Both the position numbers and the translations under genes were made by a program. This document shows, piece after piece, positions 1-64,000 of a DNA stretch of 64,000 nt; position 1 is the first letter of the stretch; each line of letters begins with the position of its first letter. Origin of the DNA: Salvator merianae (Eukaryota; Chordata; Lepidosauria; Squamata; Teiidae). Location of the stretch: positions 132,663,598 to 132,727,597 of the forward strand of contig QVOM02000034.1 in assembly GCA_003586115.2 (NCBI GenBank), in the 5' to 3' direction. The notes under the pieces were generated by a model, which did no database searches, had not been told where the DNA came from, and saw nothing but the letters and a program-made list of their open reading frames with translations.

Positions 1-3000
1 GTGAAGTAATAAGATGGGTTTTCTTTCAGCATTATTGAACTCAGAAAATCCTTCTTTGGGTTAGAGCATGAGGAAAGAAAATGGTTAGTCATTTTGCTGA
101 TGTGTTCTTTCAACCCAAAGTGAACTGAAGCTGGATTAAATTTTAGGTGTTTCTGGGCTCTAAGAGGGCAAGTTAACATCTTTTGGCCTGAGTCAAGTGA
201 TAGTTCCTGGTTTCATCTGGGTCTGGTAAGCCAGGGGGCAAGTGGGATGCAAGGGACACTTGGATGCTGTGGTTAGCTCTGCCTCCTGAAGCATGGAGCT
301 CCTCCAACCCCACCATTACTGCCCTGTGTTGGGGAACAATGCCAGAAGGATGGGGGACTGCTTGCTTCATGTAGGCTCTCTGCTTAATCTGGAACAGAAT
401 AAAAAAAGGTTCCCTTTTGTTGGCTTACATTCCTTAGCCAACCTGAGTTCAAGATAGTAGAATGTCCACCGAGCAAAGACAGTAGACAAGCACGGGAGAG
501 AAGAAGAACTTTCCCCTCCATCACCTAAAATTTATGAAACTGAACTTGACATTGTGGATTTTGAGCATGTCTGTAAAGATTATACATCTGTGACTGAGGA
601 TGAAAACAGAATGTGTCACTAGGTGACAGCTACTTTCCTGCTATTATCCTTTCATTTCTGCTTTCCTACTTTTTATGAGTCTTGAAAAAATATGGAGAGC
701 AGCTGACAGATGTGGCTGGAAGCCTAAATATACTTGGCCACTTAGAGCTTATTTTATTGTCAATGAGACACTTTCTCCTTTACGTATCTTGACTCAGGGC
801 TCTCTGCCTTGCCTGTCACTCTCTGCCAGCTGCAGCTGGCAGCTGTTTATACTTGTTTCTAACAATAATTTTATTTCTGGCCTGGGATTCATCCTGTCTC
901 TTCCCTCTTGTTATTACCTTGGAGAGGCACAGCCCTTCTAGATGGAGCAGAAGGGCTTTAAGATCCTATTAACTAGAGTTCCACTCTGAGGGAAATAGGC
1001 AGCAGGGAGACAGCTGCTCAGATGTAAGTCTGCTTATGTCTTTCATCAGAAATTAACACATTTTAGTTTAAAGTGAGCAGAACTGCCACTTTAAAAAACC
1101 AAAACAAAAAAACAGTTCTACCAGTTCTATACTTGACTCCTATCATGAAAAATGGTGTGTGCGGGCTCAGCACAGAGTGAGAAACAATACTTTCTGAATG
1201 GTGGATGTAGTGCTAGTGCTCACTGGAAGGTTGGCAAGAAGGCTGAATAGTGGTGTGTTTCCCTTTATTCCCAAATGCATCAAATATATCTTAAAAGTTG
1301 GATGTTAGACTTCAAATGTATTCTGGGTATTCTATATGAAGAACCATGTCTGTTTTCCTTTAATGGATGAAAGTTCTGTTAATTTGCCCGCTGTCCTTGG
1401 CTTACACACCTAAGCTGGGAGGATAATGCTCTCCAGTCCAACCTTGGTCAGTCTATCCTTTTATCCTTTGCAGGGTCCCTCCTTATTCTTATAACAAGGA
1501 TAGGATGGCAGATATGTGCTAATTGCACTGCCTATGAGACTAAGAAATTCAGCCCTATGAAGCTGGACCTTAACACAGGACAGTCATGGAGGTACTATGT
1601 GCCAATGGCCAGAGAGGGGTGCATCCTCCATCATCCTTTGGCAGAACAAGTGTCAGGTTGTATATTTTGCTTTCCTCCTTTTTTTTTCTTGGTCTGGAAT
1701 TATGTGTTATACCTTTGATTAATCTGTCTTTCACTTCATACCACCTCAGAATAAAAGCTGTTTGGCTATGAGTCCAAAAGAATGCACTGCTTTGCTAGAA
1801 AGTATAGAACAGGCAGAACATTGGGGAATATCTACCAGTTTTAATGTTTCTTCCCTGCCTGCGGGCCTGAGAAAACTAATCCTACAGAATCAGCTGTAGA
1901 GTGTTTTCTTCTGCTCTGACAGTCAGGATCAAGCCAGAAGTGGTGGTGAACTCGTAATTTGCATCCATGCTTCTGTGTCTTTGTGTATGCGTGTGTGAAA
2001 TACAGACATATATCAAGATAAAGCGAGTAAGGGTCACCTCTGCTTCCTCTGTCCTGCCTCTGCTGGACCCTGTATTTCCATGAGAGGGTGGTTGAACAGG
2101 AGTGTTCCTTGTCAGGCTTATGTCTACAAGATGTTTTTGAGGTCTTCTGAATGGGGGAGAAATGACTGGCAACAACTGATGTTCCAGAATGAAGGCAGGA
2201 TGGAGTCAAAACTGGGTGCCAACATAATTAGTTGTTGTGAAGGGTTTCTTAGAGAGGACATAGTATTGGAGTGTCTTTGTTCAGTGTGGTTTCTTATCAA
2301 CCATCCAAAAGGACTAAAACAGCTGTAGTCTGATATCATACAGTGTGCCTTCAAGGGGTCCTGGCAAGATGGCTATACTCTGCTTAAAATTCTTTTCTCA
2401 CTTTATATTAGTTCTGTAAAGAAAGTATCTAGTGGTGCAATGTAAATTTGTGTCACAATTTTTGTCATGGTGGGGGAAAAAGTAGTTGAACGTGTTGCTG
2501 CAGTACTAATAAATAACAGGATCCTCGGTAGCTGCTATTAGTATTTTTTTTTTTCAAAAAGTCATACATTTGGTAGTGAGGTCCTGGCACCAATTTCTGG
2601 TCTGGCTTTCCATCAGGAAGGTGACACTTTTCCTGTTGTTATCACTGGGCATCAACAAACTATCATTATATCCCAGTTTTGTTGCAAGGCTCCCAAGTCC
2701 CATGCCAGTGCTTCTGCCTAGCTGAAATGTGTGTCCTAGAATAAAGTCTAGGTGGTGGATGGAGAAGGGCGTGTCTGTGTGCAGACAGAGGTGGAATGTA
2801 GTCTCAGGCATGAAAGGAAGTCATTTTCCTCATTGCCAACGCCATCTGTGGCTCATCACTTTGCCCTTCCCCAGTCATGCATGGGAACTCACTTATGGGG
2901 GCTTCCTGAACTGCCGGCACCACAATTTGTTTCCTACTTTTGGCCAATGAAATTGCCCACTTTGGGGATTATTCCCCATTGTTGCCGTGGAGGCAGCTGC

Positions 3001-3369
3001 TACTGGGAGTGGATCTAATTTAATCCCCCTGCCATCTGTCCTTAGGTGCTGCTGTGTAGATCATCTGCACACACTGTGGTGCCAGGAAACTCCACAAGCT
3101 AGAGGAAAACTTCCATTTGTTCCTTCTGTGTCTTTGTGAGGCGGTATGAATTGTTTGCTAATAGGGAAATGGTACCATTAAAAGGGAATTAATGTTATCC
3201 TTTCGGCCTTGTCTCTTCTCTCCACAGTTACAGCCATTATCCATTTAAAGAAGTGATAATTGATTATATTATAGTTCATTAATTTCTTAACTGGCAACAG
3301 CTGCAATTTGTCATTCTTGGGATTTACTAGATGCGATAAAAGCAACAATATCATGCTGGCATCTCAGCG
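1..3369. other. No supported feature (distal 3' flank)
   Basis: All open frames are short and none resembles a known protein. No repeat family with clear ends was recognised. The neighbours of mammalian TNR (KIAA0040, TNN) were looked for on both strands by their known protein features and not found here or elsewhere in the window. Confidence 0.6.
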
Positions 3370-3577
3370 TGTTGGCAGACACCCCTGATGCCATGTCAGG
3401 GTGCTGCCAACTCACCTAGCTGAAATTTCCCTCACTTTCTGAGAAGTTTTGACTTGTTGCTGGAAGATTCAGCATCTGGTGCACATTGTGTTGGCATAGT
3501 ATTGGATCATCCATCCTGGAACTCCTTGTGTGCGCAAAAAACAAAACACAGTGCAGTTCCTGGATGGATGATCCAAT
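3370..3577. repeat. Two adjacent inverted repeats (fold-back sequence)
   Basis: The first hairpin lies at about 3372-3413, with TTGGCAG-ACCCCTGA arms around a short loop. The second has arms at 3501-3523 and 3555-3577 that match as reverse complements at 22 of 23 positions around a loop of about 31 bases. No flanking direct repeat identifies a transposon. Confidence 0.7.
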
Positions 3578-4097
3578 GCTGTGTTGAAGCAGGTCTTGTA
3601 CCACTCCATGGTTTGGTTCCTAGAAACCACTGTGTAGTACAGAACTGTGTGATGCAAGTAATTATCACTCCTGGAATACTGGGAACCATGTTAGGGGAAC
3701 TGCGGAGGCCCAGTCTGCCATTTTAAGTGGCTGGCACCACAGAAATGGTGATCCAGGATGTGTAAACATGATCTTTCAAGATGTTCTCAGCTAGGAGTTA
3801 CTGCTGGCACAGCACAACTGTTGGAAAAGGCCATTTATATGGCCAGCTCCTGAATTGGCTTGGGAGCTATCAGCAACTGAATAGTAGGGCTGATTTTTGC
3901 CCCTCCATGACACCTGGAAGTCCCCTTAAATTTGACTCACAGTGGTTAAATGGCCACCGTGAAGTAAATCAACAAAGCAAGGTATTTCAGAGTGAGAAAC
4001 TTCCATTCTGAGGTTAAGATGTCCTGTCTCTCTTTCAGGACAATTTTAGGGGTTGCCTCAGTGAACATTTGAACATGGACTCAGTCAATCAATCTAA

Positions 4098-4308
4098 GGC
4101 TGTGATCACACAAAGCAAAAGAAGCATCACTGAGGTGTCTTATTGAAGGCTCTGAGGTGGGATTGTTCACACACCAGTCTGCCCCTCCCTCTCTCATGAA
4201 CATTCTGTGCTAGAAAAGGTGGATTAGAGAAGCGTGGGACACAAGGACCACGCACTACAGTCACTGAGACACTTCCAAGTAGCCCTTTGGTTATGTCTGA
4301 ACACCAGC
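4098..4308. mobile_element. Small TIR element (MITE), second copy, opposite orientation
   Basis: This is the reverse complement of the 21506-21719 element. Both contain a block reading approximately CACACACCAGTCTGCCCCTC and another reading CTAGAAAAG-TGGATTAGAGAAG. The ends are GGCTGTGATCACACAAAG on the left and, on the complement, GCTGGTGTTCAGACATAAC on the right. No clear target duplication remains, consistent with an older copy. Confidence 0.7.
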
Positions 4309-5451
4309 TCAGTGGCACTGTGGAAAGGAGGTCCATGCTATAATAAATCAATGGTACTTCTGAGGGGAGACCTAGTGGGTCAACTGTGTTGTGATGGGAA
4401 GACCAGTTCATCAGTGTAAGTCAGTGGTGCCTCAGAGGCTAATTAATGTTTTTGAATATTTCCAGAATTCTTTTAACTGGGGAACTCATATTTTTCAATC
4501 GGTGTATAAGTGAAATCATGTGGTAAAGTAAGTGTTATACAAGGAAGTCAGATTTTACTGACCATGTAGAAGCAACCTTGTGTTAAAACAAGCCATGTTA
4601 CACAAGGAACAACTGTATTCACAAGTTGCATATGAATAAACCAAAGAAGAAGGCTCTGCTCCAAAGATAAAATAAGGTCAGAACCTGCAACTAGCAAACA
4701 GTTAAATATTCCGTCAGTGATGGTTGGCTTGGAATTAGGATACTCCAAACGTAATGATTTCTAACCCAATTAGTGTTGATACATCTCTAGCTCTTCTGAG
4801 TGGAGGATATAAAAGCCATGCTAATTCCTACAGAGAACAGTATTCATGTGATGGACAATGTTGCCATTTGAGGTTTCTTTCACACCTCTTGTTAGATTAA
4901 ATCTGGCCAGTATATGTGTTTCACTGTGTGGCATGACATTAGAAAAAAATAGTGACTTTTGTTGTTGTTGTCTGTTGTGAGGCCTTCTTGTCTTTGTAGT
5001 TTCTTGGCTCTTACTAGTAATTCCTTCCTGAGGAAATCCTTAGAGTTCTGTTTTCTTCGCTTAGGAAGTTGATGCTGACAAAAAGACTCAGAACAAAGAG
5101 CCTTAGGTGCTTAGGAGAGATTGCCATGAGCAGTGGTGAAATGTTGTCAGTTAAAGCTTTGTCCAGTCTTGCCCCAGGAAGCTAGGTTCATCTCTGACTT
5201 TAGGAAGTGAGGGCTGCTGCTGATCTTGACATGATGAGAGGCTCACCACAATGCTGGGCCCTAGTGGTAAAAGCTGACATAATTCTTTGAAGTCACAAAG
5301 CAAGTGCCATCGCCAGCTGGCAGGGCAGGAACATGAAAAGTTACAGCACACAACTTCTTATATCATGTGCATTTATGATATTTCCACCATTAATGATTTC
5401 AGAGGGCTAGGAACAGTTGCATACAGTATCTTATAAAATACCTAGAATAAA

Positions 5452-5493
5452 ATGGTGCTAATGTTGTTAGGCATGGTGCTAATGTTGTTAGGC
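5452..5493. repeat. Perfect 21-base tandem repeat, two copies
   Basis: ATGGTGCTAATGTTGTTAGGC is present twice head to tail with no mismatch. Its short length and perfect identity suggest a recent duplication. Confidence 0.9.
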
Positions 5494-6044
5494 ATTGAGT
5501 TCAACTTCTCCTGTCTGTAGTAACAAATGCTTGCCATCTTTGCATGCTCTTTGTTCCCAACCATCCTTTTAGTCTATTGTCTTCCCCTTCCGCTTCCCAC
5601 ACTCTTATCAAACATTTTTTTTCTTTTCCTCTTCATTTGTTCACATCATATGCCCAAAGGCTATGAATTTCTACTTGATGATAATTACTTCAAGGGAGAA
5701 GTTGAATTTAATCAGTGTTCTTCCTGCAGTCCATGATATTTTAAGTAACTGTATGCAAATACTTTAAGGCTGCACTCACACCCAATATTTAAGATAGGCT
5801 GAGGCAGTCTGTGATTCCCAAGGATCACACCAAAAAATGCCCTTTTGATTTTTATCTAAGCTATTTTCTTTCAATCTGATCTATCTGGTATTTGGATTAT
5901 CCCAGCCCTGGGATCATTTTTGTTCCATAGTCTGGTTATATTTTCAGGGTGTGATTGTTCAAGCAGGATATTAGGAATGGTACCCAAGCTTTTGTGGGCA
6001 GGGAGAGGGAAGGTTTCTCTTTTTGGCCAAAGCCTGACCTCGTG

Positions 6045-6580
6045 GGCATTCTAAAGGGGTGGTCCATCACCCCCCACTTCTTTTTTTCCTCAAGTCATCA
6101 CCTGCCTCTTTCTCCCTTTTTTGTTACAACTGAGGTTTTTGAAAGTGCACAATTCTGCACATTCTTAGGTGAACGGGAGAACATGCTGGCATGAATGCCA
6201 CGGACCGGGGAGGGTTAGAATTGTGGCAAGATCCCCTTCCTTCAACTTGATTTTTTAAAAAAATTAAAACATAGATCTCTGCAAGCTCCTATTGCCTCCC
6301 CCTGAATCTGGGAAGTTTCAGATTTGAGCACTTGCACACATTCTAGAGGGGTGGTAGCGTTGTCTCCACTCCCTCCTTGCTCTTTCCCCTCTTTTTGTTA
6401 CAATAGGAGTTATCACAAGTGCATAATTCTGCATGTTCCTAGGTGATGGAACACCTGTGGGGGGCTATAATGATGGCATGGTCCCTCTTCCTCCTCCTCT
6501 ATTTTTTTTTTTACTTAAAACATAGATTTCCACAAGTTCAGATTTGTGCACTTATGCACATTTCAGAGGAACCCAAAAAA
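6045..6580. repeat. Imperfect tandem duplication, period about 274 bases
   Basis: TTTTTGTTACAA followed by a GTGCA-AATTCTGCA block occurs near 6118-6165 and again near 6392-6440. The words AACATAGAT and CAGATTTG-GCACTT also recur in phase, near 6268-6320 and 6520-6560. There are about two copies with many substitutions. No coding pattern. Confidence 0.7.
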
Positions 6581-7049
6581 GGAGGCTCGTTGAGACAAAA
6601 TGTGATTGACAGAAATGCACCCAATCACAGAGGGAAGAGGGAAGGGAAGGATGGTATGGGTGGAGAGGGAAAGGGTACCCTGACATCAGACTGAGGATAG
6701 GGAGGCTGAAAAGGGTGGACAAATAAGAATAAACTGGGCATGCAATAATTAGATGGGTGTGATCAAGACAATAACAGGTGTAGTCACTGTTGTGCTCTAG
6801 AATGGATTAATTTGTTGCAGTGTGACAGGGTCCTATGTAACAGCATCCAGAGCCAATACTTCAAAGGCATTTATCTTCACTCTTTCACTCTTTCCCAATG
6901 TTCAACTTTTACAGCTGTACATTAAAGGTGGAAACACCATTATTTTAATCATTTCTGATGTTTGTTTTCATGGAAGTGACTTATATATGATGTTGTCTAA
7001 ACTTGCCATCTCCTTTTTTTTCATAGGATGGTTCATCTCTTAAAGTCTT

Positions 7050-7560
7050 CAGTGAACTATTCATCTTTATCTAACTGGAAGCCCAAGAAAACAAAACTGT
7101 CTACGGCCTCTGCTTCTTCTATTTCAGTATAAATTCATTAAATGTGCTGGCTGACATTACCTTATTCTTCTCAATATTTAACATTAATTCAGATTTTGAA
7201 GGCTCAGTTTTTCTTTTGTAGTGAGATCTTCTAAATCTTTACTGTCAGCTAACAGAGTGGTGTTAATTGCATATCTCACTGTTAATTTTAACCCCAGCTG
7301 CTTTTTCTTTCAGTTTTGTCATTCTTATGATATATTGTCTGTACAGGTTGAACAAGCAAGGGGACAATATGCTTATCCTACTTCCTTGGAATTCTGATCT
7401 GCTGTATACCCCACCTACCCCCACTCCCTTCCCAATTCTGACTATTTTATCCTCATGTAGACTGTCAACTGTTCTTACATATTCATGAACTTCAACATAT
7501 TCCATATTCTAGTGTGATCTATGCATTTAGAAAGCCTTCCTGTAGTCAGTGAAGGAAAGG
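7050..7560 (-). mobile_element. BovB/RTE-type LINE remnant, minus strand
   Basis: On the minus strand the segment reads FTDYRKAF, then after a stop EYVRTVDSLHEDKIVRIGKGV, then ILSPCLFNLYRQYIIR and KLKEKAAGVKI, then RYAINTTLLADS where RYADDTTLL is expected. These are RTE reverse transcriptase blocks in correct order with several breaks. The catalytic YADD is lost. Confidence 0.8.
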
Positions 7561-7904
7561 TAAACTTTCTCTATTAATGGTATTATATTCTTTAAAATAA
7601 CAAAATAAAAACTGACTTTGCGTTGGAAGTAGAAAATGTGACATGCTACGCCCGTCTTTTTTTTTTAAAAAAGCTGTCCTTTAGGGAAAATGTAGCCTGT
7701 CATTCCTCAAATGGTCTCACTTAGGCAGCAAACCGAAAAGAAAAAACAAAAGATGAAAATAAGTTCAAAAAGCTCTTAATTCATTATAAATTACAATAAA
7801 AGTATCAAAAGAGTAACAATAATAAAAACAATAGAGATGCAATAAAAATAAAATTTATAGTGTGGTACAATAGTATAGTGAAGAAAATCTTCTAAGTTAA
7901 AACC

Positions 7905-7990
7905 CTGGGCCTGCCATAGTCTGTGCCACTATGTACATGGCAGGTCTCTATTCCAGGATATAATCCAGAATAAGGCCGAGTGCTGAAAGG
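7905..7990. repeat. Dispersed repeat fragment shared with 52025-52125
   Basis: The word order CTATTCCA-G-ATAATCCAG then AATAAGGCC-AGTGC occurs here and again near 52088-52122 in the same orientation, with a shared GCAGGTC-CT word upstream. The family is not recognised. Confidence 0.5.
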
Positions 7991-8195
7991 ACCCATGGAG
8001 GGTGAAATCTGAATGGGAAGACATATCTATTCTGATATTTGCAGCACAATTTTGGACCTTATATGTAACCATCAATTTAGTGAACTGGATTTAGTAATAA
8101 ATCAGGTAATGTAGGCAAATAATTTAGGGCCAATAATGCACATACAATCAGAAATACCTATCAGCAGCTTTGCTGCTGTATTCTGCATTAACTAA

Positions 8196-9055
8196 GGGTG
8201 TGTTCAGACCAGTGATTTTTAAAACTGCCTGAATAAAATGAGTGAATAATTCCTGGACACACAGAAAAAAAGCCTTCCAAACACAGGCATTTATTCGCTT
8301 CATAACTCACCTATAGTGCAGCCTCTTTGCTTCAACAGACAAGGTATCAAGCCTGCAAAGGATGCTGCTCAGTGATTGGCTGCTGGGTATGAAATCACTG
8401 CCTCTTTGAAGCAGTTTCCAACTCCTTAACTCCTTAACAGCCAGTTTTTTTTGTCTGCAAACAAAATCATTCTGAAACTCATGTCTCTCTCCTTTCCCAC
8501 TCCTCGTTATTATAAGAAGTCCAGTGTTCTTTTCTAAGCTAAAGAAGGCAGGATAAGAGTTATTTCTGCAGATCTGTTTAATTGAGTTCAAAAGTTCCTG
8601 GTGCTGGCAAGAGCTCACTGGTGACCGCCCCTCCTTCCCTGTCCGATTGTTCCATGCCTTCAAGTCAAAGTTCTGAAACTCAAGTCTCTCTCTCCCCCTA
8701 CTCCTTGTTATTATATGAAGTCCAGTGTGCTTTTTAAGTAAAGAAGGCAGGATAGGAGTTATGTTTTTAGTTGCACTTTCAGCTTCCTTCAATCTGTTTA
8801 ATTGAGTTCAAGTTCCCAAGAGCTTGCTGGTGACCCTCCCTCCCTGTCCGATTGTCTGCTGGGTTGTTTTAAGGCTGTGATTGGTGGAGGCACTTCAGTT
8901 CTAAGGTGACCAGAGAGCTCTTTTCTCCCGGCTGTTGAATGAGACAAATCAGGCTTAGAGGAGGGGTAAGGTGAATTTTCCTATTTCCTGTTTGCCCCCC
9001 CCCCCAGGCTCAAATTCACCCAGAAGCAGCTGAAATAGCTAGTCTGAACACACCC
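8196..9055. mobile_element. Non-autonomous Harbinger-like element with internal tandem duplication
   Basis: Perfect 14-base terminal inverted repeats GGGTGTGTTCAGAC are flanked on both sides by TAA, the 3-base target duplication expected of Harbinger transposition. Inside, a block of about 200 bases occurs twice in tandem (about 8471-8660 and 8672-8860). A 161-residue minus-strand open frame spans both blocks and so contains the repeated peptide pattern GLHIITRSRGRE / GLLIITRSGKGE. No transposase motif is seen. Confidence 0.8.
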
Positions 9056-12000
9056 TAAGCTTCCAATTTGTTTTCAAGGATACAAAGAGAGACATTGAAA
9101 AGGTCTCTGAGTCAAAATGTGGACAGCAGCAGAGGTGTCTGTGGATGGATAGGTAGTCAGGACATCCTATTCATGAAACTTATTGTGAGATAGGGGAATA
9201 CATTGGGAGGTCTGATTTGTGCCCAATGCAGTGGGCTGGATCTGAAGATGCTCATTGGTTCTACACTCAAAGTACTTGGTCCTCCAGCACCATATCTTTG
9301 GGCAACTGTACTCTGATGTCCCTCATTCCATGAAAGATTTTGGATTAGTGGGATAAGGCTATGGCAAACTTTAATCCTGTAATTCTGATCCACACTAAAA
9401 AACACTAGTCTACTCAGTTTACAATCTAGTCTTTTGTCAAGGTAGAAGAACACTGAGAGGGCATACCTTTCTCTTGAGTAAATTAATCTCTCCCTCTAGG
9501 ATACCTATTATTAATCTTATCAGAACCCTTTTGATTTTTCCTCTCTGCTCTTCTCTGAGTCAGTCATCTGCACTCTCGCATTATAACGCGCAGAATGGTA
9601 TCAAAATCACTATTTTTCTTGTTTCATCTTTGGATTTTTTTTTGTCAGCTTGCCAACTATTTGTAAACAATGCTGCAATTTCTACATACTGTATAATTTT
9701 CTTTCGAGTTCACTTTGAAATGGATTAAATTAAAGCTTTCCTCATCTTCTATATTTTAAAAGTTACACAAGCAGTGAAAATGCTTTCGCTTTGGTCTACT
9801 GCATTTTTAAGTGATTGTGTAATTTGATGCTATTTCCCCATAATAAAATCTGCTCTTTGGGAATAAATACAAGTCATTTGTCTTGCCCCACCTTCCTGGG
9901 CTTAATTGACCATCCAAGTAATTATGAAATCAAACCAAAGTTTTAGACACTGCCTGACACACATGTAAACATGTATTTGTTGCTTAGAGGAGTTGCCATA
10001 GTAGGTGGGGAATCAAAATCCCCTCTAAGAAATATTTCTTCATTTTTAAATTTGACTTTTTTTTTTTTTGAGAATGGAAGAAAAATACTGCCATTACTGT
10101 TTATTTGGACTATAAATTTATGCTAAGGTAAGATCTTTCTATGTCCCCATTTGCCAGCAACTAAAATAAAACAGTTTTCTTTAGACATTTTGGAACTTTG
10201 AAATTGAACTCTCTTGCTTAGAACTATTGAAGTTCCTCTTGATTTAGAGGACTTCATATGATTTTTTTTGGAAGAGAATGACATCAGGACCTAACATTCC
10301 AAGGTAAGCATTAACTCTGTAGACTGCAATGTTGCTGAGATCATTCTGCTGGCATAATTTTGCTTGGTCCTAGGTTTAGTTACTTGGTCTTTCATCTTTT
10401 CTTCACAGTGTTTTCACAGTCAATAAATACTCATTAACTTTGCATGAACTACTGCAGAAATTGTCAGAGACTGCTGAGAAGCTTCCTGAAAATTTTAATC
10501 CAAGAGGATTGTGGATTACGTTTATCATCTCCCCAGCTCTTTGGGAGCAAAGTCTCATCTATTTTTGGGAATTTCTTTGTTATGTGTATCTTTAGTGACA
10601 TAAAAGCTGCTGATCCACACTTCTTCTACCATCCTATTTTGGCACTTATAACTATCTTCTTTCCTGCCAGTGCCCAGTACTTCTCCAACTTGGTCTGGCT
10701 GGGTTCCTAAAATGGGGCTCTTATTATGGTATGTTCAATATTTGTTTTTCCTCAATAATCACAGTATCACCAGTCCTGACAACTCCATCTTATTATATCT
10801 GGCATCACAGTATTTTCCTTGTTTATCATTTTCTGTTGGTTCTGCCATCCAGTACCCTGTTGCTATTTCTATGATTTTTAATGAGTTGTCAGGCACCTTG
10901 TTCCAGAGACTGCAAGGAAGAGTGGAAGCAGTTTATTGATGCAGCATGTATTGTATCACTAGGTTAACAAGCAGTAGGTATAACAATATGTTATACCCAC
11001 TAACACTCCTTGAGCAACTCCAAGTGCCACCCAAGCCTTGCCAGCCCCACCCAGTTCAACAGCTGCTGGAATCCTTGTCAGTTTAACCACAATTTGCACT
11101 ATTTGACTCTGACTCTGAAGAGAATAAAGGTATCAGCTGATCTTTCCCCTGTTAGTGGAACTGTAGGTCTTTTCTTTTGGTTGCAGATAGCCTGTCCCTG
11201 TTAGAAGTATTCATGGCTGACACAGAGAGGCCTGAAATTTCCCAACATGAATAGTGTCTGTATGTCTAATTTGCCAGACTTTTCAGTCTCTGAAAGTGTC
11301 TCAGTTAATGTCACAAGCTGCTTTATTCTTTTTTCTTGTCTATTTGATTTGTTAGTCCAAAGGATTCAAGTAGGAAAATTTCCTCTGACTTGCTAAAGTG
11401 AGTCAATAGTGCACTAATTTCACATTTTCAAAATATGTTATACTTCTTCTTTCATCTTCCTGGGAGTCTGGTCTTCGTGTTAGTAACTGACATGGTATTT
11501 TCTGATTTTTCTTCTGATACTTCCTTCATTTGTAATTCTGTCACTCTCACTTGTCCTCAGGCTTTTATTAAAATCTCAACCTGCTTTTCCTCTTGAAAAC
11601 TGCTGAGCAATTGTATGTAAAGAAGACGGTGGAGCTCAATACTTTTAAATCCTCTTACAGGCCAGATTCCATATTTTCCTGAATTTTTTTCCCCTTCACC
11701 AGTAATTGGAGTAGCAGCATGTTCTGTTGAAGTACTAACAAGCCTATCTGTGGAAAATAATTGAACTTCCTCTAATACTGAATTTGCACAGAGACAAAAA
11801 TGTGCTAAAATAACACTGTTTTTAATCCAATTGCACCTTTTTAAACAGCTGCATTTGCCCCTTTTGGACTGAAATACAGCAGAGTTGAGGGGGCAAAGAA
11901 GTAGGATGTAGCAATTGATTTTAATAAAGTTGTCTGCTGATGCCGAGGTTAACAGCAATAACATTGCTCTTAATCACTCGACAGCTTTTGTATCTAGCTC

Positions 12001-12581
12001 CTATTATTTTCCTCCTTTTCTCTTTTAGGCATTGAGTATTGCCTTTGGTAATTGTTAAGAGTATGCAATTCCCAACTCAGCGTCATGGCTTGAAGTCAAA
12101 ATTAAGAGAATCAGCTTAGCTTAAATGAGATATAAGAGGAGAGAAGGTGAGAGAGCCAATTTCCCTTTTTACCACCATGGGTTTCCTACATATAGTTTGC
12201 TATGTTTACCTACTTCTGTTATAGAATTTGTTTTCTTTGTTCCTAACACAGGTCAATATTTTCCAGAGAAGACAAACATCTTAGTCTTTCTAATGAGTCG
12301 TCATAGAGTAAGGTTGCGTTTGAGGATTTGAATTACAGTCATAAATTTTGCTCTGATACTGGGTCCTATGAGGGAAATAGCTTTTGTTATCTACTCTTGC
12401 TTCTAGAAGTTAATACCAATTTTGCAGATGTTTTTCTTTTGGCTCATAATTGTTTTTTAAAAAAATATACTTTCCTATTGAGAACAGTGTATGTGCATTT
12501 GGACCAATTCAGTATTTTTGTTGCCCTGCTTTGCTTTGATGAATATATTTAACAGTATCTAAAGCTTATCTTTACTTCTAG
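9056..12581. other. No supported feature
   Basis: The sequence is A/T-rich and without recognisable exons or repeats. A 135-residue minus-strand frame at 11557-11964 shows no recognisable motif and no splice-site pattern and is not annotated as a gene. Confidence 0.55.
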
Positions 12582-13241
12582 TTCTGCTTCATTGATTATG
12601 CTAAAGCCTTTGATAGTGAGGATCACAACAAATTGTGGCAAGTTGTTAAAGAGATGAGATTACTAGACTACCTTATGTGACTCCTGATGAATCTGTGGAT
12701 AAAGAAGCAACAGTTGGAACCAAATATGGAACAACTGATTGATTCAAGATTGAGAAAGAGATGTGACCTGATTGTACACTGTCTCTCTATTTATTTAACT
12801 TATATACAGAGTACACCATACAAAATACCGAGCTGAAGACATCAAAAGTTGGAATTAAGATTTCTTGGAGAAATATTAATAACCACAGATACAGAAGCAA
12901 TGCTACTCTGACAGCAGAAACAGAAGAACCATTAAGGAGTTTCCTGGTGAAAGTGAGAGAGAGCAAACCTGGCTTGAAGCTCAACATTAAAATATCTAAG
13001 ATCATGGCATCCAGTCCCATCACTCCTTGGCAAATAGAGGGGGAAGACATGGAAACAGTGACAGATTTTATTTTCCTGGTCTCAAAAATCACTGCAGACA
13101 GTGACTGCAAACACAGAATTAAAAGATGCTTACTCCTTGAGAGAAAGGCTACAGCAAATCTGGACAACATATTAGAAAGCAGAGACATGACCTTGCTAAC
13201 AAAGGCCTCCATAGTCAAAGTTATGGCCTTCCAACATGCAT
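12582..13241 (+). mobile_element. BovB/RTE LINE remnant (reverse transcriptase)
   Basis: The plus strand shows CFIDYAKAFD...DHNKLW (RT motif A), then ESKPGLKLNIKISKIMAS, ITPWQIEGEDMETVTDFIFL and CKHRIKRCLLLERKATANLDN. This is the RT-to-C-terminal stretch of BovB-type RTE elements. The YADD position reads YRSN, and stops and frameshifts are present. BovB is shared by squamates and ruminants through horizontal transfer (established knowledge). Confidence 0.88.
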
Positions 13242-15627
13242 AAATCAGGCATTAAGTAGATGTTAAATACAGAATATTTACCAGTTGTGGCTTAGAACTT
13301 TCTTGTTTGCCAACTTGACCTTGAATACTTAAAATGAGCCTGAATTCAGTGGCTAGTCACCTTTGTCTTGAACTGACTGACAATAAGCCTGAGACTGGTT
13401 CACATTCAAAGGCACCATTTCTGGTGACATTGAAGACCTGCTGTACTAGATCAAGATCACACTCTGACTCTGCTCACACTGTTTATTTAACAGCTAAACA
13501 AATGTTACCTCCCAAAACTGGCCAGGTTCACCTGGTGAAAGATTTACAGCAACCCAGCAATTATTATTTAATCCCAAACTGTGAGTGGCTAATTTGGTAG
13601 TTGATGATCATAGGAGAAAGAAACCTTTCCATATTATATATTTATTTGTATTTTCATTCTGTCCTGTACCCAAAGATCCCAGGGTGGGTTATAACTGTAA
13701 TAACAAAATATGAAATGAATACGCTAAAAAGAGAAAGAAACCCAAATATGATAACCTTTGGGTGTGTTTGTGCAAAATACAAATGCATATTCTGGCACTG
13801 GACCACAGGACACTGTCTGAAGGCTGACATTGCATCTTGCTTCTTCTTTGATAAGTGGAGTTGGGAAAAAATGCTCCCCTTGCGGGTAAGTCTGGGATTG
13901 ATTTATGAACAGCAGTGTGAACATACCTGTCCATCCCCTTAGAAAAGCTTTGGAGCACTTTCTTTTCAAATAATGCCTTCAGCCAGGCTTAATGATGGGT
14001 ATATTAAAATCCAAATAAATTAACATTTTTGTTTCTGCAATCAGAAAAATGTAGAGGATATTAGCTTCAGATTTTGCTTTTTGACATGCTTCTGAAGACA
14101 TTTAATTTGGGGGCTTATAATATGTACATTGAAATGCCAAATTTTGATAAGATTTACTATCTGTTTTAAGATTAGTGTATGCATATTATTATTAAAACTA
14201 AATTCCTCCCTCTACAAAAAATATATAATTTTATTTTTTAAAAAAATTAAAAATATTGCACTGAAAATTAATAAATGGTGGTTGATATGGATGGTGGCTG
14301 GTGAAATAGAAGGCAAGGAAACAAATATGTGGATTTAGTTGTTGGTGAGACACTAGAAGGGAGCGGTTCTTTGCAAACTCACCTGAAAACTGATCCCACT
14401 GCAGATAAGGGATCATATGTACACTAGCCAACTCTTAACTGAAGCATGCAGGAAGGAGAATGGAGAGCAGACTCAAGCTAAGCTATAGGGTTTGGCGGGG
14501 CTCTTTGTGTTTCAGACAACCACGGCGATTTATTACATAGCCCCATATGTTATAAGAAAATTGTTGTGGAAGGGGAGTTGGAAGGGGAGAAGGAGTGCAA
14601 GGAAAGATGAAAAGCAAAAACGGGAATAGAAATAGAATGTTTGGAGTGTGACCCTGTAAGGCAGGTGATAGAGTCCAGATGTTGGACTCTGACTCCCATT
14701 ATTCCTGACCATTGGCTGTACTGGTTGTGGCTGAGTGAATCAGAATCTAATAACATCTCTGTGTGTGTGTTTCCCAAATGTGCTGCAGGGCAGATTGCAC
14801 TGCTGAGACTATTTGTTAGTCACCTGGTTATCTCTAAGTGTTAAGGTACACAATTGTAATTTGCAAGTGAAACTGCATATGGCAGGAGGTAATGCAATAT
14901 TTTGGTACAGAACATGTTGCTGGGAATTGAACGTTCAATAAAAATAATTTTGAGTGAGCCATTGCTTTAACATAATACAGCTAAGGGTTCTGTGCATGTT
15001 TCAAAATTAAACACAAGCATGGACCTTTACTCTCTTTTGACAAATGTTTTTCCAAGAAAAAAAAAAAGACGGTGTTTTCATAATGACAGTTTGTATCCAC
15101 TGCCCAAGTGTGACCTGCTTTTTTTAGAGGACACCAATGTGTATCCCCTTAAATGTCACTTCCTTGTGATCATTTGGCAGAAGAAATGTACATATTACAA
15201 AATATTTTTATAGCTCTTTCACAACTGTCATTTGAAATATCTCCTCTCATGTGGTTCAAAAATCCCTGCAAGATCAGACATCTTGTGCAATGTACCAGTG
15301 CCATTACTATGGCAGTATAGCTTGTTTGGCAGTAAAATATTGGCTGGATTAAAAGGAGCTCGTAGTACAGCACTTTGCTTAGCACTTATCTACTAAGCTA
15401 TATTTGTGTGCTCCCTTTGGATGTTAACTGATCGCATCATAATACAATGATGACTGCAAAACAGTGAATGTATGACATCTGACATGCTTAACTATCATTT
15501 CATGCAAGTTGAAGGGCTGAGCCATGGGATCAAACTTTACTGAGTCCTAGTTTCAAATCAGTTTCTTTTCCTCTTGTATTCTCATTCTTTTAATCTTTGT
15601 TCTTCCACATCCTATGAATGTCCTGTG
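13242..15627. other. No supported feature
   Basis: Short overlapping open frames occur on both strands at 13600-13970 without recognisable similarity. The area around 14217-14260 is an A/T-rich run. Nothing further is supported. Confidence 0.55.
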
Positions 15628-15937
15628 TAGAGATGTGCATGAACATCAGTTCAAACACCTGTTTGTTTGACTAGACGCTGTACTGTTCATTAGAAGAAAC
15701 CACATGTTCAGTCTGAAAATTGAAAAAAATGGAGGAAAAGAACCCTTTAAAGAGCAAAAAACAGGCAAACATGAACAGACTGGTAAAAGCCTTCCTGTTC
15801 GCTGAACAGCGTCCTGGCTTGGTTTGATTGAACATGCAGCTATACAAACAACTCCTTGATTGGCTCAAAGTGAACAGCTTCAAACATGAACAATTCGATC
15901 AAACTTTCAAACATGAACTGAATTTTGCACATTTCTA
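15628..15937. mobile_element. hAT-like short TIR element
   Basis: The left end TAGAGATGTGCATGAA and the complement of the right end TAGAAATGTGCAAAATT form imperfect inverted repeats enclosing about 310 bases rich in GAACA/TGTTC motifs. The TAGAGATGTGCA terminus resembles hAT-type non-autonomous elements. The flanking 8-mers (gtcctgtg and gtcatatg) are similar but not identical. It has no coding capacity. Confidence 0.5.
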
Positions 15938-17099
15938 GTCATATGGGATGAGATTTGTAGAATCAAGGCACTTTCCAACAAATAAATGCTTTGAGTTTTC
16001 ACATGTGCAACGATGATAATACAAAATCACATTGCATTTTGGAATGCGCTGAGCCAGCTTGCTTCGGGCAGGCTTACCATCAAACATCTTCTGTTCCTTA
16101 GGCTCACTAGTGAATTGAGCCAAGCTGAAGCCTGAGGGTTTGGCCTATAGGTAGTTCAAACCCTTAGGAAATTCCCTCCCTTGGTTGCTACTTGCTGCTG
16201 CCTCTCCTGTTTGGCTCACATTTACTTGCTGTCAGGCCTGGCAGCTGAGATGTGCCAACCCCAATCTGGTCTGGGGCCTTAATGGAGCACCTCAAGTTAT
16301 CTTGGAGATGGTGAGATTCAGCCTGATGCAAGTCAAGCTCTTAAAGTGGGACTGAAGCACATCTTTAATTGCTTTGTTTCAAACAGTTTAAATAAGAATT
16401 TATTCTTGCCCAGAGTAAAAAGGATTCTGTGGAAAATTATGGAGAATAAAAATAGTGAGAATTACATGGAACATAAAAGTGAAAAAGCTTCAAATACCTC
16501 AGCTTCATCTTATGTTTGCTGCTGTTCTCTTTTCATCCTGGGCTGGGAATTGCTCAGTGGATCCAGCTGGGGGCTGTTTGTTGGCCCTGTTTGAGCTTCT
16601 TCCTTGACTTTTCTCTCCACCCTCCTGAAGTTAAAGGCCTCTGCAGAAAAAAATTGATTGGGCCTGAAGACTTCCAGATGCTCTGCAGGGGAGAACGGCT
16701 GTGCTTGATGTGTGCATATGTGCTTATTATTTATTTAAAATGTATTAATGTTTATTAATTAATGTTTGATCTGAAATATTTCTGTACTCCTCCTTATTAA
16801 AAAAATCTTGAAGTGTTTTATAATTAATTTTAAAAACAGGATTAAAAACAGAAGAATATAAAAATACTATTAAAAACTGAGTGGAGGTCATGAAACAAAT
16901 ATTTGGTCACACTGGGAATGCCTGGGTGAACAAACAGGATTTCCACAAGCACATTCCGGAGCATAAGTAGAGCTGTCCAGAGAAGGCCATGCTGTGAGAC
17001 ATGATTGTGTTAACGTGCAGCAAAATCTCCCCAGATGGTCTCAACGATTTCATGCCTCTGTATGAGGGAAAGTGATCATATTTTATTTTGCCTTAATGA

Positions 17100-17216
17100 G
17101 TTTATTTAATAATATATTTGTGTTTTGTTTAAAAATCTCTTTGTATTTTTTTCTGTTGTTGTTAATTGCTTGCAAGCCACCTCGTGCATATCGCGGAAAG
17201 GCAGTATATAGTTAAG
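17100..17216 (+). repeat. Possible LINE/SINE 3' tail fragment
   Basis: GCAAGCCACCTCGTGCATATC followed by GGAAAGGCAGTATATAG resembles the common GTAAGCCGCC...GAAAGGCGG-TATA tail shared by L2/SINE-type repeats of reptiles. Only the tail is recognisable. Confidence 0.35.
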
Positions 17217-17509
17217 CAGCCTGGATTGTTTTTTCTTTAGCCATCGGCCCTTTATTAGAGACCATGTATCTGTGTCTATAATATACAACTGCTGTTGTGA
17301 ACAAACATTAGCTGCTGATCCACAGCATGTTTCATTTTAGTGTATTTAGCTTTATCTTCCTCCTTCTACTTCATGTTGTAGGATTGTCCTTGCTGGTTAG
17401 GATGCAAGAAACATTTCTCCCTTTCCCCGGTACAGGTACAGATCTTGGAGACATATCAGTGGTGGAAACTTATACAGGATTTGTTTGCAATGTTGCATAA
17501 GCCTAGCAA

Positions 17510-17884
17510 TCAGGATAACTTTTTTTGTAAATTGTCTAAATATTTTTTCCTGTAAAATTTTCCTGTCAGTGCATTGGTAGTGCTCCTGTAAATGGATTTC
17601 AGGGGAAAGCAGCCACAGCCAGTATTTGGGTGCAGTGGAAAGGCTGAGGGGCATGTTGTAAGTGCCTTGGCTATAGAAGACCAACATAATGACAAATCAA
17701 ATATATTTGTAAAGAGGTCGCCAAACTCAGCTTTGAACTCTTTAGTTACACTTGGATTGATTCCATCAGGACCTAGTAATTTGTTGGTGTTTGAATCATC
17801 ACTAAAGCCTGTCACTTTTCTTGTCATGAAAATTTGCCTCACTTTTTCACACTTCTTTTCCTGAGAAAATGAGTTGAGGATCAC
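17510..17884 (-). mobile_element. Non-LTR retrotransposon reverse transcriptase remnant
   Basis: The minus-strand frame has NKLLGPDGINPSVTKEF, which matches the GPDG-x-P block at the start of the reverse transcriptase in LINEs, followed by FTNIFDLSL. After that the similarity fades, probably through a frameshift. The clade is not clear from this piece. Confidence 0.55.
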
Positions 17885-20800
17885 AAATATGTCCTGAATT
17901 CTCTGAGATGAAGAGAGATGCTAATTGGATATTTCTGCAGTTTCTTTTGCCTCTTTGGCTTCCTCATCATTCTCCGTTTCCATTTATTTTGCTAAAGTTT
18001 GTGTTTTCTTTTATTTTCCTCATTAGGAAAAACCTTCTATTTCCTGAAGGATGCTTTCTCATCACTAGCAATTTTCTTGACACTGCTAGTTAACTATTCC
18101 AGTCTCCTTTTGGGCCTTAGTGGCACTTTTCTTTATCTTAGAAATGCTACTGTTTTTTCCAATGTGTGTAGCCAGTGCAAAATCAAAGTGTGACTTTAGT
18201 CAAAGTTGGAAATCAGGAAAACGTTTTTATTATTTATTTCTAAAAAGGCAGTCAGAGAGGCATATAGTACATAAGTCTACCCAACCCTCTGCACTCTGGT
18301 TTACAATCTAAAAAGACATGACACACAAGGAAAATTGGATTTGAAAGGATGAAGGGGAAAATGGCTTCCTATAAGGCAGTTTAGGAAGATGATGATGATG
18401 TTGGTCAGTGGTAGGACAGATGGAGTAATCTTTAAAAGTTTGGATTGGATGCAGGAAAATCCATGTTTTTTCTTTGCAATGCATAATCTCTGTTAATTTG
18501 GGTGGCAACATAATATTTTTATTCAATTATTTTGATAATTGCAGGAATGAGTGTTCCTTGCTGTGGAGCATTAGAGAGAAGCACAAATTCTATTGGTTCA
18601 GTTATGATTGACCTATCTGGCAAGACTAGCTTGCACATGAGTTATCTGTCTAAAAGTGCTATTTTACAAATTATGTAGTCTGTGCTAGTGGTACACCAAA
18701 ATTTGGATTGCATGTTGATGGTGTCGTGAGCTGATGTCAGCTGGCAAAATCCTAAGAGCATCATTTCGAGCCTTGGGGTAAACATAGCAGTTGTCTATCA
18801 AGACTCATTTGGCTGCTACTCTCTACCCTGTTCTCATAGCTGCAGCTAAATATTAATACCAGCTCAAGGGATACAAGGGATCCGGCATCTCCACAGACTA
18901 CCGTAGTCTCATACTTTCTCCAGAAACAGAGTTATCTATGTGCTCCTTGTTCTTGGCCTGGAATTGTGCCTTATTGGGTTCTTACCCTTGCATTCTGCCT
19001 TGCTCTCCAGGGCCTAGATTCCTGCTCTGGCTCAGATCTTGACTACTGCTCAGCCACCAGCCTGAAATCATCCTGCATACCCAGGAGTTACTCCTAAGGA
19101 GATCCCAGTTTAACACTTTGCCTGTTTCCTATAGGCTGGATGGTGCTCATGCCTGTCCATTCCCAGCAGCTCAGTACTGCTTCTGCCCCCTCTAATTTGG
19201 CTTCTGCTGTCTCTGAGACCTGACCCTTACCTTTCTTCCAGTTTCCCTTCTCCTATTGAACTTCAATCACCTACTTCTTTGTGTAAGTCCCAGTTTGTCC
19301 ACAGCCTGTTGGTTCTGATCCTTCTCCTTCTCGGTCCAGTGAGACACTCATGATGTAGGTGTGGCAAATAACAGGAGATAATTGATTTTGGGCATATGGT
19401 TTGGGTTACCTGATGTCATTATTACACTGCCAGTGCTATTTCCATATTTTCGAACGTATACCCTCAGAATTTCCTCTTCTGTATCCAATAAATTTTCTTG
19501 CTCACCAGTCCTGATTCCACTCAGTACAGTAGCAATACAGTAACATAATTAGAAAAAGTGCACCAGTTGGTTACCAGCGTTTGCACTTTAGAGGAATTCC
19601 TAATTTCTGTGGAGTATGGCTTTAGGAAAAGATAGGAAACTAGAAATATTCTTCTGTGGTTTGGATTTGAATTTCAGGGCTTATGAAGCTTGCCCCGCAT
19701 TTTGAAGCAGGCTTGGGAAGTCCCCAAATGTTTTTTTCTCAGCTGTCGTGCAGAAATAATTTCACCTAACACATTGATAGGCACGGCACCTGAGATTCCT
19801 TGACCCTGCTCCAATTGCTTGAACTGAAGTGGAGGAGCAGTAGAGTATAACATATTTAGTAGTTCCTCTTCATTCTGATGGCACCAAAACTTCCACAGTC
19901 CCTAAATCCTTTTGCAGCAGCGGTGCAGCAGAGTTGATGTAACTGGGGAACTCAACTGTTGCCATCACCATCTCTAGTTTACTCATCGTGTAGCATCTTT
20001 CCAGCAGCAACACATACTCTGATAAGGCTGCAGTGGACCTGATTTAAGGAAGCAGACTGTTGCCACCTAAAAGTAAAAAGTGACATAATAGCTCTCTTCT
20101 GCAGTTGGTTACCATTTGGCTAATGGTAAATATTATGGACTTTTTAGAAAGAGACTATATTAAAGCAGCAGCCTCGTGTGACAACACCCCATTTGAAAAG
20201 ATGGTTGTCATGTATGCAGGTCAGGTAAGGGGCTGGGTCTCCAAAATGATTAACTGTATGGACAATTCACATCAAACTCTCTTTAGCTGCCTTAGGCAAT
20301 TTTGGGAATTAGACCTGGGATGGAGCATTAGACATGGGCAGACCATGCTGTTTGGTAGGCAGAGCAAGGGAGGTTGTTTTATTTATTTACTTGTATTTGT
20401 ATTCCAGCCTGTACCTGAAGATTTCAATGCCAGTTACAACAGTTGACTCAAGATAGTGCACAAGTGACTTTGTACCCCAGAACATCTCATGTATTATTCC
20501 AGTGTGCTCCCCCCAATTATTGGCAATTTTGGTAACTAAGGGGACGTATTTTCATGCCTGTTGACTTTGTGAGAAAGTGAAGAAATTTTGGGGCATAGTG
20601 TAGGCAGAAGCATCTGGGATTGTCAATGAACAAGTGGATTTTTCTGCACGATTGTATATCTTATCAATATTTCATAATAATAATGTACTGCTGAAACATT
20701 AAATGCTAATTAGATTTTTATTGATAGTTGTGAGGCAATCAATCACTCAACACTAGAGAAATGATTATTAACAGCCCAAGGGTGGTATCAGAAACTCTGG

Positions 20801-21056
20801 GATCTGCTAATAGCTGAGCCGATTATCTACCAACTGGCACAAAGGCCAGTTCCACTTAAATCTTCCTTTTTTGACACCTGGCAACCTCTGATTTCTTGTC
20901 CACTGTGCATGCCTTTACTTTGACCCAAATGGCCACTTTAACCTATTGGCCGACAAACCTTTTCTTGGTGAATGAAACCTGGCCAATGTAATCCAACAGG
21001 GCTTACAAATTCTGCTGCTGGCATCTTAATCAGTTGACCTGCATTCTCCAGGAGAT
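17885..21056. other. No supported gene; pyrimidine-rich block at about 18900-19350
   Basis: The block at 18900-19350 is rich in C and T and ends near CCAATAAATTTTCTTGCTC at about 19484. That could be an old LTR or LINE 3' part, but no second landmark supports it. The rest is featureless. Confidence 0.5.
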
Positions 21057-21237
21057 CATAGAATCATAGAGTTGGAAGGGACCTCCAGGGTCATCGAGTC
21101 CAACCCCCTGCTCCATGCAGGATTCAGAGCTAGAGGCCAGTAGAGGGCGCTCATCCCCTCCACACAGCAGACAGGGGCCTTGAACTCCGATCCTCCTATT
21201 GAAAGATCAGTGCCTTAGCCTTCTGCGCCACCGTGCC
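21057..21237 (-). mobile_element. tRNA-derived SINE with a CR1-like 3' tail
   Basis: Read on the minus strand from 21237, GGCACGG is followed by TGGCGCAGAAGG, a good pol III A box. At canonical tRNA spacing comes GAGTTCAAGGCC, a B box whose G-T-T-C-A-A falls at tRNA positions 53-58. With that numbering the anticodon position holds TTT, compatible with a tRNA-Lys origin. The 3' half reads GGTTGGACTCGATGACC then CTTCCAACTCTATGATTC, the CR1 3' tail. Head and tail together make a SINE rather than a CR1 fragment. Confidence 0.7.
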
Positions 21238-21417
21238 TTTGATGATGTTGCACTGCAGGTGTGTTTATCATACTGATAGTACTTGTGTAATAAGGGCTGA
21301 CTGTGGTGATTTGACTGTACTGATGTGCTGCTTGGGTCTCCATATTGATATTTCTGAATAAAGTTTTGTTTAAAATGTAGTATAATGGCTATTTGTATTG
21401 ATGTTACAATAATTTTT

Positions 21418-21439
21418 TAAATAAATAAATAAATAAATA
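21418..21439. repeat. (AATA)n microsatellite
   Basis: AAATAAATAAATAAATAAAT tetranucleotide run of about five units in A/T-rich surroundings. Confidence 0.85.
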
Positions 21440-21505
21440 CTGTGAAGAGTATTTGGCTCAAGACTAAACTTTGCAGCTCCCTCTCTCAGTTTGATGAAGA
21501 TCTCA

Positions 21506-21719
21506 GGCTGTGTTCAGACATAACAAAAGGGGTGACATGAAGCGCCTCATAGAGACAGTGTGTGGCACTCATGATCTGAAGTCTTCTCTAATCCATCTTT
21601 TCTAGCATAGAACATTCATGAGAAAGGGGAGGGGCAGACTGGTGTGTGAATAATCCCACCTTGAAGCCATCTTTGAACCACCTCAGGGATGCTTTTTTTT
21701 GTTGTGTCTGATCACAGCC
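21506..21719. mobile_element. Small TIR element (MITE), 214 bases
   Basis: The left end GGCTGTGTTCAGACATAAC and the complement of the right end GGCTGTGATCAGACACAAC form terminal inverted repeats of about 25 bases. TCA flanks both sides as a 3-base duplication. The terminal motif resembles the ends of the longer Harbinger-like elements in this window. It has no coding capacity. A second, inverted copy lies at 4098-4308. Confidence 0.75.
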
Positions 21720-24700
21720 TCAGTTTGATTGAAGATAACTCTCCAGGAGCAACAGAAACAACAGAAGAGGAAGCCAGAGAGGATCCTTCGCAACTGCCAC
21801 AATATGAGCTGGGGCATTCAATCTATTAATAATCCCACTGGTGTTGCAGATTTGGTTTTTGTTAGTCACAGGTTGTGCACAGGCCTACTCTGGCCAAAGC
21901 AATGGAAAGGACAAAAAGTGACATGTGACAACTCTGTTGAGTTCTCATGTTATTTGGGGATTTGAAAGTCTCAGTGAAAGATAATAGGCAGTATGTGCGT
22001 GCACATAGGTGTGGGTGCAGCTACTGTATATGAAAAGACTGAGTCTCTTAACAACCAAAGAGGGGAAAGTCCATGCAAGGAGATCTCATAATCGTTGCTT
22101 ACAAGCCTAGTCCTTATGGTATTAATGAGGCACGCATAATTTTCTCCTTTGGAATCTTTTATTAACGTATAGAAAATGCATTAAAAAAGGAACTATACAG
22201 AGCCTAAGAGCAATCAGGACTAAAAATACTAGTTAACAATGGTTAACAAGCGTGTATTCCATTCTCTGAGCTATGGTTCCATTACAGGATCATTGGGTGG
22301 GCAGTTGCTTTTTTTATTTCTCCCTCTTTCTGTTATACTGGTTAGATACAGTTCATCAGCGTTTTCCTAAGGAAGCTGTCATCTCATTCGTTTCTTCTAT
22401 TAAATAATAAGCACAGTTCCAGAATAATGCATATACAAAGGAGGAATCAGAGTTTTAAAAATCTTTTCAGTTGACATCTTCTGAAAAAGCAACTCTGACA
22501 CTAACCAAATATTAGGATTTTTTAAAAATGCAGTTTAGTCTTCTCAGTAGAAGCTGGTCTTATTACTTTCAGCCTCCTCACCTTGCACCCACCTTTGCTT
22601 GTTGTGAGAGCACTGTCTGAACTAATAGAGCATTCACCAGACTTTAGGCAGTATGACTGGAGTGCCATGGGCACCATGGATTGAATGGTTAGTGAAAATA
22701 ATCTATAGAGCACCGAGTAACTGTATATCCCCAGCAGGGACATAATAAACGGGGGGGGGGCTGTTTTCAGCATTCCCAGTAAACTCTGGTATCACAGTGG
22801 TTTATTATGCAGGTTTCCCCTTTCATCTATAAAGAGGTCTCCTGTTTAAAGAGTTTGTCCCATTCTGTCTTTCAAGAAGCTGACGTAGAATAGAAATCTT
22901 TAATTTTTAATACTGCATCAATCTGGAGAGCACATAAACTTCAATGACATGGCACCTCTAACTTCAGATTCCTTCATTCAGAAAAATTATAATTCCCTGG
23001 CTTATGCAGTCATGAATTATACAATCAAGAAAACCCCTTTCAGTCCATGGAAGTTTGATTTTTTTTCTTATAAGAGAAGCAGCTCTCTGCATTGTACTGA
23101 AAGCTGCAAATCACTTTAGCATTTTTCCCAAATCTCAAGATTGGATTGACAAGACTTAAGCAGATCCAGGCTGGCTCCAGACGCTGCCCAAAAATCACAC
23201 TAACAAGTGATATTCTGGAGTAAAGTCCCTCCAGAACAATCACTTGTTAACTACACAGTGCAGGGCTGGCATTATTGGTGTGGTATAGTGACACACACAT
23301 CCGGATATTTCAATGGCACAAAATACCTGGAAGTGTGCAATAACCACCACTGTTGCATGTGTGGTGGCCATGCTCAAGATGGCGGCTCCCAATAGCAGCA
23401 TCCAGAGAGGCAGGATATAGCCCTATTTCGGAAAAACCTGCATTCAGAGTTGGGTTTTCCTGAAATAGGTTATAGTGGATTTTCACCCTGATAGTGGGGC
23501 TATTTTGGGGTTGCCACAGGTATTATAGCACTATTTATCCCCTGTTTGGATGTGGTCTCAGTTGTCAGAGAACTGTAGGGACATCTGTAGCAGCCACACG
23601 ATTGTAGTCTTCCATAGTTCAGAAAAACATGCATTTTAAAATACCATCTTTTGAACTGCACATATAAAGGAGTGTTGGCTTTGTTAGATCTTTTGGATAT
23701 ATCCTTAAACTACTGTTTTGTGCAGTTTTTGAACTACACAAGATTAATCTTTTGGGTTCTATTATTTTTAGGTAGCAGACAGAAAGAGGAGGAGATGTGG
23801 GGAATTGCAATTTCATTCCCTCATTTTGTAGGAAGAATTGCAGAGTTGTCACGTTAGTTTATGGCAGCACAAGCAATTTAAATAATCATAATAATTTAAA
23901 GATGAATATGTCCATTTTGGAGCAGGATTCACAGACCAATGTCTGTAAGCTTAAACATACTTACTGTGAAGTAAGCCCTACTGGAAACAGTGGGGCTTGT
24001 TTCTAAGTAAATATGCATTGTATTGAATTGTTAGTTTTTATTTATTGTTAAGATTACTTTTAGCATTTATTTTACCATACAAGCCTAAGGTGGGTATTAA
24101 CAGCATTAAATCATAATTGTGTGGTTAGCCCTGGAACCAAACAGCTGTGTACATGGCAGCTTCTCTCCAATCCAATAGATTATTCTTTCATGAGGTGTGA
24201 AGAATTTGCTATAGGATAACTAGTATGCTTTCCCATATGTACTCAGAAGTGCTTTGTGCACACACGCATATGTTTGTGTATGTCCACCCAGACTTTTTAA
24301 CAATGGTTAGGACATCAGCTTTTCTGCTGATCATGTCTGGCTTCCCACCACCTTGCCTTCTCAATGAATATTATAGGGAACTGATGTGGCTGGCAGAAAT
24401 TCACTGGGTGAATCTGCTGGCTATTTAGAAATATAGTGTGTGTCTCCATGGTGCCAGACTAAGTGCTGGATCAGGCTTTCTGCTAGGTCTCTGCAGGCTT
24501 CAGGCAGTCTTGGAATGTTTTTTTTTTTTTTTTTGGTTCCCCTACCATCCCCAAGGCCATTGTTCTGTGCCTGTGTTTGGAGGGCCTCCCTGTGCACAGG
24601 TACAGAAAGCCTGAATGGAAATGTGGCCTGCTTCATTGTGGTGAAAGCTTGGCTCAGTGGCCAAAAGTAGCTTCAGAGCTGCTTTTTTGAACTAAAGTTG

Positions 24701-25497
24701 TTGTGACTTGAAGGGGGATTGAAGTCCTTCCACACACCCCTCCAGTGTAGGATGCTGTGGAGACATGCACACTTCATCCCCCTCAAGACATTTTGAATGC
24801 TGTGTGCAGATGCAACCACAGGAAGAGGTGAGCAGTTTACTAAAAATATCTAATTGAGCCTGCAGATCCCCACTCTGGAAAATTCCATTACGGTGTTGAT
24901 GCAGACTCTCTGCTTTTCTGGGAAAACACACACAGGTTCCCACCACTTTTGTAGATAGTTCTTGAAACACTGGGAGGAATGCCCAGCCTAATATTGCATT
25001 TATTGCCCACAGCAGAGAATACCAGGAAAAAGGTCAATTTACAGAGCATAAGGTCTATAGGAATTGTATAAATATAGAGAGTCCTCTCATCTATGTGAAA
25101 GAAAAGGTAAGCTACCTGAAATACAGTGCTATGTCCTATGTGAGTTCTTTCTGCTTTGTGTGGTCATCTGCCGGATCTCCTGACTCAGATTTCAGATGTG
25201 GTTATTCTATATCAGGCTCACTGAACAGGATCATGGTTCTATACATAAAAGCATACCATAGATTTCCTCCTAGCCTGAGGGAGTACTGAAAAGGGGAACA
25301 GAAAGGGTTGCCCTGTGAAATCCAGATTAGGGTTCCTATTTCTTTAATAGTCGATCAGAGGAGAGATTATATCAGGTTTCACCTGCCATGCAAGGACACC
25401 TGCTGAAATGTCCTCTCTTCTATGTAGTTGTTAAAACACTCAGATCAGGATTTCAGGGAACAACCTGGGGCTGAAAAATAGTTGAAAAATTACATGG
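21720..25497. other. No supported gene
   Basis: Apart from the hairpin at 23201, a G10 run near 22751 and a T16 run near 24519, I see no defined element. Several TTTATT words near 24037-24075 could serve as minus-strand poly(A) signals for a very long TNR 3' UTR. Confidence 0.5.
23201..23249. repeat. Near-perfect hairpin with 20-base arms
   Basis: The arms at 23201-23220 and 23229-23249 are reverse complements apart from about one indel or mismatch (TAACAAGTGA...TCTGGAG), around an 8-base loop. It sits at the left side of a region (about 23165-23562) that may be an older inverted-repeat element, with CTCCAGACG on the left and GGATGTGGTCTCAG on the right. Confidence 0.7.
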
Positions 25498-26089
25498 TTT
25501 ATTCACTGTCTATCCCCACCCCCCCAAGTCTTTACTGATAGTTGATTTGGTGGAATGCACCAAGAACAAGATCAAAGTAGGCAGAGGCTACTAATAAGGA
25601 ATTCCACGAACAAAAGAAAAGGTTGATTTGGTAAATATAAGAATAATGAATTCACGATTTTGCTTTTGATAAATGAACTTATTTTGTACATGCATACATA
25701 TCTCATAAATAGTCCTAAATAATGGCCATGCAGAATGGCCATTTCAAGTAAAACTGGAAGGGTGGATATTAAGTTCCTCTGTTGATCTCTTTCCGTAAAT
25801 ATGACTGTTCCAACTTTCTCCTCTTAGTTTGCTTTACTCTTGACTTGGGAGCCCAAGCAGAAATTAAATTAATTTAAATGATTGAGAAATCATGGCTTTC
25901 AGAGGAAGTGTTAGGTTTTCTTTTTTGTCATTGCATTTTGTATTTCCACGTGTATCATAATTCTGATCTCTTTATAAACTCATTTTCCAGATATGAATAC
26001 ATTTAAATAATAATAGCAACAATCTGCAACGTCTAGCCTCTTCAGCCTTGAAAGATGGGATTTAAAATGAGTCCTGATCAAAGTATATA

Positions 26090-26545
26090 AAATCATGCAT
26101 GCTGTGGAAAAGATGGATAGAGAAAAATCCTTTTCACTATCACACAACATTAGAACCAGGGAGCACTCTATGAAGCTGATGGGCAGGAGAGTTAGGACTG
26201 ACAAGGGGATGTATTTTTTCATCCAGAGGGTCATTGGTCTATGGAATTTACTACCAGAAGAGATGGTGACAGCAACCAGCCTGGGTAGCTTTAAGAAAGG
26301 ATTAGACTAATTCATGGAGGACAGTGTATCTATGCCTAATAGAATTGATGCCTGGTTGGAGAGATTGTGGGATGCCTCCGAAGGCCATTTCCTGGGAGCT
26401 GAGAGCAGGTGAAGATTTTGCCTTTGTCATCTGCTTGAGAATGCCCAGAAACAAATGGTGGGTACCTGTGTGAGACAGGATGTTGGACTAGATAGGCTGT
26501 GGCCTGATCCAGCAGGGTTTCTCTTATGTTCTTATGTTGCTTCTG
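26090..26545 (+). mobile_element. CR1-type LINE 3' end with the last part of its ORF2
   Basis: An open frame at 26095-26310 encodes the C-terminus of a CR1-type polyprotein, with REKSFSLSHNIRTREHSMKL, a Trp-Asn pair (GLWNLLPEE) and SFKKGLD. It is followed by the 3' UTR ending GGCCTGATCCAGCAGGG then CTTATGTTCTTATG. It lies 2.6 kb below the TNR stop, either in a long 3' UTR or in the 3' flank. Confidence 0.9.
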
Positions 26546-28054
26546 AAATCTGCAGGGCATGGGATTAATACTTATTTTGATAGTGGTTAGCTTACCAGCA
26601 TTTCAGAAGTAGCTCTGTTGCTTCTGCTCCCTTATCAGTTAAATAAAGAGCAAGAGCTGAAGACAGCATTACCAGGATTCCTTTGCAACTACGAAGGGTG
26701 GCAAATCCTCCATAGTGTAAATTTCCAGGTACTTACCCACAGTAGGGTATGACTTGACTAGGGTTAGGATATAAAACTCTGGGGTGGAAGGAAGAAGATT
26801 GCACTTAGAGTAGATTCCACTTCTTGTATTTTCTTGAGTTCACCACATGGTGGTAGTTTTGCACTGTTCTACTTTAAAATTATTATTAATATTGTTTTTT
26901 GGCACATTGGCACAGGTATATGTGCATTTTTAAAATGCCTAAAATTAGTTGTAATTATGTTACAGTGTTGCTAGACAGGGAAACAAATTCTCAGTTGAAT
27001 CAGAGGAATATAATGAAATAATTTCTCCCCTTTCAACCATGTAATTGAATTTGGCTGGGTTTGTTTTCTGTGGAAATATGATTTTTTAAAGTGACTTCTG
27101 TTCTTTGATCTCTCTGTCTGTCCTTGGTTCCACATTCTGCTCAAATTTTATCAAAATGTTCACTGTCTAACTGGTGTTGACCTACTCTGAAAATATGATC
27201 TTTTGAGGAATCAGCATTGTCACACAAAAATAACATGTATATGTGTGCATGTACAGACAAATCTGTGTGTGACTGTCATTGTGTATATGTTTTATCTGGT
27301 CTTTGTAATTATGGGAAGGTTCCTAGGAGACTGATGCACTTTAAATGTTATGTGTGGCATAGAGGAACCAGTGCTGAGGAGTATGTTGCACACACTGAAT
27401 TCTCCGTCAGGAAGAGGGTAGCCCGCCAGAGGAAAAATATAATTAGTATTAATTTCCTGGCCCAACTGACAGGGTAATACCAAATTCTTCAATCAGATTA
27501 GATTTTCTATAACTGAGATTTAAATATTACGGAAGATGTGCTAAAACCAATGCTTAGGCTAGCCTATTTCACACTGAAGATAATACTCGTAAGACTTAAT
27601 GCGCCTGAACATCAGAAACACTCTCCATATAAAAAACCAAATGTCAAGCTAGGAGTTCTAGGACAGTTTCCTCTCAGGTAACTTCTACCTTCTGTGTTTA
27701 AGTCTTTTTCTTCTGTGGCATATTAAACAGTTTCCTTTCCACCTGCAATCTAGAGGGGGCAGAATCACAATTTTTCTACAGTTCTGAGGTATCTCTCATA
27801 ACTTTTAGTGAAAGTTCCTTTGTTGCAGCTAGAAGGGATAGACAGGCTCAAAGAAAGTGGCAGTAAGGAGTGATTTTTAACTGAGCAAACTCATTTGTTA
27901 GGGAGACACATCAGAGATGCTATTCTAAAGAAATGGATTTCCTCTAATCATGGCTGAATTTCAGTAGAGATAAATAAGATAAAAAAGTAAAAACACCCTC
28001 CCCCCCACACACCAGGAGGTCTAGTGGCATGTAGTTTGATTTTCCAAAGGTTGT

Positions 28055-28085
28055 AAACAAAACAAAACAAAACAAAACAAAAAAA
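28055..28085. repeat. (AAAAC)n microsatellite
   Basis: Five or so AAAAC units in a row. No other structure. Confidence 0.85.
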
Positions 28086-28174
28086 TCACAGAATTTTATG
28101 GGAGCTAGTTATGAACTAGCTACTATGTATTAGTCACATATTTTATGGACAACATGCTTTGTTTTTCCACAATG

Positions 28175-28176
<2 letters not shown>

Positions 28177-28218
<42 letters not shown>
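28177..28218. repeat. (AT)n microsatellite
   Basis: Forty-two bases of uninterrupted AT dinucleotides. They lie about 950 bases below the TNR stop, so possibly within the 3' UTR. Confidence 0.95.
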
Positions 28219-28221
<3 letters not shown>

Positions 28222-28265
28222 TGCAAATATTTTACTAGCTCAAAACTTTCTTCTGCTTTGTTTTT

Positions 28266-29167
28266 TTTAATTAACTTTTGTGAGCCTTCATTGATAATTG
28301 TTATTTATGCAACTGGAATCCTGTGGAAGTGGTTGTTCCTTGAAGAAGTTCCACAAATGTGTGGCACAGAGGAGATGGGCAATAGACTTTTTAAAAGCCC
28401 CTACTTTCCTCACAAGCTTTTTGTTCAGAACAAAGTTTAAATCAAGCAAAGCTACTGTTGCTTTTGAAATGCAGGTTTGCAATGCCTCATTAAGATGGGA
28501 AAAAGAAAGGTGGGACTTCTGTTCTCACAATGCTTTCTATGTCAATAATTAGCTGATGTGGAAGGACTTCATTTGTGCTAGGAAGGATGGCATGCCCAAC
28601 TACTATGGGCAAGGAGTGGCAAAATGCCAGGCAACTAAAGGTACAGATTTGTATGATTTCTGAAGGTAGGTTAAGTAGCTACCCAATTTTTGAACTCTCC
28701 TTCTTGGCTGATGGCTATGTGCTGACTTAGCAGGCACATCATTGGGAAAACATAGCTTAATACATTGTAGTAGCAGCATGAGCACCAATAGCTTTGGGAG
28801 ACTTCCTTTGAAACCCTCTGCCAGAGTCAGCCGACATGTGAAAGGAAGCACCTGTGAGAGAAATTGGGTCAGGAAAATCTTAAATAAAACCATTTTCCTA
28901 TGGTTTCAAGAGGGAGTGAAATAAAAAAATACTCTTCTTGAGTGGAGGAGGTTTGGGCAGGAATTCGACAAGTCACTGGGAATGACAGCAAAGCATCAAG
29001 GTTGTTCCCTTACCAAAGTTATCTAGCCCTCAGGGGTGTCATGTCTCCCCTTAGCCACTCAGTAGGGAGCAGGATGTTTCAGATAACTCTAGTTCTTTCC
29101 TTTTCATATTATAAAATACAAACACAGGACAGAAACGGACTCTTTGTCCAGAGGGGTTCCTGCCACT
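28266..29167 (-). other. TNR: Candidate proximal 3' UTR of TNR, end not resolved
   Basis: The sequence directly below the TNR stop has no coding continuation and must be 3' UTR for some distance. Reading downstream on the minus strand, the first poly(A)-signal-like hexamer I find is ATTAAA (complement at 28266-28271). The first AATAAA is not met until about 25498-25503, and more occur near 24037-24075. Mammalian TNR messages have long 3' UTRs (family knowledge), so either choice is possible. A 3' end cannot be fixed without RNA data. Confidence 0.35.
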
Positions 29168-29287
29168 TCACAGCTGCACAGATCGTCGCTTTCTTCCCAG
29201 AGTGTTGCGATGGTTGTAAGGCCGCATCTTCATTTCCACAAAGGGTATGGAGAACTCATGACCTTTCCAGTGATACCAGTTAATACC
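29168..29287 (-). CDS. TNR: TNR terminal coding exon: end of fibrinogen-like domain, tail and stop
   Basis: The reading begins after acceptor TTCTGCAG in phase 0 with [15 protein letters not shown]. It runs 39 codons and ends in a TGA at 29168-29170. [12 protein letters not shown] is the last strand of the fibrinogen domain. The tail after it is [12 protein letters not shown], basic and variable, as tenascin tails are. I found this exon by looking for the reverse complement of [12 protein letters not shown], because its frame has no long open-frame hit. The low end given is the stop codon; the exon continues as 3' UTR. Confidence 0.97.
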
Positions 29288-30499
29288 CTGCAGAACAGAC
29301 AGAGGAAAATACATGACACTGGTATACAGTGATTTTGGTGCCAACAATGTCTGAATGGTTTTACATTAAGTTTATGGTGCTGATTAAGAATATGACGTCG
29401 GTTTTGCCAGATTGGCTCTAGTTTCTCAGATATTTAATAGTTAATTAATTAATTAATGCAACATGTTTGAAAAGCATTCAGACCTGCCAGCATTGTAGGC
29501 CTACAAACTGCAATACAAAATAATTATATGGGATATTTCATTACCTAAGACACTGTTAAAGAGTCAAAAGACAGACCAAAAGCTATCGCTTTTGTTATCA
29601 CACACAAGTCGCATTGGGGGAATGCATTATTTTCATGGGTGTCCATTATCTCAAAACCAGAACCAATTCAGCAAAAGTAATGGGATTTTTGAATTCAGCA
29701 CCCTCAAAATACCCTAAATCCATTCAAAAAACCTTGGCACCTGAATTTTTTTTTTTCTGTAGACCTGTGTTATCAAAGTGAGCACAAGAAAACTGAATCC
29801 ACCTGATGATAGTCTTCCAAAAATGCACAATGTGAAGCAGAAGTGATTTGCTGATCCCTTCCATAGAAAGGTATCAGAGCCAGGATCCACACACACGGCA
29901 TTGTCCCATGTGTGGGGTCAGTTATTGGAGGGGCATCTGGTGGGGCTCGACAAGGGTGGTCTGCATTGTGACAGCCCAGCCCAGTCAACAACTTCTGAAA
30001 TTTCCGGCTGGGGCTTTTTTAGCCAGGCACCCAGAAGCAGGGCACTCCCGAGGCCACTTCTGGGAGCCCGTAGAAATGGTGCTGGACTCTTTGCACCTGA
30101 TAGACTGACCCAGCTGCTCACTAATGTCTGCACATGGGTGGCTGGGGAGCACATGGAGTATCGCTTCAAAGCGACTTCCTACTGGAGTGGGCTCTGGCGC
30201 CATCTTCTCACTGGGGCCTGATCCAGCATCATGTCCTATGCAGATGTGGCACTTTCATGGGAGGCACGGACTCCTGATAGACTGGTTTGCAATGCAGTGA
30301 GGCAATCCACAGGGGCCCCTGTGCCAAAGCTCTGGTGTCTCAGTACATTGCCACCTGCCAATGTACTGCTGAGAAGTATTGTTTTGTTGTCACAAAGCAC
30401 CCTAGTGAAATATTTGAACACTAAACAGGATTTTTTTTTTTTTTTTTTAAAAAGAAAACGATAGTTGAGAATCACTTCATGGATGTTTGGATGTTAAGA

Positions 30500-30605
30500 A
30501 GAATGAAGTGAGAAGTGCCTGCAGTGATTCAAAGAGATCCTATGCTGAGAGTGTCAGAGGAAAACCTAGGAATGTGTGGGTTCAAATTCCCACTTGACCA
30601 ATGGA
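30500..30605 (+). repeat. MIR-like SINE fragment
   Basis: GTGGGTTCAAATTCCCAC is a B-box-like palindrome. It is followed by CCAATGGAAGCTTCCCTGG, which resembles the MIR-type SINE continuation CCATGGAAGCTTGCTGG. The upstream A box is poor. Confidence 0.45.
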
Positions 30606-30799
30606 AGCTTCCCTGGCTTTCTTCTTCTTTTTAAATAGCTCCCATGGTCAGAAACCCACTTGTACTTAGAAGTGTAGTACACTCAGAGTGGATGTTTGAT
30701 TCTTCTCTATCATGCCATGTTCTAGCCACTGCTCCCCAGCAAGCTGCTATTCACTCTGGTTGTTAGTGTGGTAAGAAAGGCATTAAATTGAAGTATTCT

Positions 30800-30850
30800 A
30801 GCAGCAGCAGCAGCAGCAGCAGTAGCAACAATGATAATAATAATAATAGT
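30800..30850. repeat. (AGC)n followed by (AAT)n microsatellite
   Basis: About eight AGC units, one interruption (AGT), then a run of AAT/ATA units. It directly precedes the left end of the 30858 element. Confidence 0.9.
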
Positions 30851-30857
30851 AATTATA

Positions 30858-32237
30858 GGGTGCAGTCCGACATTGTAAATTTAATCTGTATCAGAAGTGT
30901 AGGAGGACTTAGTTTGTGTTCCAGTCTTTTAACAGGGATTGAGTTTGGACTTGCTCGTTCTCACACTGACGTTTCCTGTGCTTGGCACTGGGAAACTGTG
31001 CTTTTTCTATCTCCACCCCTCACCAAATTCCTCTCCCTGGGCAGTCAGTGATTGACTGCAGTCCCAGTGCTCAAAACTTGAATTTGAGTGGGCAGGTCAA
31101 GCTCCACCCTCTGTATTTCCCTGCTGTCACATCAGAACATGGATTCCCTGAGTGGTGTTTCTGATATTTCGTCATTTGCTCCTTTTCCCCCTCCAGCCTG
31201 TATCTACCCAAGCAGAACTTCGATACCACATCTACCACATAATAAAGCTTCTTAAAGGGCAGATAGTGATTTCTGCTCCTTTGCAATTTCACTTTTGCAC
31301 AATTGCACAATTTCAGAGTAGTGTAAAAGCAGGGAAAGGTCTGTGAAGAGGGGGAAACGTATGTGAGGCTCCATAATTGTGATAGTGAAGTTAGTGGCCA
31401 GCAAATAGACTCCGCCTCTCTTCCCCCCGAGACATCCACAGCAGCATATGTCCCACTATGTAGCTGTGTGGTGCCGATGGCAAAATTGATAGTGAGCGGG
31501 TTATTTGTTGGGGAAAGAGGATTACATGTCCAAACAGGTGCACTGTTTCAAATTAAAACACTCTGATGGCGGTGTGCTGGAGACATACAACTTGTCTGCC
31601 CCCTGAAATTGCTTGAGATCAGGAGCTGCATTTAAACTTGCCTTGGCTTAATGTTACTGTTGTGCTGTCACATTTTTGTGCAAAAGTGAGGGAAAGGGTC
31701 CCAGACGGTGGGAGAAGGAGGAGCAACCAGGAGCAAGAAATGCATTTGGAACTGCATTGCCCATCCCATCCCACTGTTTTCTCCACATGGCCAGATGGCC
31801 ATGGTACCCTCCCTCTGTAGCGGGCAGCTCGCTGCAAACTGCGTCACAGCTTGAAATTAGCTGTAGCACTGTGGTGGTTTTGCACAAAAGTCTATAAACC
31901 TACTTTGTTTAATTAACAGACAGAAGTGGAGGAAGCCTTTAATTTCTTCCTGACAGTACTGAACACAACAAAGTCCATCATTGGATGGCAGGAAATGGGG
32001 AGCCATCCCTCTGCACATCCCCCCAAAAGTACGGTCCCTCCCAAATAATTGAAAGTAAAGTAAAGTAAAACAGGCTAGTGATCTGAAGCGGCTTGAGAAC
32101 TCATTAAATCTGATTGCAAAATAGTCCCGATTTCGGCAATTTAGTCCAGAAAAACTATGGAAAGGCAAAATCATGTTGGGCCAGCAGGAACTGAAGACGG
32201 CCTGTAAACTGATTAAATGCTGTGTCAGAACACGCCC
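30858..32237. mobile_element. Harbinger-like TIR element, copy 1 (1380 bases)
   Basis: The ends are GGGTGCAGTCCGACATTG and, on the complement, GGGCGTGTTCTGACACAG, flanked on both sides by ATA (a 3-base duplication). The interior aligns by eye with 61213-62243 along its length, in the same orientation; for example both carry the CTTGCTCGTTC-CCACACTGA-type block near the left end and GACGGCCTGTAAACTGATT near the right end. It is about 350 bases longer than copy 2, and CpG sites have mostly decayed to TpG/CpA. It lies in the last TNR intron. Open frames inside it are not supported as genes. Confidence 0.75.
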
Positions 32238-32491
32238 ATAGTAACAACACCAACAACAAGAACTATTCCAGTGGGGGGAAGTCACTTCCAGACTATCCCT
32301 TCCATGCACTGCAGCTCTGCTGTGGGTCAGGTTCTCAAAAAGCTGCTGTTGCTGAACACCACACCAAGCAAGTCTGGGAGAGATGGTAATGTAGCAATAA
32401 TAATTAAGATAATTCAGGTTAATGACTTCAAGCACCCTGAAAATAGGGCTATTTTTGAAGATCAGGGGGTGTGTCTGCAAAAACTGTGACC

Positions 32492-32543
32492 AAAGTGGAT
32501 TTGAATTAGGACTCCTTGGCTCATAGTCTTAGTCACTATATTG
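32492..32543 (-). repeat. MIR-like tRNA-derived SINE head, minus strand
   Basis: On the minus strand TATAGTGACTAAGACTATG (A-box region) is followed at tRNA-like spacing by GTCCTAATTCAAATCC (B-box region), as in MIR heads. It is short and old, and lies about 100 bases below a TNR donor site. Confidence 0.45.
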
Positions 32544-32616
32544 TATCAGCAATCTGAATTACCCTCTAATAGGCTTGCAAAACCCATTGTTGGCAAGCAG
32601 AGCAGTGAGACTCTTA

Positions 32617-32862
<246 letters not shown>

Positions 32863-35766
32863 CTAAGATGGAAATCACAGATGGGTGTTTTTCACGCAGT
32901 GAGAGCAACATGGTCTAGTTTTGACCTGCACCTGGAAGGGAATCACAGCAGCTCAAATAAGACATCTCTGTTTTTCTTCTGCAGGTCGGAATCACAGAAG
33001 AGAAAGGATGGACTCTGTCATGATTAAAAGACTTGCTTTCTATTATGCTGCAGCCCAACTTCCTCCAGTTTGTGATGCTGACCTGCGGGCCAGTGAAAGA
33101 CACATCATAGTTCAACTGAGAGACTTTTCATAATTTCAGCTCCTACTTGTCAACAACTATGTTATTCAGTAATGAACACATAAGTATGAGTTTCCCCTAA
33201 GACTTCAAGAATCCAAAGACTTAAGGCATCACATTAAATTTAGGCTAAGAAGTCTAGCAATGGCTCTGATACTCTAGCAAACACACCAAGCTTGAAGCTT
33301 CTGTCTCAGAGATGGTTGTTGGGTCTTAACAGACTTTCTAAGTAGGCAGGTGAACCTCAGTTTCTTGGGCCTGTTGCTACCATTGTATGGCTTCACACAG
33401 GGCTGCTTGATTGCACCTTTAACGGTTTCAGAGAAGAGATTGTTCCTGTAGGTTTAGCATTGCACAGACTCTGTAGGTATTGTACCTAGCTGATTTTGAC
33501 TGGTTTCTAAAAGGTAACCAAGATCAGGTTAACACTTTAATGGAAGACCACCAGGAAATCTGAACTCCATAGGCTATATTGGGAGGTTAATCAAAATCTA
33601 AGAAGACAATGGTAAATCACTTCTGTAAGTGTTGCCAAGACAACTACATGGAGCTGAACTCAGCTTGAGGTCTGAGGCTGTCCTTCACATCCATCACATA
33701 AGTAGGAACTCTGTTCTCTTGTGCTTCTGGTATTCTAAACTATAGCTCCCTATTCTTCTCTTGGTAGAAATTTGGAATAATAGCTCAGTTCTATTGCAGA
33801 GCAGCCAAGCACCTGCCGCCTTTGTTTTTTATGTGCTTGGCTGGCTTTAGGCAGTCCCCAGTAAGGTGAGTTTGCACCTTGCCAGATGTGCAGGTAAGTG
33901 GGACTATTATGGGAAACCCAGTGTTAGCTCCTATAGTCATCACCATGTATTTCTGTTAATTGCTATGTATTTATTTTATATATTATTCTGCATTATGTTA
34001 TTTCATTGCAATCTGTTATCACATTGCTGTTCTATGCTGGGTGGGACAGCATTTATACCCTGCTTGGGAGGGGTACTGGCTGAGTGGGAAGGTTGGAGAT
34101 GTCTCTGTAATCAGATTATGACATGCATTAGAAGATCATGCCAAATGGCTCCTTACACTGTCTCTGGGTATTGTTGTCTTTAGAGTTAAGAAGCCTGGTA
34201 CTGCTTTACTGCTAGGGGGAACAAGGGGAAATGAAAGTATATCTCTGAGTCATAGGGATCTCAGCTTGCTTTCTGCAATTTTCAGCTACACTGGCGAGCA
34301 TGTCTGAATAAAGCTTTTAAAATTACTTTCAAGGAATCTTTATTTTTGCCTGAAGTCCATCCGGATCTCACACCCAGTGTCACTGCTGGATTTCCCATTA
34401 TAACCTTCTGGTACATTGTCTTACAATCCCAATACAATGTCAGGAGGATTGCAGGGTTCTCCTTGCATCTGGAGGTAGGTTCCATGTTAAACAAATTCTG
34501 GGAGAGAAAATTTTATTTCCCCAGACTCTTCTTCGGTTCCAGGGGCAGCCAGTGAAATACATCTGCTAGGGTACTGAGGGAGTTCTAATTGGAAGCCTCT
34601 ATTTGATCTTCCTGAACCATATATTGTTCCACAGGGAATCAAAATGCTGTTTGGGCAAATTAAAGGGAGACCTCCAGTTGGAGCTTTGTCCCCTTCCCGC
34701 CACCCTTATGGGAGTGGTTGGTGAGCCACTGCTGGCCTGCATAGGATCATAGCCTTGAAAATGGGCATTCAGTGCTGGATCAACACTGCTTAGAGTTGCA
34801 GCTAAATTAGGACCCTCTTCACACTTGTCCTGTGGTGATGAGATTCTTCTGAGTTATGGAAGACATGTATGGATCTGCAACTTTTTATGTGCTCTCCTGT
34901 TTGTGCTAATGGCACATTGTGACCATGTGAATAGGCCTAAAATGAGTTGCTGCACATTTATTGTTTCCAAGGACATAGTCTTCTGCTTGCTTTACAGGCA
35001 GATGTTGCACTGATATTTACTTTTGTGGAAACAGGTAACCCAGAGGGGATCGCATTAAAGGTTCAGATCACAAAAGGTTAGTTTCTAGGATATTTTAAGA
35101 CCCTCACCCACTCTCTAATGTATAATATTTTCTTTGTTCAGAGTACTGAGCCTTTGCTTTGGTAATGGTACCACTAGCTATTGCACTTTCTTAAATCCTT
35201 TCCCTCGAAAACACATTGATCTGGGGAAGCAGAGATGTCATTACTTTACTTCGCTACTTGACATTGTATTCTGATGGTGTGGAATGAGACATTTTTGTTC
35301 ACTCAGGCATTTGAAACTTGAATATCGTTCAGGATTTATTGTCTTGGTGGAAGAGCTTTTGATGCTTTTAAATTTTATGGTTATATGGCTGTACTAGTCT
35401 CCTTTGGGAGAAAGGGAAGGATACACATGTAAACAAGAATAGTAATACAGTAAACACACACGCATACATTCCTGTTTCCCAGACTTTCAGGATAAAGAAA
35501 ATTGTGCAGTGCAAGGAGGATATATTTCCAGGCTGTTTGTTTATTTGTGTATGCCCATATTAGTAAAAATAACCATGGGCTTTCCTTTCCCAGTCTGAAC
35601 ACACTGGCATCTGCTGAATAGGATCATGAAGACTTTGAATGTCATTGCCACAGTAAGTTAATGCTGTTCCTGGTTTTTGTACTTTTCTTAAGAAGAATTA
35701 AGACAGAACTTTTGTGAAGGCAAACACAAAACTAGTGCAAACCATTCAAGTGGTTTCCATTTTGAA

Positions 35767-36588
35767 TAGAGATGTGCAGAACTGGGTTCTAAGAGGTTCA
35801 GAACAGCTTACAGGCAAACTGGAAGTGACCAGCTGACTTGTCAAGCTGATTGGTCAGCCTGAGTTTGGGCTTGTTGAATCCCCCTACTTCTTATATTGCA
35901 TCTTCAGCCTCCCCTTTCTCTCCCCATGCCTATCACCTCCCTTTCCACCACCACCTCTCCACTTTGGCCCCTGCTGCACCTACCTGCTGGCTCAGATTGA
36001 GCCTGACAACTGCGGCCAAGTGTGTGGTTCTTGGAAGTGCCGTTTAGCCTGCAGACAGATGCATTGTGTTTGCCTGGACCTTTCGGACTGGAAGACTGCA
36101 GGTCCTTCCAGCAAACGAAGCATAGCTCTATATTTGCATATGTGCAGCTCCATTTTTGGCAAAGCCTTGAATGTGAGTTTGAGGACTTCCTGGAAGTGGA
36201 GCTGCATGGTTGTCCTGCTGGGAGGATTCATAGTCCTTCAGTTCCAGAAGGTCCAGGCAAGCTCAAAGCCCCTGTCTGAAGGCCAAGCAGCACTTCCAAG
36301 AAACATGCAGCTGGTAGTAGCATCCTGCCCTGACGTAAGCGCATTGTGGGCTAAAGCGAGTAGGTTGCAGATGTGAGAGCAGAAGTTGGGAGACTGTGAG
36401 CATGAGGGGAGAAGTGGTGAGGCCACAAGGGAGAAGGGGGATCATGAAGTAATCAAACCAGCTCAGTGAACCCCTCCACTGAATAAACTCTAAACTTTAC
36501 GTGAGGTTTGGTTCAACAGTTAGCTTTCTGAACAGGAGATGCTCACAGCAAACTGGTTCAGCTACAGTCCAGTTCAGCATAACCCTAA
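35767..36588. mobile_element. Possible TIR element starting AGAGATGTGCAG (about 820 bases)
   Basis: The left end AGAGATGTGCAGAACTGG and the complement near the right end (ATGCTGAACTGGACTG) are weakly inverted. The left terminus shares its first bases with the 15628-15937 element. The interior is unusually GC-rich for this intron and carries overlapping open frames on both strands, none recognisable. The right boundary is uncertain. Confidence 0.3.
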
Positions 36589-37066
36589 GAAAGCTTATCA
36601 TGTTACCAATGTTATGTCTGAGAAGCTGGATGTTTACAGCTTCCAGCCATCTTACGTTACTTCTGGCAAATAGTCTATTTGTCAATAATGACTACTTCCA
36701 GAGGAGGAGTTGCCCCATCTCAGATGGAGCATTACTGCATAGGATTATTTTAGGTGGAGATTCTGGAAACGGAACATGGGATTTTTTGCACCCAATATTT
36801 GACCACTAATTGTCTTTGTTACTACACCAGTACGTTTTAAAGAAGCCATTATATAAGCTCCATTTGTCTATTTCCTTCTTATGAGAAGCGAATGAATGAA
36901 ACAAAGTGATGGACAAGAGGTGCAAGGAAAGAAGGTTTGATACGTTTATCTTGGAAAAAATGGAAATAGCTGTTCTTGTGAGTGGGGAGGAAAATTGTTA
37001 AAAGTGGGAGGAAGCAAAATCGATTTGAGACGGTCAAAGTGGAGTGAATGCATGATGTGTTTATAC

Positions 37067-37228
37067 CAGCAGTGCCGTTGTAGTCCCCTATCCGGAGCTT
37101 GTATAGGCTCCTAGCATCTCCGACTGAGAACTTGTCATAATAGGCGTAGGCTGTTTCCTGGCCATCTCTCATGTCTATTCGCAGTTCATAACGTCCCTGT
37201 GATGTGACCTTGTGCATGTTATCTAGTC
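37067..37228 (-). CDS. TNR: TNR exon: fibrinogen-like domain, third exon
   Basis: The exon is 162 bases: 2 bases of a Gly codon, 53 codons from [10 protein letters not shown] to DYNGTA, and one G opening the next Gly. It reads through the [11 protein letters not shown] and [18 protein letters not shown] strands of the fibrinogen fold. NGT is a possible N-glycosylation site. The acceptor is CCTCTTCTAG and the donor is GTATAA, which lacks the usual G at +5. Frame continuity with both neighbours is perfect. Confidence 0.97.
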
Positions 37229-38503
37229 CTAGAAGAGGGGAAAAAGAATTGGTAAGGTGGTGTGGCTACGCATTATATGAACAATGTGGTAACTGAATCA
37301 GCTATCATGCAATGGAGGATTAAAAGCAGCATACAAGTGTGCAGAGGTTCAGTGCCAGTTCTGATTATTGAACGAGTTGCGGGAGTAATGTCAACCAGAA
37401 TTAGGGATTTCAGATAGCTCTGCCACAATCAGAAAACCAAATGAATCAAACCAAATGTCAAGTTGCATTTAACGAATGAAAGAGTCCCAGAGTACAAAGC
37501 TTAAATAAGCAAGGAACCCCACTCCACTAACTCAAGTTAGTGAACTCAACTACTGAATGTCCTTTAATTTGCCAGATTGATACTTTCTTATTCTAGGGAT
37601 CAGAAAAAGACTCATTAGCATCAGCATGTCTGCAGCAGTTATTAGGATTTGAACCTCTAGCATGTATATTTATTTGCATTTTTAATCTTGCCGTTCTGCC
37701 GTACAGTTTTGTTCCTAAGAAAATAAAAGCACTGTTGGCAGTGCAAAACTTCCTACCACTCCACCGGAAAATGCTGTCATAAAAAAAGAGTTTAAAGGAG
37801 TTCTGCTCCTCTAAAATTCTGGGGACTGTAGATTGGTGAGTATGCCAGGAATTCTGTGTGAGAAACCTTTAGCTCCTCTTTCAGAGGAGAGATAAAAATC
37901 ACTTTTGGGTTTAATTATGTAGCATTGATACATACTCTGTCTCATAAGAGAGCTACTTATTATATTGCAATAGTGGCAATGGCTTTTTGTAGAGAGCTTT
38001 GGCAATTTAATTCTACTGTCTATGCTTTGTCTTTCCCCCCAGCAGAAACTGTCAGTCATCTTGAATGGCAGAGTGTATTCGTGATCTGGACAAAACACAC
38101 ATGAAATGGCTTCATCCTGCTTCTTTTGTGAGGAAAGAGATGTTTGACCACAGTTCCATGAAGGCCAAAGGGCAATTAAGCCTGCTGTACTAGCCAAAAA
38201 ATGAGACTGAGGCCAGACCCCATTTTTGTGTCTTTCATGCCAGTTAACTCATCATTCAAGATGAGCACAGGCAGGGCAAAGAATGAAGGAACCAAGCAAG
38301 TCAAAAGGCAGATTAATGGATAAAGCACAAAGAGAGAGAAGGAGACAGATAAGCTGTCTGTTGATACAGCAGAGCAAAAGACGGCGGCATGAATGGGGAG
38401 GGGGCAGAGGTATCTTTAGAGAGCTTGTAGCTGCTGTGATGGACAGTTGTCTAATTTCTCCACTGACAGCAACAGGGTCAGACAACAGTGAAAGGTTTGT
38501 TAC

Positions 38504-38600
38504 CCAGCCAGAACTCATCCTCTAGGTTTCCAAAGCCGATCCGATAATCTGTCCACTTTCGAAAGAAATCAGTCAGCCCGTTCTGCCTTCGTTGGAATAC
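38504..38600 (-). CDS. TNR: TNR exon: fibrinogen-like domain, second exon
   Basis: The exon is 97 bases: 32 codons from [10 protein letters not shown] to EDEFWL and one G opening a Gly codon. QRRQNG, DFFRKW and the GFGNxEDEFWLG motif are standard fibrinogen-domain landmarks. The acceptor is TTATGTCACAG and the donor is GTAACA, a slightly weak but usable GT site. The exon is too short to show up as an open-frame hit and was found by extending from its neighbours. The following intron is 1.3 kb. Confidence 0.97.
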
Positions 38601-41600
38601 CTGTGACATAAAAAAGGCAAAAGATGAACCCTACAGATACTTGAAGTTTATGTGAGCAAGTGCCCCGATGGACAATATCAGTTCCAAGGGAAACGGCAGG
38701 GTCACATATGGCCTTTCCACCTGATAGCTTCAAATTAAGGTCTACGGTTTCAAAAGTTCTGATACAAACTCACGGGTGTCTGTCCAACTCATTTTCCGCT
38801 GCATGCTTGCGTGTTCATGGCTGAGCCATACTTTCTTATCATTATGAGCTTTCCTAGCAGACCTACAAAAGACTGAAATGTGATTTTGTTGCTATGCTTA
38901 TTCCATAGAAGAAAAGATGCATTGTAGGTAAGATTAATCTAATTAACTTTTGCAGGAGTGCCTTTCCAGGACTAATGTGGCATGACGGATATTATATTGG
39001 ATATGGACTATCTTTAGTGAGCGTTGAAAGCATCACATTATTAGCAATCTGGGATCTTTGGTTTCCACTCAAGTCAAGGGAAAGTATGTTTAGCTCCACA
39101 GCCCAGGGCAGCTCTATTTATGATGCCCTTAGCATGAAATTGGATGGGCAGGCTTTGAAGTGGATAAAGCAGAAAAACACTTTCCTCCAGGAATCCTTAC
39201 TGCTGTGTTAGGAATCTGTCCTGCACAGTTAGCAACCTCACTTGGATTCAGAATATGCAGCACCAGGGGCAGTGTGGATTCAGAGGCATACTGTCTACCC
39301 TAAAACAGAGTTATCCTGACTGAGGCCCGGCCATATCATTATTCCAATAAAGCTCAATGGTTTACTTGAATCTTTATGTTTCTTTCCCCCCAACCTTTAC
39401 ATATTGTTGCTTTTCCAGCTGATTTCCTCCTTGGCATCTTGGATTGACTCCTCTGGTTTTCTCACCCACCCCCAGAGCTTACAATGGATAAACATAAGAT
39501 GCCTGGGCCCATACTGCCAGGCTCCCTAATCATAGTTTGGAGAGTGCATGTACTGATTTTCACCATTTGGTCTGTGTGCTATCCAGCCTGCTCCCAGTTT
39601 AGTTTGATTTGGCAAACTGCCTAAATTGTGAGGCAGTGGCTTTATTCACATCCAAATTGGTACACATTCAGTTTTTCATTTGCTGAAATGTGCCCAAACT
39701 GGACTTCTGGTTCCCACATGAAACCAAAGTTCAGCAACAAGCCATTTCAGAAAGTTGGTCATAAGGGAATATTGCTCCATGTGTCGAGGCCCCAAACTGG
39801 TTTGGGTAGTAGTACATGCTGGGGTGGGGAATATTCCATCACCAAACTTACAAACTCAAGTTGACAAAGCATGATTTTTAAATAATTTTAAAAAATAAAA
39901 TAAAACCAGCAGTACAAAAAGCTGCAACAAAATTTCACAGTTCCACCACTTTCGAGACCTAAACCTTGTAATACCTATCTAACTACTAACAAAATCCCCA
40001 GTTAGATGGCCAAACACTCATCAGTTTCAATACACTAATCAGGAAGGGGGAAAACTTTGGTCTTGCTTTCCCCCTGCAGTTTAACAGTTGCAAACCAGTG
40101 AAATGGTTGGAGCTGAACCAGATTCAGAAAGTTTCCAGACAAACTTAATCCTTTTTAAAATTTCTGTTTCAGTTTGTAGCTCAACTGGCTAAACCAGGGT
40201 GGTTCAAATTGAACTGAACCTTTATTAATGAACTTGTCCCTTCAAAGCCAGGAAGTAATCCACTGTATCAGAAGCAGGATCTGCATAGCACAGTAATGGT
40301 ACTCTCCTCTGTGAGCTATCGAAGGGCATGTGAACTGAATGTCCCTGCATCTGTTGACCAAACATCCTGAAATAAGCATCTGTTCTAGTGCTTCAACAGC
40401 ATTGTTAAATGTGTTGCTGAGATCTGTGCATTTTCCTGGAATGCTTTTGTTGGGCTGAATAACAAGGTCCTGTTTTGGAAGGCACACAAAATGGCTGACT
40501 TTCAAAGCCATTTCATGTGCCTCCTAAAACAGTTCTGTCTAAAAACATCAAAGCTGGGGAACAAAAGTTTTCTGGCTTCAATGTTTCTGCAACCAGGAGT
40601 AGGGAGGAGAGTGTGAGATAGTTTGCTTCCCACTCTACGAATTGGAGCACTTGTTTGCAAACACTCTAGCCTTGTGGCCCCTGCCAGAGAGTGGCTCTCT
40701 GTATTCTGGACATCATCTGTCCAGGAGCAGGAACAATTATATAATTTGTTAGCATTAAGATTTCACAGACAGTATATCATGAATTGGGAAACTGAAGAAA
40801 CAGTGGACGTATATCAGTAGTGGTCCTCTGTAGTTTGGAAATGTATCTGGATAGGAAAACAGTAGAAGCTATATGATGTATCAGTGGAATTATACTTTGT
40901 ACTTCTAGGTGAAAATACCAACCATTAAAAAACAACTACACAATGATTCAAATTTGGTAGGCTGCTTAGTCTCAAGCAAAGTTGTTTTTGAATCAAAATT
41001 CTGCCCTGCAGGTCTTCAGTGGGCCATCCTGGGCTTATTGTGAACTGCCATATGTTGAGCAGCGAAAATGCAAATTTTGAAAGACACTGTCAATTAATTT
41101 TCTTGATAGTGTCATGAATCATCTCTCGCTTCACTCTCCAGAGGAGTTTCAGGTGTCAAATAAATCACAGGGAATCTCTTAGAGTGTAACTATTATTAAC
41201 TCAGTTCCCTAGGCATGGAAAATAGAGTAGCCTTGCAAGATGATTCTGCCTTTTGCCTGTAGCTTTCCTTCCCCCTCCATCTTTTCACAATGCGTTTGAG
41301 ACTCTAAGTGTGCACGTAGGAGCATGCACTGCCCATCATAACTTCCTGGTGTTTTTTTTTTCTTTTTAAAGAGAAAACGTGCTTTGGGAAGGAGCAATTT
41401 AAAAGTGGCATTGGATTCTTGCTTCCTTGATTTTACTACAAATACTTTCTCATAAAACTTGACTCCCATAGGGAGAAAAACAGTATGGATTTGGGGCAGA
41501 GGTACAGCATACGGCTCCCCTTTTCCTACTCTAAATATCCCCCCCAAGCCCTCTTTTTCTTTACAGTTGATATTAGCTGAGGGAACAGTACTATTCACTG

Positions 41601-41609
41601 CCTACCTTT

Positions 41610-42013
41610 TTTTTTTTTTAATTTTAACATATTTAATTGTTCTTGTACTTCAAATATATAAAATTACAGTTTACATTACATTCTTGAATCACTGTTATTA
41701 TCAAATTCCTCCTTCATTAACAGTTTCTTCTAAACTTCATTTTCTTCAACATCCTGTACTCCTTCCTTCTTTTTTCACTGAAACTCTTCTTTCTTTTTTT
41801 TTTACTCTTCAAATCCAGCAGTCACAAGTCCATTATCCATCTCTTGCAGAAAGTCAATAAAGGGTTTCCAGTTCCTGTAAAACCTATCAACTGTCTTAAT
41901 TCTCAAAAGATTTGTCAGTTTGTCCATCTCGGCCAACTCCATCATTTTAACTAACCAATCACCCACCGTTGGTATTATCTCTCCTTTCCACTTCTGAGCA
42001 TATACAATTCTGG
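41610..42013 (-). mobile_element. 5'-truncated L1 insertion with perfect 13-base target duplication
   Basis: On the minus strand the element encodes the C-terminal end of an L1 ORF2, including YAQKWKGEIIPTVGDWL and WKPFIDFLQE, with no stop before its own terminator. It then has a 3' UTR and a poly(A) tail (poly(T) on the plus strand from 41607). ACTGCCTACCTTT flanks it at 41597-41609 and again at 42014-42026, an exact 13-base target duplication. The intact duplication and frame indicate a young insertion. It lies in the 43059-to-38600 intron of TNR, in the same orientation as the gene. Confidence 0.9.
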
Positions 42014-42657
42014 ACTGCCTACCTTTATTATGGCTTGGGCAGTATGGCATCAGGGCAAGGGAATTACAGATAAAATGCAGGCAGTCAATGTAGCATTCTC
42101 CAGATGTTTTTGGACTACAGCTACCATCATCCCTTACAATTGGCCATGCTGGATGGACTAATGGGAGTTGGGCTCTAGAAATGTTTAGAAGCCACCAGGT
42201 TGGTTCCTACCAAAATCTCACCAAAATTAGGAGCATTCTATGGGACTGAGATTCATTATGGTTAGGCTGTATCCAACTTTCCTCTATTACCTGTCTTAAG
42301 ATAGGGAACGTGATGGTCAAATTTAGCACAGAACACCTACTCCAGCCTCCTGATCATTGATCCTTAACTGGATTCTGCAATAACATATGCTAAGTTGCAA
42401 ATTCTGAACTCAATGTATTGCTCTTTGAAAAGAAGCAAGCTCCACCCTGCCAGTTTGCAGTGTTCATTTACTCTGCTATACCTTGCGTTATGCTGCCTAA
42501 AACATGTCAAGAAGGTATCTGTCAATGAACAATAGTAGGGACAAAGAAGATCAGTGTTTTTTGTTTTTTTATTTAAAGAAACGATCAGAACAGGGATGCT
42601 AGGAGTATTGGCTGCTATTGTTCAAGAAACAATAGACACCAATAATTTTTGGCCAGC

Positions 42658-42870
42658 AAGAACATAAGAGGAGTCCTGCTGGATCTGGCCACAGTCCATC
42701 TAGTCCAGCATTCTGTCTCACATAGCGTCCCACCAATGGCTTCTGGGCATTCTCAAGCAGAAGACAAAGGAGAAACCTTCACCTGCTCTTGAATCCCTGC
42801 AAGTGGCCTTTAGAGGTATCCTGTCTATCTCTCTACCCTGGAGGCATCCATTCCAGTAGCCAATAAGATC
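42658..42870 (-). mobile_element. CR1-type LINE 3' fragment, minus strand
   Basis: It starts AAGAACATAAGAGGAGTCC and continues through the CTGGATCTGGCC and CATCTAGTCCAGCATTCTG words. The same 3'-terminal region is seen at 54151 (same orientation) and 26090-26545 (opposite orientation). Only about 210 bases remain. Confidence 0.85.
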
Positions 42871-43058
42871 ATAAGAAAAAAGTGAAAGATGTGGACCTCT
42901 GCAGTTTCAAATGATTCCATACTTTTTAGCTTTTGTTTTAAGGAAGCTATGTGTACACAGATACCTTTGGGTACCTTATAGAAATCTTAATGTATGAATT
43001 AAATAGCTTTCTGAAGTTTTAAGAGCCTCCCATACACTGGTCTTATTTGCACACTTAC

Positions 43059-43210
43059 AATCCATCCACCACCGTCAGTGATCATATCGCAGTAGACTTG
43101 CACTCTCTGGCTGAGATCTCCATTAAGATAGATGGTATAAACACCACTCATTGTGTCACCATTCATCAAATGCTGGGCACAATCCTGAGGGTTCATAAAC
43201 ACACGACCTC
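43059..43210 (-). CDS. TNR: TNR exon: start of the fibrinogen-like domain
   Basis: The exon is 152 bases: 2 bases finishing a Gly codon and 50 codons from [10 protein letters not shown] to DGGGWI. It includes the first cysteine of the fibrinogen-related fold (QDCAQ), the GVYTIYLNG segment, the second cysteine (VYCDM) and the family signature DGGGWI. The acceptor is TTTTGCAG. The donor GTAAGTG falls after the Ile codon (phase 0), and the next exon opens with Val-Phe to complete WIVFQRR. The C-terminal globe of tenascins binds cell-surface and matrix partners (family knowledge). Confidence 0.97.
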
Positions 43211-44339
43211 CTGCAAAATGAGGGCAGAAATGTATCAGAAAGAAAATCACACTTCTGATTACAAATCATAACAGTAGGCACATTTGTTCACAATAAACTA
43301 AGACCTTGACAGGAATGTCAGTGAGTAAGTTCACTGGTAAGAGAATAAATGATGTTGGTTTTTGTGTGATTGAATTGACTGAGTTCTGATGGCTGGGTTG
43401 TTGGTCTTAGAGATATGGTTAATGCTTGGTATTACATGAGGAAAAAAGGGATGAGTCTAATTCAATTAAGCTAAATTTCAATTAATTTTTTAGATATTCA
43501 CTGAAAACATTTCCACTAGAACACGCATTTCCATTCAAATGGAGTTCCATTCACATGGGCGGATATTTCCCTGTTCTGTTCAAACATGTAAACTGCATGA
43601 AAATATTTTGCTACTTCATTACCATAAAACAGCTGTACATAGGCAGGCTGACCATGAATACAGCTGTGTCTCTCAGAACTGGGAGCAAACCACTGAAGTG
43701 CATTTCAATACAGGTTGCGCCTTTGAATACAACTGGGAAATGTCAGTCCATACAAATGGAATTTTGTTTTTTAAAAATGGAAACAATCAATGTATCTTTT
43801 TTTTTTAAAAAGAAAACACTCTCCCATCACTATAGGAAAAGATTCAAGACTGCAGTGGAATTTCAGGTAAACAAGACTAAGGCTGCATCTACATATTCTA
43901 TTCTTCATGGCTGGGTGGCAGCAGCTGTTGTGAAAATCACCAAGGCAGTGAAAAAGACCTTCTCACACTTGCACACTGGCCTGAAACTCTTCAGTAGGTG
44001 GAACAACTGCAGAAGCATTGTTTCCTTACTGGTCATGCTTGTAAGGGAATGGAAATGGATCTGTAAGTAAGGCTACTTGGCCCAATCTTCCAGGTTTTCC
44101 TTTGGTATTGGGTGGAGGTGACTGATAGGAGTAGTTTAATCTGCTTGATGGTTAGGTCACCCTAGCAGCCTTTGGAGTAGAAAGACAGCGCATCTGTACA
44201 CTAGCATGTGCCCCACCATGGTTAACCAGAGTTCGGCTGAAGAGCATGGATGGTGCATAATTTATCCAAGCTGGCTATGGCCCTCAAGGAGGGTCTTTAC
44301 CTTATCTTTTAAAGCTGAAATCTTTTGAATGCAAATCAC

Positions 44340-44802
44340 GGGCCTTTTTGCACTTGCTGCCTAGAGAGCATGCACATGCTCACTAGGCAAGCGTGTTTGC
44401 ACTTTGTGGCAGCCCATGCAATCGGGAGCAGTCTCCAGCTGCTCCTGATTGTTTGTAGCTGTGGAGCACTAAATTGTGTTCCACAACTTGACTAGGAGTA
44501 GCTAGCCTGCTCCCAGTAAGGTGCATTCACACCCACTACCGGGTGCAAACACACAGCCACACGGTGTGTGATGGCACTTGCATGATTGCGCGAGTGTGCC
44601 TGCACGATCCACAGCATTGTTGGTCATCATGGCAGGGACTGGATGCTTCCTGGATGCTGTCATGGCAAAGATTGGGAGCAGGACACCACCATTTGCAGTG
44701 TGAATGCTGGTATCCTGCTGTATCCTGCTGATGTTCTGTTTTAGGGCCCCACAGTACAGACACTGTCTGCACTGTGGGGTTAATTTCACACGAGATAGGC
44801 CC
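44340..44802. mobile_element. TIR element with GGGCCT ends, copy A
   Basis: The left end GGGCCTTTTTGCACTTGC and the complement of the right end GGGCCTATCTCGTGTG define a block of about 460 bases. Internally it shares stretches with 62452-62886 in the same orientation: CTAAATTG followed by a CCACA-CTTGACT-GGAG block, and a GGGTGC-rich section. The GGGCC(C)TTT-type terminus resembles Harbinger elements. No clear target duplication. It lies in a TNR intron. Confidence 0.55.
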
Positions 44803-46467
44803 TCTGTCTCTAACAGTGAGTTGTCCTTTCCTATATTCAGGGGAAGTATCTAATGCATGACAGGTTCACTCATGCTAAACTGGGTTACCAGTTTATTTAG
44901 AGTGGTATTATGTCCTGTGCCCCAGTTTTGTAAGATCTTTTTATTATTGCAAGGTTCCGGGGGTTAAATGCAGGCCATATGCATATACTCTTTCATTAAG
45001 TTGTAACCCCTGAACTTACCAGCCTTCCCCTTCTCTCCCCCTTGTATTATAGTAGTCATACCTTGGTGAACAGAAAAAGGCATAGGCAGGACAGAATGGA
45101 GACAAATTCCATCCCATTAAGTATTTTAGATACTGGATTACTTGTAAGAAGACGACTGGAATTGGAAATGAGCAAAAAAAGAGAATCTGGTGTGCTTTAA
45201 AGACATACACTTTTATGGGCCATAAAGGCCATGTTCAGTTCATCAGCCAAATGAAGAATTTCAGAAGGGGAACCCACCCATGATATCACATGCCAAAACA
45301 CATCGGTTGGTTCTTAAAGTAATGTACGATTTGTTGTGGCTTTAATAAAAGGATACCAACTACCTTCTGGTGTGAGTCTTTTCACACAATCTCTTTTTTT
45401 ATTATTTCCTGTCTTTAACATCTGTCCTACTAAGGGACTTCTTTCAATATAACAACTAAGCCACTTGCGAAATTCGCTTCCTGGTGCCCCATAGGGATTA
45501 CATATTTCAATTTATAACTGTACCCTTTCAACTCTAAACACATCCTGGAAGAGCTGGGCAACATTAATAATAATGTTTCCTTTGAGTTGCTTGTATCACA
45601 ATTCCCCTAGAACCTATGCATACAACAACAAAAGACAGCTATTAACATGATTGGAGGAATGAAAGTGCCTTTTCTGTCTCCTGTCAACATAAGCAAGTGC
45701 AACACATTCAGGAGACAATTGGGGATTTCCCCCTTTGTTAATCACACCTTATTGTTCTGTAAAGGATTAGATGAGATAAGTGCCTTGGTTTTTATTCTTC
45801 TTTGGGACAGACTGCTGGGTGCATTAATGACTTTTTAAATTCTTCTATTTGGGGTCCCATGCAACTTTTTTCTTTATAAGAATCAGCTCTGAAGAAGCAG
45901 GAATCTAGACTGGAATATACAAAGAAGGGTCCTCCACCTTTCTCCAATACTGTGGAAAGTCATCTTGGTTGTTTTCGCTTTCATATTTGCTGGGATTTTT
46001 TATTGGAAATAGTAATATTGGAATAGTGGTAGGGCAGAAGATTATTTTATGTTACAGAATAATACAAGGGAAAAAGGTTAATATATGTATGTGCTAAGGT
46101 CCAAATCTTGTCCAAATGCCCTTGATGCTGTATTTTAATCCCAAGTTTAGAATTCAAACCTGCCTTTAAGGATGTATCTGCTCAGTAGCAGCTGGTGTGG
46201 GTGAATGCAGGAGGAAGTTCTTGCTGTCACCATGGGCTGGTTTGTGGGCTTCCTTTGAAAGCTGGTAGCAGCAAATCTTCTTTTGATCTGATCTGAAAGA
46301 TTTAGCAGTGCTACTTGGCAACAGGAGGAACTTCCACCTGCACTTTACAGCTTAGAATGGTAGAATTTTACTATTTTAAGCTGGAAGAGACCCAGTCGTG
46401 TGGTGGCCATCCACACTGTGAGACTGGAACAGCCCTGTAGCATATCAGTGCAAACAGGCCCCAAGTA
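44803..46467 (-). other. TNR: TNR intron sequence without a defined element, and a lone TIR-like terminus
   Basis: Most of this part of the large TNR intron is featureless. At 46450-46462 the complement reads GGGGCCTGTTTGCACTG, matching the terminus of the GGGCCT-ended elements at 44340 and 62452. Its partner end is not evident, and the Tc1 element begins five bases further on. Confidence 0.5.
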
Positions 46468-47591
46468 TGGTACTGTGCAAAAGTTTTAGGCAGGTGTGGA
46501 AAAACTGCGGCAAAGGAGGAATGCTTTCAAAAATAGAAGTGTCAATAGTTTACATTTATCAAGTAACCAGACGGGTAACATTGAGGATCGTAGATACAGT
46601 GGTCGGCCAAGGAACCTTAGTGCAGCAGACACATCATGCTTACTTCCCTTCGAAATTGAAAGATGTCCAGCAGTGCCATCAGCTCAAAACTAGCAGAAAC
46701 CAGTGGGGCCCAGGTACACCCATCTATTGTTCGGAGAAGTCTGGCCAGAAGTGGTCTTCATGGAATAATTGCGGCCCAAAAGCCATACCTTTGATGTGGA
46801 AACAAGGCCAAGAGACTCAACTATGCATGAAAAATAGGAACTGGTGTGCAGAAAAATGGCAGCAGGTGCTCTGGACTGATGAGTCAAAATTTGAAATATT
46901 TAACTGTAACAGAAGGCAGGTTTGCTGAAGGACTGGAGAGTGGTAGAATAATGAATGTCTGCAGGCAACAATGAAGCAAGGTGGAGGTTCCTTGCAAGTT
47001 TGGAGCTGCATTTCAGCAAATGGAGTTGGGGATTTGGTCAGGATTAATGGTGTCCACAATGCTGAGAAATACAGGCAGATACTTATTCATCATGCAATAC
47101 CATCAGGGAGGTGTCTGATTGGCTCCAAATTTATTCTGCAGCAGGGCAACAACCCAAACATACAACCAACATACAGGGCAACAACCCAAACATACAATCT
47201 TCAGCATAAAGGAGTCCTGGAAGTGAGGATATGTCCCCCACAGAGCCCTGATCTCAACATCGAGTCTGTCTGGGATTACATGAAGAGACAGAAGGATCTG
47301 AGCAAGCCTGCATTCATAGAAGATCTCTGGATAGTTCTCCAAAATGTTTGGAACAACCTTTCTGCCACCTTCCTTCAAAAACTGTGTGCAAGTATATGTA
47401 GAAGAATCGATGCTATTCTGAAGGCAAAGGGTGGTCACATCAAATATTGATTTGATTTAGATTTCTCTTTTGTTTATTCACTTTGCATTTTGTTAATTGA
47501 TAAAAATAAACTATTAACGCTTCTATTTTTGAAAGCATTCTTCCTTTGCAGCATTTTTTCCACACCTGCCTAAAACGTTTGCCCGGTACTG
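46468..47591 (+). mobile_element. Tc1-like (Tc1/mariner) DNA transposon, defective
   Basis: Terminal inverted repeats of about 70 bases are visible: the left end reads TGGTACTGTGCAAAAG then TTTTAGGCAGGTGTGG, and the complement of the right end reads CAGTACCGGGCAAACG then TTTTAGGCAGGTGTGG. The element is flanked by TA on both sides, the Tc1/mariner target. The length of 1124 bases fits one transposase gene plus ends. The transposase is broken (separate entry). Confidence 0.92.
46496..47450 (+). pseudogene. Tc1-like transposase pseudogene
   Basis: Fragments in more than one frame reconstruct a Tc1-family transposase. The N-terminal part has RRYSGRPR, the AT-hook-like GRPR motif between the paired helix-turn-helix halves. 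Next comes VLWTDESKFEIF with the first catalytic Asp. The C-terminal part has PPQSPDLNIESVWDYMKR with the third catalytic Glu and a loss of one residue before it. The second catalytic Asp region reads LQQGNNPNIQ, with Asn where Asp is expected. A 32-base tandem duplication follows there, and a TGA ends one frame at 46926-46928. It cannot be active. Confidence 0.9.
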
Positions 47592-48886
47592 TATAATATA
47601 TGGGGGCAGTGGTGGATATAATTTTGAAGTGGCCGTATATCTAATGCCTTTGGAATTAAATGGACTAGGATTTGTAGATCAGAGAATGTAAATTTGTGAT
47701 TGGGACAGGATTCCAAATAGGGAGGCTTTTCCTCAGTTATAGCTCAGTCATGCTGGTATCACAATGAATCAGCAACCTGATATGCTCCATTATGAATGAG
47801 CCATTTAGAGATGCTCACTTAATGAAAAACTTGCGCATTTCTTCCCCCACCCCCCCGATACTAAAATGTGATTAAAAAGACATGTGCTTCAGAGCATGAC
47901 AGTCCTTAACTCAGGTGTATCCTGGAATATTGAACACAAGCTGCCTGCCTTGTACCCAAATGGCATGCAATGCTGTGCATCTATCTGGGGAAATGGTGTT
48001 GTAGGTGGGGATGCAACATTTGACAAGTTGTTTCCCTCTGAGCTCAAAAGTTTGGTGAGAAACGTATTTGTGGCATTCCCAAATAATCCTGGGTTATCGA
48101 GAAGATATCACAAAACATTGCTATTATGGGAAATCCGGCAATGATGCTGGGTTTCCTGTAATAGCAATTGCTTAGCACCCTCTGTCAGCTCCTTGTGTTA
48201 TTGGCTGCATCTGAAAACCTGTAACTATTTCATAATTGTACCTGATTAGCCAGACGTGATCACCACTCTCCCAATATAGTCCTGGAATATCAAACGATAT
48301 CCCAGATTTAAGCGTTGTTGTGGAAAATTGCATCACTGTCTGGATTGTTCCCATGAGAACAGTGCAAGGACATGGTTGAGAAAGGAGGTGGGAGCAGCAG
48401 CTATCCAGAAATCCTTAGTTGTTTTGGGAAAAGGGGCGGTGGTGGGCTTATTTATGCTTTTGTTGACAGCACCAAGTAGAAAAGAGTGAAGAAAAAGCAG
48501 ACAATTTGGTGGTTGTGTTTGTGTCTCTGGCTGCCTTCATTATGAATCAGTGAAGCCACTGAAGGTGTGTTTTTCTCTCCAACAACCACACCTAGGGAGC
48601 TTCCTCCAATGAGCAGAGCAAGCTGTGAGCAATGTAGCTCTGCACTGTTGCTCTGCACTTGCAAGGAGGTGAGTGCAGAGTGTTTATTTTTTGCCTCCTT
48701 CACTTTCTTGCTTTCCCCACTTGCCAAAATTTCCGTCAACTGTGGCTGCAATGTCCCTGCTTTCCTAGCAGATCTGCTGGGCATTGCAGATGAGGTGAGG
48801 GGCTCCCTCCTGCAGGCAAGTGGCTCTCCTGATATAGTAGACACCCAAGAAGTGTCAGAGTGCGCATTTCTTTGTGCGGAAGACTG

Positions 48887-49519
48887 ATGAGTCGTTCCCG
48901 TGAAGTAGAAAAATAAACTCTGTGAGTAGCAGAGTTGACTACAAAGCTCAGTCTTTATTGTTGCTTAGTTCCATAGTAAAAATAGCTAAGTAGGATAAAA
49001 TACAGTTGCACTGCACATTATGGTAGCAGTATTAGAATATCTTCAGTAAAGTAAAATCAGGAAACATGGTTACAAGAGTTGCATTCATTGTCACATAGTC
49101 ACACATAATAATCAGCTCATAATGAATGAATGAATGAATATAGCATCCATCTATAAAGAACTCATACAGCATCACATCACTGTTATTGTAATACATTGTT
49201 ATTGAATAGATAAGCTCTCAGCTAAGGTTCTCACGGATAGGAAATACTGTTATCTGTAACACACTAGCCATAACAAATCTATGAAGCTGGATGTTGACTT
49301 ACTTCAGTAACTTTCCATTCAGCATAAACAAAATAACCATAGTACAGGAAACTGGAAATTGTTAAGACTAGAGAATACTGGCATTAGCTTATGGCTAATA
49401 TAGAATCAATATTCTGACAAGAAGCTGCAGCTAGCAAATGACATGACAAAGCCCCCTTCACTGGCCAGCATCCTGACTTTCCTCTACCAGCTCTGCTAGG
49501 AAACCTGGGACATCACAGC
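48887..49519 (-). repeat. Possible solo LTR-like segment (weak)
   Basis: On the minus strand the segment starts TGTGATGTCCCAGG and near the other end has an AATAAA followed by GACTGAGCTTTGTAG and a T-rich stretch, with TCATCA at the very end. That order (TG start, poly(A) signal, CA end) is what a retroelement LTR looks like. No coding or primer-binding part is present and no target duplication is clear. Confidence 0.25.
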
Positions 49520-51111
49520 CACAGTTGACCAAGGTTACGTCAGGCAGGGACAGGCTAGGAGGTGAGTGCCAAGAGACAACGCAGAACTACTCTGCTCACA
49601 ACTCGCTCTCCTTGGAGGCAGCTCCCAGGATGTGTGCCACTCAAGAGAGAAAGGAAACATGTGGTTGCTCTAGAGAAAGCTGCACCTTTGATGATACCCA
49701 TAAACAATAAGTTCATTTATTTATTTTGTTTGGCAGTTGGCTTATTTGATTTCTAAGCATCCGTAAACATCAAGTTGTCTGATTGGAAGGGGGTCTTCAA
49801 GCACATACAGTGAATATTATATTTTCTGGCCAATCAGGAGCAATGGGAGTGAATACAGGATGACCAATCCTACACAAGTAAACATGGAAGAGGACTGGAC
49901 ATGAAGAAAGAAACTCTTGGGGGAAGAGCCTCTGTCACGTCACTGGGCTATGTGAAGTGTGAAAACCTGTAATATTAATGTAATGTGTGGGCAAAGTGTT
50001 ATAATCTCAAAAGGGTTTTAATCCAGAGTTCCCAAAAATCACGCAATAAGTAAGTCATGTCTGGATGTAACCAATGTTCCTGTTGCAAATACCCGAATGA
50101 TTGCTGAGAGCTGGGGAAAAAAACCCAAAGGGAAGTAGGCAGGCTCTTGGCTAGCATATGGATAACAATAATACAAGGAATTGGCAGATGGAAGTAACAG
50201 CCTGGGATTGTCTCCTGCCATGTGGCAGGAGTGGCAAGAGGCAATTGCAGGATCTAAAGAAGATCCCACAACTGCCTCCTGCTGTCTGGAAGCACCTTGA
50301 GTATGGAACCAACAGTGGTTGTCCAAATAGCAACATACTGAACCACTTTAGGAACCAATCAGGCCAGGCTAGTGGGAGACCTCCCAGAGGACAAGCATTC
50401 TGATTGGCTATTGTTGTCCCACAGGTCTCAGGAGGCCAGTTACTCTAAACAGAGAAGATAATTATCTCACTGTAAATCAAGAGGTACTTTTAGATACCTA
50501 TTGTGCTTTAAACCAGAAGGTTGTCTCTGTGTTTTATCAATGTAAAAACCTTGATTTGATTTTCATCCCTTGCAACATACCCATCCTAATCCTTTACAGT
50601 AACTGAAGTGGAAGGGAGAATAATAGAGCAGCTACTGATTTATAGTTATAGGAGATATGCGGGGTTTGTGGCTATTGACAGCTGCTGTTCTTAACTGACA
50701 GCCTTTTCAAAAGCCTATTCATGTGCTCCAAGGAGGAATATATCAACAGAGGGTTCAAAGGCATCTCTTTTAGGCAACTAGATATAAGCACCAAGGGAGT
50801 GATTTGAGCACTACATGACTGGGCAGCTCCTGTCTGTTTCTCTTTATTGCCTCCTTTGAACAACTTAGGTATGAACATAATTGGATTCGATCAGTTTGGA
50901 GCATTCTTTTCTAAATAAGCAATTCCATACTGTGTATCTGCTTGTGCTGCCTATATTCTTAATGTGCTTACAGGAGAGCATTCTCCAATGTGAGATTCCT
51001 TTTGTAAATACCTGTTTTTTCTAAATGTACTATGAAGCTGATTGCTATGATTTGTGGCATAAAGCAATCTAACATTCTTACACAAGACAACTGTGCAGAA
51101 TGTGGATTCTG

Positions 51112-51538
51112 AGGGCCTTTCGACAGGGCCCCTCAATCTGGATTAATCTAGTGAAGATCTATGAGGCCATGTCCCTTGCTGGTCTGCTCTGTCTGCATGG
51201 AACAGAGTGTGATTTGGATTAAGCAGGACTCCCAGTGGACCAGCAGGCCTGATCCAGAACATGGGAGGCATGAAGATGTATTTTGGACTACTGGAGGATG
51301 CCTTTCAGCAGCATGCCATAGCACAGCACTGATAAGGTTCCTAGTCTCTGGAGGCATGAGGGTGTGATCACGAATCTCACATGAGCTTTGCAGTTGTGGC
51401 ATGCCCTAATCTGGATCAGCGCTGTCAATGCTGACAGTGCTGATCCTGCCCGCATCTCCCCGTGATCTGGATCAATGGGCCAAGCTAATCAGGACCCACT
51501 GATCTGGATCTGAAGCAGGTAAGTGCAGAAAGGGCCTT
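51112..51538. mobile_element. Possible Harbinger-like TIR element with GGGCCTTTC ends
   Basis: The left end GGGCCTTTCGACAGGG and the complement of the right end GGCCCTTTCTGCACTT are similar inverted termini about 425 bases apart. The interior repeats the word GATCTGGAT/CTGATCC many times. The target duplication is not clear, so boundaries are approximate. Confidence 0.5.
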
Positions 51539-52024
51539 GTTACTAACTAGAAAATCATTTTTAAGGATTTTGAGCTAATAGCTACTAGATGTCTAAATGT
51601 GTAGGCATTGCTGCTTGTTTTCACTGAACCAGAGCAGAATTACACATGAGACCGAAGATGCCACTTGTGACCCACTGTGGGCTACGCAGCATCCGTCCTC
51701 CCCCACCTGCAGGTCTGGTTCATTGTATCTTGTTTGTGTCACCAATACATCACACACTCTCCCTCCCTCTATTGCAATAAGTGCCTGCATAACTTGGCAA
51801 TGGCAGAGAAGAGGATTAATGTGTCATCAGGATATGGGGTGAGCTGACCGGGCTGGGGGGCTTGAAATGGTCCTGCTTTGTTCTTTATTTTCACTTCTGG
51901 CCTCTCTGTGCGTCAGTTTGATGTGGGATGAAGAACTGGCAGAAATCTCTCTAGAACTCTCCTAATAAAGAGAGTCACTGGCCCTTCCTGCAATGAGCCT
52001 TATTCCTGATTATTTCCCAGAATA

Positions 52025-52125
52025 TGGGTCTGATGTCTGCAGGCTGGTGCAGACTATGGCAGGTCCCTGTATGCTGATGGAAGGTCCCTATTCCAAGGCA
52101 TAATCCAGAATAAGGCCCAGTGCAG
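52025..52125. repeat. Dispersed repeat fragment shared with 7905-7990
   Basis: This is the second member of the unnamed repeat pair. It lies in the large 53095-to-43210 intron of TNR. No ends or target duplications could be defined. Confidence 0.5.
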
Positions 52126-53094
52126 AACGGGTGACCTATACTTAGCATTGCATGTCTGTGGTGCCAGCTGAAAATGCTTTTATTCACCCATATCTTGCTT
52201 GTCTTTCTTCTCTTAGGGCAGTTTTTGAAGCTACCTGCTGGGACTTTTGTATCTCTTATTTATAGCTTTAAAAATACAAAATGCATTAGGGAAGCTAAAT
52301 CTCACAAATAGAAGAGTTGCATCATAATACATATATTATATATGATTACCCCATTATTACAATTATATTCAGTAAACTAATTAGTCTATACATATAATAT
52401 ATAGCAAAGCAATAATACAGTCACAATGAACAAATGATATCCAACTTAAAAAGTAACAAATCGGGGACTTGTTTTGTATATTTTTCCCATTACATATGCA
52501 CTGTAGCTGCGTAAAAGCCTTGTCTGAGGGGAGCAGCAAATGCTTTGAAGAAGAATAAATAATACAAGAAAGAATTGTTTAGTTTCAGTGTTGTTGGGAT
52601 ACATTTGAAAAGGTAATGGGGCATCAACAAAATCAGAATGTTCAGATAGACTTTTGAACTTGGAGCTTTATGTTCCATTTCTTTTAACTGTATATCCCAA
52701 GGTTCTAAGTTTTCACTATCCTTATTTTTCTCAAAGTTTCAGTAACTGAAACTGGGCAATGTGTCTGAGAACCTGTAGCTTCTAGCAGAAGTAATGAATC
52801 TTCTAGACGTATAGCTAGATGGGGATATAACAAGCCTACTTACTGTGGCTTTTGGAGCCGGGCTACTAGGTCAGTCTGGAACTATAGCTTCAGGTCTGGT
52901 TTACTAATACCCCTTGCCTGTGACTTGGGTTCAGCAAGATAAAGATGTAGGCATGTTCTGTTTCCTCTTATTCACTAGTAAACGTTCTCTTTCTCTGCTG
53001 CTTGTCCTCGTCAAACCCACAAATCTATGACCTCATTTTTGTCAGGCCAGCCCTGGCAGGACCAATGCAGGGAGAGGCAATGATGTTTTCTCAC

Positions 53095-53227
53095 CTGTTG
53101 TGAATACAGTGGATGTAAACCCACTCCTCATAGCATCCTGGGCTGCTTGCAGGCGCACTGTGTACTCTGTGTTTTCTGAAAGTCCTTCAAGACGGATCCA
53201 AGTGTCTTCTGCATCGACAATTAACTC
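53095..53227 (-). CDS. TNR: TNR exon: second half of the last FN3 repeat
   Basis: The exon is 133 bases: 44 codons from [10 protein letters not shown] to STVFTT plus one G that starts a split Gly codon. [14 protein letters not shown] is the F-strand tyrosine-corner region of an FN3 fold. The acceptor is CTGTCTGCAG and the donor is GTGAGA. A 9.9-kb intron, the longest in the window, separates it from the first fibrinogen-domain exon. Joining the two gives FTTGGRVF across the domain boundary, the tenascin-R linker as I know it, so no exon appears to be missing between them. Confidence 0.96.
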
Positions 53228-53575
53228 CTGCAGACAGGGCACCAAAAGAAAAAGAAACCACAGAGATCAGGAGAGAAGAAATTTGTGTTGCTTAAGCAAT
53301 AAATAAGAAATGAGAATTTGGAGGCTTTTACCACACAGCTGTGATCAAAAAGAGTGGTAAGGGAAAACTGGCCAATAATCAAGGAAGTCCCTTAACTGCA
53401 GTGGTCTGTAATCCTATGGCCAAGACAATGAGCCACAAAATGTAATAAAAGTACCAAAGGAGAAGTAGAAATATTTCACTTTTTCTTTTGCATAACAGAA
53501 TAGTATCTGCCTTCTCATCCTCCCGCTTTGCGGCAGCTCTGACTACCTAGGAAACTACCTTGTACTCAGGCCTGA

Positions 53576-53693
53576 CAATTGTGATTGTATTTTTTTTCAT
53601 TTTTAAAAACTGTTTTATTAATTGAAAATGCATATATAAAAAAAGGAAAAGAAAATACTAATTTACAAACTAACAATCACAATTGTGTTTGTG
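53576..53693. repeat. Short inverted repeat enclosing an A/T-rich L1-tail-like insert
   Basis: ACAATTGTGATTGT at 53576 is matched by its exact reverse complement near 53680. Between them is A/T-rich sequence starting with a T run. Because ACAATTGT is itself palindromic, the pattern may be a target duplication of a short LINE tail rather than a true hairpin. Confidence 0.5.
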
Positions 53694-54150
53694 ATTGATT
53701 AAAGTAACAAAAGCCCCAAACAGAAGCAATTGCTTCTACATTTAAAAGGACTGAGAACTGGACCCAAAACAGCTGCATCTCCCAACCAGTGGGGGCTAAG
53801 GAGGGTGTCACTAAATCTAATCAGGCAACCACTGATTTCAAAACAAAATCATTAGAAGAAAAAGATTATCTGAAATTTCATATTTGCCTGTGATTAAGCT
53901 AATGCATCCAGTTTTAACAAGAAACCAACAACTGGACACTTTTTTTGTATGGATTCTGCAACCAGAAGATCTCTCTCTGAGGTAGCAGTCTGCCAAAATA
54001 CCTTTTGGCAGACCAAATCAGACCAAATCACTACCAGGAGGAGTGTCCTGATGGCCTTGAGGTTTCTTATCAAACCCAACCCAACCCCTTCAACTTGATT
54101 AAGAAGAAGGAGCAATAAGTAGATGGCATTCACTTTTTTGCAGTTGAACC

Positions 54151-54716
54151 TAAGAACATAAGAGAAGCCCTGCTGAATCAGGCCATGTCCCATCTAATCC
54201 ACAATCCTATCTCACTAGGTGGCCTACCATTTGCTTCTGGACATTCTCAAGTGAAAAGAAGGTGAAACTGTTACCTGCTCTTAACTACCTACAAGTGGCT
54301 GCTAGAGGCATCCTGCCTATCTCTCCAACCTGGTGATAGTATTTAGGCATCCATTCTAGTAGCCATTGATACACTTGGCCTCGATGATTTGTCTAATCAT
54401 TTCTTGGAGTTCTTCATAAATCCTTTCAGTTTTCACTACCCTGAAAAATTTGCTTTTGTCAGGAAACTTTGCTATCTCACTGATTACCTCTACTACTGGA
54501 TCATTTATGAATAAATTAAAAAACATAGGTCCCAATATTGAACCTTGGGGGACTCCACTTTTTACTTCCCTCCATTTGGAGAATTGCTGCTTTATTACTA
54601 CTGTCTATTTCCTGTCATTTAACCAGTTACCAATCCAGAACAGGATCTGTCCTCTTATTTAATGTCTGATGAGTTTATATAAGAGCCTTTGATGAAGGAC
54701 TTTGTCAAAATCCTTC
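54151..54716 (-). mobile_element. CR1-type LINE, minus strand, with reverse transcriptase remnant
   Basis: The low end has GAACATAAGAG then CCCTGCTGAATCAGGCC, the complement of the 3' terminus common to CR1-type LINEs in reptiles. Read on the minus strand from the other end it encodes DFDKVLHQRLLYKL, WIGNWLNDRK and GVPQGSILGPMFFNLFIND, the reverse transcriptase palm motifs. Stops interrupt the frame. It is truncated at about 54716 next to an L1 remnant. Confidence 0.85.
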
Positions 54717-54719
54717 TTT

Positions 54720-55830
54720 TTTACCCCCAGAGTATTTTTTAAATTAATATTATATTTTAATTTTATATTTTAGTTAATATTATAGTATAATATGTATATA
54801 AATAAGATATCCATATCTCTAATATAAAAATGCATTTATACCAAGTGTATTCTAGTTCCTAGAACTGTCAGTAATATTTTATGCAGAGATTTATGCCTTA
54901 AACCAGCAGCTAATACCTCTGGAGTTAGGCCAATTAGACATATGCAAAATTGATAAAGTGTTTAGTAGAGGAGACCATATATTTTTAAAAGAATCAGATA
55001 TTTCTGGATGTCACATTTTCTTAATTTTCCAATTTATAATTCAATAATTGCAAAATCCCAAATTTTGTCATATCAGAGTTGTAAGTTTTTTGTAGTCTTT
55101 TCAGCACTGTGCTATTGCCAGTTTGCTGCAAATAAAGTTTTTTAAAAGAGTTTTATGTGGTAAATCTGTAAGTTCACCAGCGTAAATGTTGAGAAAGCAC
55201 AATGTAGGGATAGAGTGATAGGTTTCTTCAGTACTTTGCTCAGTTTTATCTCAGCTTTCTGCCAAAAATATTTAATTTTAGGACAGGACCACCAGAGAGG
55301 AAAGTAAGAACCAACTTCTTCAGAACCATGACACCAGGATGAAGAGACATTCCTGTTAATATGAACAAGTATGCTTGGCATCCGGTGCCATCTGTAATGC
55401 AATTTTAATGTATTTTCTTTTATTTTAACAGATGTGTGTCAATCATAAATGTTGTGTAGAATAGCCTACCATATATCTTGTGAGATAGCTTCCTGCAAAT
55501 CCCCAAAAGCGATCAGTGTACTTTGATGCTTTTCAAATACATAAATTATTTCATCTTCAGAACAAAGATAAAGCAGTCTGGGAACAATGTGAACTTAAAG
55601 AGCTCACAGAAATAAAAGAAAACATTTTGTATGTATCTTCAAATAGAAATATGAATGGTATGGCTAATCCATTCTTGAAGTACACATTAGAAAGCTGGCT
55701 TCAATGGAAAAGAAAATCTTTACCATTTCTTTCACAAAAGAAGACTTTGTATGGAATACCAGGATAGTAGATGTACTTATGCAAAGACACTTATTGGAAC
55801 TTATTGGTTTGTTCTAGGATTGCTTTTGTA
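54720..55830 (-). mobile_element. L1 remnant, minus strand, with an inverted 5' segment
   Basis: On the minus strand, 55560 down to about 55120 encodes an L1 ORF2 C-terminal region: LQEAISQDIW, KLHYRWHRMP and a zinc-finger-like WCHGSEEV...LWWSCPKIKYFW. From about 55557 to 55767 the plus strand encodes NPFLKYTLESWLQWKR and LPFLSQKKTLYG, the ORF2 segment that normally precedes it. The two pieces therefore meet head to head, as in a twin-primed L1 insertion. A run of T at 54717-54722 may be the tail. Confidence 0.7.
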
Positions 55831-55939
55831 ATGTGTGGTCTCTTTTTACAAAATATGTAATTTCCCCATGTTTTTCATTATATAGTTAGGGATGATGATA
55901 GATCGAGTATGGAAATAATATAGATATTTGGTAAGACCA

Positions 55940-57440
55940 TCATTCTTATAGTCTCAATTCTTCAAGCTCAACTTTGACAAATATTTATGCTCCAGTGGAC
56001 AAAAAGATATTGTTACACAACCTAGATAGGTTTGCACAAGGGGATAATCTTGGTGGGTGATTATAATGCAACTGCTAATCCAATTTTAGATAGGCAAAAC
56101 TTGAACATTAAGTCTTACAAATGAAAAGCTTCTCCGATACACTCATTAAATACTCTTTGTTTGATGTATACAGATTCAAATATCCTACAGGCAGAGAATA
56201 TACTTTCTTTTCCACAAGATACCAAATGTATTCAAGACTAGATTACGTATTTATTTCTAAATCAATCACTCATTCAGTGACAGAATTATCGGACTAATTA
56301 TATTTTCAGTTCATGTGCTAGTTATATCTACATTTAAGTGGGAGAATTAGAGATACGGTGTGGAAATTTAATCCTGGTTTGCTGTCTAACAAATTAGCTA
56401 GTGAGAAATTACATTCAGTGCTTGAACAGTGCTTTTAACTTAACACTATATGAGATGTTCATGTGCTAAATAGCTGGGAAGCAATGAAAGCAGTTATTTA
56501 TGGTGTATGCATTTCTATTGATTGACATATTAAAACGAAACAAAGTGAGGTGAGAAATACATTGCAGAAAAAAAAAATCAATCCCTAGAAAATGTACTTA
56601 AAAAGCTGGACGTAGTCAAATTTTAAAGCAATTACAAATCAAAAGGAAAGAACTTGAGACTTTAGAAGCTGATTGCACTATAAAGGTTAAATTCTACCAT
56701 AAGCAGAGATTTTATGCACAAGGGAATGGAAGCTCAAAGGAACTAGACAGCTTGCTGAAGAACAGAAAACGTGCAAATTACATAGCATATTTAACCACAG
56801 AAAGTAGTGAATGGATTGCTAATAGAAAAAATTCAGAAGAATTTAAGAAATTTTACAGTAAATTACAATATATGCTGAGAAAATGGCTGATTTGAAGAAT
56901 ATAAACAAATTCCTCAATACTTAAAACAACTGAATAGGAAACAGTGTGAAAGATTAAATATTCCTATCTCTTCAGAAAAAAATAGTGGAGTAATAAAGCT
57001 TATGAAGTTGGGTAAATCCCCAGGTCTGGATGGTTTTACAGCCTGATTCTACAAACAGTACAAAGAAATTTTAATACTACATTTAGCTTAATTATTTATC
57101 TATATTGTAGAAGGTGGCACTCTTCCAACCACTTAGTTAAATACTACCATTATTACATATCCCAAAATGAGGAAAACCCTGGACCAGGTCTCATTCTGCT
57201 GACCAATCTCTCTCTCTTAAATGTAGATTTTAAATGTTTTTCTATTATTTTAGCAAATAGGTTAAAAGATTCATCACAAATACAATAGGGAAAGAGCAAC
57301 ATGGAATCGTGCCAACAAGATCTATTAAGCTGAACATAAAGCACAGCAATAAAACGGGATCTCCTCTGACTCTGTTTATTCTTGATATGTACAAAGCTTT
57401 TGATTTTGTAAGTCATAATTATTCTATATGCTGTACTAGA
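55940..57440 (+). mobile_element. L1 ORF2 remnant, plus strand (endonuclease and reverse transcriptase)
   Basis: In order on the plus strand there is NIYAPVD and VGDYNATANPILDRQ (L1 endonuclease), YSRLDYVFISKS (the endonuclease C-terminal motif), SPGLDGF (start of the reverse transcriptase) and MYKAFDFVSHN (RT motif A). Stops and frameshifts interrupt all frames. The YADD part and 3' end are missing. It lies in the 57767-to-53227 intron of TNR. Confidence 0.85.
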
Positions 57441-57766
57441 AAAGATGGAGTTTGGAAAGTGTCCAGACAGGTAAGTCCATATTGCTATTCTGGAAAAACA
57501 CGGGTTGGGAGTTGATTTTCATGGAATAGCAATACTGCAGCATTTCACCCCTTTATCCTGGGGCTATGTTGGATTGTCACAGATAATCCCACATCTTATC
57601 CCCTTCCCTTTTAGAAGGGAACTAAAGTTATAGTGGACAGGGGAAAGAATTGATTCCTCCCTGAAGTCACTCTCTTCAAGGAAAAACAAATATGATCAAG
57701 TAGAGAAAACCTGGAGATCATTTGGCTCAATTCCAGTACTATGGAGTTCCTGGAGAAATAACTCAC

Positions 57767-57897
57767 CTTGCGGTTTCCATCAGGTGACCGATATGTCATA
57801 ATGTAGTTTTCAATGTCTGCCATAGGAGGCAGCCATGAAAGAAGTGCACTCCGCCGAGTCACTTCACTTGCTGTCAGATTTGATGGAGGATCCAAAA
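57767..57897 (-). CDS. TNR: TNR exon: first half of the last FN3 repeat
   Basis: The exon is 131 bases: 2 bases that finish a split codon (T|TT, Phe) and 43 codons reading from [12 protein letters not shown] to YRSPDGNRK. It shows the FN3 pattern of an N-terminal DPP, a central Trp (LLSWLPP) and a Tyr in strand C (ENYIMTY). NLT is a possible N-glycosylation sequon. The acceptor is CTTTGCAG. The donor GTGAGT follows the AAG Lys codon, so the intron is phase 0, as expected for the internal intron of this repeat. The next exon begins ELIVD, which continues strand D. Confidence 0.96.
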
Positions 57898-58294
57898 CTG
57901 CAAAGATCAGCAAAAGAACCAGATTAGGACTGTATACTATGTGGAGTACAATGATGATTTTAAAAGCAACCATGACTTTCCAACAGAAGAGTTGCCTGCC
58001 AGGTTCTTCAGCCTCAACTTGGACAGTGAAAGTCCCAGCTTACCTGCTGAAGAAACTGGCTATCTTCTGCTGTGCAACATGCCCTTCTGAGACTTTAAGG
58101 AAAAATTGATCTGGAGAGGCAGGAAAAGTATTTAAACATATGTGTGAAAGTGCATGATATTTGAAGCATCTTTTGGGAGTGCAAGAGGATAAATACCTCA
58201 GTTGAAGTTTGAGTTTGTCTCTCTTTCCAGATAACAATCTGTAAATTGTGGCTGAACGTATTTCCTAGCAAGAGGAAGAATATGCTATACTTAC

Positions 58295-58438
58295 AAGTAG
58301 TAAAGTTGGTGAAAATGGTTCTGCTGGTGACAGGACCATTGGTGGCATACATGGTGACCCCATAGTTAGTACTGGGAAGCAAATTGATAAGCTGGTATTC
58401 TTGGTTCATCCCATCTACTAAAATAGTCTCTCCTGCAG
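58295..58438 (-). CDS. TNR: TNR exon: second half of the penultimate FN3 repeat
   Basis: The exon is 144 bases: 2 bases completing an Ala codon, 47 whole codons starting AGETILVDG, and a final T that opens the next split codon. It contains LLPSTNY, the tyrosine-corner motif of the FN3 F strand, and ends FTNFTT with a possible N-glycosylation sequon (NFT). The donor is GTAAGT. The acceptor chosen, TTTCAG followed by CTGCAG, restores the AGETILVDG reading expected for tenascin-R. A second AG six bases further in would remove two residues (see findings). The following intron is only 397 bases, the shortest here. Confidence 0.95.
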
Positions 58439-59374
58439 CTGAAATGAGAAGAGGGACTGTTCAGGATATGAAGCTTATTGAAGTTACAGCATGGGCTCCA
58501 AGTGGAATAAAATGGACCTATTATCATCCCATGTAAAGTAATACAAGAAGGAAAATATTCTGAGGTTGGAATAATAGAAGTGATATTGAGACATTTCAGT
58601 TAATATTGGTAGTTGATTCTGCCTAAGATTTCAGCCTCATCATAGGTTGGTCAATTTGGAAATCTAGGGCATGTCTTCACATCCTGGTAAGTTGCTCTGA
58701 GGGTGACAGAGAAGAGCCCCCAGGGTGGGGCATTTGTGCCCTCTGTGCCAAGAATAGATCAAAGCCCCATTGCCACCCAGAGGTAGAGAATAAGGATGCC
58801 CTGCCATCAGAATGGGAGGGTGCCCTGTCACCATTGATTTAGCTATACCAGTCATTTAGATGCTTTGAATTCAGTGGAAAAATGCTGCTTATGCTATGTG
58901 GCATAGCGGGTAATGTGAAGCCTGAAAAATTGTCCTCCATGGACAGACACTGGCACTTCTTAAACCTGGGTGATGGCCCTATAAATGGCCTCCCAGGATG
59001 ACTGTGCTGTGCCTGAGACAGCTTTTGGCAGATGGCTCCCTCCTGCATGTGGCCAAACTCTGTGGCAAAGATTAGAGTTATTCAAAAGCCAAATGTTAGC
59101 TTATGCTAGAGAAAGAAAAACTGAGCAAATCCATCGTGCAAGTTACACAATTTCTCATAATTTGTGTTATACTGGCAGAAGTACAGAATATTGCAGAATG
59201 GAAAGGAAACTTCTGATGTGCATCTCCTCAGTTTCCTCTTGAACTAATTTCATATTTCTGGCAGGAAATAATAAGTCAAGGCCACTTGTTTTACTAACAA
59301 CCTGAAGAATTTCCTTCATGTATTATCAACACAGCTGAAAATACATTTTGTGACAGAAATTTTGTGTGTGAGTG

Positions 59375-59443
59375 TGGGGGGGGGGAGGGAGGGGGGGAGG
59401 GAGAGAGCGAGAGAGAGAGAGAAAGTGAGAGCGAGAGAGAGAG
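59375..59443. repeat. G-run and (GA)n polypurine tract
   Basis: A run of about ten G is followed by GGGA, a seven-G run and GGG, and then by GA repeats with few pyrimidines up to 59443. It is a simple-sequence tract in a TNR intron with quadruplex-like and triplex-like composition. Confidence 0.9.
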
Positions 59444-61074
59444 TTCCAAAAGGGCTAGAAAACACTTTTCAAAAATCATAATTGGAAGTCATACTATGTA
59501 CTGTTGTTTCTTCCTTCCTTATGTTTCTCTCATCATTTTGACAGTCAGAGTTGCTGTATTGGAAGGTAAAACATGCAGCTGGTGGACAGACTGCAGCACA
59601 GACATACCCAAAACATCTCATCTATGTCTGGGGTCTCCATAGGGGGTGCATAGAAAAGAAAGGGGTTGTTGTGGTTGCATGGGGAGGGGTTGTAATTCAC
59701 CACTGAAAAAGACACCTCTGCATTTCCATTTTAAAACATGTAGATGTCATTTCCAGTGGCCAATTGCAGAAGCCAATTGAAATCACACCCTGCAAAAATG
59801 GCACCTCCAAAGGTAATTGATTTCGAAATAGACAGTGTGACTCTAGAAGGAGCCTGTTGCTACCATAAATGGAGATGTGGTGGCAGGGGGTATCTTCTTG
59901 GGTGGTGGTGGGCACTTCCTTTTGTAAGTGGAGATTTGATTTATATCTAAGCAATTCTCAAGTAGAGGATTAGGCCAGCACATGAGTGTTTCAGAAGAGG
60001 AATTGTAGTGGAAAAAGACACTGGAAAATTAGCAAAGAGATGAGGTGTGGTGTGTGTCTCTTTTTATTCTATGTACATAATCTGAAGCAGAGATTCTGTA
60101 TCTTTACGTCTCTCTGTCTTATTCAGGAATTGTGAGCTGTTACAGTTAGCTGTGCTTAGGTAACCTTTCCCCCCACCACTTGTTCTTGATTTCCATCCAC
60201 TACTTCCTTGCTCTTCCTTAGCCACAAGACTTGTAAGCAAGTGCACTTGACCGCTGCCCATTATCTACAAAAACTGGTCAGTTTCAAAGAGCACATTAGC
60301 ACAGACCTGCTTAGGAGGTGCAGTGTGCCTGCTGGTTTGAGAGGTCGTCTGCCGTCATTACTGGGCTTCCTGGCACAAAATCAATGCCAGACTTTTTATT
60401 CTGTTTTAGTCTTATCTTTTTCATATGTCAGCCAATTTTGTTTTTGTCTTATATAATTGCTTTTTTGTTCTTTGTCTCACATTTCTTTAGAATGAACTTA
60501 TCTGCGGGGTGCTTGATTGCCTCTGAATCCACAAGAACTTGGGCCAGAAAGGTTGTAGTAAAACAGATCTTTAGCCCAAGGGCCATACTCACTCTTTGCC
60601 AACCCAAAGGGAGCCACTGCTACATGTCAGCAGTGGACCTGGTGAAAACTGGTACGTGCACCCCATGTTCTTTCATAGATACATATTCACATTAATCTAA
60701 TAACTTTGGCTGGGAAGGCATATTTTAATGTCTCTCCCCATTTATTTTATACATTATGTATTTTATAAATTATTCAAGCGCTAATTTTCCTTCAAAGACC
60801 CTCTTCTTTATTTTATGAGGAAGGTTGGGCTGAGATGCCCAAACACAGTAGGAAGACCACTAACCCTTCTTCTGACAAATAACCAGGTCGGCATAAGAAG
60901 TAAAGGAACTGCCAAAATCATTTGAGATGCATATCCTTTCCTTGATTTTCTGTGCCAGCTGCCTCTGCTACTCGACTTCAACATTAACCAGTAGCATTTT
61001 TCTAATTAACCTACTGTGCCTTATGGTCCTCTGTCCGTGCCCTGCTGGGACCTACACACCAAGCATACACATAC

Positions 61075-61194
61075 CTGTATCGTGTGTGACCACAATGACA
61101 TAATTCTCAACTTCAACCATTGGCGGATCCCACTTCAACAGAGCCTCTGTTGGGGTGATATTTATGGCAGTCAAGCTTTCTGGATTATCCATGG
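61075..61194 (-). CDS. TNR: TNR exon: first half of the penultimate FN3 repeat
   Basis: This 120-base exon carries 2 bases of a split codon, 39 whole codons and 1 base of the next split codon. The protein starts MDNPESLTA and ends [10 protein letters not shown]. The core Trp of an FN3 B strand is seen in LLKWDPP, and the NIT that follows is a possible glycosylation sequon, weakened by a Pro after it. The acceptor is CTTTTTGCAG just above 61194 and the donor is GTATGTG just below 61075. The frame joins the next exon in phase 1 with no loss. Only 18 bases of ordinary intron separate the exon from a transposable element that begins at 61213. The next upstream exon is not in the window. Confidence 0.95.
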
Positions 61195-61212
61195 CTGCAA
61201 AAAGGACATAAA

Positions 61213-62243
61213 GGCCGCGGTCGGACATCGTCAATGTAATCCGTATCAGAAGAGTACACGCAGTGAATTCGTCTTCTGGTCGTTCCCACAGTTACAGTTT
61301 AACACGGAGTCAATTCGTACTTGCTCGTTCCCACACTGATATTTCCCGTGCTTGGCAGTACCCTTTCTGCCTCCACCCCTCGTCAAATTCTCCTCCCTAT
61401 GCAGTCAGCGACTGGCTGCAGTCCCAATGTTCAAACCTTGACGTCACAGGGTCGGGAAAGTCAAGCTCCGTTCTCCTATGTCCCTGCTGCTACTCCAGAA
61501 CAGGGATTCACTTGGCAGCGTTACTAGGCATTCGCCATTTGCTCCTCCCTGCAGCCTCTGTCTACCGAGGCAGAACTTAAAAACTACGTTCACTTTAAAA
61601 CTATGACCTTTAAGCTTTTTAAAGTTCTTTTGAAATGCACATGAGAGCTCCCCTGCTGATGCACTTTAACGCAACTGCGCAATTTAAAAGTAGCGGGAGA
61701 GGTCCATAACAAAGGGAAAAAGTGGGGAGGGAACATGGGGGGGGGGTCGACTATTTTTAACTGTGTGCTGACCACGGCAAAACTCCAAACAGGCACAGTT
61801 TATTTTTTCCTTTAAAGAGCAGACGGAAGTGGAGAAAGCCTTTAATTTCTTCCTGGCAGGACCGCAGCTTAGTGAAGAAGGAGGACGATTTCTTTTCCCC
61901 TGGCAGCGAGGGAAGGGGGGATAATGGAGGCAGAGGAAACTAATGTGCTTCCTGCCCACCTACAAAGTCTGTCATTGGACGGCACAAAATGGGGATCCCT
62001 CCCTCTGCATGCCCCCCAAAACAGTACGGTCCCTCTCAAATAATTGCTTTCCCCGTGCCCACAGCACAAAGTAAAGCGCGCTAGCGATCTGGAACGGCTT
62101 GAGAGTTCATTAAATCTGAAGACAAAGTAATCCGGATTTCGCCAATTTAATCCATAAAAATTACGGAACGGCAAGATCATGTTGGGACAGCGGGAACTGA
62201 AGACGGCCTGTAAACTGATTAAATGCCGTGTCAGAACGCAGCC
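61213..62243. mobile_element. Harbinger-like TIR element, copy 2 (1031 bases)
   Basis: The element begins GGCCGCGGTCGGACATCG and its complement at the other end begins GGCTGCGTTCTGACACGG. These are imperfect terminal inverted repeats of roughly 35 bases. Both sides are flanked by AAA, a 3-base target duplication. The length of the direct repeat and the terminus resemble PIF/Harbinger-type non-autonomous elements, but no transposase is present. It is clearly the same family as 30858-32237. Many CpG pairs survive, which suggests a younger copy. It abuts a TNR 3' splice site. Confidence 0.75.
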
Positions 62244-62451
62244 AAAGTCATTACAAGGAAGTTATCCTAGTAGAGATGGTTGATGATCCAGAATTGGTGG
62301 GGTAATAAGGAGGCGTATCATGATGATTTTCACAACGCATTTAATAGCAACAAATCTCATTCTGACCTGCAGAGAGTACAACTGGGTTTGAAACAAGGGA
62401 AAGCACTGTGCCAATATGTTTCACTGTTCATCCCTGTTTGCTTCCAGACTA

Positions 62452-62886
62452 GGGGCCTACTTGCAGTTACCTGGTATTGAACATTTGGGTGTTCACTGGA
62501 CAAGACTGTCTGCATGCCACTGCCACTGTGTCCCAGAGTGCTTACAGTTGCTCCTGGATGTTACTACTGGTGGACAACTAAATTGCTATCCACAGCTTGA
62601 CTGGGAGCAGCTAATGAGCTCTGGTCAGTAGTGTTTGCACCCTTTTCTGGGTGCCACAGTGCAAGTGTGCATGGCAGCATGGCTGGGACTGTGCAGTTGC
62701 ACACCACATCCCAATTGCCATGGCAATGTCTGCCCTGGTTGGGCCATCCATACTACAAGTGCTTGTGGTCTGTTTTGGGTCTTTTTCAACCCTTGGATTG
62801 CAGATATCTGCCTCCCTGCCTGATCCTTACCGGCCTGATATGGTATTATTATACCATACCAGGCCATTAGGTGTGAACAGGCCCAA
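62452..62886. mobile_element. TIR element with GGGCCT ends, copy B
   Basis: The left end GGGGCCTACTTGCAG continues to CCTGGTA, and the complement of the right end reads GGGCCTGTTCACACCTAATG then CCTGGTA. This gives a terminal inverted repeat of about 28 bases with gaps. It is related to copy A at 44340-44802. A short palindrome (TGGTAT-ATACCA arms) lies near the right end. No coding capacity. Confidence 0.55.
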
Positions 62887-64000
62887 GGCACGATACATGA
62901 ATAAGTCTAAAGGAGCAATACAAATCCCCTAAAATATGGAACAAAATGTAGCACACTTCTAGTATTTTTAATATAGCTAATTTTAATTCATAATTCAAGT
63001 GAAATTCTGAAGAAGGTATTTGAATCACAATCCAATATGGGAGAAGCAAATAAAGGGTTGACTTTTGTTTTGTTATGTTTTGGCATCAAATGGATTTTGA
63101 GGGAGAGAATTTGAAATTTTCTCCCCTGGCTTCTCCAGATTCTATTCCTTTATTCATGTTTCTCCCACCCCAGCTCCAATACTGGAAGATCATTAACTGG
63201 GAGGGAAACTTGCTTTTACTTGTGGAATCATAGATCTTTGCTTACATTTTAATGCCAAAAAAGATTCCCAACTATGTTAAACTTATAAACGTACATAAAT
63301 ACATGGCTGCCCAATCATATTCAAAAGTCCCCTATTCTTATTAATATAAAGTGTATTATAAGGTATAACAGTATCAGGCTGGTAAATGAGCCATCTGTGG
63401 GTTGAAATGCTCCACTCCCTCTATAGAGATAGGAGGCACACTGGTCACATGACAGGACCTTCCTGGCCTCTGAAAACCTCACAGCAGTGGAACAAAAGTT
63501 CTGCAGTTGTGAGATTGCCATCTGTTGCAATTTAGTGATGAATTGGAAATGGTTCCAAAACTCAGCCATTTTAGGTCCGATCCCTAGCAATTAACCTCCT
63601 CTGCTGCTGTCACTCTACACAGTGGTGTAGGAGGTGAATAGGATTGTGATATTTCCTTGGAATTGTTTTTTTGCACCATGTGTGCAGGATATTTTCAAGG
63701 ATAAATTTTATGGTTTGGGGTGTGTGACCTGCAGGTGGCTATGTTTGCCCACCAGACCCCACTGCCCTTGAGGAGGGTCCATCTTCCATTGTTTGGATGC
63801 AAACCTAAAGATAGTTAAATAACTGGATATCCAGCACGTTACTAGTTTGCTGGCACAGTTTTGCTTACTGGTGGCATCTGATGAGGTCCTGGCAACTTCC
63901 AGGGGCTTGCCAAATGCATTAAAAAATCCAAAATCAAAGAAATGGGGTGTGCATGTGGTGAGCTCCTGGAAGTTGCTGTTGAAGTGATGCCATAGCACCT
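62887..64000 (-). other. TNR: TNR intron sequence, no exon recognised
   Basis: This stretch should be intron between the 61075-61194 exon and the next upstream TNR exon. No FN3-like frame with splice sites is visible on the minus strand, so the upstream exon lies beyond the window edge. Confidence 0.6.

What the first reader, a model, noticed from the sequence alone, without database searches (positions are those of the whole stretch)
61195..61245. Transposable element inserted 18 bases upstream of a TNR 3' splice site
Between the TNR exon at 61194 and the left end of the 1031-base TIR element at 61213 only TTTATGTCCTTTTTGCAG remains. Branch points usually lie 18-40 bases upstream of the exon. 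The natural one must therefore have been displaced by about 1 kb, and a new one supplied by the element's terminal repeat. On the TNR strand the TIR contains TTGAC with its A about 36-37 bases from the exon and CCGAC about 26 bases away, both usable. This would be an exapted branch site in a conserved, in-frame exon of a constitutive FN3 repeat, or else a site of exon skipping. Skipping this 120-base exon keeps frame (phase 1-1) but would leave half an FN3 repeat.
Basis: partly seen in the sequence, partly recalled or inferred. Interest (0 to 1): 0.78.

Follow-up and report, generated by a model that had tools for sequence, protein, structure and literature searches.

The report
Jumping gene replaced a splicing branch-point
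In a lizard or snake genome a young, non-coding DNA transposon has landed 18 bases before a conserved exon of the brain gene tenascin-R, pushing the original branch-point region about 1 kb away, and the transposon's own end carries good substitute branch-point motifs; whether they are used needs RNA data.

Summary
Observation confirmed. A 1031-bp non-autonomous DNA transposon (61213-62243, TSD AAA, PIF/Harbinger-like) lies 18 nt upstream of a 120-nt TNR exon (61194-61075, minus strand). The own genome gave 39 other long matches at 94-97% identity; 24 of 36 fetched copies have identical 3-bp flanks. Joined flanks show an ordinary intron end with branch-like sites at -20, -23 and -34, now 1054-1068 nt away. 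The copy's first 169 bp equal the family majority, so the motifs came with the element and did not evolve in place. Flipped, 35 of 36 copies would give no such motif and an AG at about -20. The copy is young (0.65-0.98% non-CpG divergence). TNR's last nine exons are intact. I judge an element-supplied branch point most likely; exon skipping, the native A at -15 and cryptic acceptors are not excluded. Transposon-borne branch points are already known from reporter experiments.

The parts
61075..61194 (-). TNR exon, 120 nt, phase 1-1, first half of the penultimate FN3 repeat
61195..61212 (-). Remaining intron end TTTATGTCCTTTTTGCAG: AG, polypyrimidine tract, residual A at -15 (61209); includes one TSD copy
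61210..61212 (.). Target-site duplication AAA, left copy
61213..62243 (.). 1031-bp non-autonomous DNA transposon, PIF/Harbinger-like
61213..61244 (+). Left terminal inverted repeat (imperfect)
62214..62243 (-). Right terminal inverted repeat
62244..62246 (.). Target-site duplication AAA, right copy
61230..61234 (-). Candidate branch site TTGAC, A at 61231 (-37)
61245..61249 (-). Candidate branch site CTGAT, A at 61246 (-52); the nine-mer TTCTGATAC also stands at -25 of the TNR acceptor at 43210
61220..61224 (-).
61197..61272 (-). AG-free zone upstream of the acceptor AG
62247..62251 (-). Displaced native candidate ATGAC (A at 62248; -20 in the joined-flank sequence, now 1054 nt away)
62261..62265 (-). 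Displaced native candidate ATAAC (A at 62262; -34 in the joined-flank sequence, now 1068 nt away by arithmetic)
30858..32237 (.). Second, diverged relative of the element (1380 bp, TSD ATA) in the last TNR intron

Best explanation
A young PIF/Harbinger-like MITE jumped into a TTT site between the branch-point region and the AG of a TNR intron. It left the polypyrimidine tract and AG in place (shown) and moved the native branch-point candidates about 1 kb upstream (shown by joining the flanks). The terminus that faces the exon happens to be a ready-made 3' intron end: no AG for 78 nt, with TTGAC at -37 and CTGAT at -52 (shown). The spliceosome most likely now branches on one or both of these, -37 first because of its distance, and the exon stays included (inferred). 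The motifs are ordinary family sequence, so the insertion was tolerated on arrival and not repaired later (shown for sequence, inferred for fitness).
For: Element and borders. Motif ranks among all A of the window's minus strand: -52 top 2.7% by motif score and top 0.8% by U2 pairing; -37 top 3.0% and 11.2%. AG-free zone 78 nt; 2.3% of 20000 random window segments reach 76. Acceptor score 7.34, inside the 3.32-10.1 range of the nine TNR acceptors and the best of 74 AGs in the last ~1150 nt. In the predicted fold the -37 A is unpaired with probability 0.98 and the -52 A with 0.76. Family: 30 of 36 copies have a YTNAY at -37, 31 of 36 at -37 or -52. Gene intact: nine exons, one frame of 406 residues to a stop, canonical sites; 1 of 9 residues found only in the window, against six squamates, lies in this exon. 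Human data: 88% of mapped branch points at -15 to -40 (PMC9636908, section 8). In a reporter, a new TGA branch point at -60 was used and allowed efficient splicing, and one MIR insert used -60 and -79 (PMC7969005, section 18).
Against: No RNA evidence. A random window segment supplies a YTNAY 30% of the time, so a motif is not proof of use. Three of the nine TNR acceptors and the joined-flank site have no YTNAY in the zone, so the motif test is neither necessary nor sufficient. [quoted passage not shown] The stretch after -37 is 67% pyrimidine against a published median of 76% (PMC10655562, section 5). An Alu close to an acceptor causes missplicing (PMC3951367). The predicted fold buries the acceptor (0.87). 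Left-end conservation in this copy is not significant (P about 0.05, window chosen after the fact).
Confidence: 0.68

Rival explanations
1. The insertion weakens the acceptor and the exon is partly or mostly skipped, removing half of an FN3 repeat in frame.
For: An Alu 26 bp upstream of BMPR2 exon 6 increased the branch-point distance and gave transcripts without the exon (PMC3951367). Skipping keeps frame. The copy is young, so a mildly harmful allele could persist.
Against: Good motifs and an AG-free zone; no excess of changed residues in the exon (weak for a young insertion). None of the 120 listed proteins (of 2165 hits, nearly all named tenascin-R) lacks more than five residues of the exon, which speaks for a constitutive exon in other species, not for this one; low-scoring skipped forms would be missed.
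Confidence: 0.14
2. The remaining native A in TTTAT at -15 is the branch point.
For: TTTAT fits TNAY; motif score in the top 10%.
Against: Only 2% of human major-intron branch points lie at -3 to -15 (PMC9636908, section 9); U2 pairing no better than half of all A.
Confidence: 0.05
3. The native branch point is still used: the element's inverted repeats pair in the RNA, loop the element out and bring the old branch point next to the AG.
For: TIR-TIR duplex -25.4 kcal/mol against -13.7 +/- 3.3 for 1000 mononucleotide shuffles, lowest -25.5.
Against: In the 1123-nt fold the first TIR bases pair with the other TIR with probability about 0.12; the right end pairs with the acceptor itself instead (0.87). 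AGs stand in the element 34, 41 and 52 nt past the displaced ATGAC.
Confidence: 0.05
4. An AG inside the element is used, giving an in-frame 26- or 27-residue extension (AG at -78 or -81) or a longer exon.
For: Both extensions are open and in frame. An element AG scoring 5.36 lies 705 nt upstream.
Against: The AGs at -78 and -81 are not among the best eight of 74 scored; the real acceptor is best at 7.34.
Confidence: 0.05

Closest known systems
MIR insertions in OGDH intron 4a reporters (PMC7969005; passages and section 18 read)
   Same: A transposon put next to branch point or 3' splice site can add or remove usable branch points; orientation, distance and copy sequence matter.
   Different: Engineered SINE inserts in a cell reporter with distant branch points, nearly all of which repressed splicing; here a natural DNA transposon in a TNR intron.
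AluYb8 26 bp upstream of BMPR2 exon 6 (PMC3951367; passages and section 22 read)
   Same: TE lands between branch point and acceptor and lengthens that distance.
   Different: Rare pathogenic allele with missplicing; here the allele is in an assembled genome with an intact gene, and the TE end carries good motifs.
MIR/AluSp exon of BLOC1S2 (PMC6822395; passages read, among them from the abstract)
   Same: TEs supply branch-point sequence.
   Different: It makes a new exon; here an ancient exon has its branch-point region replaced.
PIF/Harbinger group of PHIS transposons (PMC4482050; passages and section 5 read)
   Same: 3-bp TSD, most often TTA/TAA across copies; short TIR beginning with G.
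   Different: No transposase found or tested; this copy's TSD is AAA, not TWA.

Membership tests
PIF/Harbinger (PMC4482050) | TSD 5'-TWA-3' | tested here: inconclusive
   3-bp TSD firm: 24 of 36 identical; 12 of the 24 are TTA or TAA, 14 of 24 TNA; this copy has AAA
PIF/Harbinger (PMC4482050) | Short TIR, first base A or G | tested here: met
   About 30 nt, begins GG
PIF/Harbinger (PMC4482050) | DDE transposase and Myb/SANT protein in autonomous relatives | not tested
   Longest listed ORF overlapping the element 107 aa, partly outside it; ORFs not scanned, no autonomous relative sought
TE-supplied branch point | TE lies between native branch region and acceptor | tested here: met
   Joined flanks
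TE-supplied branch point | Consensus branch motif in the TE within the AG-free zone at a usual distance | tested here: met
   TTGAC -37 (usual distance), CTGAT -52 (unusual distance)
TE-supplied branch point | Lariat junction in the TE and exon inclusion | not testable with these tools
   No RNA data
Distant-branch-point exon (PMC1431707; passages read) | AG exclusion zone of 100 nt or more, the paper's cut-off for 'large' | tested here: not met
   78 nt

The most novel reading that the evidence does not exclude
The left terminus of this MITE family is a portable, orientation-specific branch-point cassette: facing an exon it supplies a 78-nt AG-free zone and branch motifs, while the other terminus supplies a decoy AG. 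Insertions just upstream of acceptors would then survive in one orientation, and a transposon family would have replaced the branch points of many ancient exons without changing the proteins.
Probability: 0.25. Interest if true: 0.68.

Novelty: new variant of a known kind. Interest (0 to 1): 0.46.

Why it matters
If the element's branch point is used, this is a datable natural experiment: a core splicing signal of an ancient exon swapped by a jump, with nearly identical copies elsewhere to serve as controls. It would show how introns take insertions in their most sensitive 40 nt, where known human cases are pathogenic, and it gives a clear orientation test across the family's other copies.

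Tried and rejected
Post-insertion refinement of the branch motif: comparing with the 31-kb relative alone suggested that TTGAC arose in place, but the first 169 bp equal the family majority, so this was dropped. Old insertion: the 24% non-CpG difference to that relative is not this copy's age; CpG o/e of 0.73 against 0.17 for the window and the 36-copy comparison show a young copy. Selection on the exon-side end: 0 of 20 substitutions in the first 169 bp against 101 of 727 in other copies, P about 0.05 with a window picked after the fact (Fisher 0.09; first 80 bp 0.39); not claimed. Viral-contig hit L001: a 21-nt chance match. Empty allele in the assembly: a 213-nt query of exon and left flank has a single place, so no second haplotype was seen; the right-flank search did not complete. 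Other exon-side insertions: the right-end pattern gave 2 places, neither with a convincing exon after it by eye; the left-end pattern did not complete, so the orientation test is open. No Rfam match at gathering score in 60000-64000. Placement within squamates is unresolved.

Full report
What is there. The window is the 3' part of tenascin-R on the minus strand: nine exons with canonical sites give one open frame of 406 residues to a stop, with two FN3 stretches and a fibrinogen domain. The closest named proteins are squamate TNRs: of 406 residues Phrynosoma shares 383, Anolis sagrei 378, Pogona 374 (the script printed 407 as the total). The 120-nt exon 61194-61075 codes the first half of the penultimate FN3 repeat. 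Of the 120 listed proteins (best of 2165 hits; nearly all named tenascin-R) none lacks more than five residues of it; the list holds only the best scores, so forms that skip it could be missing.

The element. Window 61213-62243 is a 1031-bp element with imperfect terminal inverted repeats of about 30 nt and flanks AAA/AAA. The genome that holds the window (2.05 Gb) gave 39 other long matches at 94-97% identity; 40 of 7905 first-look candidates were scored, so the copy number is not known. I fetched 36 of the 39 (left out: one beside partial copies, two truncated). Of these 24 have identical 3-bp flanks, most often TTA (7) or TAA (5); mismatched pairs agree in 9.8%; none of 36 agrees over 4 bp. 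This fits PIF/Harbinger (TWA, short TIR beginning A or G; PMC4482050, section 5), but no transposase was tested and this copy's TSD is AAA, so I write 'PIF/Harbinger-like'.

Age. This copy differs from the 36-copy majority at 9 of 923 non-CpG sites (0.98%), 6 of them private (at most 2 of 36 other copies; 0.65%), and at 11 of 106 CpG sites. With a recalled neutral rate near 1e-9 per site and year this means roughly 6-10 million years; the rate comes from no call. The high CpG content (o/e 0.73 against 0.17 in the window) agrees with youth.

What the jump did. Joining the flanks gives ...GGATAACTTCCTTGTAATGACTTT|ATGTCCTTTTTGCAG, an ordinary intron end with branch-like ATGAC at -20, GTAAT at -23 and ATAAC at -34. 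These now lie 1054, 1057 and 1068 nt (arithmetic) from the exon. What is left is the polypyrimidine tract, the AG and one A at -15.

What the element brings. In the orientation found, no AG occurs for 78 nt, and YTNAY motifs stand at -37 (TTGAC) and -52 (CTGAT). By motif score they are in the top 3.0% and 2.7% of all A; CTGAT is also in the top 0.8% by U2 pairing, CCGAC (-27) only in the top 17% and TTTAT (-15) in the top 10% (frequencies recalled). Among the nine TNR acceptors six have a YTNAY in the zone, this one included, and three do not; the joined-flank site has none either. Of 20000 random window segments 30% offer a YTNAY and 2.3% an AG-free zone of 76 nt or more: the motif is not rare luck, the long clear zone is. 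In humans 88% of branch points lie at -15 to -40 and 68% of introns have several (PMC9636908, section 8), so -37 is the first choice and -52 the better motif at a less usual distance.

Pre-made, not evolved. The first 169 bp are identical to the family majority. The other copies, placed in thought next to the same 18 nt, have a YTNAY at -37 in 30 of 36 and at -37 or -52 in 31 of 36; the other five have an AG at about -20, which by eye comes from a CpG change in four (L022, L029, L035, L039) and another change in one (L021). Flipped, 35 of 36 have no YTNAY and an AG at about -20. So orientation matters: this copy landed in the one that leaves a usable intron end. Whether this is general is untested, because the left-end genome pattern did not complete.

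Against. There is no RNA. The exon's lack of decay (1 of 9 window-only residues) says little for a young insertion. An Alu 26 bp upstream of BMPR2 exon 6 causes missplicing (PMC3951367). In the OGDH reporter UAA, but not UGA, inserts induced intron 4a splicing, though both worked alike in independent introns, and all MIR inserts but one repressed splicing (PMC7969005, section 18). RNA folding gives a stable TIR-TIR duplex (-25.4 against -13.7 +/- 3.3, lowest of 1000 shuffles -25.5), but in the full fold it has only about 0.12 probability and the right end pairs with the acceptor (0.87); the -37 A is unpaired (0.98). Pairing at the acceptor could hinder splicing; it is a weak prediction for a 1.1-kb RNA.

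Known or new. That TEs can bring or remove branch points was shown in reporters (PMC7969005, section 18) and proposed for BLOC1S2 (PMC6822395, passages). In the listings of my searches (titles and abstract starts, not full papers) I saw no natural case in which a TE replaced the branch point of an ancient exon, but the library lacks most subscription journals. I therefore call it a new variant of a known kind.

Noticed in passing
window 30858-32237: A diverged 1380-bp relative of the element (TSD ATA) in the last TNR intron; non-CpG difference 24% over aligned blocks.
   Followed up: partly
window 21506-21719 and 4098-4304: A 214-bp element with a related TIR (GGCTGTGTTCAGACA) and a 79% relative at 4.1-4.3 kb; the 21.5-kb copy sits between near-identical stretches (TCAGTTTGATGAAGAT / TCAGTTTGATTGAAGAT) longer than a 3-bp TSD.
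   Followed up: no
window 61213-62243: The 1-kb bin at 61-62 kb, inside the element, is the only one of 64 with CpG o/e above 0.45: a sharp CpG-rich patch in a gene body.
   Followed up: no
window 61195-61275: Use of the element AGs at -78 or -81 would add 26-27 residues in frame without a stop.
   Followed up: partly
window 62237-62243 and 61193-61199: The element's right end GGCTGCG can pair with the TNR acceptor TTGCAG|CC in the RNA (predicted probability about 0.87).
   Followed up: no
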